Source: Ignavibacteriota bacterium (lineage in GTDB: Bacteria; Bacteroidota; Ignavibacteria; Ignavibacteriales; Melioribacteraceae). Taken from it: a DNA stretch of 64,000 nt. The position numbers and the translations under genes are program-made. Shown piece after piece: positions 1 to 64,000 of this stretch (its first letter is position 1; the number at the start of each line of letters is the position of its first letter). The notes beneath the pieces are model-generated. The model searched no databases, had not been told where the DNA came from, and was given only the letters and a program-made list of their open reading frames with translations. The stretch is taken from the NCBI GenBank assembly GCA_013112585.1, contig JABFGH010000018.1, positions 1 to 64,000 on the forward strand. Direction: 5' to 3'.

Positions 1-126
1 AAAATGTTTTTCAATGACTATAAATGACAGAAAAACCGCATGACTGAATGGCTGCATGATTGAATTACAAAATCTACAAGTAAATAGCCACCAAATTACC
101 ATAGAATGACAACCGAATAAAAACTG
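1..126 (+). repeat. 126-bp exact direct repeat, left copy
   Basis: Bases 1-126 read identically to 2170-2295, checked base by base with a constant offset of 2169. The two copies lie in direct orientation on either side of the AAA+ ATPase gene. The copy begins at the window edge, so it may extend further left. Confidence 0.9.
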
Positions 127-280
127 AATTTCAATAAATGACCAGTGACTATAAATGACAGAAAAATAGCATGATTGAATGTCAAAATTTACCACAGAAT
201 CACAACAGAATTACCACCGAATAACTATAGTATTACCATCGAATAACAACAAATACCAAATTACAAATCACAAAATTCAA

Positions 281-333
281 TATCCAGAATCCAGAATCCA
301 GTATCCAGTATCCAGTATCCAGTATCCAGAATC
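281..333 (+). repeat. Tandem heptamer block, (T/A)ATCCAG x7
   Basis: Seven consecutive 7-base units of the form tatccag or aatccag run from 281 to 329, followed by a partial unit. The same heptamer occurs with different unit numbers at about 1790-1808, 2038-2053, 2079-2098 and 2825-2860, always next to the other repeat words. Changing unit number between copies is the signature of slippage (VNTR-like) variation. Confidence 0.85.
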
Positions 334-487
334 AAATAACTATACGCTCAATCAAATATGAGGTTAGTGTTAAATTTTAAGTGCAGAATAATTTTTGAGA
401 ATGATAAAGATTAATTAGTTATATTTTACTACGCTAATTGGCGTAACGCTTTATGGCGTAATTGAATGACAAAAGATAAAATATTTT

Positions 488-1609
488 ATGAATCCATTTA
501 AATATGGTAAAATAGTTTCCGGTGATTATTTCTATAATCGGAAAGATGAACTTAAAAGAATAAAAGCCACCCTTAGCGGCGGCAATAACATTGTATTATA
601 TGCGCCTCGTAGATATGGAAAATCTTCTTTAGTAAACAAAGCTCTCGATGAACTTCAAAAAGAGGGTTTCACCACAGTTTATTTAGATTTTATGAGTATC
701 TATTCGAGAGAAGTATTCATTAAAAATTATTCAAATGGAATTGCACAAAAAGAACAACACTCTATTGAAAAAACTATTAAATTTATTTCTAAGTTTATTA
801 GAGGTATTGTCCCATCAATAACTTTTAATGAATTTGGTAAACCTGAGTTTTCTTTTTCTTGGATTGAGGGATACAATAAAGATGAAACACTTGAAGATAT
901 AATTAACCTGCCCGAAAAATTAGCTGATAAAAACAAGAAATGGATTATTGCGTTTGACGAATTTCAAGAAATCACTAAACTTAATGGTGAATCATTTGAA
1001 AAAATATTACGCAGCATTATTCAACATCATAAAAATGTCTCATATCTTTTTTTCGGCAGCAGGACTCATCTTTTAATAGATATGTTTTCAAATAAAAATA
1101 GAGCATTCTATAATTCAGCCTTGCTGATGAATTTGAAAGTAATTGATGAGGTAGATTCTATTCTGTATTTGACACAAAAATTTTCTAAAGATAGTATATC
1201 ATTATCTGAGGTTGTAGCATTATATCTTATTAATAGAGTTAACTCAATTCCATATTACATACAATTTGTTGCTGCTGAAATTTGGCAGGAAGTAATAAAT
1301 AAAAAAAGAATTATAAATAAAGAACATGTTAATATGGCAATAAATAATATAATTGAATTAAAATCTGATTACTATTGGGAACTTACATCAAGGCAAACAA
1401 ACTATCGTAAAAAGGTTTTACATGCACTAAGTAGTTCCGATAAAGGTGTTTATTCAAAAGAAATAACTCAAAAATTTAATTTAGGTGCAAACTCAACAAC
1501 ACAAAAAGCAGTTGCTTCGTTTATTGAAGATGGAATTATTGAACAATTTAATAATAAGCTGGAATTTTCTGATCCGATATTTAAAGAATTTTTGAGAAAA
1601 AATTTGTAA
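488..1609 (+). CDS. AAA+ family ATPase with C-terminal winged helix
   Basis: A 373-residue P-loop ATPase. The Walker A motif APRRYGKSS lies at residues 39-47 and a hydrophobic Walker B strand ending DEFQE at about 152-161; a GSRTH segment near residue 190 fits a sensor position. The last 60 or so residues read as a winged-helix domain (KEITQKFNLG onward). This resembles the archaeal/bacterial SSO1545-type ATPases, often found as solitary mobile-associated genes of unknown role. No C-terminal nuclease domain of the kind seen in longer relatives is present. The gene stands alone inside a repeat array and its function cannot be told from sequence. No strong Shine-Dalgarno precedes the ATG, only A/T-rich bases. 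Confidence 0.8.
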   Translation: MNPFKYGKIVSGDYFYNRKDELKRIKATLSGGNNIVLYAPRRYGKSSLVNKALDELQKEGFTTVYLDFMSIYSREVFIKNYSNGIAQKEQHSIEKTIKFISKFIRGIVPSITFNEFGKPEFSFSWIEGYNKDETLEDIINLPEKLADKNKKWIIAFDEFQEITKLNGESFEKILRSIIQHHKNVSYLFFGSRTHLLIDMFSNKNRAFYNSALLMNLKVIDEVDSILYLTQKFSKDSISLSEVVALYLINRVNSIPYYIQFVAAEIWQEVINKKRIINKEHVNMAINNIIELKSDYYWELTSRQTNYRKKVLHALSSSDKGVYSKEITQKFNLGANSTTQKAVASFIEDGIIEQFNNKLEFSDPIFKEFLRKNL

Positions 1610-2058
1610 TTATTCTAAGTACAAATTCGTTTTGAATGATCAGAAGAAAATGACTGAAGACACGAAAGTTTGAATGAATGGCTGCATGAATGCATGACAA
1701 AATTTACAACAGAATTACCACCTAATTACCATCGAATAACCACAGAATAACAACAAATGACGAAAATGCAGAAGTCAGTAGCCAGAATTCAGAATCCAGA
1801 ATCCAGAACCGAATAACCACCGAATAACAATAGAATGACAACCGAATAAAAACTTACTTTCAATAAATGACCAGTGACTATAAATGACAAAATGTTTTTC
1901 AATGACCGAATGACTATAAATGACAGAAAAATAGCATGATTGAATGAATGCATGATTGAATGTCAAAATTTACCACAGAAATACCACCGAATAACCATAG
2001 AATAACAACAAATGACAAATAACAAATCACAAAATTCAATATCCAGTATCCAGACTTG

Positions 2059-2078
2059 CCCGCCGCCCTTTTGGCGGG
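2059..2078. repeat. GC-rich palindrome within repeat array
   Basis: Arms cccgcc and ggcggg enclose a short loop. It is far more GC-rich than its surroundings and sits exactly between heptamer blocks, like the two related palindromes further right. Confidence 0.7.
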
Positions 2079-2169
2079 ATCCAGAATCCAGAATCCAGAA
2101 CCGAATAACAATTGAATAACAACCGAATAAAAACTGACTTTCAGTAAATGACCAGTGACTATAAATGAC

Positions 2170-2295
2170 AAAATGTTTTTCAATGACTATAAATGACAGA
2201 AAAACCGCATGACTGAATGGCTGCATGATTGAATTACAAAATCTACAAGTAAATAGCCACCAAATTACCATAGAATGACAACCGAATAAAAACTG
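2170..2295 (+). repeat. 126-bp exact direct repeat, right copy
   Basis: Identical to bases 1-126 and in the same orientation. Divergence begins at 2296, where the right copy reads acttt and the left reads aattt. Confidence 0.9.
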
Positions 2296-2522
2296 ACTTT
2301 CAGTAAATGACCAGTGACTATAAATGACAAAATGTTTCTCAATGACGCAATGACTATAAATGACAGAAAAATAGCATGACTGAATGGATGCATGATTGAA
2401 TGACTGCATGATTGAATGACTGAATTACAAAATTTACAAATGAATAACCACCGAATAACCATAGAAATACAACAAATGCCAAATTACAAATCACAAAATT
2501 CAATATATAGTATCCAGACTTG

Positions 2523-2555
2523 CCCGCCTCCGTCGATTGACGGATTATTGGCGGG
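2523..2555. repeat. Nested GC-rich palindrome, copy 1
   Basis: Outer arms cccgcc and ggcggg enclose an inner hairpin ccgtc-gatt-gacgg. The same 33-base element recurs identically at 2792-2824, both times bounded by ATCCAG heptamers. Confidence 0.75.
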
Positions 2556-2791
2556 ATCCGGTAACCAGAATAAAATTTTAAACAATAAATGACATGCTGC
2601 TTTAAAATGACCCAGTGACTATAAATGACAAAATGTTTTTCAATGACCCAATGACTATAAATGACAGAAAAATAGCATGATTGAATGAATGCATGATTGA
2701 ATGTCAAAATTTACCACAGATCACAACAGAATTACCACCGAATTACAACAAATGCCAAATTACAAATCACAAAATTCAATATCCAGACTTG

Positions 2792-2824
2792 CCCGCCTCC
2801 GTCGATTGACGGATTATTGGCGGG
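2792..2824. repeat. Nested GC-rich palindrome, copy 2
   Basis: Identical to 2523-2555, with outer arms cccgcc/ggcggg and inner arms ccgtc/gacgg. Its outer arms match the simpler palindrome at 2059-2078. Confidence 0.75.
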
Positions 2825-2906
2825 ATCCAGAATCCAGTATCTAGTATCCAGTATCCAGAACCGAATAACAATTGAATAACAACCAAACAACAATTAATTA
2901 TCAACC

Positions 2907-3956
2907 ATGACAGAAAAAGAAAACAAAAGTGAATTAAACTCACCCGCGGCTGGAACGCCGGATGACGACAGCCAATCTTTAGAAGATACGATACGAAAAA
3001 TTAAACCCTACATTGATAAACTGTGGGCTAAGAGAAAACAGTTTTTGATTTTTAATGGGGTGGTTGCAGTGCTTGCAGTGATTGGTTTGCTTTTATTTGC
3101 TAAGCCTTATTATACAAGTACTGTGTCTATTTTACCTGATTATGGCAATCAATCGTCTGTTATGTCAAGCCTATCTGGTTTAGCTTCTATGGCGGGTATA
3201 AACATTGGTGAAATTGCACCTACTGAAATTTATGCACATCTCTTAAAGAGTGAAAAAGTAATGAGACCAATTATTACCAAAAAATATATGACGGAAAAAT
3301 TTGCAGATAGTGTGAATTTAAATGAATATTTTGAAATGGAGACTGTTGATGAAGAGATGCCAAACGAATGGCAGGAAAGGGATATATTTTTGCAAACATA
3401 TACTTATTTAATAGAAAACATGATAAGCACAGATGTTGAACGTGTAACGACAATATTGACTGTTAGTGTTAAATCTCCCGAGCCTGTTTTATCTGCCCAA
3501 GTCGCAAATAATTTAGTAATTGCTTTAGATGATTATATTACAAAAAATAGACAGTCATATGCAAGAGAACAAAGCGAGTATCTATTTACTAGAATTAAAG
3601 AAGTAAAAGACTCTCTAACTTATTATGAAGATGAATTAAAAGAATTCAGCGAAAAGAATAGATTAATTTCCAGTTCACCTCAGTTGCTATTAGAACAAAA
3701 TAGACTTCAAAGAAAAGTAGATGTAACACAGACAGTATACTTGGAATTAGCCACGCAGTATGAACTAATAAAACTTGAAGAAGTGAAAGATGCTCCAGTA
3801 GTCAATGTAATGGAGAATGCCGAGCCATTGATAGAGAAAACTGGTCCGAGACGTGCGATCATGCTAATTATCATCATGTTTTTCTCAAGCATTTTAAGTG
3901 GGGCATATTTAATAATTAAGGATGATATGGTTAGATACTTAAAAATTTTATACTAA
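2907..3956 (+). CDS. Wzz-like polysaccharide chain-length determinant
   Basis: A 349-residue inner-membrane protein of the Wzz/GumC type that would set polymer length during surface-polysaccharide export. A charged N-terminal tail is followed by a membrane segment at about residues 46-66 (FLIFNGVVAVLAVIGLLLFA), a periplasmic Wzz domain, a coiled-coil-prone stretch at about 215-265, and a second membrane segment near the C-terminus at about 318-338. No Walker motifs follow, so it is not fused to a BY-kinase. It is the first gene of the polysaccharide locus. The start is the ATG directly after the repeat array, with no strong ribosome site visible. Confidence 0.8.
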   Translation: MTEKENKSELNSPAAGTPDDDSQSLEDTIRKIKPYIDKLWAKRKQFLIFNGVVAVLAVIGLLLFAKPYYTSTVSILPDYGNQSSVMSSLSGLASMAGINIGEIAPTEIYAHLLKSEKVMRPIITKKYMTEKFADSVNLNEYFEMETVDEEMPNEWQERDIFLQTYTYLIENMISTDVERVTTILTVSVKSPEPVLSAQVANNLVIALDDYITKNRQSYAREQSEYLFTRIKEVKDSLTYYEDELKEFSEKNRLISSSPQLLLEQNRLQRKVDVTQTVYLELATQYELIKLEEVKDAPVVNVMENAEPLIEKTGPRRAIMLIIIMFFSSILSGAYLIIKDDMVRYLKILY

Positions 3957-4058
3957 TTAATTTACATCTTGTTTATTTAAAGTTATCCCAACTTACAGGA
4001 TACAGCCCATTACTGTTCTAATCAAAACTATTATCAAACGTGATCAACTAAGTGTCAA

Positions 4059-5495
4059 ATGAATTCTACTAAGCATATTTTTTGGGGGGTAGTTGATAGA
4101 ATTCTTTTTGCCATAGTGCAGTTTGGGTTATTTTTGGTATTAACCAGAATTCTTACACCAAAGGACTTTGGTGTTGCAGCAATTGTCTTAATCGTATTAA
4201 ATTTTCTTGACATATTTTCACAATTTGGGTTACCTCAAGCACTAATTCAAAAAGAAGATATAAACACTGCTCATATTTCAACTAGCATTGCTATCAGTTT
4301 TATAATTGCGACAATCTTATCACTATTCTTATTTTTATTTTCAGGAAATCTACAAGATTTTTTTGAGATTAATGATCTTTCAAGAACATTAAAAATTTCA
4401 TCTTTTATACTAATTGTTTATAGCCTAAAGTCAGTACCTGAAGCGATATTGATTAGAAAATACAAATTTAAACACTTAACTTTTATCAATGCAATATCTT
4501 TTACTTTAAGTTATGGAATTTGCGGGATTATTTTTGCAATAAATGGGTTCAAATTTTATTCAATTATTTTTGCCCACCTAATTTTTACTATTTTTCAGGT
4601 AGTTTTATTTTTACGTTTTGTTAAAGAAGAAATCTTTAAACTAGTCAATATTAGCTTTAATGCATTTAAAGAAATACAATCTTTCGCAATATTTCAAACT
4701 CTTTCTAGAGTAGGTAATTTTATTGCAAATGAAGCAGAAAACCTGATCATTGGAAAAATGCTTGGACCATTATCTTTGGGGTACTATAATCGTTCATTGA
4801 AATTGACTTTAATGCCAATTAATGTTTTAGGGCAAGGATTAAATAATTTTTTTTTCCCAAAGTTTTCACGAATTAGAAAAAATAAAATATTAATAAATGA
4901 TATCTTATTACAACTGATTTTATTTATTCTTTCAGTTTCAATTCCATTATCGATTTATATCAACCAGTACAGTTCAGAAATCATATATGTTTTACTTGGT
5001 GAAAAATGGATGGTTATGCAAACTTATATCGGTCTATTATCATTTCTTATACCACTTCGCTCAACCTCAAAAATGTTAGATACTTTTATTAGAAGCATCG
5101 GGAAATTAAAAGCGAGGTCAGTCGTTCAATGGATTTATGCTGCAGATACTATTATCTTTACAACTATTGGTATTTTGTATTTTAAACTCATTGGTGCCAT
5201 ATGGGGGGTCATTTTAGCTTCAATCTTAAATTTGATTTTGATGACTTTCTTAACTTTTAGAATTACAGAGGTATCTTTAAAAGAGTATTTTAATAAGAAG
5301 TTTATAAATTTAATTTCAGTTTTAACTATTCAAATTGCTTCGCTAAGTTTCATTTATTATTTTTTTGAAAATTTTTTGATTATCGAGTATATGGTTTTAA
5401 AATTTAGTCTTGGTCTTTTTATTCTTTTAATTAGTATTTTTTTCTTTTCAAGGATACTTTTTGAAAAACTATTATTGACTATTGAAGAGGAATAA
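4059..5495 (+). CDS. Wzx-type oligosaccharide flippase
   Basis: A 478-residue polytopic membrane protein with roughly 12-14 hydrophobic segments along its length, in the MATE/MOP exporter superfamily. The N-terminal stretch after residue 25, with LTRILTPKDFGVAAI, is typical of Wzx proteins that flip undecaprenyl-linked repeat units across the inner membrane. Its stop codon overlaps the next start by one base, and it lies upstream of a polymerase and glycosyltransferases, which supports the export role. The gene is markedly A+T-rich with many T runs, as is common for transferred polysaccharide genes. Confidence 0.85.
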   Translation: MNSTKHIFWGVVDRILFAIVQFGLFLVLTRILTPKDFGVAAIVLIVLNFLDIFSQFGLPQALIQKEDINTAHISTSIAISFIIATILSLFLFLFSGNLQDFFEINDLSRTLKISSFILIVYSLKSVPEAILIRKYKFKHLTFINAISFTLSYGICGIIFAINGFKFYSIIFAHLIFTIFQVVLFLRFVKEEIFKLVNISFNAFKEIQSFAIFQTLSRVGNFIANEAENLIIGKMLGPLSLGYYNRSLKLTLMPINVLGQGLNNFFFPKFSRIRKNKILINDILLQLILFILSVSIPLSIYINQYSSEIIYVLLGEKWMVMQTYIGLLSFLIPLRSTSKMLDTFIRSIGKLKARSVVQWIYAADTIIFTTIGILYFKLIGAIWGVILASILNLILMTFLTFRITEVSLKEYFNKKFINLISVLTIQIASLSFIYYFFENFLIIEYMVLKFSLGLFILLISIFFFSRILFEKLLLTIEEE

Positions 5496-6433
5496 TGGAG
5501 CGAATTGTATTTCTAAGCTACATTAACAGATCGGGTTCTACTTATTTAGCTAATAAACTTAGTAAAAATCCTAACATATTTGTATGTCCAGAAGCTGAAA
5601 TACTAATTAGTTTTTTTTTGGTTGATCCAAGTTCAAAAGTAAAATTATCTAACAGAAGAATTAATTATCTGATGAAAGACCCAAAGTTTAAGCATTGGGC
5701 AATTGATGAGAATCATAAAATCAGAATTGTTTCCGAAGTTAATTCAAACCTAGAAAAATTTTTAACCATAATTATTTCTTTGAAAGAAAAACTAAAACCA
5801 AAAGCAGAAATAATAATTTTCCAAGGCACCATGTTACGCTATCTTTTTTCAAGAATAATTAAGAATAGCAAGGGTCACCCCATTAAAATGATAAACCTCA
5901 TAAGGGATCCTAGGGCAGTATTTCAATCTCAAAAACAATCTTTAGATTCTTCTTCAAATATACCCATGAATACTTCTCCTAGAAGATTTTCCAATGAATG
6001 GTGTAAATATTCAAATCTGTTGGTTGACGATACAGATGATTCTAGTGAAATTACAGTTAAATATGAGGAAATGATAACAAACGAGAATAGGGTCTATTAT
6101 AAAGTTATTGATTTTCTTGAAGTAAACCATAAAGTTCAATCTGAAACTCCATCAGATTTAAATAATATTATTCCAGGTTCTCAGAGGCATTTGCATCCCC
6201 TAATTAATAAGAGACCTGATTCTAACAGAATAAAGAGATGGGAAAAGCTGTTGAATAATTATGAGATAAATGAGATACAGGAGGGCTGTGGACTATTAAT
6301 GCAAAAATTTAACTATACAAAAACTGATATAAATGTAAATAGAATTAAGTTATTTTTTGTGAGAATCTATTGGGCTTGTCAAAGATATTATTATTTAGTG
6401 ATTAAGTATTTTAGAAAAGTTATTCAAAAATGA
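5495..6433 (+). CDS. Sulfotransferase family protein
   Basis: A 312-residue protein with a PAPS-dependent sulfotransferase fold signature: an N-terminal 5'-phosphosulfate loop NRSGSTYL at about residues 11-18, and a 3'-phosphate region with IRDPRAVFQSQ at about 134-145. It would transfer sulfate from PAPS to a sugar, most simply the polysaccharide repeat unit made by its neighbours. Start and stop overlap the flippase (1 bp) and polymerase (4 bp) genes, so translation is likely coupled. Acceptor identity cannot be read from the sequence. Confidence 0.75.
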   Translation: MERIVFLSYINRSGSTYLANKLSKNPNIFVCPEAEILISFFLVDPSSKVKLSNRRINYLMKDPKFKHWAIDENHKIRIVSEVNSNLEKFLTIIISLKEKLKPKAEIIIFQGTMLRYLFSRIIKNSKGHPIKMINLIRDPRAVFQSQKQSLDSSSNIPMNTSPRRFSNEWCKYSNLLVDDTDDSSEITVKYEEMITNENRVYYKVIDFLEVNHKVQSETPSDLNNIIPGSQRHLHPLINKRPDSNRIKRWEKLLNNYEINEIQEGCGLLMQKFNYTKTDINVNRIKLFFVRIYWACQRYYYLVIKYFRKVIQK

Positions 6434-7659
6434 CAAATTCCTCCAGTTTAAGCATACCCAAGTTTATTTCGCTATTAATAATTTATCTGATTGGTATTCG
6501 CCCCATTTTGAACTTACTTCATTTTATTAAATTAGGTTCAGTTGCGAATTATGAAGTATCGTTTCTTTCTATTTGGAGTTTTATAGTTCTGGTGCTAATA
6601 GTGATAAGATTAATGTTTCCCCCTCGGCATAAATTTTTCTCCAATAGATTAATAATAGCTTTTATTTTTATAATGATATTTTTTGGATTACCAAGAATTT
6701 ATTCAACTAGTGCCGTTGTAACTGAAATTTTATATAGTTTAATATTTTTACTTGGAATATTGGTTTCATATAAATTATTTAGCGACTACTCCATATATTA
6801 TTTATCTAATGTAATTTTTTATTTTTCAATTATCTTAATAATACTACATGCAAGTGCCTGGATTTGGTATCCTTACAGCTATGGTGATCTTTCAAATTAT
6901 ATTGGTTCCTTTCCGGACAAATTTTTATCATCAACAACATTTTTAGCAATAATACCCTTTCTATATATTAGATTAATTAAAAAACGCTCTTTTCCTAGCT
7001 TAATTGTACTTCTAATGTCAGTACTTTTTATGTTTTGGACTTTTAGAAGAACCGTTCTTGTAGCATTTTTATTTGGATTATTGTTTTTTCTATTCTATAG
7101 AAAAAGAATTAGGCTTCTAATGGGTAGTGCACTATTTATTTTAATTTCTTTTATAATAATTCCTAAGGAATATTATTATGAAGCTTTTCAGAGAAAGATT
7201 ATTATTGAATATGAGGATTATCTGCATGGTAATGTTGAAAATGTTGGCTCCGGTAGAATTGCAGTTTATTTATTAGGTTGGAATAAGTACAAAAATGCAA
7301 ATTTGAAGGAACAATTAATTGGATTCGGTGCTGCTCAAAGTCATGAATTAGCTTATATTATTTGGCAAAAAGATACATATGCGCATGGTCAAATAATAGC
7401 AACACTTTATGATTACGGTATTATAGGACTATTATTTCTCATCCTTTTTTTTTATTCTATTACTAAAACTGCACTCCGGTATAAAATGTACAACCCCAAA
7501 TTAAATGGCGCAATAATATTTGTAATATTTTCTTCAATAGGAATTACTCTCTCAAATATTCTAATTGCAACAGGCGGAACTGGTCTTTTAGTAGCCATAC
7601 TCTTGGGATATTCAAGTACAATAAAATTAAACTATGAAAATACTCGTAATAAATTATAG
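6430..7659 (+). CDS. Wzy/O-antigen polymerase-like membrane protein
   Basis: A 409-residue protein with about 10-12 hydrophobic segments and a larger periplasmic loop in the second half containing GSGRIAVYLLGWNKY and a following IGFGAAQS, typical of the Wzy/O-antigen ligase family. It probably polymerises repeat units in the periplasm. The gene overlaps the sulfotransferase by 4 bp and the following glycosyltransferase by 26 bp. Family members diverge greatly, so assignment rests on topology, the loop motif and context. Confidence 0.75.
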   Translation: MTNSSSLSIPKFISLLIIYLIGIRPILNLLHFIKLGSVANYEVSFLSIWSFIVLVLIVIRLMFPPRHKFFSNRLIIAFIFIMIFFGLPRIYSTSAVVTEILYSLIFLLGILVSYKLFSDYSIYYLSNVIFYFSIILIILHASAWIWYPYSYGDLSNYIGSFPDKFLSSTTFLAIIPFLYIRLIKKRSFPSLIVLLMSVLFMFWTFRRTVLVAFLFGLLFFLFYRKRIRLLMGSALFILISFIIIPKEYYYEAFQRKIIIEYEDYLHGNVENVGSGRIAVYLLGWNKYKNANLKEQLIGFGAAQSHELAYIIWQKDTYAHGQIIATLYDYGIIGLLFLILFFYSITKTALRYKMYNPKLNGAIIFVIFSSIGITLSNILIATGGTGLLVAILLGYSSTIKLNYENTRNKL

Positions 7660-8893
7660 ATTTTTTATTTCCGGTGGTCCTGAACGCTACATGTTCAATT
7701 TAATTGAACTTTTAGAATCAAAAGGACACGAAGTAATTCCTTTTTCTGTAAAACATGAGAAGAATAAATCAAGTTGTTATTCTGATTTTTTTTTAAGTTC
7801 AGTTGGAACTGGAAAAGAAATATACGCTTCTGAATATAGAAGAGGAGTCATAAAGTATTTTTTCAAAATTATTTCAAGATATTTTTATTCCTTTGAAGCC
7901 AAAAAAAAACTTAATGCATTAATTAACAAGAAACACCCCGATATAATTTATATTCTTAATTATAAAGCATTAATTTCTCCCAGTATTATTGATGTTGCGA
8001 AAAAGTTTAATATTCCAGTTGTACACAGACTTTCTGATTTTGGAAAAATTTGTGCTAATAATGTATTGTACGATTATAACAAAAATGAAATCTGTGAAAA
8101 ATGTATAACTGGTACTAAACTAAATGGCATAGTAAATAAATGTGTAAACCAATCTTTTGCGAATTCGATGATGAGGGTTTTTGCTAATTATGCTGAAAAA
8201 TTAATTAATGTAAATAAAAAAGTCGATGCTTTTGTAATTACTTCACAGTTTTCACTTAGAAAATTTAAAGAGGGTAGTATGCCTATTGATAAAATGCACC
8301 ATATCCCAACTTTCTTTCCAGAAAATAAACTAATTATCTCTAATGAAGTATCCAATAAGCATGCGTTATATTTTGGTCGTGTTGACTATGATAAAGGTGT
8401 TCATGTAGCAATTGAAGCTTTTAAAAATATTAATTCAGATCTTTATATTATTGGAAAGGCTAGTGATAATTCTTATTTAAATTATCTGAAAGAATTAATT
8501 TGTTCGAATAATTTAGAAAATATTCATCTATTAGGAGAGAAAACTTTTGATGAGCTTTGTAAATATTTAAGTACTTGTATGTTTGTTGTTGTTCCAAGTT
8601 TATGGTACGATAATTTACCAAACTCAGTACTTGAAGCTTATGCATATCATAAACCTGTAATTGCATCAGCTACAGGTAGTTTGAAAATGATGGTTGAGAA
8701 TAAAAAAACGGGCTTATTATTTAGGAGAAATGACCCTGCAGATTTAAGGAGTAAAGTATTGGAACTATTAGTTGATGAAATAGCAACTAAGGAATTAGGA
8801 AATAATGCCTATAAAAAATTATTAAATGAATACGGAAGTGATCAACATTATAATAAATTAATTAATCTGTTTGAATCTTTATTGAAAAATTAG
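7634..8893 (+). CDS. Glycosyltransferase family 4-like
   Basis: A 419-residue GT-B glycosyltransferase. The N-terminus has the donor/acceptor loop ([15 protein letters not shown]), and the C-terminal half carries the GT4 features [18 protein letters not shown] and, near residues 320-335, [19 protein letters not shown] with the EX7E-type glutamates. A CANN...CEKC cysteine cluster near residues 137-157 could bind zinc. It is predicted to be cytoplasmic and to add a sugar to the lipid-linked unit. It starts inside the 3' end of the polymerase gene. Confidence 0.85.
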
Positions 8894-8895
8894 TA

Positions 8896-9585
8896 ATGAT
8901 TGATAAAGTATTTGATAAATTAGGAAAAAAGGGATATCGAATAGATAAAAAAATTTCTAAACAAATTTTATTTTGGATTCTATTTAGAAAATCTTTTCAA
9001 ATGATTCGTGGACTAATAAGAAAACCCTTTTTAAAGAATTCTAAGGGTATACTTTTTTTAGGAACCTCAGTAAAATTATCACCGTTAAATCAAATATCTT
9101 TAGGTTCAACGGTGTTTTTAGACGATAATGTAGAAATAAATGCTTTAAGTGAAAGGGGGATAGTATTTGGCAACAATGTTACAATTCGAAAAAATACTAT
9201 CATTGAATGTACCGGTGTAATTAGAGAAATTGGGGAGGGATTAATTATTGGAAATAATGTTGGTATTTCACAAAATGCATTTATACAAGTTCGTGGCCTA
9301 GTAGAAATTGGCTCAAATATAATGTTTGGACCTAATGTTTCAATATTTTCTGAAAATCATAGTTTTACAAATTCAGATGAATTACTTGTCGACCAGCCTA
9401 CGATTAGAAAAGGTGTTAAAATAGAAGATAATGTTTGGATTGGAGCAAATACTACTATTCTCGATGGTGTTGTAATTGGGCATGGATCAATAGTGGCGGC
9501 AGGGAGTGTTGTTAATAAATCGGTTCCAAAGTTTTCAATTGTGGCTGGTGTACCAGCAAAAATTATTAAGACAAGAAAAACATAG
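8896..9585 (+). CDS. Left-handed beta-helix acyltransferase
   Basis: A 229-residue protein with a basic N-terminal region and then hexapeptide repeats ([IV]GxxxxI spacing) from about residue 55 to the end, including the loop FSENHSF and the ending [10 protein letters not shown], which are characteristic of the CysE/LacA/NodL acetyltransferase group. It probably O- or N-acylates a polysaccharide sugar. It follows the glycosyltransferase by 2 bp. The acceptor is unknown. Confidence 0.85.
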
Positions 9586-9595
9586 CCAGGTAAAA

Positions 9596-10495
9596 ATGAA
9601 AAAAATTTACATCGCCGGATGCGGCGGAATGCTTGGAGAAGCATTTTATAAAAACTTTAAAAATGATTATGAAATTAAATGCAGCGACATTGATGTTAAT
9701 GAAAATTGGCTGGAGTATTTAGATTTTAGGGATCTTGACGCTTATAAAAAAGCGGTAAGTGATTTCCGTTCGGATTATCTTTTTCATCTTGGGGCTTTTA
9801 CAGATTTGGAGTACTGTGAGTTGCATCCTGATGATACCTATTTAACTAATACAACGTCAGTGGAAAATGCTGTTTACATCGCTAACGAATTAAATATTCC
9901 TTTACTCTATATCAGCACAGCAGGAATATTTGATGGTGCAAAGGAGTTGTATGATGATTGGGATGCTCCTAATCCTTTAGGTGTTTATGGTCGCTCAAAA
10001 TATTGCGGTGAAAAATTTGTCATAGAAAATTCAAAGCGTTATTTAATTTGCAGAGCTGGATGGATGATGGGGGCTGGTCCAAGTAAAGATAAAAAATTTA
10101 TACAAAAAATAATGGCACAGCTAAAGGAAGGCAAAAAGGAACTTTTTATTGTTGATGATAAAGACGGCACCCCAACATACACACATGATTTTGCGAATAA
10201 TGTAAAACATTTAATTAAAAATGAATATTGGGGTTTATATAATATGGTATGCGGGGGACAAACAAGCCGTATGGAAGTAGCAAAAGAATTATTAAAATTA
10301 TTAAATCTTGATAGTAAAATTAAAATTAGAAGTGTAACGTCAGATCACTTTAAAGAAGAATACTTCGCTGAAAGACCGCCTTGTGAAAGACTAGTAAATA
10401 AAAAATTAGAACTGCGCAAACTAAATTTAATGCGGGATTGGAAAATAGCACTAAAAGAATACTTGAATGATTATTATCAGAATTATCTAGATTAA
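9596..10495 (+). CDS. RmlD-like NAD(P)-dependent sugar reductase
   Basis: A 299-residue extended short-chain dehydrogenase. The Rossmann loop GCGGMLGEAF is at residues 7-16 and the catalytic YGRSK (YxxxK) at about 131-135; residues around 60-75 (HLGAFTDLEYCE) match RmlD-type dTDP-4-dehydrorhamnose reductases. The ATG at 9596 is chosen because the Rossmann strand MKKIYIAGCGG begins there. It probably makes a nucleotide-sugar precursor for the locus. rmlABC are not in this window, so rhamnose is not proven. Confidence 0.8.
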   Translation: MKKIYIAGCGGMLGEAFYKNFKNDYEIKCSDIDVNENWLEYLDFRDLDAYKKAVSDFRSDYLFHLGAFTDLEYCELHPDDTYLTNTTSVENAVYIANELNIPLLYISTAGIFDGAKELYDDWDAPNPLGVYGRSKYCGEKFVIENSKRYLICRAGWMMGAGPSKDKKFIQKIMAQLKEGKKELFIVDDKDGTPTYTHDFANNVKHLIKNEYWGLYNMVCGGQTSRMEVAKELLKLLNLDSKIKIRSVTSDHFKEEYFAERPPCERLVNKKLELRKLNLMRDWKIALKEYLNDYYQNYLD

Positions 10496-11611
10496 ATGAG
10501 AATTGCAGCATTTGGTTTTAGATCATTACCTCCCTCCGATGGATCGGCAGGAGCAGATAAGTTTGCAATTGAGCTCTATACCAGGATGCGTAATAGAGGT
10601 CATGAAGTAACTGTTTATAATAGGTTCTACAAAAGTACCTCTAAAAAGCCGAAAGAGTTTAATGGGTTAAAAATTGTTTGGCTTAAAACAATAAATGCTT
10701 CAGGTTTTGATACACTTCTCCATTCATTAAAAGCGTCATTTCATATTATTGTTAAAAACACAGCCGATGTAGTTCATATTCATAATGGAGGTAATAGCAT
10801 TTGGGCTATTCCGTTAAGAATTGTTGGTAAGAGAGTTTTTGTAAGTCAAGACGGTGTGGACTGGAAGAGGGATAAATGGCCATTTTATGCAAAAATTTTT
10901 TTACGTTTATCTTCTTTTATAACTGCATATATCCCTAATCAGGTAATATTTGATAATATTTATGCAAGGGAATTATTTGAAACTAAATTTAAAAAGAAGT
11001 TTGAGTTTTTACCTTATGGAAGCGAATCCCCAACTGTTAAAAACGAAAGTGACATACTCGCTAAACTCAATCTAAAAAAGAACGAATATTTTTTATTTGT
11101 GGGTCGATTTATTCCAGATAAAGGATTACAGTATTTAATACCTGCATTTGAAAAGATTGAAACTTCAAAAAAATTAGTTCTTGTTGGCGGCTCGCCAAAT
11201 CCATCAGAGTTTGAAAAAGAACTTTATTCAACTAAAGATGATAGAATAGTTTTCCCAGGTTACATATATGGAGAAGATACTTTAATACTAATGAAGAATT
11301 GTTACCAATATATTCAGCCTTCAGATATTGAAGGTTTATCTCCCGTAATTCTTACAGTTATGGGTTTAGAAGTGCCGCTATTGTGCAGTGATATAAAAGA
11401 AAACCTTTATATCACCGGGGAAACTGCTACAACATTTTCTAAAAGTGATGTGGATAGTCTGCATTCACAAATTAATTATTCCATTGAAAACCCTATTGAA
11501 ATAATGGCTCTTGCTAAGGAAGCAAAAATTAGAGCTGAAAAATTATTTAGTTGGGAGAAAGTTACAGATGACCATTTAAAAATATTTAATGAAATTTTGG
11601 AGAAACAATGA
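10496..11611 (+). CDS. Glycosyltransferase family 4
   Basis: A 371-residue GT-B transferase that abuts the reductase gene directly. The N-terminal part (GFRSLPPSDGSAGADKFAIE) with the DVVHIHNGGNS strand resembles rhamnosyltransferases of the DUF1972/Cps2T kind, and the C-terminal part has FVGRFIPDKGLQYLIPAFE and IQPSDIEGLSPVILTVMG, the nucleotide-sugar binding region. The rhamnosyltransferase reading pairs well with the RmlD-like gene next door, but this is inference. It overlaps the aminotransferase gene by 4 bp. Confidence 0.85.
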   Translation: MRIAAFGFRSLPPSDGSAGADKFAIELYTRMRNRGHEVTVYNRFYKSTSKKPKEFNGLKIVWLKTINASGFDTLLHSLKASFHIIVKNTADVVHIHNGGNSIWAIPLRIVGKRVFVSQDGVDWKRDKWPFYAKIFLRLSSFITAYIPNQVIFDNIYARELFETKFKKKFEFLPYGSESPTVKNESDILAKLNLKKNEYFLFVGRFIPDKGLQYLIPAFEKIETSKKLVLVGGSPNPSEFEKELYSTKDDRIVFPGYIYGEDTLILMKNCYQYIQPSDIEGLSPVILTVMGLEVPLLCSDIKENLYITGETATTFSKSDVDSLHSQINYSIENPIEIMALAKEAKIRAEKLFSWEKVTDDHLKIFNEILEKQ

Positions 11612-12810
11612 AAATCCCATTTCTAGATTTAAAAGCAAATTACAATTCGATTAAAGATGAAATTACACCTGCAATTCAAAATGTATTAGATAACACTGCT
11701 TATGTTTTAGGCAAACCCGTATTTGAATTCGAAAAAAACTTTGCAGAAGCGCACAATGCAAAATACTGTTACGGAGTGAGTGCCGGAACAGATGGCAACC
11801 ATGTGACTTTATGGGGGCTCGGTATTGGTGTCGGCGATGAAGTTATAATACCTGCTAATACATTTATAGCAACAGCCTGGGGCGCAACACTCTGTGGTGC
11901 AACGCCTGTGTTTGTTGATTGCCATCCCGAAAGTTATAATTTAGATCCTTCCAAACTTGAAGAAGCAATAACAGAAAAAACAAAAGCAATTGTAGCCGTT
12001 CACTTGTATGGTCAGCCTGCTGATATGGATGGGATCAAGGAAAAAGTAAAAAGTAGAAAGTTCAAAGAAACTGATAAGGGAGTTTTTGTTCATACCGAAA
12101 CGGGGCAAACAATTTATTTAGTGGAAGATGCAGCACAAGCCCATTTAGCCGAATACAAAGGTAAAAAAATTGGCGGACTCGGAATTGCTTCTTCATTTAG
12201 TTTTTACCCCGGCAAAAATCTCGGTGCGTATGGTGAAGCCGGTGCTGTTATAACTAACGATGAAGAGCTCGCAAAGAAATTTAAGATGCTCAGAGACCAC
12301 GGTGCTGAGGAAAAGTATAATCATATTTCATTTGGTCACAACTATCGCATGGAAGGTATTCAGGGTGCAGTACTCGGTGTAAAGTTAAAACATCTTCCGG
12401 AATGGACAGAAAATAGGAGAAGGGCAGCGGCAAAGTATAAAGAATTGTTATCTGATATTGACCAGATTATTCTACCGAAAGAAATGGATTATGCTAAACA
12501 TGTTTATCATTTATTTGTAGTTCAAATTAAAAGTAACAATGGAACCCGCCTGCCGGACGGGCAGGCAGGAAAAAGTGAAAGAAGAGATGAACTTCAAAAA
12601 TATTTAGGTGAACATGGAGTAGCTTCTGGTTTACATTATCCAATTCCTTTACACATGCAGCCATGTTTTTCACATCTCGGTTATAAGAAAGGAGATTTTC
12701 CTGAAGCTGAACAATTAGCTGAGCAAGGTATATCATTGCCGATGTATCCCGAAATGACTAAAGAACAAATTGAATATATTTCGGAAACTGTGCATAATTA
12801 CTTTTCGTAA
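11608..12810 (+). CDS. DegT/DnrJ/EryC1 sugar aminotransferase with in-frame palindromic insert
   Basis: A 400-residue PLP-dependent aminotransferase of nucleotide 3-keto (or 4-keto) sugars. Seen are the AGTDGN and VEDAAQAH motifs and the PLP-binding lysine in FYPGKNLGAYGE at about residue 203. Near residues 312-326 the sequence contains GTRLPDGQAGK, encoded by a GC-rich palindrome and not expected in the family; removing it would join VVQIKS to RRDELQKYL, the normal order. With the Gfo/Idh dehydrogenase and hexapeptide acetyltransferase downstream it matches the WlbC/WbpE step forming a 3-amino sugar. Whether the insert harms activity is unknown; it lies in a surface-loop region of the family. 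Confidence 0.88.
   Translation: MKIPFLDLKANYNSIKDEITPAIQNVLDNTAYVLGKPVFEFEKNFAEAHNAKYCYGVSAGTDGNHVTLWGLGIGVGDEVIIPANTFIATAWGATLCGATPVFVDCHPESYNLDPSKLEEAITEKTKAIVAVHLYGQPADMDGIKEKVKSRKFKETDKGVFVHTETGQTIYLVEDAAQAHLAEYKGKKIGGLGIASSFSFYPGKNLGAYGEAGAVITNDEELAKKFKMLRDHGAEEKYNHISFGHNYRMEGIQGAVLGVKLKHLPEWTENRRRAAAKYKELLSDIDQIILPKEMDYAKHVYHLFVVQIKSNNGTRLPDGQAGKSERRDELQKYLGEHGVASGLHYPIPLHMQPCFSHLGYKKGDFPEAEQLAEQGISLPMYPEMTKEQIEYISETVHNYFS
12545..12569. repeat. GC-rich palindromic element inserted in coding sequence
   Basis: Arms gcctgcc (12548-12554) and ggcaggc (12560-12566) with a 5-base loop, preceded by cccgcc-type sequence. It is much richer in GC than the gene around it and encodes GTRLPDGQAGK in frame. 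The cccgcc start resembles the palindromes at 2059, 2523 and 2792 in the intergenic array. Confidence 0.75.
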
Positions 12811-12862
12811 TATTAAAAATAATTTAATGTGAATTTTTAAAATCTTAATTGTATTTTATGTT

Positions 12863-14314
12863 ATGGGTTTAGTAAAATTACCGGCTTACAAATATTTATT
12901 CGCAATAGTTGATTTTATTGTACTTTTGGGTACTTTTTATTTTTCAGCTTATGTTGTTTACTTAGTTGACTCGGTAGGTTATGAAACTATAATCACTGAT
13001 ATGAATCAGTCGATTTTAGTTCTCCTTATTCTTACAGTGTGTTTCCTTTTTATTTTTCAATCGAATAATCTGTATAAAATAAATATTGCCTTATCTAAAT
13101 CTACACATATCGTGGCAATAGTTAAATCGATGTTCTATGCAATTTTATTAACAATCATAATATCATTTGTAATAAAGTTTAATTTTATACTTGACTCGAG
13201 AAGATTCATTTTCACCTTTGCTGTTTCATCACTCTCGGCACTCATTTTAATTAGGGTAGGTTTAATAAGATTTATTCTACTAAAAATCAGTAAGTTTTCA
13301 CCGATAAGAAGAAAAATAATAATAGTCGGTTCGGGTAAATCAGGCAAACTATTAGCAGCAAAACTAAGTATGGAAAATGATTTGGGTATAAATCTTATTG
13401 GTTTTGTGGATGATCAAGATGAAATTGACACCAAGGTTATTACGGATAAATATGTACTAGGTTCAGTTAATGATTTAAAAGAATTAGTAAAAAAACATAG
13501 AGTGAATGAAGTAATAATTTCATTATCGACAAATAATTACGAAAGAGTTTTAGAAATATTAGACTATTGTAAAAAATTGAGCGTGAATGTAAAACTGAAC
13601 TCTGATCTCTTTAATATTGTCTCGCAAAAAATGGATATCGAAAAATATTCTGATGTTCCATTAGTTGATGCTTCACCAAGGGTAAATACATATATCTTTA
13701 AGTTTATTAAACGCTCCATTGATTTAATTGGTGCATTTACAGGTATTTTACTTCTTTCTCCAGTTTTTTTACTATTAGGCGTGCTGATAAAACTTACTTC
13801 AAAAGGACCGGTTTTTTATTCCCAAAAACGGATTGGCAAAGGCGGTGAAGAATTTAAGTTTTATAAATTTAGATCAATGGCAACTCATTCAGATGGTGAA
13901 TCGGAACGTGAAGAGCAAATGATCGAATTCATAAAAAACGGATCACATAATAATAACGGCAATGCTAAAATTGTAAATGAAAATAGGGTTACAGCAATTG
14001 GCAAAATTATTCGGAAAACATCCCTGGATGAATTACCACAATTATTTAATGTGATAAAGGGAGATATGAGTTTAGTTGGTCCGCGTCCTTGCTTACCCTA
14101 TGAATATAATAATTTTCATGATTGGCAAAAGCGGAAGGTAGATATTTTACCCGGCTGTACCGGTGTCTGGCAAATCTCAGGCCGCAGTTCAGTTTCGTTT
14201 AATGATTCAATAGTTTTAGATATTTATTATATAAATAATATGTCCCCCTGGCTCGATTTACAAATAATGCTTAAGACAATTCCTGTTATGCTTTTTGCCA
14301 GGGGTGGGAAGTAA
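12863..14314 (+). CDS. Polyprenyl glycosylphosphotransferase (WbaP/WcaJ type)
   Basis: A 483-residue membrane enzyme that starts repeat-unit synthesis by moving a sugar-1-phosphate to undecaprenyl phosphate. Four to five N-terminal membrane segments (to about residue 145) are followed by a CoA-binding-like Rossmann region (VGSGKSGKLLAAKL), another membrane helix near 280-305, and the C-terminal bacterial sugar transferase domain with YSQKRIGKGGEEF, KFRSM, TSLDELPQLFNV and LVGPRP motifs. It begins a new short spacer (52 bp) after the aminotransferase. The sugar used cannot be deduced. Confidence 0.9.
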   Translation: MGLVKLPAYKYLFAIVDFIVLLGTFYFSAYVVYLVDSVGYETIITDMNQSILVLLILTVCFLFIFQSNNLYKINIALSKSTHIVAIVKSMFYAILLTIIISFVIKFNFILDSRRFIFTFAVSSLSALILIRVGLIRFILLKISKFSPIRRKIIIVGSGKSGKLLAAKLSMENDLGINLIGFVDDQDEIDTKVITDKYVLGSVNDLKELVKKHRVNEVIISLSTNNYERVLEILDYCKKLSVNVKLNSDLFNIVSQKMDIEKYSDVPLVDASPRVNTYIFKFIKRSIDLIGAFTGILLLSPVFLLLGVLIKLTSKGPVFYSQKRIGKGGEEFKFYKFRSMATHSDGESEREEQMIEFIKNGSHNNNGNAKIVNENRVTAIGKIIRKTSLDELPQLFNVIKGDMSLVGPRPCLPYEYNNFHDWQKRKVDILPGCTGVWQISGRSSVSFNDSIVLDIYYINNMSPWLDLQIMLKTIPVMLFARGGK

Positions 14315-14341
14315 ATTAAAATTTAATATTTAGGAGTTTTA

Positions 14342-15343
14342 ATGAAAGTAGGTGTTCTTGGTCTCGGTTATTGGGGCCCCAATCTTGTAAGAAATTTTTT
14401 AGGAAATAATAATGTTTCAAGTGTTGTTGGCTGTGATGAAAGTGAATCAAGAAGAAGTTTTATAACTAATCGATTTCCCGGGGTTGGTCTATGTTCGGAT
14501 TTTAACGATATGTTAAAAATGGATTTAGATGCAATCGCAATTGCCACTCCGGTAGCAACTCATTTCAAATTTGCAAAAGCAGCATTAGATTCGGGTAAAC
14601 ATATTTGGGTGGAAAAACCGTTTACCTCAAATTCCGATCAAGCAAAAAAACTAATCGAATTAGCTAAAAAGAAAAAATTAAAAATATTTGTTGATCATAC
14701 ATTTGTTTATACCGGTGCTGTTAGAAAAATGAAAGAAATTGTTGAGAAAAATGAACTTGGCGATATTATCTATTTTGATTCAGTACGGGTAAATTTAGGT
14801 TTGTTTCAGCATGATGTAAATGTAATGTGGGACCTTGCACCGCATGATATTTCAATTTTAAATTATCTTTTACCTAATAAAAAGGTTGTTGCCATTGCGG
14901 CTAACGGTATAGCAAACTATTATGATCACGAAAATGTGGCACATATATCTGTTTATTTTGACAATAACTGCTTTGCACATTTTCATGTAAACTGGACCTC
15001 ACCCGTTAAAATTAGAAGAATGATTTTGGGCGGTAAAGAAAAAATGTTAGTGTTTGACGATATGGAAAATATTGAAAAAATTAAGGTCTATGATTCTGCA
15101 GTTGAAATGAAAACAAAAGAAAGTATTCATGAAGCATTAGTGCAGTACAGAACAGGTGATATGTATTCTCCAAAAGTTGTGCAGACGGAAGCATTAGCTC
15201 TTGGCGTTGAAGAATTTATCGCATCTATTATAGAAGATAGAAAACCGTTAACCTCAGGATTAGAGGGACTGCAAGTTATAAAAATATTAGAAGCTGCTGA
15301 TGAGTCTGTTAAAAATAAAGGTAAACTAATTAAAATCAGTTAG
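14342..15343 (+). CDS. Gfo/Idh/MocA-family nucleotide-sugar dehydrogenase (WlbA/WbpB-like)
   Basis: A 333-residue NAD(P)-dependent oxidoreductase. The dinucleotide loop GLGYWGPN is at residues 6-13 and the family EKP motif at about 97-99, with KIFVDHTFVY and the DLAPHDISIL segment containing the catalytic-region histidine. WlbA/WbpB oxidise the 3-position of UDP-GlcNAcA, giving the ketone that the DegT enzyme aminates. A ribosome site (aggag) precedes the ATG. Placement with an acetyltransferase 20 bp downstream strongly suggests a joint pathway; exact substrate is inferred. Confidence 0.82.
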   Translation: MKVGVLGLGYWGPNLVRNFLGNNNVSSVVGCDESESRRSFITNRFPGVGLCSDFNDMLKMDLDAIAIATPVATHFKFAKAALDSGKHIWVEKPFTSNSDQAKKLIELAKKKKLKIFVDHTFVYTGAVRKMKEIVEKNELGDIIYFDSVRVNLGLFQHDVNVMWDLAPHDISILNYLLPNKKVVAIAANGIANYYDHENVAHISVYFDNNCFAHFHVNWTSPVKIRRMILGGKEKMLVFDDMENIEKIKVYDSAVEMKTKESIHEALVQYRTGDMYSPKVVQTEALALGVEEFIASIIEDRKPLTSGLEGLQVIKILEAADESVKNKGKLIKIS

Positions 15344-15363
15344 ATTGAAATTTAGATAAGTCC

Positions 15364-15834
15364 ATGGATAAGAAAAATATAAAAAATGTTAAGTTGGGAA
15401 AAGGTGTAAAGATTTTTGATTTCGTGAATTTATACGGTTGTTCAATTGATGATAATTCTAAAATTGGAACCTTTGTAGAAATTCAAAAGAATGCTTCTAT
15501 CGGAAAAAATTGTAAAATTTCTTCGCACACGTTTATTTGTGAAGGCGTTAGAATTGAAGACCATGTTTTTGTTGGTCATAACGTTACCTTCATAAATGAT
15601 AAATACCCGAGATCGGTTAATCCTGATGGAACAATGCAAGGTGAGGAGGATTGGCAAATGATTGAAACTTTTGTAAAGAAAGGAGCATCAATCGGATCAT
15701 CTTCAACAATATTGTGCGGAGTTACAATTGGTGAGTTTGCTATAGTTGGTGCAGGTGCTGTTGTAACTAAAGATGTGCCGCCTAGAACTGTTGTTGCCGG
15801 TGTACCTGCAAAAGTTATTAAGAAAATTGATTGA
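15364..15834 (+). CDS. Hexapeptide N-acetyltransferase (WlbB/WbpD-like)
   Basis: A 156-residue left-handed beta-helix protein with regular hexapeptide turns. It carries the NDKYPRS loop near residue 78, typical of sugar 3-amine N-acetyltransferases such as WbpD/WlbB, and ends [11 protein letters not shown]. It would acetylate the amino group made by the DegT aminotransferase. It is the last gene before a strong terminator, so 2907-15834 may be one long transcription unit. Confidence 0.82.
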
Positions 15835-15866
15835 TTTAATTTTTATAAAATTATAATATCTTTACC

Positions 15867-15895
15867 AACGGAATCTTTTGATTCCGTTTTTTTTT
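15867..15895 (+). terminator. Rho-independent terminator
   Basis: Hairpin arms acggaatc and gattccgt around a short loop, followed directly by a run of nine or more T. It closes the polysaccharide biosynthesis run. Confidence 0.9.
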
Positions 15896-15927
15896 AATTT
15901 TACGAATAAAAATTTTAGACTCTTACT

Positions 15928-17592
15928 ATGAAAAAAATAATTTTTCTAATTTCATTTTTAATTTTTAACATAGCAATGTTTGTCCAGGTGGAACTCGTTC
16001 CTCCGGCAAATCCCGTTTACTCATTCCTTAATAAAATGCAGATTGCAGGATTTGCTAATGATTACAGCAATTCCAATTTACCCTTAAGCAGGGGCAAGGT
16101 TGCGGAGCTTTTAATTGATTTAAAAAAGAGCAGTCAGAAACTCTCTTCTGTTGATCAGAAAATATTAAAAGATTTTTTGCTCGAATTCAGTTTTGATATT
16201 TCCGGCGATCTTTCAAACTCATTTAGTTTTACAGATGATTTCAGCTTCAAAAGAATTTTTGAAAATGATACACAGAAGTATCTCTACTATTTTAATGATG
16301 AGAACGTTTCTCTATTTGTTGACGGAACAGCAAATTATCATTTCAGAAAATTCAGCGGTGATAACTTTGATAACTCGCTTCAGCTTATTGATGCAGGACT
16401 GAGGTTAAGAGGAACGTTGTTTGGAAGCGTAGGATATTATATAAAACTTTATTCGGGTCAGCAGATTTCAGGGCAAAGGGATGATAGAATTATTGCTGCT
16501 GCTGATGATTCCCGCCTTGCCTCCACTCCAAAATTTATTTCGGAAAAATATTACAATTCTTATGAGGGTTATTTAAGGTATCAGACAGAAACCAATTGGC
16601 TGGCATTAACTATTGGTCGTGAAGCCGTGGAGATCGGTACCGGCTACATTGACCGCATGTTCCTTTCAAACAACGCAGTCCCTTACGATTTTCTAAAATT
16701 AGATTTGAATTATAAAGCTATCAGTTACTCATTTTCGTACGGCAACATTCGCGGTGATTCGCTCGGCAGACCGCTGCAGAATAAAAATATTGTTAATCAC
16801 CGTCTTGATGTTCGTTTCTCTGATAAAGTTAAAGTAGGTTTTTTTGAAGGAATAATTACAAGCGAAGATGCGTTTAACTTTGCATACCTCAATCCAATCA
16901 GCTTTTTAACTTCTGCTGATTTTACTGCTGAAGCAGGCGGCGAAACAAATTCCACTCTTGGTTTTGATATTGAGCTTTTACCAATTAATAATGTTGGGCT
17001 TCAGGGTACTATTTTTATTGATGATATCGACTTCCGCGATCTCGGCGGAGAAACAGTTAAATCAAACGATAATAAATTCGGCTATCAATTTGGAGCATTT
17101 TGGACTAACTCATTTTTCATCCAAAATTTAGATTTTAAGTTTGAATACACACGGCTTGATCCTTTCGTTTATTCTCATCGAACAAACAAAAGTACATATT
17201 CGCATTATGGTTTTTCACTCGGTCATGCCTTGCCGCCCAACTCTGATGAGATAGCCGTAAACTTATTTTATCCAATCACACATAGAATTAATGTAAACTT
17301 GCTATATCAATTCCAGCGCTCCGGCGAAGGTTTTGAATTTGATGAAGAGGGAAATTTAATTGCCAACTACGGCGGAAGTTTGCTGCGTGGCGACGGCGAT
17401 TTTCTAATTATAAGTAAATTCTTAAATGGCGAAAGAGTAAATAGAAATTTATTTACACTCGATATTTTTATTGAACCGATAAACCAGTATTACATTAAAT
17501 TTACTTACAAGAGAAATATGATAAATAGAATTTATGATGGCGTTAAATTAAATAATGATATTTTCTATCTAACCGTTGGTGTGGATTTTTAA
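15928..17592 (+). CDS. Wzi-like capsule assembly outer-membrane protein
   Basis: A 554-residue protein with an N-terminal signal peptide (about residues 1-20) and a long beta-rich body of alternating aromatic strands ending in the outer-membrane-type YLTVGVDF. An N-terminal helical region (KMQIAGFANDY, RGKVAELLIDLKKSS) precedes the barrel. This layout fits the capsule assembly protein Wzi family, which anchors polysaccharide at the cell surface. Its place right after a polysaccharide locus supports this. It lies between two terminators, so it is probably transcribed alone. Confidence 0.75.
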   Translation: MKKIIFLISFLIFNIAMFVQVELVPPANPVYSFLNKMQIAGFANDYSNSNLPLSRGKVAELLIDLKKSSQKLSSVDQKILKDFLLEFSFDISGDLSNSFSFTDDFSFKRIFENDTQKYLYYFNDENVSLFVDGTANYHFRKFSGDNFDNSLQLIDAGLRLRGTLFGSVGYYIKLYSGQQISGQRDDRIIAAADDSRLASTPKFISEKYYNSYEGYLRYQTETNWLALTIGREAVEIGTGYIDRMFLSNNAVPYDFLKLDLNYKAISYSFSYGNIRGDSLGRPLQNKNIVNHRLDVRFSDKVKVGFFEGIITSEDAFNFAYLNPISFLTSADFTAEAGGETNSTLGFDIELLPINNVGLQGTIFIDDIDFRDLGGETVKSNDNKFGYQFGAFWTNSFFIQNLDFKFEYTRLDPFVYSHRTNKSTYSHYGFSLGHALPPNSDEIAVNLFYPITHRINVNLLYQFQRSGEGFEFDEEGNLIANYGGSLLRGDGDFLIISKFLNGERVNRNLFTLDIFIEPINQYYIKFTYKRNMINRIYDGVKLNNDIFYLTVGVDF

Positions 17593-17600
17593 TTGTGTAC

Positions 17601-17634
17601 AGAAGCCTAACTTCTTAAAGAAGTTGGGCTTCTT
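17601..17634 (+). terminator. Hairpin terminator after Wzi-like gene
   Basis: Arms agaagcctaacttctt and aagaagttgggcttct pair over 16 bases with one T-G wobble. The T tail is short. The core is shared with the hairpin at 33255, so it is a recurring element also able to terminate transcription. Confidence 0.65.
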
Positions 17635-17660
17635 AATTGCAGTGATGTAGATATTAAAAA

Positions 17661-17705
17661 AAATCTGTGTAAATCGGTTTTTATCAGTGTCATCTGTGTT
17701 CTATT
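17661..17705. repeat. ATCTGTGT-word interspersed sequence
   Basis: The segment aatctgtgtaaatcgg followed by catctgtgttctatt has the look of a degenerate interspersed repeat seen in intergenic DNA of many bacteria. Only one copy is visible here. Confidence 0.35.
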
Positions 17706-17794
17706 ATTTTAAAGATAATGTTAAACTCATCACAGTAATTAATTAAAATCTAAATTAGATTTGTTATCGTTTTATAAAAATTAAAAGGAAATAA

Positions 17795-18889
17795 ATGAAA
17801 AAGGTAATATCAGTTGTAGGAGCACGACCAAATTTTATGAAGATAGCTCCAATCCATAAAGCCTTTCTAAAATATCAAGATACAGTAACTCACCTTATCT
17901 GCCATACGGGTCAGCATTACGATGAAAAAATGTCTAAAGTATTTTTCGAGGATCTCGAACTGCCTAAACCGGATTTTTACCTTGGTATCGGCAGCGGCTC
18001 GCATGCCGAGCAGACAGGAAAAATTATGATGGAATTTGAAAAAATTCTGCTTGAAGAAAAACCTGATCTAGTTCTTGTTGTTGGTGATGTTAATTCAACA
18101 ATTGCGTGTACATTAACCGCATCAAAGCTTCACATCAAAACCGTGCATGTTGAAGCGGGCTTGCGCAGCGGTGATAGAAAAATGCCGGAAGAGGTTAATC
18201 GCCTGCTTACAGATGCAATTTCAGATTACCTTTTTGTTACAGAAAAGAGCGGAATGGAAAATCTTAAAAAAGAGGGCGTGAGTGACGATAAGGTTTTCTT
18301 TACGGGGAATGTGATGATCGACAGTTTAACTCATTATCTTGAAAAAGCTGCCGATTCAAAAATATTAAATGAAATGGATTTAACCGCGGGCAAGTATGTA
18401 CTCGTTACTCTGCACAGACCAAGCAATGTTGATGATGAAACTCAATTGAAAAGACTATTTAAAATGCTTGCAAAAATTTCAGAAGGGAGAAAAGTAATTT
18501 TTCCGATTCACCCTAGAACAAGAAAAAATCTAGATAATTTTAATATCACCGATCATCTTAACGGACAAATAATTTTAACCGAACCGATCGGTTATATTGA
18601 TTTTCTATCACTAACAAAAAATGCCCAACTAATTTTAACTGATAGCGGCGGTATTCAAGAGGAGAGTACTTTCCTTGGTGTGCAGTGCATTACTCTAAGA
18701 ACATCTACCGAACGCCCCATCACCGTTGAGCTTGGAACTAACCAGCTTTTAGGAACTGATCTGGATAAAGCAGAAGAAGCTGCAATGAAAGTATTGGCGG
18801 GTGAAATTAAATCGGGTCAAGTACCTGAATTGTGGGACGGCAAAGCCGCAGAAAGAATTACCAAAATTTTAGTTGAAGAACTTCTCTAA
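17795..18889 (+). CDS. wecB: UDP-N-acetylglucosamine 2-epimerase (non-hydrolysing)
   Basis: A 364-residue GT-B-fold epimerase interconverting UDP-GlcNAc-type and UDP-ManNAc-type sugars. Family motifs are present: VGARPNFMK at the N-terminus, HTGQHYDEKM, EAGLRSGDRKMPEE, IHPRTRKN and DSGGIQEE. Length is normal. A clear ribosome site (aaaagga) precedes the ATG. It could be WecB or the related WbpI/WlbD acting on UDP-GlcNAc(3NAc)A; the WlbA/B/C-like enzymes upstream make the second reading attractive. A strong terminator follows. Confidence 0.92.
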   Translation: MKKVISVVGARPNFMKIAPIHKAFLKYQDTVTHLICHTGQHYDEKMSKVFFEDLELPKPDFYLGIGSGSHAEQTGKIMMEFEKILLEEKPDLVLVVGDVNSTIACTLTASKLHIKTVHVEAGLRSGDRKMPEEVNRLLTDAISDYLFVTEKSGMENLKKEGVSDDKVFFTGNVMIDSLTHYLEKAADSKILNEMDLTAGKYVLVTLHRPSNVDDETQLKRLFKMLAKISEGRKVIFPIHPRTRKNLDNFNITDHLNGQIILTEPIGYIDFLSLTKNAQLILTDSGGIQEESTFLGVQCITLRTSTERPITVELGTNQLLGTDLDKAEEAAMKVLAGEIKSGQVPELWDGKAAERITKILVEELL

Positions 18890-18909
18890 AATTTATCTAC
18901 TAATATTTG

Positions 18910-18942
18910 AAAGCCCGACTTTTTTTTGAAAGTCGGGCTTTT
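18910..18942 (+). terminator. Rho-independent terminator
   Basis: Arms aaagcccgact and agtcgggcttt enclose a T-rich loop, with T residues following. It lies 20 bases past the epimerase stop. Confidence 0.85.
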
Positions 18943-19010
18943 GCATTTTAACCCGAATTATGCATTAGAAATAATTAATAAAATCTAAATAAAAATTGTC
19001 TTTTTAATTG

Positions 19011-19390
19011 CACCGTCATTTATGACGGTGATTGATGTTAAAATTATGTAAGGGGCTTTAGCCCAAAACCGTTTGGGTTATCCCAAGGATTCCTTTGGAA
19101 AAACCCAATATTTATATTTGTTCAATATTCACGGCGCTGAAGCACCGTGCTATTATCTCTTTTGCATAATTCGGGTTTAAATTGGGCGTCAGAATTGATC
19201 TAAAATTATAATCAACGGCTAAGTTCTAAATATAAAATCAATTATTCTTCAACCCCGCTGAGGTTGCGGCTATATATTTTTTCTTTATTCCATAGGTTTC
19301 ACCTATGGCTATTTATATTGGACTACTTCGCAGTCCAACAAAACTACCCTAAATGGGTAAAAGTTTAATAACCATGGATAAAATCCGTGG
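19011..19390. repeat. Array of about nine short hairpins
   Basis: Consecutive inverted repeats with 4-9 bp arms and 2-7 base loops: caccgtca/tgacggtg at 19011-19030, gggc/gccc at 19053-19064, a ccaagga-type pair at 19083-19098, cacggcgct/agcaccgtg at 19130-19149 (one mismatch), ccgc/gcgg near 19254-19269, ccatagg/cctatgg at 19290-19308, ggact/agtcc at 19320-19336, taccc/gggta at 19345-19359, and ccatggat/atccgtgg at 19372-19390 (one wobble). Spacers are A/T-rich. The design is like the four-hairpin units at 40637-41249. Confidence 0.7.
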
Positions 19391-19439
19391 AAAAGTTTAC
19401 AATAAAAAAAACGGAGTAATTAAATAAAAATTTATTTTG

Positions 19440-19600
19440 GCTGTTATTCCATGCAGTCAATCAATCATTCTCTTATGCACCCATTCATTCATGCATCCTT
19501 TCATCCATTCATTCACCCCTTCATCCATCCATGCATTCATTCACCCATGCAGCCATGCGTTCATTCACCCATGCATTAATTCATTCATGCCATTCCAGTT
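19440..19600 (-). repeat. ATGN/CATT low-complexity block, inverted relative to left array
   Basis: The sequence is mostly tetranucleotide words cattcattcatgcat and variants. Read on the - strand it gives tgaatgaatgcatgg words, the same style as the tgaatgaatgcatgattg parts of the array at 1620-2900. Similarity is in word composition, not in long exact matches. Confidence 0.6.
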
Positions 19601-19642
19601 AAACTTGTTACTTAAAAATTTTTACAATATTTTTTCAATAAG

Positions 19643-20779
19643 ATGAATAAATCAAACACCATATTATTAATACTATTTTTTCTCGTTGCAATACTGCTGA
19701 CAAACTGTAATAAGGATAGCACTAACAATCCAATTAGTGATGAAGACACACGCAGTTACTATTTAGGGTTTACCCCTTTTCCGCATAATGTAACAACCGC
19801 AGCAGTTCAGGATGTTTATACCAAATTAAAGAGTGATGCAGATATAATTGCTCATCATTTTGATGACGGACTGCCCTGGCAGGAATCACTAGACGGAACT
19901 GCATACCCGGATAACATAATTAGTGATTGGCAATTTCGTCTTGCGAATACTCCCGCTTCACATAAAAAGTATGTTGCGGTTACACCTATAAATATAACCC
20001 GTAATGGTTTAGCACCTAATCAAACAAATGCCGGAAACGAACCGCTGCAGTCACCGTGGGTAAATTATTCGTTTAATCACCCGGATGTTAAAACTGCATA
20101 CCTGAACTACTGTAAGCGTGTGGCAGATTTTTTTCAGCCCGATTATTTTGTGATCGGAATCGAGGTTAATCTATTGATCAATGCTGATACGACATTGACA
20201 CTCTGGAATAGATTTATTGAGCTTCATAAATTTGTTTATACCGAAATGAAAAAACTTCATCCTGGAATTTCAATATTTGTATCGTTGACCGGAATGGATT
20301 TAGTTGAAGGATATACAGAAGCAATTCATGCCAATCAGCTAAATGGCTTGAATGATATCAAAGATTTTTCAGATATTTTTGGACTCTCAATTTATCCATT
20401 CCTTAGCGTGTTTTTAACCGAGCCGCTCCCCGATAATTTATTTAATCAAATTTTTAGCTTAACGAATAAACCACTTGCAATTTGCGAAACAGGTTACCCT
20501 GCTGAGCAATTTTCAATTGAAGGTGGAATGTTTCAATTTGTTGGTACACCGCAAAAACAAAAATCATATTTTGATAATTTACTTCAAGCCGCCGGCAACT
20601 ATGATACAAAGTTTATCATAAATTTTGTTCTGCAGGATTATGATTCACTTTGGACAGCAATTGGTTCGCCCGACGACTTCCAGAAGCTTTGGCGTGACAC
20701 CGGTTTTTATGATGAAAAAGGCAATGAAAGGGAAGTGTTTGGTATTTGGAGAGAGAAGTTGAAATTGGATATCAATTAA
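19643..20779 (+). CDS. Lipoprotein, possible glycoside hydrolase-like TIM barrel
   Basis: A 378-residue protein with a lipoprotein signal (hydrophobic residues 7-21, cysteine in LLTNC at about residue 22). The mature part has features of a clan-A glycoside hydrolase barrel: YFVIGIEVNLL with a glutamate after a beta strand mid-protein, and PLAICETGYP with a second glutamate later, the usual acid/base and nucleophile positions. This is inference; no family is firmly recognised. Its last 30 codons are duplicated 1.7 kb downstream after the AbiE genes. It may be a surface-exposed enzyme. Confidence 0.65.
   Translation: MNKSNTILLILFFLVAILLTNCNKDSTNNPISDEDTRSYYLGFTPFPHNVTTAAVQDVYTKLKSDADIIAHHFDDGLPWQESLDGTAYPDNIISDWQFRLANTPASHKKYVAVTPINITRNGLAPNQTNAGNEPLQSPWVNYSFNHPDVKTAYLNYCKRVADFFQPDYFVIGIEVNLLINADTTLTLWNRFIELHKFVYTEMKKLHPGISIFVSLTGMDLVEGYTEAIHANQLNGLNDIKDFSDIFGLSIYPFLSVFLTEPLPDNLFNQIFSLTNKPLAICETGYPAEQFSIEGGMFQFVGTPQKQKSYFDNLLQAAGNYDTKFIINFVLQDYDSLWTAIGSPDDFQKLWRDTGFYDEKGNEREVFGIWREKLKLDIN
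20690..20779 (+). repeat. 90-bp direct repeat, copy 1 (3' end of lipoprotein gene)
   Basis: Matches 22434-22523 at about 86 of 90 positions: one base differs near the middle and three just before the stop codon. The repeat is the final 29 codons and stop of the lipoprotein gene. Confidence 0.9.
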
Positions 20780-20829
20780 TTAACTCCAGGCAGTCATGGT
20801 GCGGCTGTTACTGCGTGGGAAAAAATATG

Positions 20830-20876
20830 GATCAAATTTACTGCGGATTTGTTATATTAGCAGTAAAATCGATCCA
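20830..20876. promoter_or_regulatory. Inverted repeat, likely AbiEi operator/promoter
   Basis: Arms ggatcaaatttactgc (20830-20845) and gcagtaaaatcgatcc (20861-20876) pair at 14 of 16 positions around 15 A/T-rich bases. It ends 8 bases before the antitoxin ATG. AbiEi-type antitoxins are known to repress their own promoters by binding inverted repeats, so an operator role is a fair inference. Confidence 0.6.
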
Positions 20877-20884
20877 AATAAGTA

Positions 20885-21484
20885 ATGAATGAAATAGTAA
20901 AATATATTGTTAAAAAGGGCGGCTACGCCAAAATGAAGGAACTCCGGAATGCCGGTTTTCATCCGAGGGAAATACGTAAACTTGTTGATGAAAATATTAT
21001 AGAAAAAGTGAAAGCGGGTCTCTACAAAATTTGGGAATCTGTTGACGATAGTCGGATCAATCCCGGTTACCTCGATATATGTAAATCTAATGAGAGAGCT
21101 GTAATTTGTCTATCATCGGCGATTGCATTTCATGAACTCAGCACAGTTAATCCGGCACAAATTAATGCCGCACTTCCAAAATCGGAAAAGCCTCCCAAAA
21201 TTTCATACCCGCCCGTTAAATTTTTCTTCTGGGAAAAATCAATTTATGAAACCGGAATAATTAAGATCAAAACAAAAAGCGGAATAGTAAAAATATATAA
21301 CAAAGAAAAAACAGTATGCGATATGTTTCGCTACCGGGATAAACTTGGAGAAGATATTGCATTTGAATCGCTGAAAAATTATCTAAGTCTAAAAGAAGCC
21401 GATCTAAACAAACTCCGCAAATATTCAGAAAAACTCCGCATCAAAACAGTGCTTCAGCCCTATATAAAGGCAATTGTAGGATGA
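20885..21484 (+). CDS. abiEi: AbiEi-type antitoxin / transcriptional regulator
   Basis: A 199-residue protein with an N-terminal winged-helix (YIVKKGGYAKMKEL, then FHPREIRKLVDENIIEKVKAGLYKI), the type IV antitoxin AbiEi layout, and a C-terminal part with IYNKEKTVCDMFRYRDKLG, the antitoxin signature in this family. AbiEi proteins both neutralise the AbiEii nucleotidyltransferase and repress their own operon. It overlaps the toxin gene by 4 bp. An inverted repeat sits immediately upstream. The pair is flanked by 90-bp direct repeats, a sign of insertion. Confidence 0.88.
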   Translation: MNEIVKYIVKKGGYAKMKELRNAGFHPREIRKLVDENIIEKVKAGLYKIWESVDDSRINPGYLDICKSNERAVICLSSAIAFHELSTVNPAQINAALPKSEKPPKISYPPVKFFFWEKSIYETGIIKIKTKSGIVKIYNKEKTVCDMFRYRDKLGEDIAFESLKNYLSLKEADLNKLRKYSEKLRIKTVLQPYIKAIVG

Positions 21485-22374
21485 GCAAAGAAAGTCTTGT
21501 TACATCGGTACGCCAGCGTTTAAATCGTATTGCAAAAGAGAATCAATTAGATTTTAATTCAGTTCAGCTTCGTTATGTTCAGGAAAGATTTTTATTCAGG
21601 CTTTCAAAATCGACATACAAAAATGCATTTATTCTAAAGGGGGCACTTTTATTTTTGGCTTATGGTATTCCAACTTTAAGACCTACAAAGGATATCGATT
21701 TTTTAGGATCGCAATTAACTAATAATGCTGAGGAAGTAAAAGCAATAATAAAAGAAATTTGTGAAGTTGAAGATGCTGATGGAGTTGAATTTGATAGTAA
21801 AAGTGTGAATGTTGAGAGTATTACTTTAGAAAGACAACACCGCGGACAACGTATAAAATTAGTTGCATTTATTGGAACCGCAAGAATAACTCTTCAACTT
21901 GACATTGCTTTTGGTGACATAGTAGTGCCGAAAGCAATTGAGCTCGAGTTTCCGAAGCTCCTTGATTTTGAGGCGCCGCTAATTAAAACATACTCTCTTG
22001 AATCAGCCATTGCAGAAAAATTTGAAGTTTGCGTAAAATTAAATTTTGACTCTAGCAGGATGAAAGATTTTTATGACATATTCAAAATTGCTTCACATAA
22101 TTCATTCGATTCCTCTAAACTTAATGAAGCATTTATGGAAACTTTTAGTTCAAGAAGCACTGACATTGAAAATAGAGAAGTGATATTTTCTGATGAATTT
22201 AAGTCCGATGAAAACAAACAAAAACAGTGGGGGGCTTTTCAAAATAGAACAGGTTTAATTCTTGATCTTAATTTTGGAGAAACTATTGATAAAATTATTG
22301 TATTTATTGAAGGTAGTTTAACATCAGAGAATATATCAAAAAAATGGATTCCGGGAAGTTGGAAATGGGAATAG
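21481..22374 (+). CDS. abiEii: AbiEii nucleotidyltransferase toxin
   Basis: A 297-residue DUF1814/AbiEii-family nucleotidyltransferase. The active-site region LKGALLFLAYG...RPTKDIDFLG (about residues 50-76) carries the DxD pair, DIAFGD near residue 142 a further acidic residue, and RMKDFYDIFKI near 195 the conserved C-terminal motif. The usual GG(S/T) is KGAL here, a mild variant. Known AbiEii/MenT enzymes modify tRNA 3' ends or other RNAs to stop growth, giving phage defence or element stability. It is the second gene of the pair. Confidence 0.88.
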   Translation: MSKESLVTSVRQRLNRIAKENQLDFNSVQLRYVQERFLFRLSKSTYKNAFILKGALLFLAYGIPTLRPTKDIDFLGSQLTNNAEEVKAIIKEICEVEDADGVEFDSKSVNVESITLERQHRGQRIKLVAFIGTARITLQLDIAFGDIVVPKAIELEFPKLLDFEAPLIKTYSLESAIAEKFEVCVKLNFDSSRMKDFYDIFKIASHNSFDSSKLNEAFMETFSSRSTDIENREVIFSDEFKSDENKQKQWGAFQNRTGLILDLNFGETIDKIIVFIEGSLTSENISKKWIPGSWKWE

Positions 22375-22428
22375 TTAGCAATAAATATATTTTTCCTATA
22401 ATTATTACTAAAAATTAGAGATTGCTAA
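22375..22428. repeat. Inverted repeat at the end of the AbiE operon
   Basis: Arms ttagcaat (22375-22382) and attgctaa (22421-22428) are perfect and enclose 38 A/T-rich bases. It begins directly after the toxin stop and ends 5 bases before the second copy of the 90-bp repeat, so it marks the right boundary of the inserted segment. It could be a weak terminator. Confidence 0.45.
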
Positions 22429-22433
22429 TTTTA

Positions 22434-22523
22434 TGGCGTGACACCGGTTTTTATGATGAAAAAGGAAATGAAAGGGAAGTGTTTGGTATTTGGAGAGAGA
22501 AGTTGAAATTGGAGTACAATTAA
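22434..22523 (+). pseudogene. Detached 3' end of lipoprotein gene (90-bp repeat, copy 2)
   Basis: Reads, in the same frame as the parent gene, WRDTGFYDEKGNEREVF onward to a stop, ending KLEYN where the intact gene ends KLDIN. There is no start or upstream part of the gene. It is followed at once by a terminator, so it may be the original gene end, left behind when the AbiE segment arrived with a substitute end. Confidence 0.85.
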
Positions 22524-22536
22524 GCAGTGTAAAATT

Positions 22537-22569
22537 AAAAACCCCAAATGAATTAACACCTGGGGTTTT
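22537..22569. terminator. Bidirectional terminator
   Basis: Arms aaaacccca and tggggtttt around a 14-base loop. On the - strand it is followed by tttttaatttt, so it serves the tRNA transcribed leftward; it also lies 14 bases past the detached lipoprotein gene end on the + strand. Confidence 0.75.
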
Positions 22570-22573
22570 GATG

Positions 22574-22647
22574 TGGGCCCGGAGAGAATCGAACTCCCGA
22601 CCCTCTGATTATGAGTCAGATGCTCTAACCAACTGAGCTACAGGCCC
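22574..22647 (-). tRNA. tRNA with CAT anticodon (Met or lysidine-Ile2)
   Basis: On the - strand a full cloverleaf: acceptor gggcctg with cgggccc, D-arm tagctcagttggttagagc, anticodon stem tctgac with loop containing CAT, T-arm with gttcgattc. It has the elongator, not the initiator, pattern (acceptor begins with a paired G-C). CAT elongator-type tRNAs are either Met or Ile2 modified by TilS; the sequence does not settle which. CCA is not encoded. Confidence 0.9.
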
Positions 22648-22961
22648 ATCAATTAAGATTTCAAAAATAAGGTTTTGAATTTCCTAAAGCAATAGTAAAA
22701 GCTAATTTACAAAATAAATTGAATGTAAAGTTAATATTGAATTATTCGGTACCCTCTCCTGCTTATCTCTGACGTTTCCTATTATCATCAAAAAAAATAA
22801 TTTACGCTTGTATAAAATATTGCTAAAAATAATTATTAAATGTATATTTGTTGCTCATTTTTATTATAAAACTTATTAATTTAATGAAAAAAATAAAAAT
22901 GAAAGACAGTAAGCTGCTGTTTTATACTTTGAAATTTTGATTGTACTCGATTTTGCAACCT
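22648..22961. other. Intergenic gap between divergent tRNAs
   Basis: A/T-rich spacer of 314 bases. Nothing gene-like is seen. It should hold outward promoters for the CAT tRNA on the left and tRNA-Leu on the right; no confident boxes are called. Confidence 0.6.
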
Positions 22962-23047
22962 GCCGGGGTGGCGGAATTGGTAGACGCACAGGACTTAAAA
23001 TCCTGTGGGAGTATTCTCCCGTGCCGGTTCGATCCCGGCCCTCGGTA
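22962..23047 (+). tRNA. tRNA-Leu (TAA)
   Basis: An 86-base type II tRNA with acceptor gccgggg/cctcggt (G-T first pair, as in other Leu tRNAs), D-loop ggaattggtagacgc, anticodon loop with TAA, a long variable arm gggagtattctccc and T-arm ggttcgatcc. CCA is not encoded. Confidence 0.95.
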
Positions 23048-23158
23048 CAAATTGAGTACAACAATTTATCACTAAGTATCATTTTATTGGTTAACCAAAA
23101 TCTTTATTTCCCCTTAATATTTTGATGCTTAGAAAAATAAATTTGGTTCTACTTTACC

Positions 23159-23232
23159 GGGTTCTTAGCTCAGTTGGTTAGAGCGTCTGCTTGACGTGCA
23201 GAAGGTCAGAGGTTCGAATCCCCTAGAACCCA
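23159..23232 (+). tRNA. tRNA-Val (GAC)
   Basis: A 74-base cloverleaf with acceptor gggttct/agaaccc, D-arm tagctcagttggttagagc, anticodon GAC in the loop between ctgct and gcag arms, and T-arm gaggttcgaatcccc. CCA is not encoded. Confidence 0.95.
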
Positions 23233-23294
23233 CTGTTATTGGAGGTTACTTCGTTTTTTTAACCTTTGAATAAGCTTTGAATAAAACAACTTGG

Positions 23295-23386
23295 TGTCAT
23301 TGCGAGGAGTTTTATCCCGAAGCAATCTGTCAAAAAGTGAGAGATTGCCGCATCCCGATAAAAGAAAATCGGGATTCGCAATGACA
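23295..23386. repeat. 92-bp interspersed palindromic repeat, copy 1
   Basis: Ends in perfect 10-bp inverted repeats tgtcattgcg and cgcaatgaca. Inside are tcccgaagcaatct and agattgccgcatcccga. A second 92-bp element of the same type is at 33139-33230. It belongs to the tcattgcgagg...gaagcaatct family common in Bacteroidota-like intergenic DNA; non-autonomous, no coding capacity. Confidence 0.8.
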
Positions 23387-23428
23387 ATCTATAGATTATT
23401 CAAGGTTTTTTTTAATTTAAATAATTGC

Positions 23429-25411
23429 ATGGAAAAAATTAAAATAACATTTCCCGATAAGTCCGTTAAGGAGTTTGATAAAGGCGTTACAGTTTTTGAT
23501 GTAGCTTCTTCAATATCAAGCAGACTTGCGAGCGATGCCTTAGTTGGAAAACTAAACGGCAAGTATATCGATATGAATTCCAAAATTGAAGAGGATGGGG
23601 AACTTGCGATACTTACCTTTAGAGATGAAGAAGGTAAAATGACTTACTGGCATTCCAGTTCTCATTTAATGGCGCATGCAATTCAAACATTATATCCCGA
23701 AGCAAAATTCGGCGTTGGTCCTCCAATCGAAAACGGTTTTTATTATGATTTTGATATCGATACAAAATTAACCGAAGATGATTTAATTAAAATTGAAAAC
23801 AAGATGCTTGAGATAGCTAAAGAAAAAAATATTTTTTCCAGAAGTGAGCTGTCCAAAGATGAAGCAATAAAGCTATTTGAAGAAAAAGGTGATCAATATA
23901 AATTAGAAATATTGAGTGAGTTAGACGATAACGAAGAAACAATTTCAATTTATAACGAAGGTGAATTTACTGATCTCTGTACCGGTCCTCACGTTCCTGA
24001 TGTAAGTAAAATAAAGTATGTTAAGCTTTTGAGTGTATCCGGAAGTTATTGGAGAGGCGATGAAAAGAATAAACAGCTTCAAAGAATTTACGGCATCACT
24101 TTCCCTAAAAAGAAAATGCTGGATGAGCATCTTGAAGCACTCGAAGAAGCGAAAAGAAGAGATCACAGAAAACTCGGTAAGGAACTCGAGCTCTTTCACA
24201 TTACTCCTGAAGTTGGTGCCGGGCTTCCTTTATGGCTGCCTAATGGAACGATACTTAGGGAAACTTTAGAAAATTTTCTTAAAGAAGAACAAGTAAAACG
24301 GGGATATCAGCCGGTAATTACTCCGCATATCGGTAATATAAATTTATATAAAACCAGCGGACATTATCCTTATTACAAAGAGAGCCAGTTTCCTACAATG
24401 ACTTTTGAAGATAGCGATGAAGAATATCTTCTTAAGCCGATGAACTGTCCTCATCATTTTAAAATATTTGATTCAAAAACAAGAAGTTATAGAGACCTGC
24501 CAATTAGGTATGCCGAGTTTGGAACTGTTTACAGATATGAACAATCCGGCGAACTAAACGGGCTGACAAGAGTTAGATGTTTTTCAGTTGATGATTCGCA
24601 CATGTTCGTTGCACAAGATCAGTTGAAAGATGAGATTTGTGATGTGATCGATCTAATCCAAACAGTATTTTCTGCTGTTGGATTTGAAGATTTTACAACT
24701 GAGCTTTCTTTTAGAGATGATGATAATGAGAAATACGGCGGCGAAATTGAACTTTGGGAACAAGCTCAAAAAGATTTAAAGGAAGCCGCCGATCAAATGA
24801 ATTTGGAGTACACAATTCAAGAAGGCGAAGCAGCTTTTTACGGACCTAAAATTGATTTTATTGTAAAAGATGCACTGGGCAGAAAGTGGCAGCTTGGTAC
24901 TGTGCAGGTTGATTATGTAATGCCGGAACGATTTGATTTGCTTTACGTTGGAAGCGATGGTGAGAGACATAGACCGGTAGTAATTCATAGAGCGCCCTTT
25001 GGTTCTTTAGAAAGATTTATAGGAGTTTTGATAGAGCATTTTGCCGGTAATTTTCCAACATGGCTGGCGCCTGTGCAGGCTGCAGTTATTCCAATTTCGC
25101 AAAACTATTTTGATTATGCCGAAGAAGTAAATGCAAAATTAAAAGAAAATAATATCCGTGTTGAACTTGATAAACGAAATGAAAAAGTAGGATTTAAGAT
25201 TAGAGATTGGGAAACAAAAAAAGTACCTTATATGCTTATTGTTGGTGAAAAAGAACAGAATACAAAAACAGTTTCTTTACGTCAGCATAAAATTGGTGAT
25301 CTGGGAAGTTTGGATTTAAATGATTTCATTTATAATATTGTAGATGAAATAAATAGTAAAGCTAATAACAATGAAGAGAGGTTTTCATCGCTCAAAAAAA
25401 ACACCGCGTAA
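23429..25411 (+). CDS. thrS: Threonine-tRNA ligase
   Basis: A 660-residue class II synthetase charging tRNA-Thr. The TGS domain occupies residues 1-60 (MEKIKITFPDKSVKEF), the editing domain has HSSSHLMAHA and the later CTGPHVPD, the catalytic core has MNCPHH and RYAEFGTVYRYE and HRAPFGSLERFIG, and the anticodon domain follows. The ATG at 23429 is chosen because the TGS domain starts there; an upstream in-frame start would translate through the 92-bp repeat. It opens the thrS-infC-rpmI-rplT-pheS-pheT run, the classic enterobacterial order. Confidence 0.95.
   Translation: MEKIKITFPDKSVKEFDKGVTVFDVASSISSRLASDALVGKLNGKYIDMNSKIEEDGELAILTFRDEEGKMTYWHSSSHLMAHAIQTLYPEAKFGVGPPIENGFYYDFDIDTKLTEDDLIKIENKMLEIAKEKNIFSRSELSKDEAIKLFEEKGDQYKLEILSELDDNEETISIYNEGEFTDLCTGPHVPDVSKIKYVKLLSVSGSYWRGDEKNKQLQRIYGITFPKKKMLDEHLEALEEAKRRDHRKLGKELELFHITPEVGAGLPLWLPNGTILRETLENFLKEEQVKRGYQPVITPHIGNINLYKTSGHYPYYKESQFPTMTFEDSDEEYLLKPMNCPHHFKIFDSKTRSYRDLPIRYAEFGTVYRYEQSGELNGLTRVRCFSVDDSHMFVAQDQLKDEICDVIDLIQTVFSAVGFEDFTTELSFRDDDNEKYGGEIELWEQAQKDLKEAADQMNLEYTIQEGEAAFYGPKIDFIVKDALGRKWQLGTVQVDYVMPERFDLLYVGSDGERHRPVVIHRAPFGSLERFIGVLIEHFAGNFPTWLAPVQAAVIPISQNYFDYAEEVNAKLKENNIRVELDKRNEKVGFKIRDWETKKVPYMLIVGEKEQNTKTVSLRQHKIGDLGSLDLNDFIYNIVDEINSKANNNEERFSSLKKNTA
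25375..25389 (+). promoter_or_regulatory. infC ribosome site and ATC start
   Basis: agagagg at 25375-25381 is a good Shine-Dalgarno, followed after five bases by ATC at 25387. An in-frame stop (tga, 25372-25374) lies just upstream, and no ATG, GTG or TTG occurs between it and the conserved HRVNEEI block. ATC is therefore the only plausible initiation codon. Confidence 0.75.
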
Positions 25412-25914
25412 ATGAAGAAATAAAATCTACTGAAGTACGTGTACTTGATGAACATGGTAAACAATTAGGATTATTAACAAGAGATGCAGCACTGCGTAAA
25501 GCTGATGAAGCTGAATTAGACTTAGTTGAAATTGCTCCGCAGGCAAAACCCCCTGTTTGTAAAATTATTGATTACGGTAAATTTACTTACGAGCAGCAGA
25601 AACGCGAAAAGATGCAGAAGAAAAAACAACAGGTAACTGTTCTTAAAGAAATAAGACTGCATCCAAATACTGATACTCATGATTTTGATTTTAAAGCAAG
25701 ACATGCGGAAAAGTTTTTAGGTGACGGAAATAAAGTAAAAATTGCTGTTATATTCAAAGGAAGAGAATTAGCATACAAAGAACATGGTGAAGCCTTAATT
25801 AATAAATTTATAGAACGTTTGGAAGATATATCGAAAGTTGAAATGAATACCAAATTTGAAGGACGTACTATGTCGGCTATATTAGCCCCGGTAAAATCGA
25901 AAAAGAAGAACTAA
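25387..25914 (+). CDS. infC: Translation initiation factor IF-3
   Basis: A 175-residue IF-3. Translating from ATC gives (M)[13 protein letters not shown], then [12 protein letters not shown], the N-domain with [17 protein letters not shown], the linker [14 protein letters not shown], and the C-domain with [16 protein letters not shown] and FKGRE. The first ATG in frame (25612) would remove the whole N-domain. IF-3 rejects non-standard start codons, and rare starts (AUU in E. coli) let it repress its own mRNA; an ATC start here predicts the same loop. The gene begins 25 bases inside thrS. Confidence 0.9.
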
Positions 25915-25931
25915 ATAGAGGATTACAAAAA

Positions 25932-26123
25932 ATGCCAAAGATGAAAAGTAATCGTGGAGCCGCAAAAACTTTTAAGAAAACAGGTTCCGGAAAAGTGAAG
26001 AGAAATAAAGCTTTCAGAGCACATATTCTTACTTCAAAATCAACAAAAAGAAAAAGAAACTTGCGACAATCTACTTTAGTTTCTAAAGCTGATGAGAAAA
26101 AAGTTAAAATTATGATTCAATAA
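25932..26123 (+). CDS. rpmI: Large-subunit ribosomal protein bL35
   Basis: A 63-residue very basic protein beginning [20 protein letters not shown], the bL35 signature, with [15 protein letters not shown] in the middle. Length matches the family. It sits 17 bases after infC with a gagga ribosome site and is followed by rplT, the usual order. Confidence 0.95.
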
Positions 26124-26138
26124 GGAGATGAGTTAGAG

Positions 26139-26486
26139 ATGCCACGTACAAAGAACAGAGTAGCGTCACGCAACAGACGAAAAAAAATATTAAAACAAGC
26201 TAAAGGCTATTGGGGTGCAAGAGGTAACGTTTACACCATAGCTAAAAACAGCGTTGAAAAAGGTCTGCTTCACTCTTACAGAGATAGAAAACTTAAAAAG
26301 AGAACTTACAGACGATTATGGATAGTTAGAATAAATGCGGCTGCCAGACAAAACGGTACTACTTATTCAAAACTAATAAATGCACTAAGTACAAAAGGTA
26401 TTGATATTAACCGTAAAGTACTTGCTTCATTAGCTGTTGAAAACCCAAAAGCTTTTACAGATATAGTTAATTTTGTAACTAACTAA
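26139..26486 (+). CDS. rplT: Large-subunit ribosomal protein bL20
   Basis: A 115-residue basic protein starting [20 protein letters not shown] with the [12 protein letters not shown] motif, [20 protein letters not shown], and a C-terminal globular part. Length and sequence are typical. bL20 binds early in 50S assembly and in some bacteria represses its own operon, but no L20-binding leader is obvious in the compact thrS-infC-rpmI region. Confidence 0.95.
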
Positions 26487-26499
26487 TTTTATTTCCCTT

Positions 26500-26528
26500 T
26501 TGAATTGTTTTGCTTTAAAATAATTCAA
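26500..26528 (+). terminator. Hairpin between rplT and pheS
   Basis: Arms ttgaattgtttt and aaaataattcaa form a 12-bp stem with one G-T pair and a 5-base loop. A run of T follows after about seven bases (cggggaa). It could be a weak terminator or attenuator ahead of pheS. No leader peptide start is found. Confidence 0.4.
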
Positions 26529-26566
26529 CGGGGAATTTTTTTAAATTTTCGGCAGGTCCTTTTAAT

Positions 26567-27553
26567 ATGCTTGAAAAAATTAATCAAACAGTAAAAAATT
26601 TTGAAAGTGATATTTCCAACGGCGTAAATAAAGATAAGCTGGAAGAAATACGAGTAAAATATCTCGGCAGAAAAGGTTTGTTCACCCGGCTCTTCGAAGA
26701 ATTTAAAGTGCTGCCCAAAGATGAAAAACCGAAGGTAGGTAAGCACTTAAACGAACAGCGAACCAAATGCCAAAATAAATTTGATGAATTAATTTCTGAA
26801 TATGACCAAGTTTCAGATAGTGATGACTTTATTGATTTAACATTACCCGGCAGAAAAAAAGAATTAGGCACCAAACATATTTTAACTCAAACTTTAGAAG
26901 AGATTAAAAATGTTTTTAAGGGATTAGGATTTTCCGTTTACGAAGGACCGGAGTTAGAATCCGATTACAATAATTTTGAAATGCTTAATTTTCCCGCCGA
27001 TCATCCCGCAAGAGATATGCAGGATACTTTTTTCATCAATAATGAATTTGTTTTACGCACACATACCTCGCCTGTGCAGGTGCGACTAATGCAGAATAAA
27101 AAGCCTCCGCTGCGTGCAATTATGCCGGGCAAGGTTTACCGCAATGAGGCAATAAGTGCAAAAAGCTACTGTTTGTTTCATCAAGTTGAAGGTTTATTTG
27201 TTGATACCGATGTTACCTTTGCCGAACTTAAAGGAACACTTGTCTATTTTGCAAAACAGTTTTACGGCAATGATGTTAAGTATCGTTTCCGACCAAGTTT
27301 TTTCCCTTTTACTGAACCAAGTGCCGAGGTTGATATTTGGTGGCAGCCGAAAGGTAAGGAAGGTAAATGGCTTGAAATATTAGGCTGCGGAATGGTTGAC
27401 CCTAATGTACTTGAAAATGTTGGTATTGATTCAGAAAAATATACCGGCTACGCATTCGGAATGGGTGTAGAAAGAATTGCTATGCTTAAATACGGCATAA
27501 ATGATATTAGATTATTCTTTGATAATGATAAAAGATTTTTAGAACAATTTTAA
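26567..27553 (+). CDS. pheS: Phenylalanine-tRNA ligase alpha subunit
   Basis: A 328-residue class II synthetase subunit. An N-terminal coiled-coil (to about 85) that binds tRNA is followed by the catalytic core with GFSVYEGPELESDYNNFEML, the DTFF motif, RTHTSPVQVR (motif 2 region) and the C-terminal GFGMGVER-like motif 3 (AFGMGVERIAMLKYG). It forms an alpha2-beta2 enzyme with PheT, encoded 15 bases downstream. Confidence 0.95.
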   Translation: MLEKINQTVKNFESDISNGVNKDKLEEIRVKYLGRKGLFTRLFEEFKVLPKDEKPKVGKHLNEQRTKCQNKFDELISEYDQVSDSDDFIDLTLPGRKKELGTKHILTQTLEEIKNVFKGLGFSVYEGPELESDYNNFEMLNFPADHPARDMQDTFFINNEFVLRTHTSPVQVRLMQNKKPPLRAIMPGKVYRNEAISAKSYCLFHQVEGLFVDTDVTFAELKGTLVYFAKQFYGNDVKYRFRPSFFPFTEPSAEVDIWWQPKGKEGKWLEILGCGMVDPNVLENVGIDSEKYTGYAFGMGVERIAMLKYGINDIRLFFDNDKRFLEQF

Positions 27554-27568
27554 TTTGGGAGCTGCAAG

Positions 27569-29971
27569 TTGAAAGTTTCACTTAACTGGTTAAAAGATTA
27601 TATCAATTTAGATGACGTTTCTGTTGAAAAGATAACTGACAAACTTACAATTGCCGGACTTGAAGTTGATGACGTTGTTGACGGATCAAAAATTTATGAA
27701 AACTTTGTTATTGGCTACGTTAAGGAAAAAGATAAACATCCAAATGCCGATAAACTATCACTCTGTTTAGTGACTGACGGAACGGATGATTACAAAGTTG
27801 TATGCGGTGCTCCTAATGTTGAAGCCGGGCAAAAAGTTGTTTTCGCAAAGGTTGGTGCAGTAATTCCTAAAGGTGAATTTAAAATTACAAAAGCAAAAAT
27901 CCGCGGAGAAGAATCGGTGGGGATGATCTGCGCCGAAGATGAACTTGGACTTAGTGATGATCATTCCGGTATTATGGTACTTGATGATTCGTACAATGTT
28001 GGGGATAATTTTGCCGATGCCATGAAACTCAACGATGTAATAATTGATGTTGACTTAACTCCTAACAGAGCTGATGCAATGAGCCACATTGGTGTTGCGC
28101 GCGATTTGGCAGCAATAATGAATAAACAATTTAAGTATCCGGAAATTAAACCGGATGAAGCTGAAACTACCTCCGCACAATTAGCTTCGGTTGAAATTGA
28201 AAATAGTGTTAATTGTCCGCGCTATGTCGGAAAGGTGGTTACCGGCATTACAGTTAAGGAATCACCGGAGTGGCTGAAAAATAAATTAATAGCAATTGGT
28301 CTGCGCCCAATCAACAATGTTGTTGATGTCACAAATTTTGTAATGCATGAAATTGGTCAGCCGCTGCATGCATTTGATTTAGATAAATTAGCAGATAAAA
28401 AAATTATTGTCAAAGATGCCGGCAGTGATACCAAGTTTGTTACTCTTGATTCAAAAGAGCGAACACTGAACCCTGCCGATTTAATGATTTGCGATGGAAA
28501 GAAACAGGTTGCAATAGCAGGAGTAATGGGCGGCGAAAATTCCGAAGTGACAAATGATTCAAAAAATATTTTAATCGAGAGCGCTTACTTCAATCCTTCT
28601 GCTGTTCGTAAAACCGCAAAACTTTTAGGTTTATCTACAGATGCCTCGTACAGATTTGAAAGGGGAGTTGATTACAACAAAACTAAATGGGCGGCTAAAC
28701 GTGCGGCTCAATTAATTGCTGAACTTGCTGAAGGTACTGCCGCTAAAGGTGAAATTGACGCTTACCCAGCTCCGATTGAAAATAATAAAGTAATGTTAAG
28801 ATTTCCGAGAGTTGATAAAATATTAGGCTACAAAATTGAAAAAGCGCTGATGCTTGATATTCTAAAAAGATTAGAATTTGAAATAGTTAACGAAACAGAG
28901 AGTGACCTGGAATTACTGGTTCCTTCAACAAGACCCGATGTTTTAAGAGAAGTTGATGTGATTGAAGAAATTGCACGAATCCACGGTTACGATAATATTC
29001 CTGTAGTGGAAAAAATAACTGTCTCGCTCGATGAAAAAATTGATCAATCGAAATTTACTAATGATGTACGAGAATTATTAATTTCACTTGGTTTTAACGA
29101 GATCATAACAAACTCGCTGCTCAATACCGAAACAGCTCAAAAGTTCAGTAATCCAATTAAAGTGCTTAATCCTTCAAGTGTGGAAATGGCGTTCACTCGT
29201 CCATCACTTTTGCCGGGCATGCTGAACACAATTTCAAAAAATATTAAAGTTAAAGAAACAGATTTGCAGCTTTTTGAAATTGGACATGTTTTCAGCAAAA
29301 ATTCAGAATCGGAAATAAAAAGTTTTGATGACTTTTCAGAAACCGAGCATTTGTTAATTGCAATTACAGGCAACGCCGAAGACAAGCAATGGTACAGGGA
29401 TAATAGAAAAAGTGATATTTATGATTTAGAAGGATTTGCAAATTCAATTTTTAAAAAACTTTTTTCAAATAACGTTGTTGTAAAATCGGTAAAGCAGAAT
29501 AATGATCCAATCTTTGAATATTCATTAGTTAAAAAAGTAAAGAAAAGTATTGTAGCATCCGGTGGAAAAATAAAATCAGATTTTCTAAATGGATTTGAAA
29601 TAAAACAGGATGTATTTATTTTTGATTTTAATTTATCTCTAATGAATGAGTATATTTCCGGTAGAAATAAATTTACGGAATTACTTAAATACCCTAAAGT
29701 AATACGCGATTTTGCATTTGTTCTTGATAAAAACATCGAAGTTGACAGTGTTGAAAAATCAATTGTTAAAGGAAGCTCTAAGCTATTGAAAAATATAAAG
29801 TTATTTGATATCTTTGAAGGTGAAAGTTTAGGTGAAGGCAAAAAAAGCCTCGCTTTTCAATTAGAGTATTTTGACTATACAAGAACATTAAAAGAAGAAG
29901 AAGTAGATAAAGATTTTTGGAGTGCAATTGAAACTGTTAAAAAAACATTTAATGCTCAACTAAGGGGATAA
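27569..29971 (+). CDS. pheT: Phenylalanine-tRNA ligase beta subunit
   Basis: An 800-residue protein starting at TTG (27569), with gggag eight bases upstream and the conserved opening MKVSLNWLKDYI. The N-terminal tRNA-binding OB domain (about 40-150) is followed by B3/B4 editing (RADAMSHIGVARDLAA), B5 (about 405-480) and a C-terminal FDX-ACB domain (PKVIRDFAFVLDKN onward). Full length. The stop is two bases from the next TTG start, so the downstream small protein is likely coupled. Confidence 0.95.
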   Translation: MKVSLNWLKDYINLDDVSVEKITDKLTIAGLEVDDVVDGSKIYENFVIGYVKEKDKHPNADKLSLCLVTDGTDDYKVVCGAPNVEAGQKVVFAKVGAVIPKGEFKITKAKIRGEESVGMICAEDELGLSDDHSGIMVLDDSYNVGDNFADAMKLNDVIIDVDLTPNRADAMSHIGVARDLAAIMNKQFKYPEIKPDEAETTSAQLASVEIENSVNCPRYVGKVVTGITVKESPEWLKNKLIAIGLRPINNVVDVTNFVMHEIGQPLHAFDLDKLADKKIIVKDAGSDTKFVTLDSKERTLNPADLMICDGKKQVAIAGVMGGENSEVTNDSKNILIESAYFNPSAVRKTAKLLGLSTDASYRFERGVDYNKTKWAAKRAAQLIAELAEGTAAKGEIDAYPAPIENNKVMLRFPRVDKILGYKIEKALMLDILKRLEFEIVNETESDLELLVPSTRPDVLREVDVIEEIARIHGYDNIPVVEKITVSLDEKIDQSKFTNDVRELLISLGFNEIITNSLLNTETAQKFSNPIKVLNPSSVEMAFTRPSLLPGMLNTISKNIKVKETDLQLFEIGHVFSKNSESEIKSFDDFSETEHLLIAITGNAEDKQWYRDNRKSDIYDLEGFANSIFKKLFSNNVVVKSVKQNNDPIFEYSLVKKVKKSIVASGGKIKSDFLNGFEIKQDVFIFDFNLSLMNEYISGRNKFTELLKYPKVIRDFAFVLDKNIEVDSVEKSIVKGSSKLLKNIKLFDIFEGESLGEGKKSLAFQLEYFDYTRTLKEEEVDKDFWSAIETVKKTFNAQLRG

Positions 29972-29972
29972 A

Positions 29973-30287
29973 TTGGCAGAAAACCTAAAATATGCTTTTT
30001 TTATGGATGAAATAGTTGCACTCGAAAAAGAAGTTCATATTTTTTTGCAGAAACATGAAATGCTTAAAAAAGAGTATTCCGATTTAGAAAAGAAATTTGA
30101 AGAAAAAACTAAAGAAAACGAATTATTAAAATTAAAAAATAAGGAGTTAGACGAAAAGCTTAAAGATGTAGCTTTTCAGGGAACTAATTTATTTAACAGT
30201 GATTCTCTCGATACAGAGAACAAAGAAGAAATTAAACAGAAAATAAGTGAATTGATAAGCAAATTAGATTATCACTTACGTTCTTAA
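29973..30287 (+). CDS. Small coiled-coil protein upstream of zapA
   Basis: A 104-residue acidic protein dominated by a heptad coiled-coil between about residues 12 and 60 (charged E/K/L pattern). It starts at TTG 29973, five bases after aagggg; an internal ATG at 30003 is the alternative. Its position directly before zapA and its coiled-coil suggest a division-associated partner comparable to ZapB, but there is no recognisable family signature, so this is inference from context. Confidence 0.7.
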   Translation: MAENLKYAFFMDEIVALEKEVHIFLQKHEMLKKEYSDLEKKFEEKTKENELLKLKNKELDEKLKDVAFQGTNLFNSDSLDTENKEEIKQKISELISKLDYHLRS

Positions 30288-30318
30288 CTTTATGTTTGTA
30301 TGATGGATGTGACACACA

Positions 30319-30618
30319 ATGAGTGAAAAGAAGAAGCTAAAAGTTACAATATTTAATAAAGAGTATTCATTATTAGTTGAAAATGAAGAAGTTGCTTCAG
30401 ATTTAGCTAAATATGTTGATAAAGTAATGGATGATACACAGAAAGAGATACCTGATCAGGATTCAGAAACATTGGCAATAATAGCAGCATTAAACATAGC
30501 GTACGATCTTTTTGTGGAAAAGAATAAGTTTAAAGAATTTAGTATTCAGGCTTCCGATAGAATAAAGAAAATAAAGCTTCAAATAAATAACTCAGAATCT
30601 GTGCCCCACTCCTCATAA
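30319..30618 (+). CDS. zapA: Cell division protein ZapA
   Basis: A 99-residue protein with the ZapA layout: a small N-terminal domain (KKLKVTIFNKEYSLLV, then VASDLAKYVDKVMDD) and a C-terminal helix with ETLAIIAALNIAYDLF. ZapA crosslinks FtsZ filaments at the division site. Position between pheT and the 6S RNA plus rny is the expected neighbourhood in this group. Confidence 0.88.
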   Translation: MSEKKKLKVTIFNKEYSLLVENEEVASDLAKYVDKVMDDTQKEIPDQDSETLAIIAALNIAYDLFVEKNKFKEFSIQASDRIKKIKLQINNSESVPHSS

Positions 30619-30622
30619 TTTT

Positions 30623-30819
30623 ACCCGCTCCGTCAGTTCTAAATAATGAAGAACTAACAATATTTAGAAGGGTTATTGACTCATGGCGTGTATTACAGGC
30701 CTCAATACCGTTTACGGTACTGCAAAATTTTTGCAGCAGTGGAAGTAAAAAGCGTCAGGCAGTTTCCCACATTGTCTAAGATCAAGAGTTCTTCTTAGAT
30801 GAGACTGACGGAAGCGGTT
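30623..30819 (+). ncRNA. ssrS: 6S RNA
   Basis: About 197 bases between zapA and rny can fold into one long rod. The closing stem pairs ccgctccgtcagt (from 30626) with actgacggaagcgg (to about 30817), interrupted by a one-base bulge. The middle has paired segments flanking a large internal bulge with the tgggaa-like and gcagtttccca stretches seen in 6S RNAs. 6S RNA binds sigma-70 RNA polymerase holoenzyme in stationary phase. Exact ends are estimated from the stem. Confidence 0.72.
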
Positions 30820-30852
30820 TATATACATTGATTATTGGAGGAATTTTTGGAA

Positions 30853-32412
30853 ATGGAAATGATTTATTTATTAGCAATTGCTGTCGCCTCTTCAATTATA
30901 ATGTTTGTTTTAGGCTGGGTTGTAAATTCGCGCATTGGTAAAAATACAATTGGTAATGCAAAAGAACGTGCCCAAAATATTGTTGAAGATGCTGAAAAAG
31001 AAGCAAAGAATATTAAACGCGAAAAACTTATTGAAGTAAAAGATGAGTGGTTCAAAAAGAAACAAGAATTTGATGTTGAAACAAATAAGAGGAATCAAAG
31101 ACTTCAGCATTATGAAAAACAAGTTAAAACAAAAGAAGAAAATTTAGAAAAAAAATTGGAACTGCTTACCGGCAGGGAAAAAGAAGCAAAAAGACTTGAA
31201 CAAGATTTACAAAGTAAACACGAAAAACTTAGCAATAAAACTACAGAACTTGAAAGATTAATTGCTGAACAAAATATTAGATTAGAAAAAACAGCAGCCT
31301 TAACTGCAGATGAAGCAAAAAAAATGCTCATGGAAAACATGCTCGATAAGGCAAAGTCCGATGCATCGCAGGCAGTAAAAGAAATTAGAGATGCAGCTAA
31401 AGTTGAAGCTAAAAAAGAATCCCAAAAAATTATTATTCAAGCAATTCAAAGAACTGCCGTAGATCATTCCGTTGAATCAACAGTTTCCGTTGTTCAAATT
31501 CAAAGTGATGAAATGAAGGGCAGAATTATTGGTCGCGAAGGGAGAAACATTAGAGCCTTTGAAGCCGCTACCGGAGTTGATGTAATAGTTGACGATACAC
31601 CGGAAGCTGTTATTCTTTCCGCATTCGATCAATTTAGAAGAGAAGTTGCGAGATTGGCTTTGGAAAGATTAATTGCCGACGGCAGAATTCACCCAGCAAG
31701 AATTGAAGAAGTTGTAGAAAAAGTTAGAACCGAACTTGAAGAAGAAATTATGCAGGAAGGGGAAAACACTTTAATTAAGCTGGGCTTGCACGGTGTTAAA
31801 CCTGAATTAGTAAAACACATTGGTAAGATGAGGTACCGTTCCAGCTATGGTCAAAACTTGCTGCAGCACAGTATTGAAGTTGCAATGCTTACCAGCTTTA
31901 TGGCTACTGAGTTTGGATTTGATCCTATCCTCGCTAAAAAATCGGGCTTGATGCACGACATCGGAAAAGTTGTTGAAGGCACAGATGGACCGCATGCACT
32001 AATCGGTTACGATTTAGCAAAGAGATATAAAGAACATCCAATTGTTGTAAATGCAATCGGAAGTCACCACGAAGATATTGAAATGGAACACCCGATCTCG
32101 GCATTAGTTCAAGCGGCAGATGCTGTTAGCGGTGCGAGACCCGGCGCAAGAAGGGAACCCCTTGAAAGCTATGTTAAACGCTTAGAAAATTTAGAAACCC
32201 TCGCTAAATCTTTTGAAGGTGTTGCTAAAACTTACGCTATTCAGGCAGGAAGAGAAGTTAGAGTTGTTGTTGAACCCGATAAGGTGGATGATGTTTTTTC
32301 AGACCAGCTCGCTTTTGATATTGCACAGAAAATTCAAGAGGAAATGGAATACCCGGGACAAATTAAAGTAACGGTTATTCGTGAAGTTAGAAAAATTTCA
32401 TACGCTAAATAA
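30853..32412 (+). CDS. rny: Ribonuclease Y
   Basis: A 519-residue membrane-anchored endoribonuclease that starts mRNA decay. An N-terminal membrane helix (LLAIAVASSIIMFVLGWVV) is followed by a long coiled-coil to about residue 180, a KH domain with IIGREGRNIRAFEAATGVDV, and an HD domain with HSIEVA and LMHDIGKV. The ATG at 30853 lies ten bases after ggagga; TTG at 30847 is closer to the ideal spacing and is an alternative that adds two residues. Confidence 0.93.
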   Translation: MEMIYLLAIAVASSIIMFVLGWVVNSRIGKNTIGNAKERAQNIVEDAEKEAKNIKREKLIEVKDEWFKKKQEFDVETNKRNQRLQHYEKQVKTKEENLEKKLELLTGREKEAKRLEQDLQSKHEKLSNKTTELERLIAEQNIRLEKTAALTADEAKKMLMENMLDKAKSDASQAVKEIRDAAKVEAKKESQKIIIQAIQRTAVDHSVESTVSVVQIQSDEMKGRIIGREGRNIRAFEAATGVDVIVDDTPEAVILSAFDQFRREVARLALERLIADGRIHPARIEEVVEKVRTELEEEIMQEGENTLIKLGLHGVKPELVKHIGKMRYRSSYGQNLLQHSIEVAMLTSFMATEFGFDPILAKKSGLMHDIGKVVEGTDGPHALIGYDLAKRYKEHPIVVNAIGSHHEDIEMEHPISALVQAADAVSGARPGARREPLESYVKRLENLETLAKSFEGVAKTYAIQAGREVRVVVEPDKVDDVFSDQLAFDIAQKIQEEMEYPGQIKVTVIREVRKISYAK

Positions 32413-32434
32413 ATTTATGGTTGATGTTAAATTT

Positions 32435-32466
32435 AAACCCGATCAGTTCTCTGTTCGGGTTTTTCT
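32435..32466 (+). terminator. Rho-independent terminator
   Basis: Arms aacccga and tcgggtt with a 12-base loop, followed by ttttt. It ends the rny transcript 25 bases before coaE. Confidence 0.85.
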
Positions 32467-32490
32467 ATTTTAACCAAGCAAGAGGAATAC

Positions 32491-33096
32491 ATGAAAAAAA
32501 TTAAAGTAGGTATTACAGGCGGGATAGGCACCGGTAAAACTACAGCGGCAAATTTGTTTAAGGAAAAAGGATACCAAGTTTTTTCTGCAGATGATATTGC
32601 AAAAGAAATTATGGTTTCGGATGAAAGTGTAATAGAAAAAATTAAGACAGAGTTTGGTGAAGAATCATTTCAAGATGGTGAACTGAATAAAAAGTATCTT
32701 GCCGAAAATGTTTTTTCTGATGAAGCGAAAATTTTGCTGATAAATTCAATAGTACATCCGCCTACTCTTGAAAAGATTGAAACCGGAATGAATGAAGCAT
32801 TGATGAAGGAGGACATTGTTTTTGCCGAATCAGCATTAATCTTTGAAGCAGAATTTGAAACAATGTTCGATTATATAATTCTTGTTACTTCCACTGATGA
32901 AAATAAAATTGAACGGGTGATGAAGAGTAGAAAAATATCGCGCGAAGAAGTTATTAAAAGAATTAATAACCAGATGCCCGATGATGAAAAACGAAAGGGA
33001 AGCGATTTTGTAATTGAAAATAATTCTACTCTTGAAGATCTGAAATCGAAAGCTGAATTTATTCTATCACTAATTGAAAATATGGTTGGAGTATAA
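32491..33096 (+). CDS. coaE: Dephospho-CoA kinase
   Basis: A 201-residue P-loop kinase catalysing the last step of CoA synthesis. The opening KVGITGGIGTGKTTAANLF holds the P-loop, SADDIAKEIM the substrate aspartates, and VFAESALIFEAEFE and SRKISREEVIKRINNQMP the lid region. Length matches the family. A ribosome site (aagagga) precedes the ATG. Confidence 0.93.
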   Translation: MKKIKVGITGGIGTGKTTAANLFKEKGYQVFSADDIAKEIMVSDESVIEKIKTEFGEESFQDGELNKKYLAENVFSDEAKILLINSIVHPPTLEKIETGMNEALMKEDIVFAESALIFEAEFETMFDYIILVTSTDENKIERVMKSRKISREEVIKRINNQMPDDEKRKGSDFVIENNSTLEDLKSKAEFILSLIENMVGV

Positions 33097-33138
33097 AATA
33101 ATTAAAATCTTTTTTTAATCTATATAGAGAACAATAAT

Positions 33139-33230
33139 TGTCATTGCGAATTCCGATGTTATTTATCGGGATGAAGCAATCTCTGGTTTGAGATTACTTC
33201 GTCGTGAAAATCGTACTCCTCGTAATGACA
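33139..33230. repeat. 92-bp interspersed palindromic repeat, copy 2
   Basis: Ends in inverted repeats tgtcattgcg and cgtaatgaca (one mismatch). Inside are cgatgttatttatcggg, gaagcaatct and agattacttcgtcg. Length equals that of the copy at 23295-23386, and the two share ends and the gaagcaatct core but differ inside. Confidence 0.8.
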
Positions 33231-33254
33231 CAGGAGGTTATGCAAGCTTATTCC

Positions 33255-33289
33255 AAAAGCCCAACTTCTCAAAGAAGTTGGGCTTTTTT
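33255..33289 (+). terminator. Rho-independent terminator
   Basis: Arms aaaagcccaacttct and agaagttgggctttt are perfectly paired over 15 bp with a 3-base loop and run into six T. The stem core is nearly the same as the hairpin at 17601-17634. Confidence 0.85.
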
Positions 33290-33380
33290 CCTTTAATTAA
33301 ATGATTTAAAAGACAATAAGGTCTTCACTTGACTATTCAATTGCGAAAACATAATTTTACTTATAATAATTTTGAGGTTA

Positions 33381-34286
33381 ATGTTGAAAGCTATTAATAA
33401 TGCTATAGTCGGCTTCGTAAGAATCCTGCCTAAATCAATAGTTAAAATATTTGCAAAAAAATATGTTGCCGGAGAAAATTTAGAAGAAGCAATTAATGTT
33501 GTAAAAGTTCTAAATGCAAAAGGAATAATTGCAACAATGGACGTACTCGGTGAATCAATTCAAAATAAGGAAGAAGCGATTACCGCTAAAGATGAATACC
33601 TTGAACTGCTTGATGCTATTGAAGATCATAAACTAAATTCAAATGTTTCGATAAAGCCTACCCAGCTTGGTCTCGGCATAGATACTGAATTCTGCTATAA
33701 TCTTGTCGATGAAATTTTAACAAAAGCAAAACAGCTTAATAACTTTGTTCGTATCGATATGGAAGACTCACCCTACACGGATAAAACGATTGAGCTGTTT
33801 TTACAACTTAGAGAAAAACATGAAAATGTTGGAATTGTATTGCAGTCATACCTACGGCGTACCTTGGATGATGTAAAAATGCTGAACAAAAAAGGGGGGC
33901 ATTACCGGCTGTGTAAAGGCATTTATGTTGAACCGGAGGAAATTGCATTTAAAGGAAAGCAGGAAGTAAGAGATAATTTTATGGCATCATTAAAGTTAAT
34001 GTTTGAAGATGGAAACTATGTTGGCATTGCTACGCATGATAAATATTTGATCGATGAATCATACAAGCTGATAGAAGAGATGAAAATACCTAACGAAAAA
34101 TTTGAGTTCCAAATGCTGTATGGTGTTACCGAGCATTTAAGGGATAGAATTAATAAGGATGGCTACAAGATAAGGGTTTACATTCCTTTCGGTGAGCACT
34201 GGTATGCTTATTCTATTCGCCGACTTCAGGAAAATCCCGCGATGGCTTGGCATATAACTAAAAGTATTTTCTCATTCAGAAAATGA
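33381..34286 (+). CDS. Proline dehydrogenase
   Basis: A 301-residue monofunctional PRODH, an FAD enzyme oxidising proline to pyrroline-5-carboxylate. It shows the beta-alpha barrel motifs: NVSIKPTQLGLG, FVRIDMEDSPYTD, GIVLQSYLRRTLDD, YRLCKGIYVEP, and the C-terminal RVYIPFGEHWYAYSIRRLQENP. No aldehyde dehydrogenase domain is attached. The ATG at 33381 is used; TTG at 33384 gives better spacing from gagg. It overlaps tsaD by 4 bp. Confidence 0.9.
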   Translation: MLKAINNAIVGFVRILPKSIVKIFAKKYVAGENLEEAINVVKVLNAKGIIATMDVLGESIQNKEEAITAKDEYLELLDAIEDHKLNSNVSIKPTQLGLGIDTEFCYNLVDEILTKAKQLNNFVRIDMEDSPYTDKTIELFLQLREKHENVGIVLQSYLRRTLDDVKMLNKKGGHYRLCKGIYVEPEEIAFKGKQEVRDNFMASLKLMFEDGNYVGIATHDKYLIDESYKLIEEMKIPNEKFEFQMLYGVTEHLRDRINKDGYKIRVYIPFGEHWYAYSIRRLQENPAMAWHITKSIFSFRK

Positions 34287-35305
34287 ACACACTCGGAATA
34301 GAAACGTCCTGCGATGAAACTTCAATAGCAATTATTTCAGATGGTGAATTGAGGGCAAACTTAATATCATCACAAGATTTTCATGCAAAGTACGGAGGCG
34401 TTGTACCTGAACTTTCGAGCAGAGCTCACTTGCAGATTATTCAGCCGCTGCTAAGACAGGCATTAGATAAATCCAAAATTAAACTTGAAGAAATTGATTT
34501 GATCTGTTCAACCGCGGGACCCGGATTAATTGGCGCCTTGCTTGTTGGGCTTAGTTTCGGTAAAAGTTTATCCTATTCACTCAACAAACCTTTCGTTCCG
34601 GTTAATCACATTGAAGGTCATATTTATTCGGGATTTTTAATGAATGAAAAACCGGAATACCCTTACCTCTGTTTAGTTGTATCCGGCGGGCATACATTAT
34701 TGCTGATAGTAAAAAGTGAAACTGAAATTATTAAGCTCGGCTCTACGATTGATGATGCTGTGGGTGAGGCGTTTGATAAAGTTGCAAAGATGATGGGACT
34801 CCCATATCCCGGCGGACCAAGCATTCAATCAGCGGCTGAAAAAGGAAATGATGAGAGTATCAAATTTCCAATTGCACGATTAAAAACTGAGTTTGATTTT
34901 TCATTCAGCGGATTAAAAACTTCTGTGCTCAGGTATCTTCAAAAGAATTACGGAATGGAATTAAAAATTAAGGAAGCTGACATCCCAAATATTGCAGCAT
35001 CATTCCAGAAGACTGTTGTAGAATCGTTGAAAAAAAATGTTGAAAAGGCATTAGACAAGTATGAAGTCAAAACACTTTCGTTAGTCGGCGGAGTTGCCGC
35101 GAATAAAGCAATTAGAAATATGTTTGATCAAACCGCGAAAAAGTACAATAAAAAAATCGTGATACCCGATAACGAATTTTGCGGTGATAACGCGGCGATG
35201 ATAGCTGCAAGGGGAGAAATGCTGCATAATGCCGGAATGAAATTTTCTTTAGAGAGCAATGCGTTTGCTAGATTAAAGGTGGATCATTTTACGGAAATAC
35301 TTTAA
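34283..35305 (+). CDS. tsaD: tRNA threonylcarbamoyladenosine transferase TsaD
   Basis: A 340-residue ASKHA-fold protein that transfers the threonylcarbamoyl group to A37 of ANN-decoding tRNAs with TsaB and TsaE. Seen are the opening LGIETSCDETS, the metal-binding NHIEGHIYSG, VVSGGHT, and the C-terminal LVGGVAANKAIRN and DNAAMIAARGE. Length matches the family. Coupled by overlap to proline dehydrogenase. Confidence 0.95.
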   Translation: MNTLGIETSCDETSIAIISDGELRANLISSQDFHAKYGGVVPELSSRAHLQIIQPLLRQALDKSKIKLEEIDLICSTAGPGLIGALLVGLSFGKSLSYSLNKPFVPVNHIEGHIYSGFLMNEKPEYPYLCLVVSGGHTLLLIVKSETEIIKLGSTIDDAVGEAFDKVAKMMGLPYPGGPSIQSAAEKGNDESIKFPIARLKTEFDFSFSGLKTSVLRYLQKNYGMELKIKEADIPNIAASFQKTVVESLKKNVEKALDKYEVKTLSLVGGVAANKAIRNMFDQTAKKYNKKIVIPDNEFCGDNAAMIAARGEMLHNAGMKFSLESNAFARLKVDHFTEIL

Positions 35306-35445
35306 TTTCTTGAATCATTAACATAATGGTCAATTAATTATGAATTGCTCTTGGAAGAAAAATAAATTACATTTTTAGAAAAGAAGGCACGTAATTTATA
35401 AATAGGCGAAGGCAGAAATTGTTCTTAAATAAAAATGGGGTAAAT

Positions 35446-36195
35446 ATGAATATCATTAAATATTGTATGTTTCTTCTGATATTTTATTCATGTCAGAATA
35501 ATTTAGAAGTTGAACCATTAAAATATTCTCAAGATGATTTAGTCCCGCTAAATGATTCCACCAAAGAACTCTACTATTACGATGCAGCAATGATTGAATT
35601 ATTTAATGTTATGAGTGACTCAATCACCAGGTATGAAGTTGTAAAACTTGATGCTGAGAAAATTAATTTATACTACAACGATTTAGTCTATATCTATAAC
35701 AATAGCTATAGATTAGGTAATACTTTCTTTGAGAATATTCAAAAGATTCATTCTTATGGGCATCGCACTCTTTATTCAATTCACGTTGCTGTTGATACCA
35801 ATAAAACTTGGGCTTTTAACTGGTTAAATGGAATATCGCAAACCGGAGTTTCCAGTGTCGATTCGTTAATTGAAAATTATAAACTTGAACCGATCCATAT
35901 TTTCACATCCCAAAATACAATCTGGTACCAGTTATTATCAAAAGACCCGATAAATTATTTTGCCTTAGTTGAAAAATTCAAGACGACCACAGAGTTTTTG
36001 CATATCGATCCTAATGTGATGATAGGTGGAGGAAGTGTAATATCACTCGAAAAACAAAATGATAGAAAATATTATACTTATAGCTACGGTTGGGGTGACT
36101 GTCCTTCGGGATGTTTGAATTATCACTACTGGAAAATTTTTCTAAAAGGTACAAATATTAATTTGATTGATGAATGGGGAGATCCACTATTATAA
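35446..36195 (+). CDS. Lipoprotein of unknown function
   Basis: A 249-residue protein with a lipoprotein signal, MNIIKYCMFLLIFYSC with the cysteine at about residue 16. The ATG at 35446 follows gggg by five bases and is preferred over an upstream TTG because the signal peptide then starts properly. The mature part contains aromatic-rich segments and a late WGDCPSGCLNYHYW stretch with two cysteines. No family recognised. It is the last gene before a repeat-bearing gap. Confidence 0.65.
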   Translation: MNIIKYCMFLLIFYSCQNNLEVEPLKYSQDDLVPLNDSTKELYYYDAAMIELFNVMSDSITRYEVVKLDAEKINLYYNDLVYIYNNSYRLGNTFFENIQKIHSYGHRTLYSIHVAVDTNKTWAFNWLNGISQTGVSSVDSLIENYKLEPIHIFTSQNTIWYQLLSKDPINYFALVEKFKTTTEFLHIDPNVMIGGGSVISLEKQNDRKYYTYSYGWGDCPSGCLNYHYWKIFLKGTNINLIDEWGDPLL

Positions 36196-36731
36196 ATTTA
36201 GATTGCAGCACTCCAAGTAAATCACCTTATATTCCTTTCAATTTCTTTGTGACTTCGAGTCTTTGTGGCGAAAGGAAAAAAATTATGCCGCTAAGGCACA
36301 AAGGCACTAAGTTTCACCTGGCAATATTTATTGAACTCCAATTATTTCTTAACATGAGTTAATAATTTAAGAAATACAATTCTCCTTTCGTTGGCATCAC
36401 AACTGTCCAAACAATTACATCCTTTAATAAGTGAAAAATTTTCTATAATTTGAGTCGCTTTTATTCACCAAAAATAATTATTGATTGCCTTATAATAAAC
36501 TTTTTCAGCATTGGATTAAATTTAACCTACTATTTATTTCCTACAATTCTACTAATTCAATTTTAACGCTTTGATCCTACATGAAGTTTAACACCAGTTT
36601 TTAATACCTAAGCATCTTGATATTTAAATAATATTTTCTTACAATTGAAAAGAGGTTTAGTTAAGCGTATTGGAATTTATCAGGAGCATTATAATTTTAT
36701 AAGTTTTCTGAACTACTAGCAGGATTACTTT
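36196..36731. other. Intergenic region carrying left copy of duplicated mltG leader
   Basis: No gene seen. Bases 36236-36485 are a near copy of the sequence just upstream of mltG. The remaining 246 bases before the type IX-secreted protein gene are A/T-rich and unique in this window; they should hold that gene's promoter. Confidence 0.8.
36236..36485 (+). repeat. About 250-bp direct repeat, copy A
   Basis: Matches 37658-37898 in direct orientation, about nine positions in ten by eye overall and nearly perfect over the last 125 bases. One indel of about nine bases lies in the middle. The first 80 bases contain the ctttgtgacttcgagtc and cacaaaggcactaagtttcac words, themselves a common interspersed repeat type. 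Confidence 0.88.
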
Positions 36732-37613
36732 ATGAAATCCAAGATTATTTATTTTTTTTTATTATTATCATTCCAGTTCCTACAAGCACAAACGCCAAAT
36801 CCACTCGATTTCTTTCCATCAGCGATTGGCAATTATTGGGAGTATACTACGAACTACGGCGATAGGTTTAGAACTTTTGTAAAAGACTCAATCGCAGAAG
36901 ATGGGAGTAAATATATTTTCCTTGCTGAGGGTGTAGAACCTTGGTTTAAAATTGATTCAAATCTTTGTGTTTATGTAGTACCATTTGGTATTAATTTTGA
37001 GTGGAAATTATATGATCTAAACGCAGATAGTGCTGATACTTGGATGGTTAGACCAGAAACAGCAAATTCTTTGAGGAGAGAGGCAAAGGTTAATGCAATT
37101 TATGATAGTTTTGTATTTGGTAGAATAAGGAGCGTAAGAGAAATTGATTACTGGGATTTGCAAATGGGTGATACGGTTATTAATCAATTTTCTTGGCCTA
37201 TTGAAACAGAATTTCTTGTTGAAGGAATTGGTGAATACCAAACTTGGTCTGCTGAAAGTGGGCCTACAAGAATTTTAAGAGGATGTATAATTGATGGTGA
37301 TACGCTTGGGAATATTACGACTGATTTGATGGATGATGGATTTTTAAAATTAGATTTTGAATTAGTACAAAACTATCCAAACCCTTTTAATCCATCAACA
37401 ACAATTGAGTTTAATTTACTGAAAGACGAAGAAATTAATTTGACGATTTACGATATGCTTGGACGGAAAGTTGCTATTCTACATAAAGGTTATCTGAGGG
37501 CTGGGGATCATAGAGTGCAATGGAATGCTGAAGGATTTGCAAGTGGGCTATATATATGCCGATTACAAGCTGGTGAGTTTACAAGATCGATTAAAATGTT
37601 GTTTGCCAAATAA
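36732..37613 (+). CDS. Secreted protein with type IX sorting domain
   Basis: A 293-residue protein with a signal peptide (KIIYFFLLLSFQFLQAQ) and a C-terminal type A sorting domain from about residue 214, starting VQNYPNPFNPSTTIEF and ending with GLYICRLQAGEFTRSIKML, which directs export by the type IX secretion system and surface attachment. The N-terminal part (NPLDFFPSAIGNYWEY) is of unknown function, a form repeated in many such proteins of this group. The gene lies between two copies of the mltG leader, which marks it as an inserted cassette. Confidence 0.85.
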   Translation: MKSKIIYFFLLLSFQFLQAQTPNPLDFFPSAIGNYWEYTTNYGDRFRTFVKDSIAEDGSKYIFLAEGVEPWFKIDSNLCVYVVPFGINFEWKLYDLNADSADTWMVRPETANSLRREAKVNAIYDSFVFGRIRSVREIDYWDLQMGDTVINQFSWPIETEFLVEGIGEYQTWSAESGPTRILRGCIIDGDTLGNITTDLMDDGFLKLDFELVQNYPNPFNPSTTIEFNLLKDEEINLTIYDMLGRKVAILHKGYLRAGDHRVQWNAEGFASGLYICRLQAGEFTRSIKMLFAK

Positions 37614-37657
37614 GCATAGATTTAATTGGATTCCCATAAATAATTCGTGTACACTCA

Positions 37658-37898
37658 TTTCAATTTCTTTGTGACTTCGAGTCTTAGTGGCGATGGGAAA
37701 AGATTTTGCCTCTAAGTCACAAAGGCACTAAGTTTCACCCGGCAATATTTATTTAACTCCAATTAATGCTTAACATAATTTAAGAAATACAATTCTCCTT
37801 TCGTTGGCATCATCACTGTCCAAACAATTACATCCTTTAATAAGTGAAAAATTTTCTATAATTTGAATCGCTTTTATTCACCAAAAATAATTATTGAT
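37658..37898 (+). repeat. About 241-bp direct repeat, copy B (mltG leader)
   Basis: The right partner of 36236-36485. It runs to within the mltG start codon: the shared sequence ends ttattgat and the ATG of mltG begins at 37897. It therefore contains the mltG promoter and leader. Confidence 0.88.
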
Positions 37899-38952
37899 GT
37901 TTGAAGACTTAAAAGATCTTATCAAAATAAAACCGCGTAAAAAGTTAACCAAAGATGAAATCTATTTATTGATAGCGTTCTTTGCTTTCTTTCTTGGAGT
38001 TTTTCTATTCACGTTTTACACGCCGAATTATTTTAATCAGGAAGAGCCAATTGAACTTAACATCAGCACGGGTATGTCGCTTAATCAAGTGATAGATTCT
38101 CTTTGTGCAAAAAATGTTATCCCGGGTAAAACGCCATTAAAGATTGCCGCATTTTTATACTTTGCCGAAGACAAAATAAAAGCAGGCAATTATAAAATTC
38201 CAAATGGTCTATCCTATTTCGGATTAATTGAACTGCTGCTTGAAGGAGCGCCTGAACCGCAAATAAAAGTTACAATTCAAGAGGGAATTTGGCAGCATAG
38301 ACTTGCCGCGCTTTTGCAAAATGAAATGGATATCGATTCGGCAAAAATAATGGAGCTGAGTAAAGATAAAAAGTTTATTAAAAGTTTAGGGCTTAATGTT
38401 AAAGACCTGGAAGGATACTTACTGCCGAACACTTATTACTTTTATAAAGAAAGTACGGAGAAAGATATTCTAAGAAAGCTGGTTAATGAAATGAATAAAG
38501 TATTCGATGCGGAAGCTAAATTTCAGATGAGAAAACTTAGACTTACTAAAAATAAAATTCTAACACTTGCATCGATCATAGAAGCTGAATCAAATATAAC
38601 GGAGGAGTTTGCAAGAATTTCCGGTGTATATCATAATAGATTGCGTAAGGGTTATAAACTGCAGGCAGACCCGACTGTGCAGTATCTTAAGCGGCACAGA
38701 AAACATAATAAAATTTACTACAAAGATTTAGAAATCGAATCTCCTTTTAACACTTATAAAAATTATGGTTTACCGCCCCAGCCTATAAATAACCCCGGTA
38801 AGGAAGCAGTGATGGCTGCTCTTTATCCTGAGGAACACAATTATTTATATTTTGTAGCAGACGGTACAGGGCATCATAAATTTGCTAAATCATTAAATGA
38901 ACATAATAAAAATGTGAGTGACTACAGACGTTGGCGAAGAGAAAACAATTAA
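37897..38952 (+). CDS. mltG: Endolytic murein transglycosylase MltG
   Basis: A 351-residue inner-membrane YceG-like protein that cleaves nascent glycan strands. A cytoplasmic tail is followed by a membrane helix (LLIAFFAFFLGVFLFTFY), a LysM-like region, and the catalytic domain with LASIIEAESN (glutamate near residue 229), GVYHNRL, ADPTVQY and the ending LYFVADGTGHHKF. No clear ribosome site; A-rich bases precede the ATG. The next gene starts 22 bases before its stop. Confidence 0.92.
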   Translation: MFEDLKDLIKIKPRKKLTKDEIYLLIAFFAFFLGVFLFTFYTPNYFNQEEPIELNISTGMSLNQVIDSLCAKNVIPGKTPLKIAAFLYFAEDKIKAGNYKIPNGLSYFGLIELLLEGAPEPQIKVTIQEGIWQHRLAALLQNEMDIDSAKIMELSKDKKFIKSLGLNVKDLEGYLLPNTYYFYKESTEKDILRKLVNEMNKVFDAEAKFQMRKLRLTKNKILTLASIIEAESNITEEFARISGVYHNRLRKGYKLQADPTVQYLKRHRKHNKIYYKDLEIESPFNTYKNYGLPPQPINNPGKEAVMAALYPEEHNYLYFVADGTGHHKFAKSLNEHNKNVSDYRRWRRENN

Positions 38953-40616
38953 TTAAGGCACTGCTTCTACTATTTTTACTTATCGTATTGGTAACCTGCG
39001 CAAATCAAATTGCACCAAGCGGGGGAGACCCTGATCTAACTCCGCCGATAGTTATTGAGATTTATCCCAAAGCAAGCACAACAAACTTTGATGATAATTA
39101 TTTCGAGATCACTTTTTCGGAATACGTTGATAAGAGATCGGTGAAAGAATCTATTTTTATTTCACCGGAGATCGAGAGCCAAATTGAATATGACTGGAGC
39201 GGAACGACGGTTGAAGTCAGTTTTGAAGACAGCTTAAAGCCGAATACCACTTACAGCATTACAGTAGGAACTGACGTTGCTGACATTAACAATCGTAATA
39301 AAATGAGCGAGGCATTTAATTTTGCGTTTTCAACGGGACCCGAAATTGACGAAGGAAGGATAAGCGGACAGGTATATGATGCTAATCCTGATGGGGTAAT
39401 AATGTGCGCATATAAAATTGATGCTGAAGAATATAATCCGGTTGAAAACAAACCTGCGTACAGATCACAAGTGGGAAGCAATGGAAAGTTTAGTTTCTTA
39501 GCTTTGGCTCCCGGCACTTACAGGGTTGCAGCACTTCGTGATGAGTTCCGTGATTACCTTTATAATATTGAGGAAGATGCTTACGGTACTCTTTATAAGG
39601 ATGTTATTTTAAGCAAAGAAAATCCAATTGTACAAAACATGAACTTTAAGTTAACGCGTCAAGATACTACTCCGCCGGATATTTTAGCGGTTACTATGAC
39701 AGACGATTATCATTTCCTAGTTGAGTTTAGTGAGTATATTGACAGCACAAGGCTGAGTAAAAATAATTTTTATTTATTCGATTCCACTGAATCGCGATTA
39801 ATAAATTTTGAACAGCTTTTTAAAGGTTTAGCGAAACCCAAGAGTTTGTTTTTAACTTTTAACGATAGTCTGAATGAAGATTCTGAAAACTATTTAATTG
39901 CGAAAAATATTTTTGATAATTTTTCTAATCAGCTTGAATATCAATCAACATCGGTTGCAGTTAATTCTGAACCGGATACATTGAGACCGGAAATAAGCGG
40001 ATTAAAAACTGATTACCCGGATAACAGGCTTGGTATTGTGAACCCTGCATTCACATTAAATTTTAATGATGGAATAAATAATGTGCTTGCCTTAACTGCA
40101 CTTGCACTTTTTGATAGTAGAAATAGAAAATTAAATTTAGAATTTGATTTTATTGATGATGCATCATTAAAAGTAATTGTAAAAAACAAAATTGAATCAC
40201 GCAGTGAGTTTGATCTGAAAATTGATCTGACAAAAATAGTTGATATAGCAGGGAATAGGGGTGATTCAACTGAAACCATAAAAGTTTATTCAATAAATGA
40301 ATTGGATTTTACAGGTGTAAGCGGGAGTGTTTTAGCTGATCAAAATTATGATAATCTAAAAGTAGTTTTAGAATCTGTTGGAACAGGCAGCAAGGTTTAT
40401 AATGCTGATGTTGATTCCGTTAATAATTTTAAAATAAATAGAGTTGTACCGGGTAAGTATTTAATATGGTCATATGATGATAAGGACAGCAGCGGTTCAT
40501 ACAGTTACGGGAATATTTTTCCGTTTGAGGAATCTGAAAAATTTGCCTATTACCCGGATACATTAAACTTGCGTGCCCGCTGGCCTGTTGGGGATGTTTT
40601 TATCAATTTTGATTGA
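38931..40616 (+). CDS. Lipoprotein with SbsA-type Ig-like domain (Big_5)
   Basis: A 561-residue lipoprotein starting at TTG 38931 within the end of mltG. The signal LLLLFLLIVLVTC leads to a lipidated cysteine near residue 23. The N-terminal domain (TPPIVIEIYPKASTTNFDDN through PNTTYSITVGTDVADI) is a bacterial Ig-like domain of the Big_5/SbsA kind, followed by a carboxypeptidase-regulatory-like segment (ISGQVYDAN...LAPGTYRVAALRD) and further Ig-like repeats. Probably a cell-envelope structural or binding protein. Translation is probably coupled to mltG. Confidence 0.82.
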   Translation: MAKRKQLIKALLLLFLLIVLVTCANQIAPSGGDPDLTPPIVIEIYPKASTTNFDDNYFEITFSEYVDKRSVKESIFISPEIESQIEYDWSGTTVEVSFEDSLKPNTTYSITVGTDVADINNRNKMSEAFNFAFSTGPEIDEGRISGQVYDANPDGVIMCAYKIDAEEYNPVENKPAYRSQVGSNGKFSFLALAPGTYRVAALRDEFRDYLYNIEEDAYGTLYKDVILSKENPIVQNMNFKLTRQDTTPPDILAVTMTDDYHFLVEFSEYIDSTRLSKNNFYLFDSTESRLINFEQLFKGLAKPKSLFLTFNDSLNEDSENYLIAKNIFDNFSNQLEYQSTSVAVNSEPDTLRPEISGLKTDYPDNRLGIVNPAFTLNFNDGINNVLALTALALFDSRNRKLNLEFDFIDDASLKVIVKNKIESRSEFDLKIDLTKIVDIAGNRGDSTETIKVYSINELDFTGVSGSVLADQNYDNLKVVLESVGTGSKVYNADVDSVNNFKINRVVPGKYLIWSYDDKDSSGSYSYGNIFPFEESEKFAYYPDTLNLRARWPVGDVFINFD

Positions 40617-41267
40617 AGAATATTTTTAATGTTGAAAGATATCATTCGGGTATTTTTGTTGAACCGCTAACGCGGTTCCGTTATTGTTAGTGTCTTTATT
40701 CAGGCTGCAAACATTGAACTCCTCTGGAGTTCTTTTCAAAAAAAATAATAGTTGTTTTGGAGACTGCAGCGCGGTCATATGTTTGTAGCAAGAAAGAAGA
40801 GGAACGAAAAAACAGAACCACGGATGTGGTTCAATGTGGGAAGATATCATTCGGGTATTTTTGTTGAACCACTAACGCGGTTCCGGTATAGCTAGCGTTT
40901 TTATTAAGGCTACAAACATTGAACTCCTCTGGAGTTCTTTCCAAAAAAATAATAGTTGTTTTGGAGACCGCAGCGCGGTCATATGTTTGTAGCAAAAAAA
41001 GAAGAAGAAAGATAAAACAGAACCACGGATGTGGTTCAATGTGAGAAGATATCATTCGGGTATTTTTGTTGAACCGCTAACGCGGTTCCGGTATTGTTAG
41101 TGTTTTTATTCAGGCTACAAACATTGAACTCCGCTGGAGTTCTCAAAGCCAAACAAAAATCCCACAATTGTTTTTACGACCGCAGCGCGGTCATATGTTT
41201 GTAGCAAGGAGTAAGGAAAAGGATAAATGAACCACGGATGTGGTTCAACGAAAAACCTCACAAAATT
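40617..41267. other. Intergenic region filled by tandem 205-bp repeats
   Basis: The 650 bases between convergent genes are almost completely the three-copy tandem repeat. No gene is supported. Two 74-codon open frames on the - strand are the same repeat translated twice. No separate terminator is called; the hairpins in the repeat could serve both flanking genes. Confidence 0.85.
40637..41249. repeat. Three tandem copies of a 205-bp four-hairpin unit
   Basis: The landmark agatatcattcggg occurs at 40637, 40842 and 41047, exactly 205 bases apart. Each unit has four hairpins in the same order: aaccgc/gcggtt, gaactc/gagttc, gaccgc/gcggtc and aaccac/gtggtt, each with a 3-5 base loop, separated by A/T-rich spacers that include tgtttgtagcaa. 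Copies differ at scattered positions, mostly in spacers; copy 2 has a changed first arm. The third copy stops just before the NamZ gene's 3' end. Confidence 0.93.
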
Positions 41268-42503
41268 TTATTCATACATAAAATATTTCTTAGATAACTT
41301 CCTGAACTCATCAACATCCTTTTCCCAATATCCTTTTACATCTTCGTATAAATAATTTTCCGTAAACATTTTCCTGATCTTATCTGTCCCGCAAACCTTA
41401 TCAAACATTCCAAATCTATTTTGACGCATTTCAAAAATATCTTTTTCGGGATAAAGCTTATTGTGTTCCTGCAAAAAATAAAATTGTATTTCCGTTAAAT
41501 TAACTTTGCTGTAATCGATAATGTGAATTTGTACTCCGTTAACTTTTTCACCCTTGCTTACTGAATAATAGGGGACATAAGAAACAGGTCGGAATTTAAC
41601 TCCGGCTAAATTCAAACTATTCATTCGCTCGGAAATATCATAAGCATCAATCCAGGGTGCGGCAAATGTTCTAAACGGTACAGTGTAACCAACGCCGATA
41701 GATACAACATACAACTCGCCTAAAATTCCCGTGGCAGGATAATAAAAAGGGGATTCCATGTAAGGCAGATGCGGTGAAGTCGGTATCCATTCAAGTCCCG
41801 TATCGACAAATGTCATATCCCTTTTCCATCCTTCCATGCCAACAACTTTCAAATTACACTTAACTCCATTTTCCAGCATCTTTTCATTGTTAAGCATTTC
41901 GGCAAGTTCACCGCAAGTTAAGCCGTAAATGTAGGGTATCTTAAATTGGCTAACGAAGGAGATAAATCCATCTTCAACTAAATTTCCCTCTACTTTTTCG
42001 CCGCCCAGGGGGTTCGGTCTATCGAGCACGATGAACTCAATATTATGTTCAGCGGCGGCTTCCATCGCAACACCCATCGTACTGATGTAGGTATAAGAGC
42101 GGCATCCGTTATCCTGAATATCATAAACTAATGCATCAATACTTTTCAGCATTTCTTCATTTGGTTTTCTGGTTTTTCCGTAAAGGGAATAAACAGGAAC
42201 GCCCGTTTTTTCATCGGTATAAAATTTTACTTTTTCTCCTGCTTCATAATCACCTCGCACTCCATGTTCAGGTCCGAATAATGCAACGAGTTCAACATTT
42301 TCAGCTTCGTGCAGAATATCAACAGTGGATTTGAAATTATTATCCATTCCGGTCGGGTTAGTAATCAATCCAACCTTTTTGCCTTTAAGAATTTTGAAGT
42401 CGGTATCCTTTAAAACTTCAATACCTGTTTTGATAACCGGATTACCTGCAATAATTAAATTCGCTGCAATTAATGTGATAATTAAAAATAATAGCTTTTT
42501 CAT
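41268..42503 (-). CDS. namZ: Exo-beta-N-acetylmuramidase (NamZ, DUF1343 family)
   Basis: A 411-residue secreted protein with a signal peptide (KKLLFLIITLIAANLIIAG). It carries the family motifs GLITNPTG, LFGPEHGVRGDYEAG, YDIQDNGCRSYTYISTMG and DRPNPLGG. NamZ releases MurNAc from the non-reducing end of glycan fragments during peptidoglycan recycling. Encoded 25 bases downstream of hutI on the - strand, so the two are likely cotranscribed. Function follows from the family; specificity is not shown here. Confidence 0.88.
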   Translation of the reverse strand: MKKLLFLIITLIAANLIIAGNPVIKTGIEVLKDTDFKILKGKKVGLITNPTGMDNNFKSTVDILHEAENVELVALFGPEHGVRGDYEAGEKVKFYTDEKTGVPVYSLYGKTRKPNEEMLKSIDALVYDIQDNGCRSYTYISTMGVAMEAAAEHNIEFIVLDRPNPLGGEKVEGNLVEDGFISFVSQFKIPYIYGLTCGELAEMLNNEKMLENGVKCNLKVVGMEGWKRDMTFVDTGLEWIPTSPHLPYMESPFYYPATGILGELYVVSIGVGYTVPFRTFAAPWIDAYDISERMNSLNLAGVKFRPVSYVPYYSVSKGEKVNGVQIHIIDYSKVNLTEIQFYFLQEHNKLYPEKDIFEMRQNRFGMFDKVCGTDKIRKMFTENYLYEDVKGYWEKDVDEFRKLSKKYFMYE

Positions 42504-42528
42504 TTCTATTTTTCCTTTAAAACAATAA

Positions 42529-43770
42529 TTAATTTTGATAAATAATTTTACCGTTTTTGATTGTAATGCAGTTTAAGTTTTTACCAACATTGTAAACAAT
42601 ATCAGAATATTCAGTAGTATCAAAAACTGCAAAGTCAGCCTTCTTCCCAATTTCCAAACTGCCTATTGAGGTACTCACATCAAGTGCTTTTGCAGCATTA
42701 ATTGTAACTGCGGATAAAGTTTCTTCAATTGTCATATTCATTTTTAATGCTGCCAAACTCATAATAAAACTTAAATTAGAAATATGTGATGAACCGGGAT
42801 TGTAATCAGTTGCCAGTGCTACAATAGCATTATTCTCAATAAGTTTTCTTGCAGGTGCAAAATCGTAATCCAGGAAGAACGAAACACCCGGCAGCAGCAC
42901 CGCGGTTGTTTCACTTTTTGAGAGCGCATCAATATCATTCTCTGCAAGCACCTCAAGATGATCAACACTTATTGCTTTGTTATTTAAAGCAGTCTGCAGT
43001 CCGCCAATATTGTTGAATTGTTCGGTATGTAATTTTAATTTCAAACCATGTTCGCGAGCTTTAACAAAAATAATTTCAGTTTCATCGGCAGAGAAAGCTG
43101 TCTGCTCGCAAAATGCATCACAAAATTGTGCTAATTTATTTTCTGCAATGTAAGGCATCAATTCTTCTGTAATTACATCAATGTACTGCTGATGATCGTT
43201 TTTATATTCCGGCGGAAAAGTATGTGCACCTAAAAAAGTAGGGATAATATCGATGGGAAAAATTTTATTTAAATGGTTAATTACTTGAAGAAGTTTTATT
43301 TCATCATAGTAACTTAAACCGTACCCGCTCTTTATTTCCAGGGTGGTAATGCCTTGCGAAATAAAATAATTTATTCTTGGCTGAACCAGCGATACAAGTT
43401 CATCGAAGGAAGATTTACGAACAGCTTGCACTGTTGCATTAATTCCTCCTCCGGCTTCGGCAATTTCTTCATAGCTTTTCCCGCCGAGTCTAAGTCTAAA
43501 TTCCTCTGCCCGCGAGCCTGCATAGGCTGTATGGGTGTGGCATTCAACAAGTCCGGGTGTAACTACTTTACCTGCTGCATCAATAATATTATCAAAATCA
43601 GAATCTGAAACCGATGCGGATTTTACAAAATCCTTAATTATTTCATCTTCAATAATTATGGAATGTTCGTAAAGAGGGTAAACCTCTTGTAAATCCTTAC
43701 CCCGTTTTAAGTTTCTGCCTTCCGTATCTACGGTGATTATTTGGGATGAGTTTTTGATTAGTGTGCGCAT
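42529..43770 (-). CDS. hutI: Imidazolonepropionase
   Basis: A 413-residue amidohydrolase of histidine degradation, converting imidazolonepropionate to formiminoglutamate. The metal site VECHTHTAYAGSRAEEF near residues 75-91, IEIKSGYGL-like LEIKSGYGLSY, FLGAHTFPPEY and ATDYNPGSS are typical of HutI. No hutH, hutU or hutG is in the window, so the rest of the pathway must be elsewhere. It is the first gene of a - strand pair with namZ. Confidence 0.93.
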   Translation of the reverse strand: MRTLIKNSSQIITVDTEGRNLKRGKDLQEVYPLYEHSIIIEDEIIKDFVKSASVSDSDFDNIIDAAGKVVTPGLVECHTHTAYAGSRAEEFRLRLGGKSYEEIAEAGGGINATVQAVRKSSFDELVSLVQPRINYFISQGITTLEIKSGYGLSYYDEIKLLQVINHLNKIFPIDIIPTFLGAHTFPPEYKNDHQQYIDVITEELMPYIAENKLAQFCDAFCEQTAFSADETEIIFVKAREHGLKLKLHTEQFNNIGGLQTALNNKAISVDHLEVLAENDIDALSKSETTAVLLPGVSFFLDYDFAPARKLIENNAIVALATDYNPGSSHISNLSFIMSLAALKMNMTIEETLSAVTINAAKALDVSTSIGSLEIGKKADFAVFDTTEYSDIVYNVGKNLNCITIKNGKIIYQN

Positions 43771-43921
43771 AAATTTTATTATTGGAATATTTATAAAATA
43801 TTTGTTCAGAAAAGGAAAATCATAAATGAAAGAAGCAACGTCAAATATGCTAAATTTTTTGTCAATATGTCAATATTTTATTAAATTGCATACTTAAAAA
43901 AATAAAGTAATAAGGATAAAA

Positions 43922-45415
43922 ATGCCTCCCGCCAAAAAGCTTAAAATATTGTTCGTAACTTCGGAAGTAGTTCCATTTATTAAAACAGGTGGTTTAGCAG
44001 ATGTTTCATCAGCACTACCGCAAACATTGCAGGAAATGGGTCATCAAGTTAGGATAGTTGTTCCTAAATACGGAGCCATAGACGAGCGTAAATATAAAAT
44101 TCACGAAGTTGTGCGGCTTAAAGATTTAGAGACCAATATTGGCGATAAAGAAGTTATCTTTTCATTAAGATCATCTTTTTTAGTTGGTAAAAAAGTACGA
44201 GTGCAGCTCTACTTTTTAGATAACCAAGAATACTTCGGCAGCCGCCATAGTTTATATTCTGATCCCCTTACAGGTAAGGACTTTAAAGATAACCACGAGC
44301 GGTTTACACTGCTTGCAAAATCTGTGTTTGAATTAATTCAAAAGTTAGGCTGGGTTCCCGATATTATTCACTGCAACGATTGGCAGTGCGGTTTAATTCC
44401 TGCTTACTTAAAAACAGTTTACAAAGATGAAGAATTATTTAAACCCGTTAAAAGTTTATTTACAATTCATAATCTTGCGTTCCAAGGAGAATTTGCAAAA
44501 TCAACATTTAAGTACTTAGGCTTGCCCGATGAACTTAATTCAGAAGAGGGTATTTTACATAAAGGAAAAATAAACTTTTTGAAAAGCGGGCTGCAATACG
44601 CCGATGTAATAAATACAGTTAGTGAAAAATATGCTAAAGAGATAAGTACCGATAAACAATTTAGTGCCGGACTTGAAGATATATTAAAGAAACGCAAAAA
44701 AGATATTTACGGAATTATTAATGGTATCGATACTTCAATTTGGAATCCCGAAAAAGATAATCAGATTGCTAAAAAGTACAATATAAAAACTCTTGAAAAC
44801 AAAGCACAAAACAAGAAAGCTCTTGCCGATAAATTTGGTTTTGAGTATAAAGAAGATGTTCCGATTATTGGTATGATTTCAAGATTATATGACAGCAAAG
44901 GTTTCGATCTTATTCAAAAGGTATTCAAAGACTTAATGAAATTAGATATCCGTCTGATTCTTTTAGGTACGGGAGAAAAAAAATATCATCAATTTTTTGA
45001 AAATGCTGCGGGCAAACATTCCGATAAATTCACATGCTATTTAGGCTTTGATGATCAATTAGCACATTTAATTGAAGCCGGGTCCGATATGTTTTTAATG
45101 CCTTCGCTCTACGAGCCATGCGGTTTGAACCAAATGTACAGCTTAGTTTACGGCACAGTTCCAATAGTAAGAGAAACCGGCGGTTTGGCTGATACAGTAA
45201 GTCCTTATTCGGCAAAAAATACAAACGGAAACGGATTTGTATTCAAAAAATATGATGCAAAGATAATGCTTGCCGAAGTTAAAAAAGCTGTTAAGCTTTA
45301 TAATACAGATCAAAAAACTTGGACAAAAATAATGAAGAACGGGATGAAATCGAATTTCACCTGGTTAAATTCTTCAAAAAAATACGTTGATTTATACAAG
45401 AAGGTTATCGGCTAA
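43922..45415 (+). CDS. glgA: Glycogen synthase (ADP-glucose type)
   Basis: A 497-residue GT5 enzyme building alpha-1,4-glucan. The ADP-glucose loop KTGGLADVSSALP is at about residues 21-33, with ITNG-like IINGIDTSIWNP, IGMISRLYDSKGFDL, and LMPSLYEPCGLNQMYSL and RETGGLADTV in the C-domain. Length fits. An aagga ribosome site precedes the ATG. It stands divergent from hutI across a 150-base gap and leads a long + strand run. Confidence 0.95.
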   Translation: MPPAKKLKILFVTSEVVPFIKTGGLADVSSALPQTLQEMGHQVRIVVPKYGAIDERKYKIHEVVRLKDLETNIGDKEVIFSLRSSFLVGKKVRVQLYFLDNQEYFGSRHSLYSDPLTGKDFKDNHERFTLLAKSVFELIQKLGWVPDIIHCNDWQCGLIPAYLKTVYKDEELFKPVKSLFTIHNLAFQGEFAKSTFKYLGLPDELNSEEGILHKGKINFLKSGLQYADVINTVSEKYAKEISTDKQFSAGLEDILKKRKKDIYGIINGIDTSIWNPEKDNQIAKKYNIKTLENKAQNKKALADKFGFEYKEDVPIIGMISRLYDSKGFDLIQKVFKDLMKLDIRLILLGTGEKKYHQFFENAAGKHSDKFTCYLGFDDQLAHLIEAGSDMFLMPSLYEPCGLNQMYSLVYGTVPIVRETGGLADTVSPYSAKNTNGNGFVFKKYDAKIMLAEVKKAVKLYNTDQKTWTKIMKNGMKSNFTWLNSSKKYVDLYKKVIG

Positions 45416-45424
45416 TATAAATTA

Positions 45425-46003
45425 ATGAAAACCCCAGCAGTTTTTTTTGACCGAGACGGTACAATAAATATTGATCCGGGTTACTTAGGTGACCCGGAAT
45501 TAGTAAAACTTTTCCCCAATGTCCCTCAATCAATTTCTAAACTCAGAAACATTTTCGGTTTTAAGATTGTAGTAGTATCTAATCAATCAGGAGTTTCGCG
45601 CGGATTGATATCAGCAGATGATGTTGAAAAAGTAAACTTAAAAATTAATGAATTGTTAAAACCGGAAGATGCTTTGATTGATGCATTCTATTTTTGTCCT
45701 TACCACCCGCAATTTTCTCCTATCGAAAAATGCAGCTGCAGAAAGCCCTCGCCCGAAATGATATTGACTGCAGCAGATGATTTGAATATTGATTTATCAA
45801 AATCTTACATGGTAGGTGATAAAGCCTCCGATATTATCAGCGGATTTAATGCCGGAGTTAAAACAGTTTTAATTAGTACATCAAAAAATGATGAACAAAT
45901 AATTATATTGCAAAAAGAAGATAAAAGACCCAACTTTGTAGCCGAAAATTTTAGTTCCGCATGTAATTTTATATGTAATGATTTTTCAGGAGGAAAGACT
46001 TGA
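45425..46003 (+). CDS. gmhB: D-glycero-D-manno-heptose-1,7-bisphosphate 7-phosphatase
   Basis: A 192-residue HAD phosphatase. The nucleophile motif FFDRDGTINID opens the protein, VVSNQSGVSRG is motif II, CPYHP...CSCRKPSPEMI supplies the zinc-binding cysteines and histidine typical of GmhB, and MVGDKASDI is motif IV. It feeds ADP-heptose for lipopolysaccharide core. The stop overlaps the next gene's TTG start by 4 bp. Confidence 0.9.
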   Translation: MKTPAVFFDRDGTINIDPGYLGDPELVKLFPNVPQSISKLRNIFGFKIVVVSNQSGVSRGLISADDVEKVNLKINELLKPEDALIDAFYFCPYHPQFSPIEKCSCRKPSPEMILTAADDLNIDLSKSYMVGDKASDIISGFNAGVKTVLISTSKNDEQIIILQKEDKRPNFVAENFSSACNFICNDFSGGKT

Positions 46004-47181
46004 GAAGATTAGTTCAATTAGTTTTATTTTTAACAGCAGCAGCATTGTTTTTTATTTCATGCCAGGACGATCCAAGCCCCGTTGGTGCAGATCAATTACC
46101 GGATAAAGATAAATTTAACTTTGATACATTAAATACTCAAATAACACCGGTTACTCAAAACTCATCATTCTTTATTGACAGCGTTGACCTCGGAGCAGCG
46201 GAGAAAGTTTTTCTTGGTAAAACGAATGATATTACTTCAACCTTACTGCTTAGATTTTTAATGCTGCTGCCCGATTCCGTTGCAGTTGAAGTTGACAGCG
46301 GGAATATAAATTTATTAGAATCATGGATTGAATTAGAGCCTATTTCTACATTGGGCGATAACGCTTCAGCATTTGATTTTACAGTTCACAAAATTGAAGA
46401 AGAATGGCTGCCCTCAAATTTTGGGGTAGATAGCCTGGGTAATCTTGCTGTTGGTCTCGAAGATATTAGCGGAACCAGTACAATAACAGATTCATTAATA
46501 ACAGTTCCAATTGAAACTTCAATAGTTAATACCTGGATTGTAAATAGACTTGAGACGCCGACAACTACAAACTTTGGAATGGTTTTAAAGCCTACTGCAG
46601 GCACAAATCATATTAAGATTTTTGAAGGCATAGCCATAACATCTACAAAAGTACCGGTATTAAAAGTGATTGTTAAAAAAACCGGCGGCTTTACAGATAC
46701 TTTAGACCTGCCGATAAATGCCGATGTTCATGTAGCAGATATTGAATTACCTGTGATAGTTGATGATACTATAATTTTACAAGGCGGTCTTGCAGCAGGG
46801 GGAAAAATATTTTTTGATCTAGAAGGTGTAATCCCTCAAAATGCTTCTGCAAATTCCGCACGCTTAGTTCTAACTGTCGATACATTAAATTCCAGTTACC
46901 CTGCCAGCGGTGCCGATGGAATAAACTACAATATGTTGTCGGATTCCACAAACAATGATGCCGCTACTCAGTTCGGCACTCTTCAATTACGCAGGGAAGG
47001 GGATAAATATGTTGATGACAGTTTTATTCAATTTTTTAATAGATGGCTTAACGGTGAAGCTAACGAGGGAATAATGCTGAAAATAGATAATGAAAAATCT
47101 TCTCTCTCTAGAATAAAAATTTACGGCAGCAGTTCCGATGTATCTTTGCGTCCAAAATTAATTGTTACTTATTCATTCTAA
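46000..47181 (+). CDS. Lipoprotein (DUF4270- or DNRLRE-like)
   Basis: A 393-residue lipoprotein starting at TTG 46000, seven bases after aggagg and overlapping gmhB. The signal VLFLTAAALFFISC ends at a cysteine near residue 21. The body is beta-rich with DSVDLG, LESWIELEP and a C-terminal RPKLIVTYSF, the closing strand seen in DNRLRE-type surface domains. A DUF4270-like lipoprotein commonly neighbours glgA in Bacteroidota, which fits this location. The role is unknown. Confidence 0.7.
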   Translation: MRRLVQLVLFLTAAALFFISCQDDPSPVGADQLPDKDKFNFDTLNTQITPVTQNSSFFIDSVDLGAAEKVFLGKTNDITSTLLLRFLMLLPDSVAVEVDSGNINLLESWIELEPISTLGDNASAFDFTVHKIEEEWLPSNFGVDSLGNLAVGLEDISGTSTITDSLITVPIETSIVNTWIVNRLETPTTTNFGMVLKPTAGTNHIKIFEGIAITSTKVPVLKVIVKKTGGFTDTLDLPINADVHVADIELPVIVDDTIILQGGLAAGGKIFFDLEGVIPQNASANSARLVLTVDTLNSSYPASGADGINYNMLSDSTNNDAATQFGTLQLRREGDKYVDDSFIQFFNRWLNGEANEGIMLKIDNEKSSLSRIKIYGSSSDVSLRPKLIVTYSF

Positions 47182-47197
47182 TATTATATTTAATTCT

Positions 47198-48439
47198 ATG
47201 AAATTTTTAAAATATATTTTCATAATACTTACTTACCTTCCCCTATTTGCAGGTAATGGTTCAGTTTATTCCAGATTCGGTTACGGTGAACTTATCAACA
47301 CAAATTCAGCAAGAAGACTTGGTATGGGCGGATTAGGGAGTGCTGTTACAGATGCAGCAAACTTAGGCAGTTTTAATCCAGCCGGCTGGCACACAATAAA
47401 TTTAATGCGTTTTGATTTCGGACTTAATTATCAGGGCATAAATGCTTCAACTACTAATAACAGCACCTATAGTGCAGATTATAGTTTTTCCGGTTTCACA
47501 CTCGGTATCCCTGTTCAAAAGGATTATGGTATAGCTATAGTTGGTGGATTACAACCTGTAACTGAAATTGATTACAGTGTAGTTGAAGAATTATCAAATG
47601 ATATTATTGGTGACTACAATGCATATTACAAAGGTAACGGCGGCTTATCAAAAGCCTTCATAGGTGCTTCCTATATTACTCCAATTGGAGTTGTAATCGG
47701 CGGAAGTTTCGATTATTTCAGCGGGAAAATTGAATACTCATCCGAAACCGAATTCCGCAGCGGCGTAAATTTGAGTAATACGAAATTTACAAATCAGCTT
47801 AAGAACAGAGGCGCAGGATTTACTGCCGGAATAATGACACCTGATATGTCTGAATTTGTAAGCCTCGGCACAATCAAAGATATCCGGTTTGCGGCAAGTT
47901 TAAGTTATGTTTCAAAATTAAATGCCGATACTGCTTTCATCACTTCCTCGCCCGCAGTAGGCAGTAAGGTTACCGATGATGCAACGGTTGAAGTTAAAAT
48001 TCCCATGAAACTTGCATTCGGCTTAAGCTTTAAAGTTAATAACAGGTATTTAATAGCTCTCGATTACCTGCATCAGCCATGGAGCAAGTATGAGTTTAAC
48101 GGCTCAAAATCGCCATATTTAAGAGATTTAATGAAAATAAGTGCAGGCATGGAATACGCCGACAGATCGAAAAAATTTGGTTCGTTTTGGGAACAGATGA
48201 TTTTTAGATGTGGTTTAAGTTACGAACAGACACAATACGAGATTAACAATGAAGGTATAAATCAATATTCTATTCATGGCGGTGCTTCTTTTCCAATTAG
48301 CCCGGGCAATACTTTAGATATTGGTTTGCAGTTTGGTATTAGAGGTACAACAGATTCAGATTTAATTAAAGAAAATATTTATAGAGCAACAGTTACTCTT
48401 AGTTTCGGCGAACTTTGGTTCATCAGACAAGAAAGATAA
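47198..48439 (+). CDS. Outer-membrane beta-barrel protein (FadL/OmpP1-like)
   Basis: A 413-residue protein with a signal peptide (KFLKYIFIILTYLPLFAG) and an N-terminal region SVYSRFGYGELINTNSARRLGMGGLGSA followed by DAANLGSFNPAGW, the pattern of the FadL/OmpP1 and PorV-like barrels in this group. Alternating aromatic strands continue to the end, which closes on TVTLSFGELWF. The ATG at 47198 is chosen for the signal peptide. It may transport hydrophobic substrates or serve as a secretion accessory; not decided. Confidence 0.72.
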   Translation: MKFLKYIFIILTYLPLFAGNGSVYSRFGYGELINTNSARRLGMGGLGSAVTDAANLGSFNPAGWHTINLMRFDFGLNYQGINASTTNNSTYSADYSFSGFTLGIPVQKDYGIAIVGGLQPVTEIDYSVVEELSNDIIGDYNAYYKGNGGLSKAFIGASYITPIGVVIGGSFDYFSGKIEYSSETEFRSGVNLSNTKFTNQLKNRGAGFTAGIMTPDMSEFVSLGTIKDIRFAASLSYVSKLNADTAFITSSPAVGSKVTDDATVEVKIPMKLAFGLSFKVNNRYLIALDYLHQPWSKYEFNGSKSPYLRDLMKISAGMEYADRSKKFGSFWEQMIFRCGLSYEQTQYEINNEGINQYSIHGGASFPISPGNTLDIGLQFGIRGTTDSDLIKENIYRATVTLSFGELWFIRQER

Positions 48440-48459
48440 AAACAAATTTGGAGTTGAAA

Positions 48460-49728
48460 TTGAAACTACATACGACATTATACTTGATAATTATTTCTCT
48501 GTTGATAACAGCGCCCATTATTGCGCAAGATGAAAACAAAGATGATTCAGTTAACTTTATGGAAGAGGTAAGTCTTTGGTATGAATTTCATAAGAATGAA
48601 GATTTCCAGAGTTCGCTAGATCATGGCTGGACTATCATAAGAGTTGATCCAACTTTTACCAAATATAAATTTTATAAAAAGATGGATGAAATGTTGTGGT
48701 ATATGCATGACAGCGTTGCAACTACAGAAGAAGAGAAAATGGTAGTGGCTGATACACTTCTCTATCTTTATGAAAAAGCGATTGAGAACGATGAAAAAAA
48801 TAAAAATATGTTCTTAGCCCGTAAAGCTTATGTTATGGAAACATGGTACGATTTACCAGCCGAAGAAGTTATCGCTGCATATAAAGCCGCATCGGATGCC
48901 GACCCTGACTTAGGTGATTATTATATGGATAGATTCGGACTGCTTTACATCCGCAATGTATCTGATGATAATGATTATAAGATGAAAGCTCTTTCACATT
49001 ATTCAGATCTTTCTTCGAAGGATCCTGAAAATGAGTTATGGATATCAAGGATGGAACAAATTGCTGATGACCAAGGTGAATTAGCAGACATTTTAGAAAA
49101 GGCATGGCTCTTGGATAAAGAAAATACTGAAAAAGCTTTTAAGTATGCTACGATGTGTATGCGGCTTAAAAGTTACGAAAGAGCAATTGTTCCCTGGGAA
49201 TTTTTAGTTGAAAAATCTCCAAACGTAATTAATTATTGGAATCAATTAGCTAATTGCTATGATAAACTTGATAGAGTGGATGATGCGTTAAAAGCTTATA
49301 AAACTTTAATTGATCTTCAGCCTGAAAGCAGGGATAATTATGTTAACATAGCTATCATCTACAAAAAATTAGATCAGCTTTCAGTTGCGCGTTCTTACCT
49401 TCAGAAAGCCTCAAAGGTTAGTCCGGATTGGGATTACCCTTACTACATTGAAGCACAGATTTATGAACAAGCCGCAAGAAGCTGCAGCAAAGAAAAATTT
49501 GAATTTGAAGATAAAGTTGTTTATCAGCTCGCTGTTGATACTTACCGCATTGCTGCAAGAAAAGGCGGTTCCTATTCTTCAACTGCTGCACAAAGAGTTA
49601 ATTCATTAGCTCAAACTGTTCCTTCAAAAGAAGATTACTTTTTTAGAAAACTAAACGCCGGCGATAAAGTAAAAGTTGACGGTAAATGTTATGACTGGAT
49701 TGGAAGAAGTATTACTGTTCCTGAATAA
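48460..49728 (+). CDS. Periplasmic tetratricopeptide-repeat protein
   Basis: A 422-residue protein starting at TTG 48460, six bases after ggag and giving a clean signal peptide (KLHTTLYLIIISLLITAPIIAQ). Between about residues 200 and 330 it holds several TPR units, such as NYWNQLANCYDKLDRVDDAL and NYVNIAIIYKKLDQLSVA. A protein-interaction scaffold in the envelope is likely. It lies 20 bases after the barrel protein gene and 22 before glyA, so the lipoprotein, barrel and TPR genes may act together. Confidence 0.78.
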   Translation: MKLHTTLYLIIISLLITAPIIAQDENKDDSVNFMEEVSLWYEFHKNEDFQSSLDHGWTIIRVDPTFTKYKFYKKMDEMLWYMHDSVATTEEEKMVVADTLLYLYEKAIENDEKNKNMFLARKAYVMETWYDLPAEEVIAAYKAASDADPDLGDYYMDRFGLLYIRNVSDDNDYKMKALSHYSDLSSKDPENELWISRMEQIADDQGELADILEKAWLLDKENTEKAFKYATMCMRLKSYERAIVPWEFLVEKSPNVINYWNQLANCYDKLDRVDDALKAYKTLIDLQPESRDNYVNIAIIYKKLDQLSVARSYLQKASKVSPDWDYPYYIEAQIYEQAARSCSKEKFEFEDKVVYQLAVDTYRIAARKGGSYSSTAAQRVNSLAQTVPSKEDYFFRKLNAGDKVKVDGKCYDWIGRSITVPE

Positions 49729-49750
49729 TAAACTTAACTAAGGAAAAATA

Positions 49751-51049
49751 ATGCTGGAATATTTGCAGAAAGATAAAGAAGTATTTGAAATTGTTAATCT
49801 TGAAATTTCGAGACAGACAGATTATTTAGAACTGATAGCATCGGAAAATTTTGTAAGCCTGGCAACACTGCAGGCAGCCGGTTCGGTACTCACAAATAAA
49901 TATGCTGAGGGGTACCCCGGCAAGCGCTATTACGGCGGCTGTGAGTATGTTGATATGGCGGAAGATTTAGCAAGGGACCGGCTTAAAAAAATATTCGGCG
50001 CGGAGTATGTTAATGTTCAGCCTCATAGCGGATCGCAGGCAAACATGGGCGTTTACATGGCGCTGATTAAACCGGGTGATAAAATTTTAGGGCTTAGCCT
50101 AGATCACGGCGGGCATTTAACTCACGGTTCGCCTGTTAATTTTTCGGGTCAAATTTATAATGCAGTGGGCTATCCGCTTAATGAAGAAACCAAACTGCTT
50201 GATTACAACATTATTGAAGATCTGGCAGTTAAAGAAAAACCAAAAATTTTAGTCGCGGGTGCAAGTGCATATTCAAGAGAGTGGGATTATAAAAAATTTA
50301 GAGAGATTGCCGATAAAGTTGGTGCACTGCTTTTCTGCGATATGGCTCATCCATCCGGCTTAATTGCAAAAGGACATCTTGCTAATCCGCTTGAGTATTG
50401 TGATGTTGTTGCATCGACTACACATAAAACATTGCGCGGACCAAGAGGTGGAATTATTTTAGTCGGTAAGGATAGAGAAAATCCGGTGGGAGTTAAAACT
50501 TTTAAAGGCGACAGATTAAAAATGATGTCTGAAGTTTTTGATTCGATGATAATGCCCGGTATTCAGGGCGGACCATTAATGCATGTTATTTTAGCCAAAG
50601 CAGTTGCCTTTGGTGAAGTACTCGAAGACTCGTTTGGCGAGTACACCGCGCAAGTAATTAAAAATGCAAAAACTCTTGCTGACAAATTAATTGAGTATGA
50701 TTTTGATATCATTTCAGGCGGTACTGATAATCACTTAATGCTGGTTGATTTATCGAATAAAGGAATTAGCGGAAAGAAAGCTGAGAAAGCATTAGAGAAA
50801 GCAGGAATGACTGTTAATAAAAACATGGTTCCGTTCGATAAAAAAAGTCCGTTTGTTACAAGCGGAATTAGAATAGGAACTCCTGCTGCAACAACACGCG
50901 GACTTAAAGAAGAACAGATGAAAACTATTGCCGGCTTTATTGATAGTGCAATTAAATCTTATGAGGATGATGAAAAATTAGCTCAAATAAAAAATGATGT
51001 TCGTGAATTGTGTTCATCATTTCCACTTTATCCTGAACTAACAAAATAG
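49751..51049 (+). CDS. glyA: Serine hydroxymethyltransferase
   Basis: A 432-residue PLP enzyme interconverting serine and glycine with tetrahydrofolate. It shows [47 protein letters not shown] and the PLP lysine in [13 protein letters not shown] near residue 227. Length matches the bacterial family. An aagga ribosome site precedes the ATG. Confidence 0.96.
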
Positions 51050-51055
51050 AATGAT

Positions 51056-51820
51056 GTGAGCGAAAAAGAACAGAAACTTATAGGTGATTCAGACGACTCA
51101 AAAGAAGCTGAAATGACTTTTCTTGAGCACTTAGAAGATTTGCGATGGCGAATCTTTTATGCATTAATAGGAATTTTTATCGGCTTTGTTGCCGCATGGA
51201 TATTTAAAGATTTTCTTGTTGATACTGTTTTACTTAAGCCTGCCGATACAGCCGGTATAACTCTTCAGAACCTCCGCCCGTTCGGTCAGTTATTCTTATT
51301 TCTCCAGGTCTCCTTAATAGTCGGTTTCATGATCAGCATTCCAAATGTGTTTTATCAGTTTTGGAAATTTATTTCGCCCGCTCTAAAATCTAACGAAAAA
51401 AAATATGTTACTTCGATAGTTGTTTTCTCGTCAATTTGTTTTGCAACTGGAGTTATATTTGCTTATTACATTATGCTTCCCATTACATTGCAGTTTGCTG
51501 TTGAGTTTGGTTCGGAGGCTATTGAAAATAATTTTGCAATCGATGAATACTTTTCGATAATAATAAGTGTAATGCTTGCTGCGGGTATTGTTTTTGAACT
51601 TCCTATGCTTTCATTTTTCCTTTCAAAAATTGGAATTGTTACACCGGAATTTATGCGTAAATGGCGAAGACATTCCATAGTTGGTATTTTAATTATTGCT
51701 GCTATTCTTACTCCCGGTGCCGATCCCGTAGCCCAGATACTTCTTGCAGTCCCGTTGGTTTTCTTATACGAAATAAGTATATTTGTCTCAAAATTTTCAC
51801 AGAAGAAACTTGAGCAATAA
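51056..51820 (+). CDS. tatC: Sec-independent protein translocase TatC
   Basis: A 254-residue inner-membrane protein with six hydrophobic segments and the N-terminal TFLEHLEDLRWRIFYAL motif that binds twin-arginine signals. It starts at GTG 51056, six bases after glyA. The C-terminal region ILTPGADPVAQILLAVP is typical. The respiratory operon downstream encodes two proteins with twin-arginine-type signals, its likely clients. tatA/B are not in the window. Confidence 0.93.
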   Translation: MSEKEQKLIGDSDDSKEAEMTFLEHLEDLRWRIFYALIGIFIGFVAAWIFKDFLVDTVLLKPADTAGITLQNLRPFGQLFLFLQVSLIVGFMISIPNVFYQFWKFISPALKSNEKKYVTSIVVFSSICFATGVIFAYYIMLPITLQFAVEFGSEAIENNFAIDEYFSIIISVMLAAGIVFELPMLSFFLSKIGIVTPEFMRKWRRHSIVGILIIAAILTPGADPVAQILLAVPLVFLYEISIFVSKFSQKKLEQ

Positions 51821-52790
51821 TACTCTTTCCAAAATATCCCATCCAATTAAATCCGAGTTAAATCAGTTTAACGATTTATACGGCAAGTCTCTAAAATCTA
51901 AAGTTGGATTAGTGGATTTAGTTACCAAGTATATTTTAAAACAAAAGGGTAAAAAAGTACGTCCGCTTTTAGTATTAATGTCCAGTCAATTAGTAGGCGG
52001 AATTAATGAAAGATCATATCGAGGTGCAATTTTAGTCGAGCTTCTTCACTCTGCCACATTGGTTCATGATGATGTTGTTGATAACGCTGAAAAGAGAAGA
52101 GGACTTCCCTCAATAAATGCAATTTGGAAAAATAAAATTGCAGTGCTGATGGGGGACTATCTGTTAGCAAAAGGTTTAATGCTTGCTGTTGATAAAGAAG
52201 ATTTCGACTTTTTAAAAATTGTAACAGATACAGTTAGAAGAATGTCTGAAGGCGAATTGCTTCAGATTAAAAAAACAAGAAAGTTAGACATTGATGAAGA
52301 AACATATTTCAGAATTATTAATGATAAAACTGCTTCACTGCTTTCAACTTGCTGCGAAATAGGTGCAGCGGCAGTTACTGAAAATGAATCTGACAGAAAA
52401 AAAATGAGAGACTTTGGCACCAACCTGGGAATAGCATTTCAAATTAAAGATGATATACTTGATTATGTCGGCGCTAAATCGTTAATTGGCAAACCAATTG
52501 GCGGTGATATAAAGGAACGAAAGATAACACTGCCATTACTTTATTCATTGAAGAATGCTGATTCGGAAAAATCAAATGCAATTATTAAATTGCTAAAAAG
52601 TAATAATAGAAAAGAGAGAGTTGCAGAAGTTATAGATTTTGTAAAGAAGCATGATGGAATTGATTACTCTGAAAAAATTGCAAGGGAATATGCAGCAAAA
52701 GCAAAATCATGTATTAATGATTTTCCTGAAAGCGAAGCTAAAAAATCATTACTACAGTTAGTTGATTTTGTTGTTGATAGAAAAAAGTAA
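51810..52790 (+). CDS. Polyprenyl diphosphate synthase
   Basis: A 326-residue trans-isoprenyl diphosphate synthase. The first aspartate motif is VHDDVVDNAEKRRG, the second IKDDILDYVG, with GKKVRPLLVLM near the N-terminus. TTG 51810, overlapping tatC by 11 bp, is preferred to an earlier TTG because the conserved N-terminal helix then starts normally. It probably makes the menaquinone side chain (octa- or heptaprenyl), which suits the quinol-using Act complex downstream. Chain length is not deducible. Confidence 0.88.
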   Translation: MSNNTLSKISHPIKSELNQFNDLYGKSLKSKVGLVDLVTKYILKQKGKKVRPLLVLMSSQLVGGINERSYRGAILVELLHSATLVHDDVVDNAEKRRGLPSINAIWKNKIAVLMGDYLLAKGLMLAVDKEDFDFLKIVTDTVRRMSEGELLQIKKTRKLDIDEETYFRIINDKTASLLSTCCEIGAAAVTENESDRKKMRDFGTNLGIAFQIKDDILDYVGAKSLIGKPIGGDIKERKITLPLLYSLKNADSEKSNAIIKLLKSNNRKERVAEVIDFVKKHDGIDYSEKIAREYAAKAKSCINDFPESEAKKSLLQLVDFVVDRKK

Positions 52791-52996
52791 TTGTTCAGCA
52801 AATAATATTGTCGTTTATTTAAAATTAAATTAGTTAATTTTTGTTTAAAAGTATTTCTTTTTATGAAAAGAATTTTTAAGTTTGCTTTCATTATTAGTTA
52901 GGATGTCCTATTTATATTTCAATGCTTTTACAATTAGTCACAAACATTAAAATAACAGATAAAAATTTTAACTTAACCTTCGTCCGAAAATAAAAT

Positions 52997-53566
52997 ATGA
53001 AAAAATCTGTACTTGATTTTACTCTTAAAATCCGACTCCCATTAGTATTATTTGTAGCTGCAGCAAGTTTTATAATCACGTTTTATGTTTCCCGTCCTGA
53101 AAGAGATGGGATTGGTTATCAGCCGGAACAGCCCATAGCTTATTCTCATAAACTACATGCGGGAGATATGGAAATTGACTGCGAGTACTGCCATACAGGA
53201 GTTACAAAAGGAAGACATGCATTAGTGCCTGCAGTAAATATCTGCATGAACTGTCATTTAGTTTCCAGAAAAGACCAGCCCGAAATTATTAAACTCACTC
53301 AATATTACGAAGAGGGTATTCCGCTGCCTTGGAAGAGAATTCATAAAGTACCCGAGTATGCCTACTTTAATCACAGCGTTCATGTTAACAAGGGCATCCA
53401 GTGCGAAAGCTGCCACGGGAATGTTTACGAAATGGAAAAAGTTGAACAAGTAAGAGGGTTTACAATGACAGCTTGTTTAGAGTGCCACAGAAATCCTGAA
53501 CTCCATTTACCATACTTAGAAAAAGTTAATAAAGGACCTGAAAACTGTGCTGCTTGCCACCGTTAG
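52997..53566 (+). CDS. actA: Alternative complex III subunit ActA, pentahaem cytochrome c
   Basis: A 189-residue protein with one N-terminal membrane helix (about 13-31) and five CxxCH haem sites: CEYCH at 62, CMNCH at 83, CESCH at 136, CLECH at 160 and CAACH at 184. The histidines YSHKLHAG and NHSVH are probable distal ligands. ActA carries electrons from the Fe-S arm of the complex. It opens the operon after a 200-base gap that should hold the promoter. Confidence 0.92.
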   Translation: MKKSVLDFTLKIRLPLVLFVAAASFIITFYVSRPERDGIGYQPEQPIAYSHKLHAGDMEIDCEYCHTGVTKGRHALVPAVNICMNCHLVSRKDQPEIIKLTQYYEEGIPLPWKRIHKVPEYAYFNHSVHVNKGIQCESCHGNVYEMEKVEQVRGFTMTACLECHRNPELHLPYLEKVNKGPENCAACHR

Positions 53567-53579
53567 CAGGAAAACAATT

Positions 53580-53759
53580 ATGAATAAAGAATCGAAAAAT
53601 AATATTCAAAGAAGAAGTTTTTTTAAGAGAATTAGTTTTGGTTTAACCGGAACCGCAATTCTATCATCACTGCCTTATAAAGTTTTTTCAAAAACTAATA
53701 AGGAAAGAAAAAAAATAAAAGTTAATATTCATTCATCGGCAATAAAAAGAAATAAGTAA
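53580..53759 (+). CDS. Small protein with twin-arginine signal between actA and actB
   Basis: A 59-residue basic protein. Residues 10-30 read QRRSFFKRISFGLTGTAILS, a good Tat-type signal with paired arginines and a moderate hydrophobic core, leaving about 30 lysine-rich residues after it. It starts at ATG 53580, 13 bases after actA, and lies 33 bases before actB. No Act subunit of this kind is known to the annotator; it may be a short accessory subunit or a decayed remnant of a Tat substrate. An A-rich ribosome region precedes it. Confidence 0.6.
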   Translation: MNKESKNNIQRRSFFKRISFGLTGTAILSSLPYKVFSKTNKERKKIKVNIHSSAIKRNK

Positions 53760-53792
53760 GGAAGTAAAAAGTCCTTATCTAACAAAAAGAAT

Positions 53793-56700
53793 ATGGCAGA
53801 TAAAAAAAATTTTTGGAAAAGTTTGAAGGATTATAATAATGATCCTGAATTTTTAAAAGCTAAAACAAATGAATTTGTTGAAGGTGTAACTGATGATTTT
53901 AATCCTGAAGAAATGAAAGGATTATCCCGTAGAAAATTTCTCGCATTAGTTACGGCATCAACTGCATTTACTGCGGCTGCTTGCAGCGATTATTATGATA
54001 AGGGCGAAATTATTCCTTACAACAAAAGACCTGAAAACGGACTGCCGGGTAAAGCAAATTTTTATGCTTCATCCGATAGAAACGGAAATGCGGTTTTAGT
54101 TAAAACGCGGGAGGGGAGACCGATTAAGATTGACGGTAATCCCGAACACCCGATTTCGCAGGGTAAAATTTCAAATACCGGTCAAGCTGCTATTATGAAT
54201 TTGTATGATCCTACGAGAATTAAATCTCCTAAAAAAGATAAAAAAAGTACAAGTTGGAAGACGGCGGATTCAAACATTATTGATGCTTTGGATTTGGCAA
54301 AAGGTACTGAAAAGAAAATTGCAATTTTAACTCATAAAATTTCTTCCCCGGCAACTGTAAATGTATTAAATGATTTCATCCAAAAGTATCCTACTGCCGT
54401 AGTTTATTCGTATGATTTATTTAATGATAACAATAGACGGCGTGCTTGGGAAAAGTGTTACGGCAATTCAGTTTTACCTTCAATTAAATGGGATGAAGCA
54501 AAAGTTATACTTTCACTTGAATCAGACTTTTTAGCAAGGGAAGGGGATATTACTGAAAATATTAGACTATTTACTGACGGCAGAGATGTGATGAAAAGTT
54601 CTGATTTCAACAGATTGTATACTGCTGAAGGCGGACTTAGTTTAACAGGAATGAATGCTGATTACAGATTACGGATTCGTCCTGACTTTCAATTTGATTT
54701 TGTAATGGCATTGCTTAATGAATTTGTCAATGTCAAAAATTCTTCGGCAATTCAGTTGGACAATTCAATTATTTCAGAATTGAAAAAGTATAACCTAAAA
54801 GATTTAATTACCCGGCATAATTTATCACAGGAAAAAATCAGCTACCTTGTAAATGATTTAGCAAGTGTAAATGGTAAATCGATAGTTTATGCAGGTGATA
54901 CTCTTCCCGAAGAAGTTCATTCCGCAGTTAATTTACTTAATGAAGTTTTAAACAACTCAGCGATTTATAATTTTACAAATGCTAATGTTAACCTCGGTGA
55001 TGAATTAGTTAACACTGATATGGATTCATTAATAGCAAGCCTAAATAATTCCGAAGTTGAAGTTTTAATTAATCTTAATACTAATCCGGTCTTTCATTTA
55101 GCTGCCGAATATAATTTTGCTGAAGCTGCGGCAAAAGTCAATACAATAGTTACCCTATGCGAAACTCCAAATGAAACTTCAGACATCAGTAATTTTGTGC
55201 TGCCTATTAATCATGATTTGGAATCTTGGAATTATTTTAAAACCAGAGCAAATGTTGTAACATTGCAGCAGCCGGTAATAGCCCCGCTTTATAATTCACG
55301 GCAAACCGAAGCAATTTTACTTACATGGTTAGCCGGTGCTTTCGAAGAGTATAAAGAAGACGTTTATCACAAATATGTTCAATCTGAATTTGAAAAAGAA
55401 ATTTTTAATAACTCCAACTCGGCTGCTGATTTTCAAACTTATTGGTACTCCTCTCTGCATGATGGTTTTGTTTTAACTGAAAGCAAAGTTGAAAATAAAT
55501 CATCATTCAATAGCGATGCATTTGTAAAAAGTACAAAAGTTAAAACAGATGAAGATAGTTTTATTGTACATCTTCAACCCAGCTACTTTATTGGTGATGG
55601 TGAGTTTGCGAATAACGGCTGGATGCAGGAACTGCCTCATCCTGTTTCAAAAATTACCTGGGATAATTATGCTGCCATATCGCCGGCCGCAGCTAAAGCG
55701 CTCGATGTTGAAATAGGAGATATGCTTGATATAAAAGTTGGTGAACGGGAATTATCTTTACCCGCATTTATTCAGCCCGGCACTGCTGAAAAATTAGTAT
55801 GTATTGAATTAGGATATGGAAGAAGTGTAATTGGTGACGTTGGTGCTGATGCCGGTTTCAATGCAAATGTTCTTTTAGGTAAGAACAATTCATCAAGCTA
55901 TATTTCTTCAGCACAAGTTAAAAAAGGTGATGGTAATCATGAACTTGTTTCAACTCAAGAACACCATGCCGTAGATGATGACTTTACAAAAGATTTTCAT
56001 AAAATTAGAAATATTATACGTGAAGGTTCAGTTGAGCAGTATAAAAATGATCCTGAATTTCTTCATCATGATGGACATAAAATATTCAGCATAACTGATG
56101 ATGTAGAATACAATGGCAATAAATGGGCAATGTCAATTGATCTTAATAAATGTATTTCATGTGCAGGCTGTGCTACTTCCTGCAATATTGAAAATAACGT
56201 ACCGGTTGTCGGAAAAGATCAAGTTGCTGTTGGCAGAGAAATGTCCTGGATGAGAATTGACAGATACTACTCCGGCACACCCGAAGACCCTGAGGTTAGC
56301 GGTCAGCCTATGCTTTGTCAGCATTGTGATAACGCGCCCTGCGAAAATGTTTGTCCTGTTAACGCTACAAACCATAGTGAAGATGGACTAAATCAAATGG
56401 CATACAACAGATGTGTCGGTACAAGATATTGTGCAAATAACTGCCCGTATAAAGTAAGAAGATTTAACTTTTATAATTTCAGAGATCATTTTGCAGATTC
56501 ATTTTATGAAGCGCCTGTTTCCTCTTTGGTTAATAATCCCGAAGTAACAGTGCGTTCACGCGGAGTTATGGAAAAATGTACTTTTTGTATTCAGAAAATT
56601 ATGGATGCACGATCTGAAGCAATTAACGAGGGGCGTGAAATAAAACCAAATGAAGTGGTAACTGCCTGCCAGCAGTCATGTCCGTCAAATGCAATAGTTT

Positions 56701-56843
56701 TCGGTGATTCCAATAATCCTGAATCAGAAGTTTCAAAATATAGAAAACATAATTTGGGCTATCATGTATTAGAAGAATTAAATGTTCGTCCAAACGTAAC
56801 TTATTTAGCAAAATTAAGAAATACTCATTCGGAGGATGCTTAG
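53793..56843 (+). CDS. actB: Alternative complex III subunit ActB
   Basis: A 1016-residue fusion of a molybdopterin-oxidoreductase-like domain that lacks evident cofactor duty in this family and a C-terminal ferredoxin-like domain. The Tat motif SRRKFL is at 45-50 and a cysteine at 64 in TAAAC could be lipidated. Fe-S cysteine clusters run from about residue 786: [36 protein letters not shown] and CQQSCP, enough for three or four clusters. It ends by overlapping actC by one base. Confidence 0.92.
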
Positions 56844-58210
56844 TGTCAACAGTGGATTACACTCGAGAGATTTCGGTAATTGAGGGTCAGCCCCCGCTTC
56901 GTGAGATAGACGAAGTAATTTCAAAACCTCTTGAAACTAAGCCTGATAAAAAATTCTACATGGCGATCAGCGTTACTTTAACAATGCTTTTGATCGGCGG
57001 AATTGCATTAGGATTATCATTTTATTACGGAACCGGTTTGTGGGGTAATAATAATCCCGTTGGCTGGGGCTTGCCAATTGTAAATTTTGTTTTTTGGGTT
57101 GGTATCGGTCATGCCGGAACACTTATTTCTGCAATCTTATTCTTATTCCGCCAAAAGTGGCGAACAGGTATTGCCCGGTTTGCGGAAGGAATGACAATAT
57201 TTGCAGTGATGACTGCAGGTATCTTTCCATTAATCCATGTCGGGCGTCCTTGGTTAGCCGGTTATCTGATCCCTTATCCTAATCAGCATTCGTTATGGGT
57301 TAACTTTACATCGCCGCTTCTGTGGGATGTGTTTGCTGTTTCCACCTATTTTGCCGTTTCATTTATTTTCTGGTATGTTGGTTTGATACCTGACTTTGCT
57401 GCTCTGCGTGAAAGAACAACAAACAAAATCAAAAAAGTAATTTATTCAATCGGCAGTCTTGGATGGAGAAACTCAAACAGACACTGGCAGCATTACGAAA
57501 TGGTGTATTTAATTCTTGCCGGTTTTGCAACGCCTTTAGTTTTATCGGTTCACACAATTGTAAGTTTTGACTTTGCAATTTCTATTTTGCCTGGCTGGCA
57601 TACTACAATCTTTCCGCCTTATTTTGTTGCCGGTGCGGTATTTTCCGGCTTTGCTATGGTGCAGAATGTGTTAATATTTATAAGAAAAATTTTCAACTAC
57701 GAACATATTATTACTCTAAAGACCTTAGAGAATATGAATAAAATTATTCTCCTAACCGGCAGTATGGTTGGTTATGCTTATGCAATGGAATTTTTTATTG
57801 CATGGTATAGCGGAGTTCAGCCGGAACAGTTTACTTTTCTGAATAGAGCATTTGGTCCTTATGCCTGGGCATATTGGATTATGGTTTCATGTAATGTTAT
57901 TTCGCCTCAATTATTCTGGTTCAAAAAAATTAGAACTACAATTCCGGTTATGTTCGTTATAGCTGTATTTGTGAATGTGGGTATGTGGTTTGAAAGATTT
58001 GTAATCGTTGTTACATCTTTATCCCGTGATTATTTGCCTTCGAGCTGGGCATACTTTACACCAACATTAACCGACTTTGGAATTTTAATTGGAAGTTTTG
58101 GACTATTCTTTACCTTACTATTAATTTTTACTAAAACTCTGCCCGTTGTTTCTATTGCAGAGGTTAAAGCAGTTGTGGATGGTTCACAGCCTTCTCACAA
58201 GGATCATTGA
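56843..58210 (+). CDS. actC: Alternative complex III subunit ActC (NrfD-like)
   Basis: A 455-residue polytopic protein starting at GTG 56843, with about ten membrane helices in the NrfD/PsrC quinone-site family. Conserved-looking segments include [16 protein letters not shown] near 88, HVGRPW near 132 and [12 protein letters not shown] near 234. It is the main quinol-oxidising membrane subunit. The stop overlaps codons just before the next gene's ATG. Confidence 0.92.
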
Positions 58211-58212
58211 TT

Positions 58213-59349
58213 ATGACAGATAAAAAATTATACTCACTTACCGCCGTATTTGATAAGCCCGATGATATAATCAACGCAGCAGAGAAAGTATCGGATTCCG
58301 GCTATACCAAATATGATATTAACACTCCATACCCTGTACATGGATTAGATGGTGCAATGAAGCTGCCTCCATCAAAACTTGGTTATTCTGCATTGGTACT
58401 TGGGTTATCGGGCACATTTGCAGCCGTGCTTATGATATATTTTATGTCGGTTTATGATTACCCGATTGTTATAGGCGGGAAACCGTTTTTTGCATTACCG
58501 GCTTTTGTACCAATTATGTTTGAAATAACAGTTCTTGCCGCTTCTATCGGCACTGTGCTCACAATGCTGTTTTTCTTTTTCAAATTTCCTAATAACAGTC
58601 ACCCCCTTTTAGAAACAGATTATATGAAGTTAGTTTCTGTTGATAAATACGGTGTAAGCATTCAAGCTGATGACCCGAAATTTAATGAAGATGAAATCAG
58701 TAAGCTGTATAATGATTTAGGAGCTTCTAAAATTTTACCTGTCTATTGGGATTTAGAAGAAGTATTGTACGAGCATAAAATTGTAGAACCAAAATTTTTA
58801 GGCATGCTTGCATTAACCGCAATCATTGTATCGGGCACTGTTTATTTCTCCTTAAATAAACTAATGTTTATGGAACCTTTTTCATGGATGATGGAACAGG
58901 AAAAATTGAGCCCCCAGCAGAAATCAGAATTTTTCAGTGATGGATATTCAATGAGACCGCCGGTGGAAGGAGCTATTGCCCGGGGAGATTTACCATATCA
59001 GTTTGCTGATAAACCGGAAATGGCAGCAAAAATTTTATCTAATCCGTTAGTTTCATCCGAAGAGAATTTATTATTGGGTAAAACTAAATACAATATTTAT
59101 TGCAGTCCATGCCATGGTTACTTCGGAGAAGGTGACAGCAGGTTAAGAGGACAGTTTCCAAATCCGCCGAGTTTACACTCGCAAAAATTACGCGACTGGA
59201 CTGACGGCAGAATTTATCATGTTATTGAAGTTGGTCAAAATGTAATGCCTGCTTATAATACGCAAATGACAAATAATGAAAAGTGGGCAACTATTCTTTA
59301 CATAAGAGCTTTGCAGAGGTCTTTAAATGCTAAGGAGTCTGATTTATAA
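58213..59349 (+). CDS. Fused alternative complex III subunits ActD-ActE
   Basis: A 378-residue protein. Residues 1 to about 170 match the ActD/DUF3341 type (LYSLTAVFDKPDDIINAAEKV, then two membrane helices); a third membrane helix follows near 198-216; the C-terminal part is a monohaem cytochrome c with CSPCHG near residue 299 and a methionine in GQNVMPAYNTQM as likely sixth ligand. In many Act operons these are two genes, actD and actE; here one reading frame joins them without a stop. ATG 58213 is chosen as start. Confidence 0.85.
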   Translation: MTDKKLYSLTAVFDKPDDIINAAEKVSDSGYTKYDINTPYPVHGLDGAMKLPPSKLGYSALVLGLSGTFAAVLMIYFMSVYDYPIVIGGKPFFALPAFVPIMFEITVLAASIGTVLTMLFFFFKFPNNSHPLLETDYMKLVSVDKYGVSIQADDPKFNEDEISKLYNDLGASKILPVYWDLEEVLYEHKIVEPKFLGMLALTAIIVSGTVYFSLNKLMFMEPFSWMMEQEKLSPQQKSEFFSDGYSMRPPVEGAIARGDLPYQFADKPEMAAKILSNPLVSSEENLLLGKTKYNIYCSPCHGYFGEGDSRLRGQFPNPPSLHSQKLRDWTDGRIYHVIEVGQNVMPAYNTQMTNNEKWATILYIRALQRSLNAKESDL

Positions 59350-60536
59350 TGAGTAATGAAAATTCAACACTTTACAGTAAAAAAAATCTACCCGGTAATT
59401 TTGCTAAAATTGGGCAGATGCTTCTGGCAGTTGGTTTAATATTGGTAGTGCTTGCATATTTTGTTGATCATACAAGAAGTGCTTTTAATAACCTAATACT
59501 TTTAATGTTCCTCACAAGTATTGGAGTCGGCTCTTTATTTTTAGTTGCAATGGAATACCTTGGCGGAGCTGTTTGGAGTACACCGTTTAGAAGAATTACT
59601 GAATTTTTTGCAGCAGTTATTCTGGTGATTCCTTTAGCAGCCATTCCAATTTATTTTAATCTGCATGATCTTTTCCATTGGACTCACGCTGAAGCAGTTG
59701 CTGAAGATAAAATATTAGCCGGTAAATCATCTTACCTGAATGAGACCTTTTTTATAATTAGAATTGTTTTCTTCATTGCTGTTTGGTTTTTATTCTATTT
59801 CCTAATTATCAAAAATTCTAAAAAGCAAGATTCATCCGGCGACCCAAAATTAACAACAAGAAATATTAAACTCTCGGCAGTTTTCATTCCTATTTTCGGG
59901 TTAACAATAACCTTTGCCAGTATTGATTGGGTAATGAGTTTAGAACCGCATTGGTTCTCTACAATATTTGGTGTTTACTTCTTTTCGGGTACTATTCTCG
60001 CTGCATTGGCATTTACAACTTTTATAGTTGTATATATGAATGAAAAGGGATTGCTTATAAAAGGAATAAAGAAAGATCATTACTATAGTTTAGGTGCTTA
60101 TCTTTTTGCCTTTATAAATTTTTGGGCTTATATCGCTTTTAGCCAGTATATGCTTATTTGGTATGCTAACCTTCCTGAAGAAACATTTTGGTTTTTACAA
60201 AGGTGGGAAGGCGGCTGGATGTATATAAGTATAGCGCTAATAATTATTCACTTTGTAGTTCCTTATTTCGGACTGCTTTCACAGCCATCTAAAATGAACC
60301 CGAAAAGATTAATGTTCATGTCAATTTGGATTTTATTTGCACACATTATTGATCTTTACTGGTTAATAATGCCTACATACAGTAAAGATAGTGTCCCGTT
60401 AGGATGGATTGAATTAGCTTTTCCAATTTTAGCAATCGGAGCTGTTATAACAGTCTTTAGCATTAAAGCAAAAAAAGAAAATCATGTTCCTATTGGGGAC
60501 CCAAAATTAAAACGCGGTTTAGATTTTAGATTATAA
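59349..60536 (+). CDS. actF: Alternative complex III subunit ActF
   Basis: A 395-residue membrane protein with about ten helices, related to ActC/NrfD. Its start overlaps the previous stop by one base. Segments such as FITSIGVGSLFLVAMEYLGG-like SIGVGSLFLVAMEYLGG and TFASIDWVMSLEPHWFST are typical of ActF. It packs with ActC in the membrane and may form a proton path. Full length. Confidence 0.9.
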   Translation: MSNENSTLYSKKNLPGNFAKIGQMLLAVGLILVVLAYFVDHTRSAFNNLILLMFLTSIGVGSLFLVAMEYLGGAVWSTPFRRITEFFAAVILVIPLAAIPIYFNLHDLFHWTHAEAVAEDKILAGKSSYLNETFFIIRIVFFIAVWFLFYFLIIKNSKKQDSSGDPKLTTRNIKLSAVFIPIFGLTITFASIDWVMSLEPHWFSTIFGVYFFSGTILAALAFTTFIVVYMNEKGLLIKGIKKDHYYSLGAYLFAFINFWAYIAFSQYMLIWYANLPEETFWFLQRWEGGWMYISIALIIIHFVVPYFGLLSQPSKMNPKRLMFMSIWILFAHIIDLYWLIMPTYSKDSVPLGWIELAFPILAIGAVITVFSIKAKKENHVPIGDPKLKRGLDFRL

Positions 60537-60548
60537 TATGGTTTAATA

Positions 60549-61475
60549 ATGAACAGTAATAAAAAATTTGAAGATGAAATACAATTTACAGAGTTAGTAA
60601 AATCTCCGTTAAGGTTATTTGGCTGGGTTTACTTATTATTTATTGGTGTACTATTAGTAACCGGTATCTACTTTGTAAAAAATCTTGATAGCATTAACTA
60701 CAACGAAAGTCCGCAAACTCTTAATGATTCTTTAGGCTTGTACGAAGATAAGCCATTAATCAAAGGCGGGGTAATGCCGAGCATGGATTTAGGATTAATT
60801 AAAAACCCCACTGATGAATTAATTGCAAAAGGTAAAGAGCAATACAACACCTTATGTGCAACCTGCCACGGTACAAACGGTGATGGCGAAGGAATTGCCG
60901 GTGCAGCACTTAATCCTAAGCCGAGGAATTTTTTAAAAATGGAAGGATGGACATTCGGAACAAAGTTTATTGATTTGTATAAAACCTTACAAGAGGGGAT
61001 TATTAAAAACGGAATGTCGGCTTACGAATATTTACCGCCGGAAGAGCGAACAGGGATTATTCATTATGTAAGAACATTTGCTGACTACCCTGAAATAACG
61101 GATCAAGAAGTTGAGCAGATTGACGAAACATATAAAATTTCTTCAGGTGTTACTAAGCCTAATCAAATTCCCGTAGCAAAAGCAATAAAAATCATATCGG
61201 AAGAGACAGATGATTTAGTTAATAAATTGAATGCTGAAGATTATTCAAATGATCCGGGAGCAATTCTGCTTGATAAATATTCCCGTGCTCCCCAAAATGT
61301 AATGCTGGCAGTAATTGAAAACGGTGTTCCAAATACATTAGATGAATTTATTAAATCTATTACAAGCCAACCTGACAGTTTTGGATTAAAATCATCAATC
61401 ATACGACTTCCAAGGGAGGACCATGAAGTTATTTACAAATTTTTAAAAAATATTAATAGTAAATATAGTAGCTGA
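60549..61475 (+). CDS. Membrane-anchored monohaem cytochrome c
   Basis: A 308-residue protein with one N-terminal membrane helix (about 25-47) and a c-type haem site CATCHG near residue 103, in a domain with GDGEGIAGAALNPKPRNF and GIIKNGMSAYEYLP. The C-terminal 110 residues have no clear haem motif. Placed after actF and before SCO and oxidase subunit I, it likely shuttles electrons between Act and the oxidase. It is not one of the standard Act subunits. Confidence 0.8.
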   Translation: MNSNKKFEDEIQFTELVKSPLRLFGWVYLLFIGVLLVTGIYFVKNLDSINYNESPQTLNDSLGLYEDKPLIKGGVMPSMDLGLIKNPTDELIAKGKEQYNTLCATCHGTNGDGEGIAGAALNPKPRNFLKMEGWTFGTKFIDLYKTLQEGIIKNGMSAYEYLPPEERTGIIHYVRTFADYPEITDQEVEQIDETYKISSGVTKPNQIPVAKAIKIISEETDDLVNKLNAEDYSNDPGAILLDKYSRAPQNVMLAVIENGVPNTLDEFIKSITSQPDSFGLKSSIIRLPREDHEVIYKFLKNINSKYSS

Positions 61476-61478
61476 TAA

Positions 61479-62273
61479 ATGGGCGTTAAAAAAATTATAA
61501 CATATTGTTTTATAATGCTTTTATGCATTCCACTTCAAGCAAATGAAGCTGTGCAGAATCAAAAGATTGAGGTTGGAATTGATGAACAATTAGATTCTTA
61601 TATTCCCATGGAATTGGAGTTCAAGAACGCTGATGGCGAGCCGGTAAAGTTAGGCGATATTATAGACAGACCCGTACTGCTTTCATTAGTTTATTACGAA
61701 TGCCCCGGTATTTGCAACCCGCTTTTAACGGAACTGGCAGCAACAATTGATAAAGTTGAACTTGCTCCCTATGAAGACTTCAAAATGTTGAGCATTAGCT
61801 TCGACCATAGGGAAACTCCGAAAATTGCTAAGAGGTGGAAAAAAAATTATCTGGCAGCAATCAACAGAGAATTTCCGAATGACTCATGGAATTTTTTAAC
61901 CGGCGATAGTGTAACGATAAAAAAACTTACCGATGCTGTTGGGTTTTATTTTAAACGCGATGGCGATGATTTTTCACATGCAGGCAGCGTAATTGCAATT
62001 TCACCCGAAGGAAAAATAACACGTTATATTTTCGGCACAACATTCAATCAATTCGATTTAAAGATGGCGTTGATTGATGCCGAAGCTGGAAATTCTAACC
62101 CTACAATTGCTAAGGTTTTGCAGTTTTGCTTTAGTTATGACCGTGAAGGAAGAACTTATACTCTGAATATTACTAGAATTATTGGAACTGTAATGCTGCT
62201 TGCTGTAGGAGTATTTTTAAGTGTGTTGGTATTTAAGAAGAAGAAAGATAAATCAAAGAAGGTTGACGTATAA
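61479..62273 (+). CDS. SCO/SenC-family copper chaperone
   Basis: A 264-residue periplasmic thioredoxin-fold protein. A signal peptide is followed by the copper site CPGIC near residue 76 and a distant histidine in DDFSHAGS, the Cys-Cys-His ligands of SCO proteins, and a C-terminal membrane helix (about 230-250). SCO proteins build the CuA centre of oxidase subunit II. Its presence implies a CuA subunit II even though none is encoded next to it here. Confidence 0.88.
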   Translation: MGVKKIITYCFIMLLCIPLQANEAVQNQKIEVGIDEQLDSYIPMELEFKNADGEPVKLGDIIDRPVLLSLVYYECPGICNPLLTELAATIDKVELAPYEDFKMLSISFDHRETPKIAKRWKKNYLAAINREFPNDSWNFLTGDSVTIKKLTDAVGFYFKRDGDDFSHAGSVIAISPEGKITRYIFGTTFNQFDLKMALIDAEAGNSNPTIAKVLQFCFSYDREGRTYTLNITRIIGTVMLLAVGVFLSVLVFKKKKDKSKKVDV

Positions 62274-63914
62274 ATGGCTAACGAATCATTAGCAGTAGAA
62301 GAAAAATCATTCTACGAAGAAGGTACCTCTAAAAGAACCGGATTATTAGGCTGGCTGACAAGTACTGATCATAAAAGGATAGGTTTGCTTTACTTAATTG
62401 CAATTACTGTATTTTTTTTAGTTGGTGCTACAATTGGCTTGTTAATGCGTCTAGAACTTATTTCGCCCGGCGAAACAATTATGGCTGCACAAACTTATAA
62501 CGCCTTATTTACACTTCATGGCGTTATAATGATTTTCCTTTTTATTATTCCTGGGCTGCCTGCAATATTTGGTAATTTCTTTCTCCCGATTCAGATTGGG
62601 GCGAAGGATGTTGCGTTCCCGCGTTTAAATTTACTTTCGTGGTATATATATATTATTGGTGCTGCCTTAGCCCTAATTTCATTAGTGCTGCCCGGCGGAC
62701 CAATTGATACAGGCTGGACATTTTACATTCCTTACAGTGTTAGAAGCACAACGAACGTTTCGCTTGCAATATTTTCTGCATTTGTTCTTGGTTTCTCATC
62801 AATTTTAACAGGAATAAATTTTATTACAACTGTCCATAGAATGAGAGCGCCAGGCATGGGCTGGTTCAAAATGCCTCTTTTTGTCTGGTCAACATATTCA
62901 ACTGCCTGGATTCAAGTAATTGCAACTCCTGTAATAGCAATAACAATTATTCTCGTAATTTTAGAAAGAACATTCGGCGTAGGTATATTTGATCCTGCAC
63001 TCGGCGGTGATCCTCTTCTTTTTCAGCATCTATTTTGGATCTATTCGCATCCTGCTGTTTACATTATGATTCTTCCGGCAATGGGTGTCGTTTCCGAAAT
63101 TATTCCCACTTTTGCCAGGAGAACAATTTTCGGCTACAAAGCAATAGCCTTCTCCAGTTTAGCAATTGCCTTTGTGGGTTATCTTGTGTGGGCGCATCAC
63201 ATGTTCACAAGCGGAATTAGTGATACAGCAAGAGCAATTTTTTCTTTTCTAACATTTATTGTTGCATTGCCAAGCGGTGTTAAAGTTTTTAATTGGGTCG
63301 CAACTATGTATAAAGGTTCAATTGATCCAAAGCCTCCTTTTTTATGGGTTATGTCATTTATATTCCTTTTTTCTATTGGGGGATTAACAGGCTTGGTTGT
63401 TGGTGCTTTAGCTTTAGATGTTCACCTGCATGACACTTATTTTGTTGTGGCACATTTTCATTATGTAATGTTCGGCGGTACCGGAACTATATTTATAGCG
63501 GCTTTATATTATTGGTTTCCTAAAATGTTCGGTAAAACCTATAATATAAAAATTGCAAACTGGGGTGTTGCACTTTTTTTCATTTCATTTAATATGCTTT
63601 ATTTTCCTAAATTTATTTTAGGCTACATGGGGCAGCCCCGCCGTTATTATGATTATCTTCCTGAATTTACTTCGCTGCAGGTCATCTCCACTGTTGGTTC
63701 CTGGATATTGTATGCCACACTTTTATTGGTGTTCGGTAACTTGGTCTATAGCTTATTTAAAGGTAAAAAAAGTACAGGCAACCCATGGGGCGGTGTTACT
63801 TTGGAATGGCATACAAGCTCTCCGCCGCCGCTTGAAAATTTTCATGAAATTCCTAAAGTTACTCACGAACCTTATGACTTTAGCCAATTGAAGGAGATGA
63901 AACATGAGTCATAA
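62274..63914 (+). CDS. ctaD: Cytochrome c oxidase subunit I, A2-type haem-copper oxidase
   Basis: A 546-residue, 12-helix protein holding haems a and a3 and CuB. Haem and copper histidines are seen in YNALFTLHGVIMIF, FWIYSHPAVYIM, WAHHMFTSG and HDTYFVVAHFHYVMFG. The YSHPAVY in place of GHPEVY marks the A2 subclass that lacks the D-channel glutamate and uses a YS pair, as in Rhodothermus caa3. The start follows SCO directly and the end overlaps the next gene by 11 bp. Confidence 0.93.
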   Translation: MANESLAVEEKSFYEEGTSKRTGLLGWLTSTDHKRIGLLYLIAITVFFLVGATIGLLMRLELISPGETIMAAQTYNALFTLHGVIMIFLFIIPGLPAIFGNFFLPIQIGAKDVAFPRLNLLSWYIYIIGAALALISLVLPGGPIDTGWTFYIPYSVRSTTNVSLAIFSAFVLGFSSILTGINFITTVHRMRAPGMGWFKMPLFVWSTYSTAWIQVIATPVIAITIILVILERTFGVGIFDPALGGDPLLFQHLFWIYSHPAVYIMILPAMGVVSEIIPTFARRTIFGYKAIAFSSLAIAFVGYLVWAHHMFTSGISDTARAIFSFLTFIVALPSGVKVFNWVATMYKGSIDPKPPFLWVMSFIFLFSIGGLTGLVVGALALDVHLHDTYFVVAHFHYVMFGGTGTIFIAALYYWFPKMFGKTYNIKIANWGVALFFISFNMLYFPKFILGYMGQPRRYYDYLPEFTSLQVISTVGSWILYATLLLVFGNLVYSLFKGKKSTGNPWGGVTLEWHTSSPPPLENFHEIPKVTHEPYDFSQLKEMKHES

Positions 63915-64000
63915 CGAACATGCAATTGCAAATGAACAACACGTGCATAGAGATGATACCGGCGCTAAAATGGGGATGTGGCTATTCCTATTTACTGAAT
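63904..64000 (+). CDS. ctaE: Cytochrome c oxidase subunit III (partial)
   Basis: The first 32 codons: a histidine-rich N-terminus followed by GAKMGMWLFLFTE, the opening of the first membrane helix in oxidase subunit III. It starts 11 bases inside subunit I and is cut by the window edge. Confidence 0.8.
   Translation, partial: MSHNEHAIANEQHVHRDDTGAKMGMWLFLFTE

Follow-up and report, generated by a model that had tools for sequence, protein, structure and literature searches.

We wondered how an aminotransferase gene of 38% G+C might come to read, with its frame intact, straight through a palindromic unit in which 18 of 21 bases are G or C. The gene lies in what we call the window, the stretch of 64,000 nucleotides of Ignavibacteriales DNA that was analysed here (Table 1). 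QdtB (3frk) and a transaminase of Archaeoglobus (7b0d) are the nearest solved structures to its product. An initial annotation had described the segment as GTRLPDGQAGK, a GC-rich hairpin inserted in frame. The in-frame hairpin was borne out, but its eleven-residue extent was not: the usual 19 residues are still present on its two sides, so the net insert amounts to 7 residues. The unit is a multiple of three in length and contains zero stops in all six reading frames, and its border in DegT is ambiguous by 1 bp. Positions 12535-12580 fold with -18.2 kcal/mol (z -3.17; 2 of 200 shuffles equally good) and the bare 21-mer with -11.1 kcal/mol (z -1.85; 8 of 200 shuffles equally good).

Table 1. 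Features of the DegT locus and of the empty hairpin site, in window coordinates.
Feature	Position	Strand	Remarks
DegT/DnrJ/EryC1/StrS aminotransferase, QdtB-like, intact, 400 aa	11608..12810	+	Pfam PF01041, E 1.9e-108; PDB 3frk, 7b0d
17-residue extension of an earlier loop (loop 1, about residues 150-166)	12055..12105	+	in 9 of 57 homologues, including all 7 with a repeat-like later loop (loop 2)
Loop residues 311-319	12538..12564	+	sole segment of at least 3 residues with pLDDT <50
21-bp hairpin unit CCCGCCTGCCGGACGGGCAGG	12545..12565	+	in frame in DegT; net +7 residues (TRLPDGQ by alignment)
Perfect hairpin GCCTGCC-GGACG-GGCAGGC	12548..12566	+	
Empty site: REP-like hairpin CACCGTCATAAATGACGGTG in a composite intergenic repeat	19011..19030	-	filled elsewhere in the genome, where copies of the repeat have the 21-bp unit in this loop

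Within the 64-kb window, a search at 3 mismatches found no second copy of the DegT unit, and 100 shuffles gave 0 matches. The annotation had further likened the hairpin to the repeat array at 2059-2824. The two have a CCCGCC start in common, but the CCTGCC/GGCAGG stem is not shared and the resemblance is loose. The array consists of tandem-like intergenic repeats (tgactataaatgacag, gaatgactgaatga) with CCCGCC...GGCGGG hairpins and is distinct from the DegT unit. Another hairpin, GAACCGCtaacGCGGTTC, occurs identically at 40661-40678 and 41071-41088. The two copies lie at a distance of 410 bp and are read as GTALAVQQKYPNDI, the first within an open frame of 81 codons and the second within one of 45.

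The DegT gene carries, in frame, one copy of a 21-bp hairpin that is dispersed in its genome, a 4.94-Mb draft of 77 contigs that we searched using reversed patterns as controls. The 21-mer CCTGCCGGACGGGCAGGCAGG was found in 24 places at two mismatches or fewer, the loose hairpin CCTGCCN{3,9}GGCAGG gave 79 matches per strand with nested ones counted, and the pattern CCTGCCGN{2,8}GGCAGG, whose loop starts with G, gave 62 rows; each control gave 0. Flanks were read for 61 rows; copies whose 60-base surroundings are the same had been combined into one row, and a number of sites appear twice owing to symmetric or overlapping matches. No open frame of at least 150 codons encloses 54 of them. The other seven lie within such frames, namely DegT of the window, L085, L105, L092 (three rows) and L099 (one). 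By our reading, two of the 61 rows, those in DegT and L085, are probably true gene insertions. The L092 frame, known only as an open frame, was left uncounted, as was L099, where the match is close to the beginning of a frame delimited by two stops. Matches at L202, L210, L212 and L105 were read by eye and rejected as ordinary coding sequence; we take L202 to be NuoE-like, L210 FliG-like, L212 unknown and L105 acetyltransferase-like.

Sorted further by flank, 15 of the 61 rows show the right-hand flank of a REP-like hairpin, in 13 cases together with its left arm, and eight belong to a second composite repeat; the remaining 38 form a group of others. The unit is built of a 5' CCYG tag, a CCTGCC stem, a loop of 4-5 bases and GGCAGG. 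Across the 38-row group, the left flank reads C in 31 rows, C in 28, T in 23 or C in 10, and G in 30, and the tagged unit has 21 bp in 11 rows and 20 bp in 10, with 3 rows of some other length. As 20-bp units are about as common as 21-bp ones, 21 bp is not a family rule.

Two pairs of filled and empty sites, both from the window's own genome, differ by exactly 21 bp each. In the first, the empty CACCGTCATAAATGACGGTG on the minus strand of the window is matched by the filled L089, which reads CACCGTCATA[CCCGCCTGCCGGACGGGCAGG]AATGACGGTG (unit in square brackets) and has closely matching flanks. The borders at this REP tip are unambiguous and cannot be shifted, so that a target duplication is absent there. 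The second pair comes from related genes with a T9SS tail: L085 is filled, GAACTTGATG[CCCGCCTGCCGAACAGGCAGG]GAAGTAATTTG, and L096 is empty, GAACTTGATGGAAGTAATTTG. Here the border of the unit is ambiguous by 1 bp and two loop bases are unlike those of the DegT copy. No target-site duplication of the kind that marks a MITE was seen at these sites. DegT itself exceeds homologues such as L130 by 21 bp; L130 reads SNNSENRSEKRNE, with flanks of equal length and without the insert. The figure of 21 bp for DegT is taken from this length and from the other two sites, the nearest homologues being 72-74% identical in protein. As the flank after the DegT unit (CAGGAAAAAGTGAA) resembles that of an intergenic copy, L102 (AAGGAAAAAGTGAA), slightly more than 21 bp could have entered, with a matching loss.

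Across the order, the hairpin was found in 124 of 164 genomes and is very unevenly distributed, with 0 to 163 copies. Reversed controls gave 0 to 5 per genome, so that counts of a few per genome may be chance, except in G154, where the control gave 54. In this genome, which belongs to the same family, those 54 reversed matches per strand stand beside 0 for the hairpin pattern itself, which suggests that it holds another abundant palindrome. The genomes of the three tree-nearest DegT homologues (G089, G088 and G086) have 0 hairpins versus 79 in the genome of the window, which fits a burst in the lineage followed by one landing in DegT.

At the protein level, the AlphaFold model of the enzyme has a mean pLDDT of 88.2, and the unit is predicted to sit in a disordered loop, the low-confidence residues 311-319 between strand 303-307 and helix 324-335. 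Five solved relatives, aligned residue by residue, have a 16-residue gap at the insert site. We aligned 57 distinct rows from 75 loci, with identical proteins merged; the named relatives are mostly Ignavibacteria, Melioribacteraceae and unspecified Bacteroidetes. The stretch around the loop ranges from 10 to 26 residues in these rows, 19 being usual, and RLPDGQA occurs in the window only. By tree path, L130, L141 and L132 are the closest three homologues; all of them are 7 residues shorter here and free of the repeat. Equivalent residues across the family were thus not found, in agreement with the annotation's view that the segment has no place there. The 57 rows contain no other internal extra segment of at least 3 residues, apart from the conserved extension of loop 1; C-terminal tails also vary among them.

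Taken together, we consider it very likely that the segment in DegT belongs to a dispersed 21-bp hairpin unit that proliferated in this lineage and of which a single copy inserted into the gene. The annotation's proposal of an in-frame palindrome analogous to those of Rickettsia gains support from the genome copies, the two 21-bp pairs, the insert-free homologues and the low-confidence loop. Selection may remove most landings of the unit in coding DNA. The DegT copy would have survived because seven residues were added to a loop that tolerates changes of length, so that the enzyme would still work, and the same tolerance would account for the other repeats found in this loop of relatives.

What moves the unit was approached through the eight Y1-transposase (PF01797) matches of the genome. 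The CCTGCC/GGCAGG hairpin was absent from the eight stretches (2.2-3.3 kb) around them, and none of the 62 hairpin rows lies within 5 kb of any of these matches. Seven of the stretches contain hairpins of other sequence and one, L157, contains none at the stem length used; a RAYT-style partner transposase flanked by the same palindrome was found in none of the eight. Either a single-strand (HUH-type) transposase working in trans or a replication-based copying event would be compatible with the missing target duplication and with the combination of tag and hairpin.

Seven of the 57 homologues, namely the window, L179, L046, L178, L162, L127 and L048, have repeat-like sequence in the DegT loop that holds the insert. 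It is of six kinds, and the tree requires at least 6 gains or losses of such sequence. Five of the seven loops (26, 26, 25, 24 and 22 residues) exceed the usual 19. Among the loop repeats that were folded, only those of the window and L179 make clear hairpins. The L179 loop (CTCCCCTTACCGAAAGGGGAG; z -1.45, 14 of 200 shuffles equally good) is of a type found in 3 places of its genome including DegT; in G000 its CTCCCC pattern occurs in 4 places, part of which could be chance as the reversed control gave 2. The L046 loop reads CCCTTCGGCTCCGCTCAGGG, a form present exactly in DegT only, and its consensus form occurs in 6 places including DegT, five of them on the DegT contig. It was rejected as a hairpin, since it folds no better than shuffles (z 0.21). 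The loops of L178 and L162 consist of about four to five TCAGAAG-type heptads each and have the usual 19 residues: the repeat makes up a loop of normal size, with no net insertion. This heptad was found in two places each in G020 and G022, the genomes of these two loops, all in open frames, which leaves one further open frame in either genome, and the heptad loci in G000 (one of two places read) and G161 have short frames of 54 codons. L127 contains CAATCAGTCAATCA twice; throughout its own genome the exact form was found in DegT only, and a 229-kb sample gave a single near match, which lies in a different open frame. In G161 the exact form occurs in two places, inside open frames taken as ordinary coding sequence. 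The L048 loop is of an AAAGGTC type, of which a 191-kb sample held no copy beyond DegT. As judged from sequence, the case for dispersal is strong for the window unit, fair for the L179 and L046 types and partial for the heptads.

Repeat-like sequence in this loop (loop 2) was present in seven of the nine homologues with a long loop 1 versus none of the 48 without (Fisher 1.4e-7, kinship ignored). With kinship considered, 3 independent pairs on supported branches remain and the association is non-significant (sign test, p 0.25); constraining the nine long-loop-1 rows as one clade was weakly rejected (p-AU 0.035). We treat the association as a lead. It enters a bolder reading, in which the 21-bp hairpin with its 4-base tag would itself be mobile and among the smallest such elements known. 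Entering REP-like tips and genes without target duplication, its seven stop-free codons would suit proteins, and the DegT loop, opened by the loop-1 extension, would act as a recurrent trap for unrelated repeats. We put this forward tentatively and think it doubtful as a whole.

Somewhat less probable still, we find, is that the recurrence reflects an insertion bias more than structural tolerance, the loop DNA being a preferred target whose purine-rich sequence resembles the arrays around many intergenic copies. Many intergenic units are indeed embedded in A/G-rich arrays, the loop DNA averages 74% purine, and 28 of 44 rows reach at least the 95th percentile of their own gene (44 of the 50 repeat-free rows, 6 that were too short or not located being left out). 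However, loops rich in lysine and glutamate are purine-rich for coding reasons, and purines are less frequent at the empty sites of the T9SS and REP pairs (13 of 21 and 11 of 20 bases, by eye).

The loop might instead be hypervariable, its repeats arising by local slippage or duplication and their likeness to repeats elsewhere being a by-product. The spread from 10 to 26 residues would agree with this, as would the heptad loops of ordinary length in L178 and L162, and slippage is possible for L127 and L048, which lack further copies in the sequence searched apart from the one near match to L127. For the window copy it is contradicted, since the insert exactly matches a genome-wide unit whose borders are unambiguous at a different site; further copies of the L179 and L046 types, too, are present in the respective genomes. 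We therefore regard slippage as a very improbable explanation of the DegT segment. Selection of the insert for a function, be it as an mRNA hairpin or as a new binding peptide, strikes us as even more remote: the hairpin is stable, as its folding energy shows, but the insert is confined to one of 57 rows, lies in a low-confidence loop and is replaced there by unrelated peptides in relatives. An assembly error or chimera, for which the draft state in 77 contigs might speak, is least credible of all given a short insert with an intact frame, a complete unit and exact-border copies elsewhere.

How often repeats enter other genes was sampled in 464 kb of the window's own genome, comprising the window and 20 hand-spread stretches. 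Among eight repeat stretches in ORFs, the one in DegT alone was convincing; five belonged to ORFs within the array (2.2-2.7 kb), one fell within the N-terminal 40 residues of a 706-aa ORF and one in a 107-aa ORF. The 400 kb outside the window thus gave zero convincing captures, in a search that requires three intergenic copies within the sampled pieces and so misses rarer repeats. On this evidence, and with two of the 61 hairpin rows read as lying in genes, gene capture of repeats looks rare. Of four CTCCCC hairpins listed for the window's own genome, three are within T9SS sorting domains (L250, L253 and L261; reversed control 2), and in the GDP-fucose synthase of G022 a heptad segment occupies a place at which 1E6U shows a gap of 9 residues. 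Some further cases were noted in passing. Several of the 150 T9SS sorting-domain matches scored in G000 (of 232 candidates) have repeat-like segments in turns; a set of 76 T9SS domains yields no rate, as it was partly chosen for long matches. An Eco57I-type restriction-methylase (L200, on contig C32 of G161) contains an in-frame CTCCCC hairpin and a CCTGCC-like segment, besides other repeat-like stretches seen by eye.

In-frame palindromes have so far been discussed mainly for Rickettsia and a few REP-rich genomes (O. terrae, mentioned in the comparison below, belongs to the genus Opitutus). The same outcome is met here in a free-living bacterium of a different phylum, where comparing sister sequences of a single genome reveals the exact borders of the unit. 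With six kinds of repeat in one enzyme loop of seven homologues, the gain of protein segments from spreading repeats becomes testable by comparing the enzyme with and without each of them.

Our literature search found no report of the 21-bp unit or of the DegT loop, which is no proof of absence. The closest relatives in behaviour are the Rickettsia palindromic elements (RPE), described, in the part of PMC2229807 drawn on here, as Rickettsia-specific palindromes of 105-146 bp that are scattered in intergenic DNA and also occur in frame within protein-coding genes; activity has been shown for one of the proteins concerned. The unit likewise lies both between genes and, in two of 61 rows, in frame within them, but its host belongs to the Ignavibacteriales. 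It is also much shorter, at 21 bp versus 105-146 bp; yet RPE-4 and RPE-6 of R. conorii are identified, in the part of PMC3733652 that concerns them, as short CGTC REPs, so that size alone fails to separate the unit from RPE, and the CGTC tag is absent here. We regard it as RPE-like in action without filing it as an RPE, since the host is not a Rickettsia and neither REP tag is present.

In-frame MITEs resemble it in that a small repeat is translated in frame. Those treated in the same part of PMC2229807 (ERIC/RU-1, 127 bp; Correia, 107 bp) are translated and have target duplications, whereas the unit measures 21 bp and no target duplication was seen. Intragenic REPs are described in the corresponding part of PMC3733652 as high-copy palindromes of 20-40 bp, some of them inside ORFs, in O. 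terrae, R. conorii, Thauera and others; in recB of X. campestris and X. oryzae, different REPs are reported at about the same site. The unit is a high-copy palindrome within this size range. It differs from GTAG and CGTC REPs in its 5' tag, CCYG, in having no copy beside the eight Y1-transposase matches of its genome, and in that some units sit inside the loop of a REP-like hairpin. The unit is thus a variation on known in-frame palindromes, the RPE of Rickettsia and the intragenic REPs.
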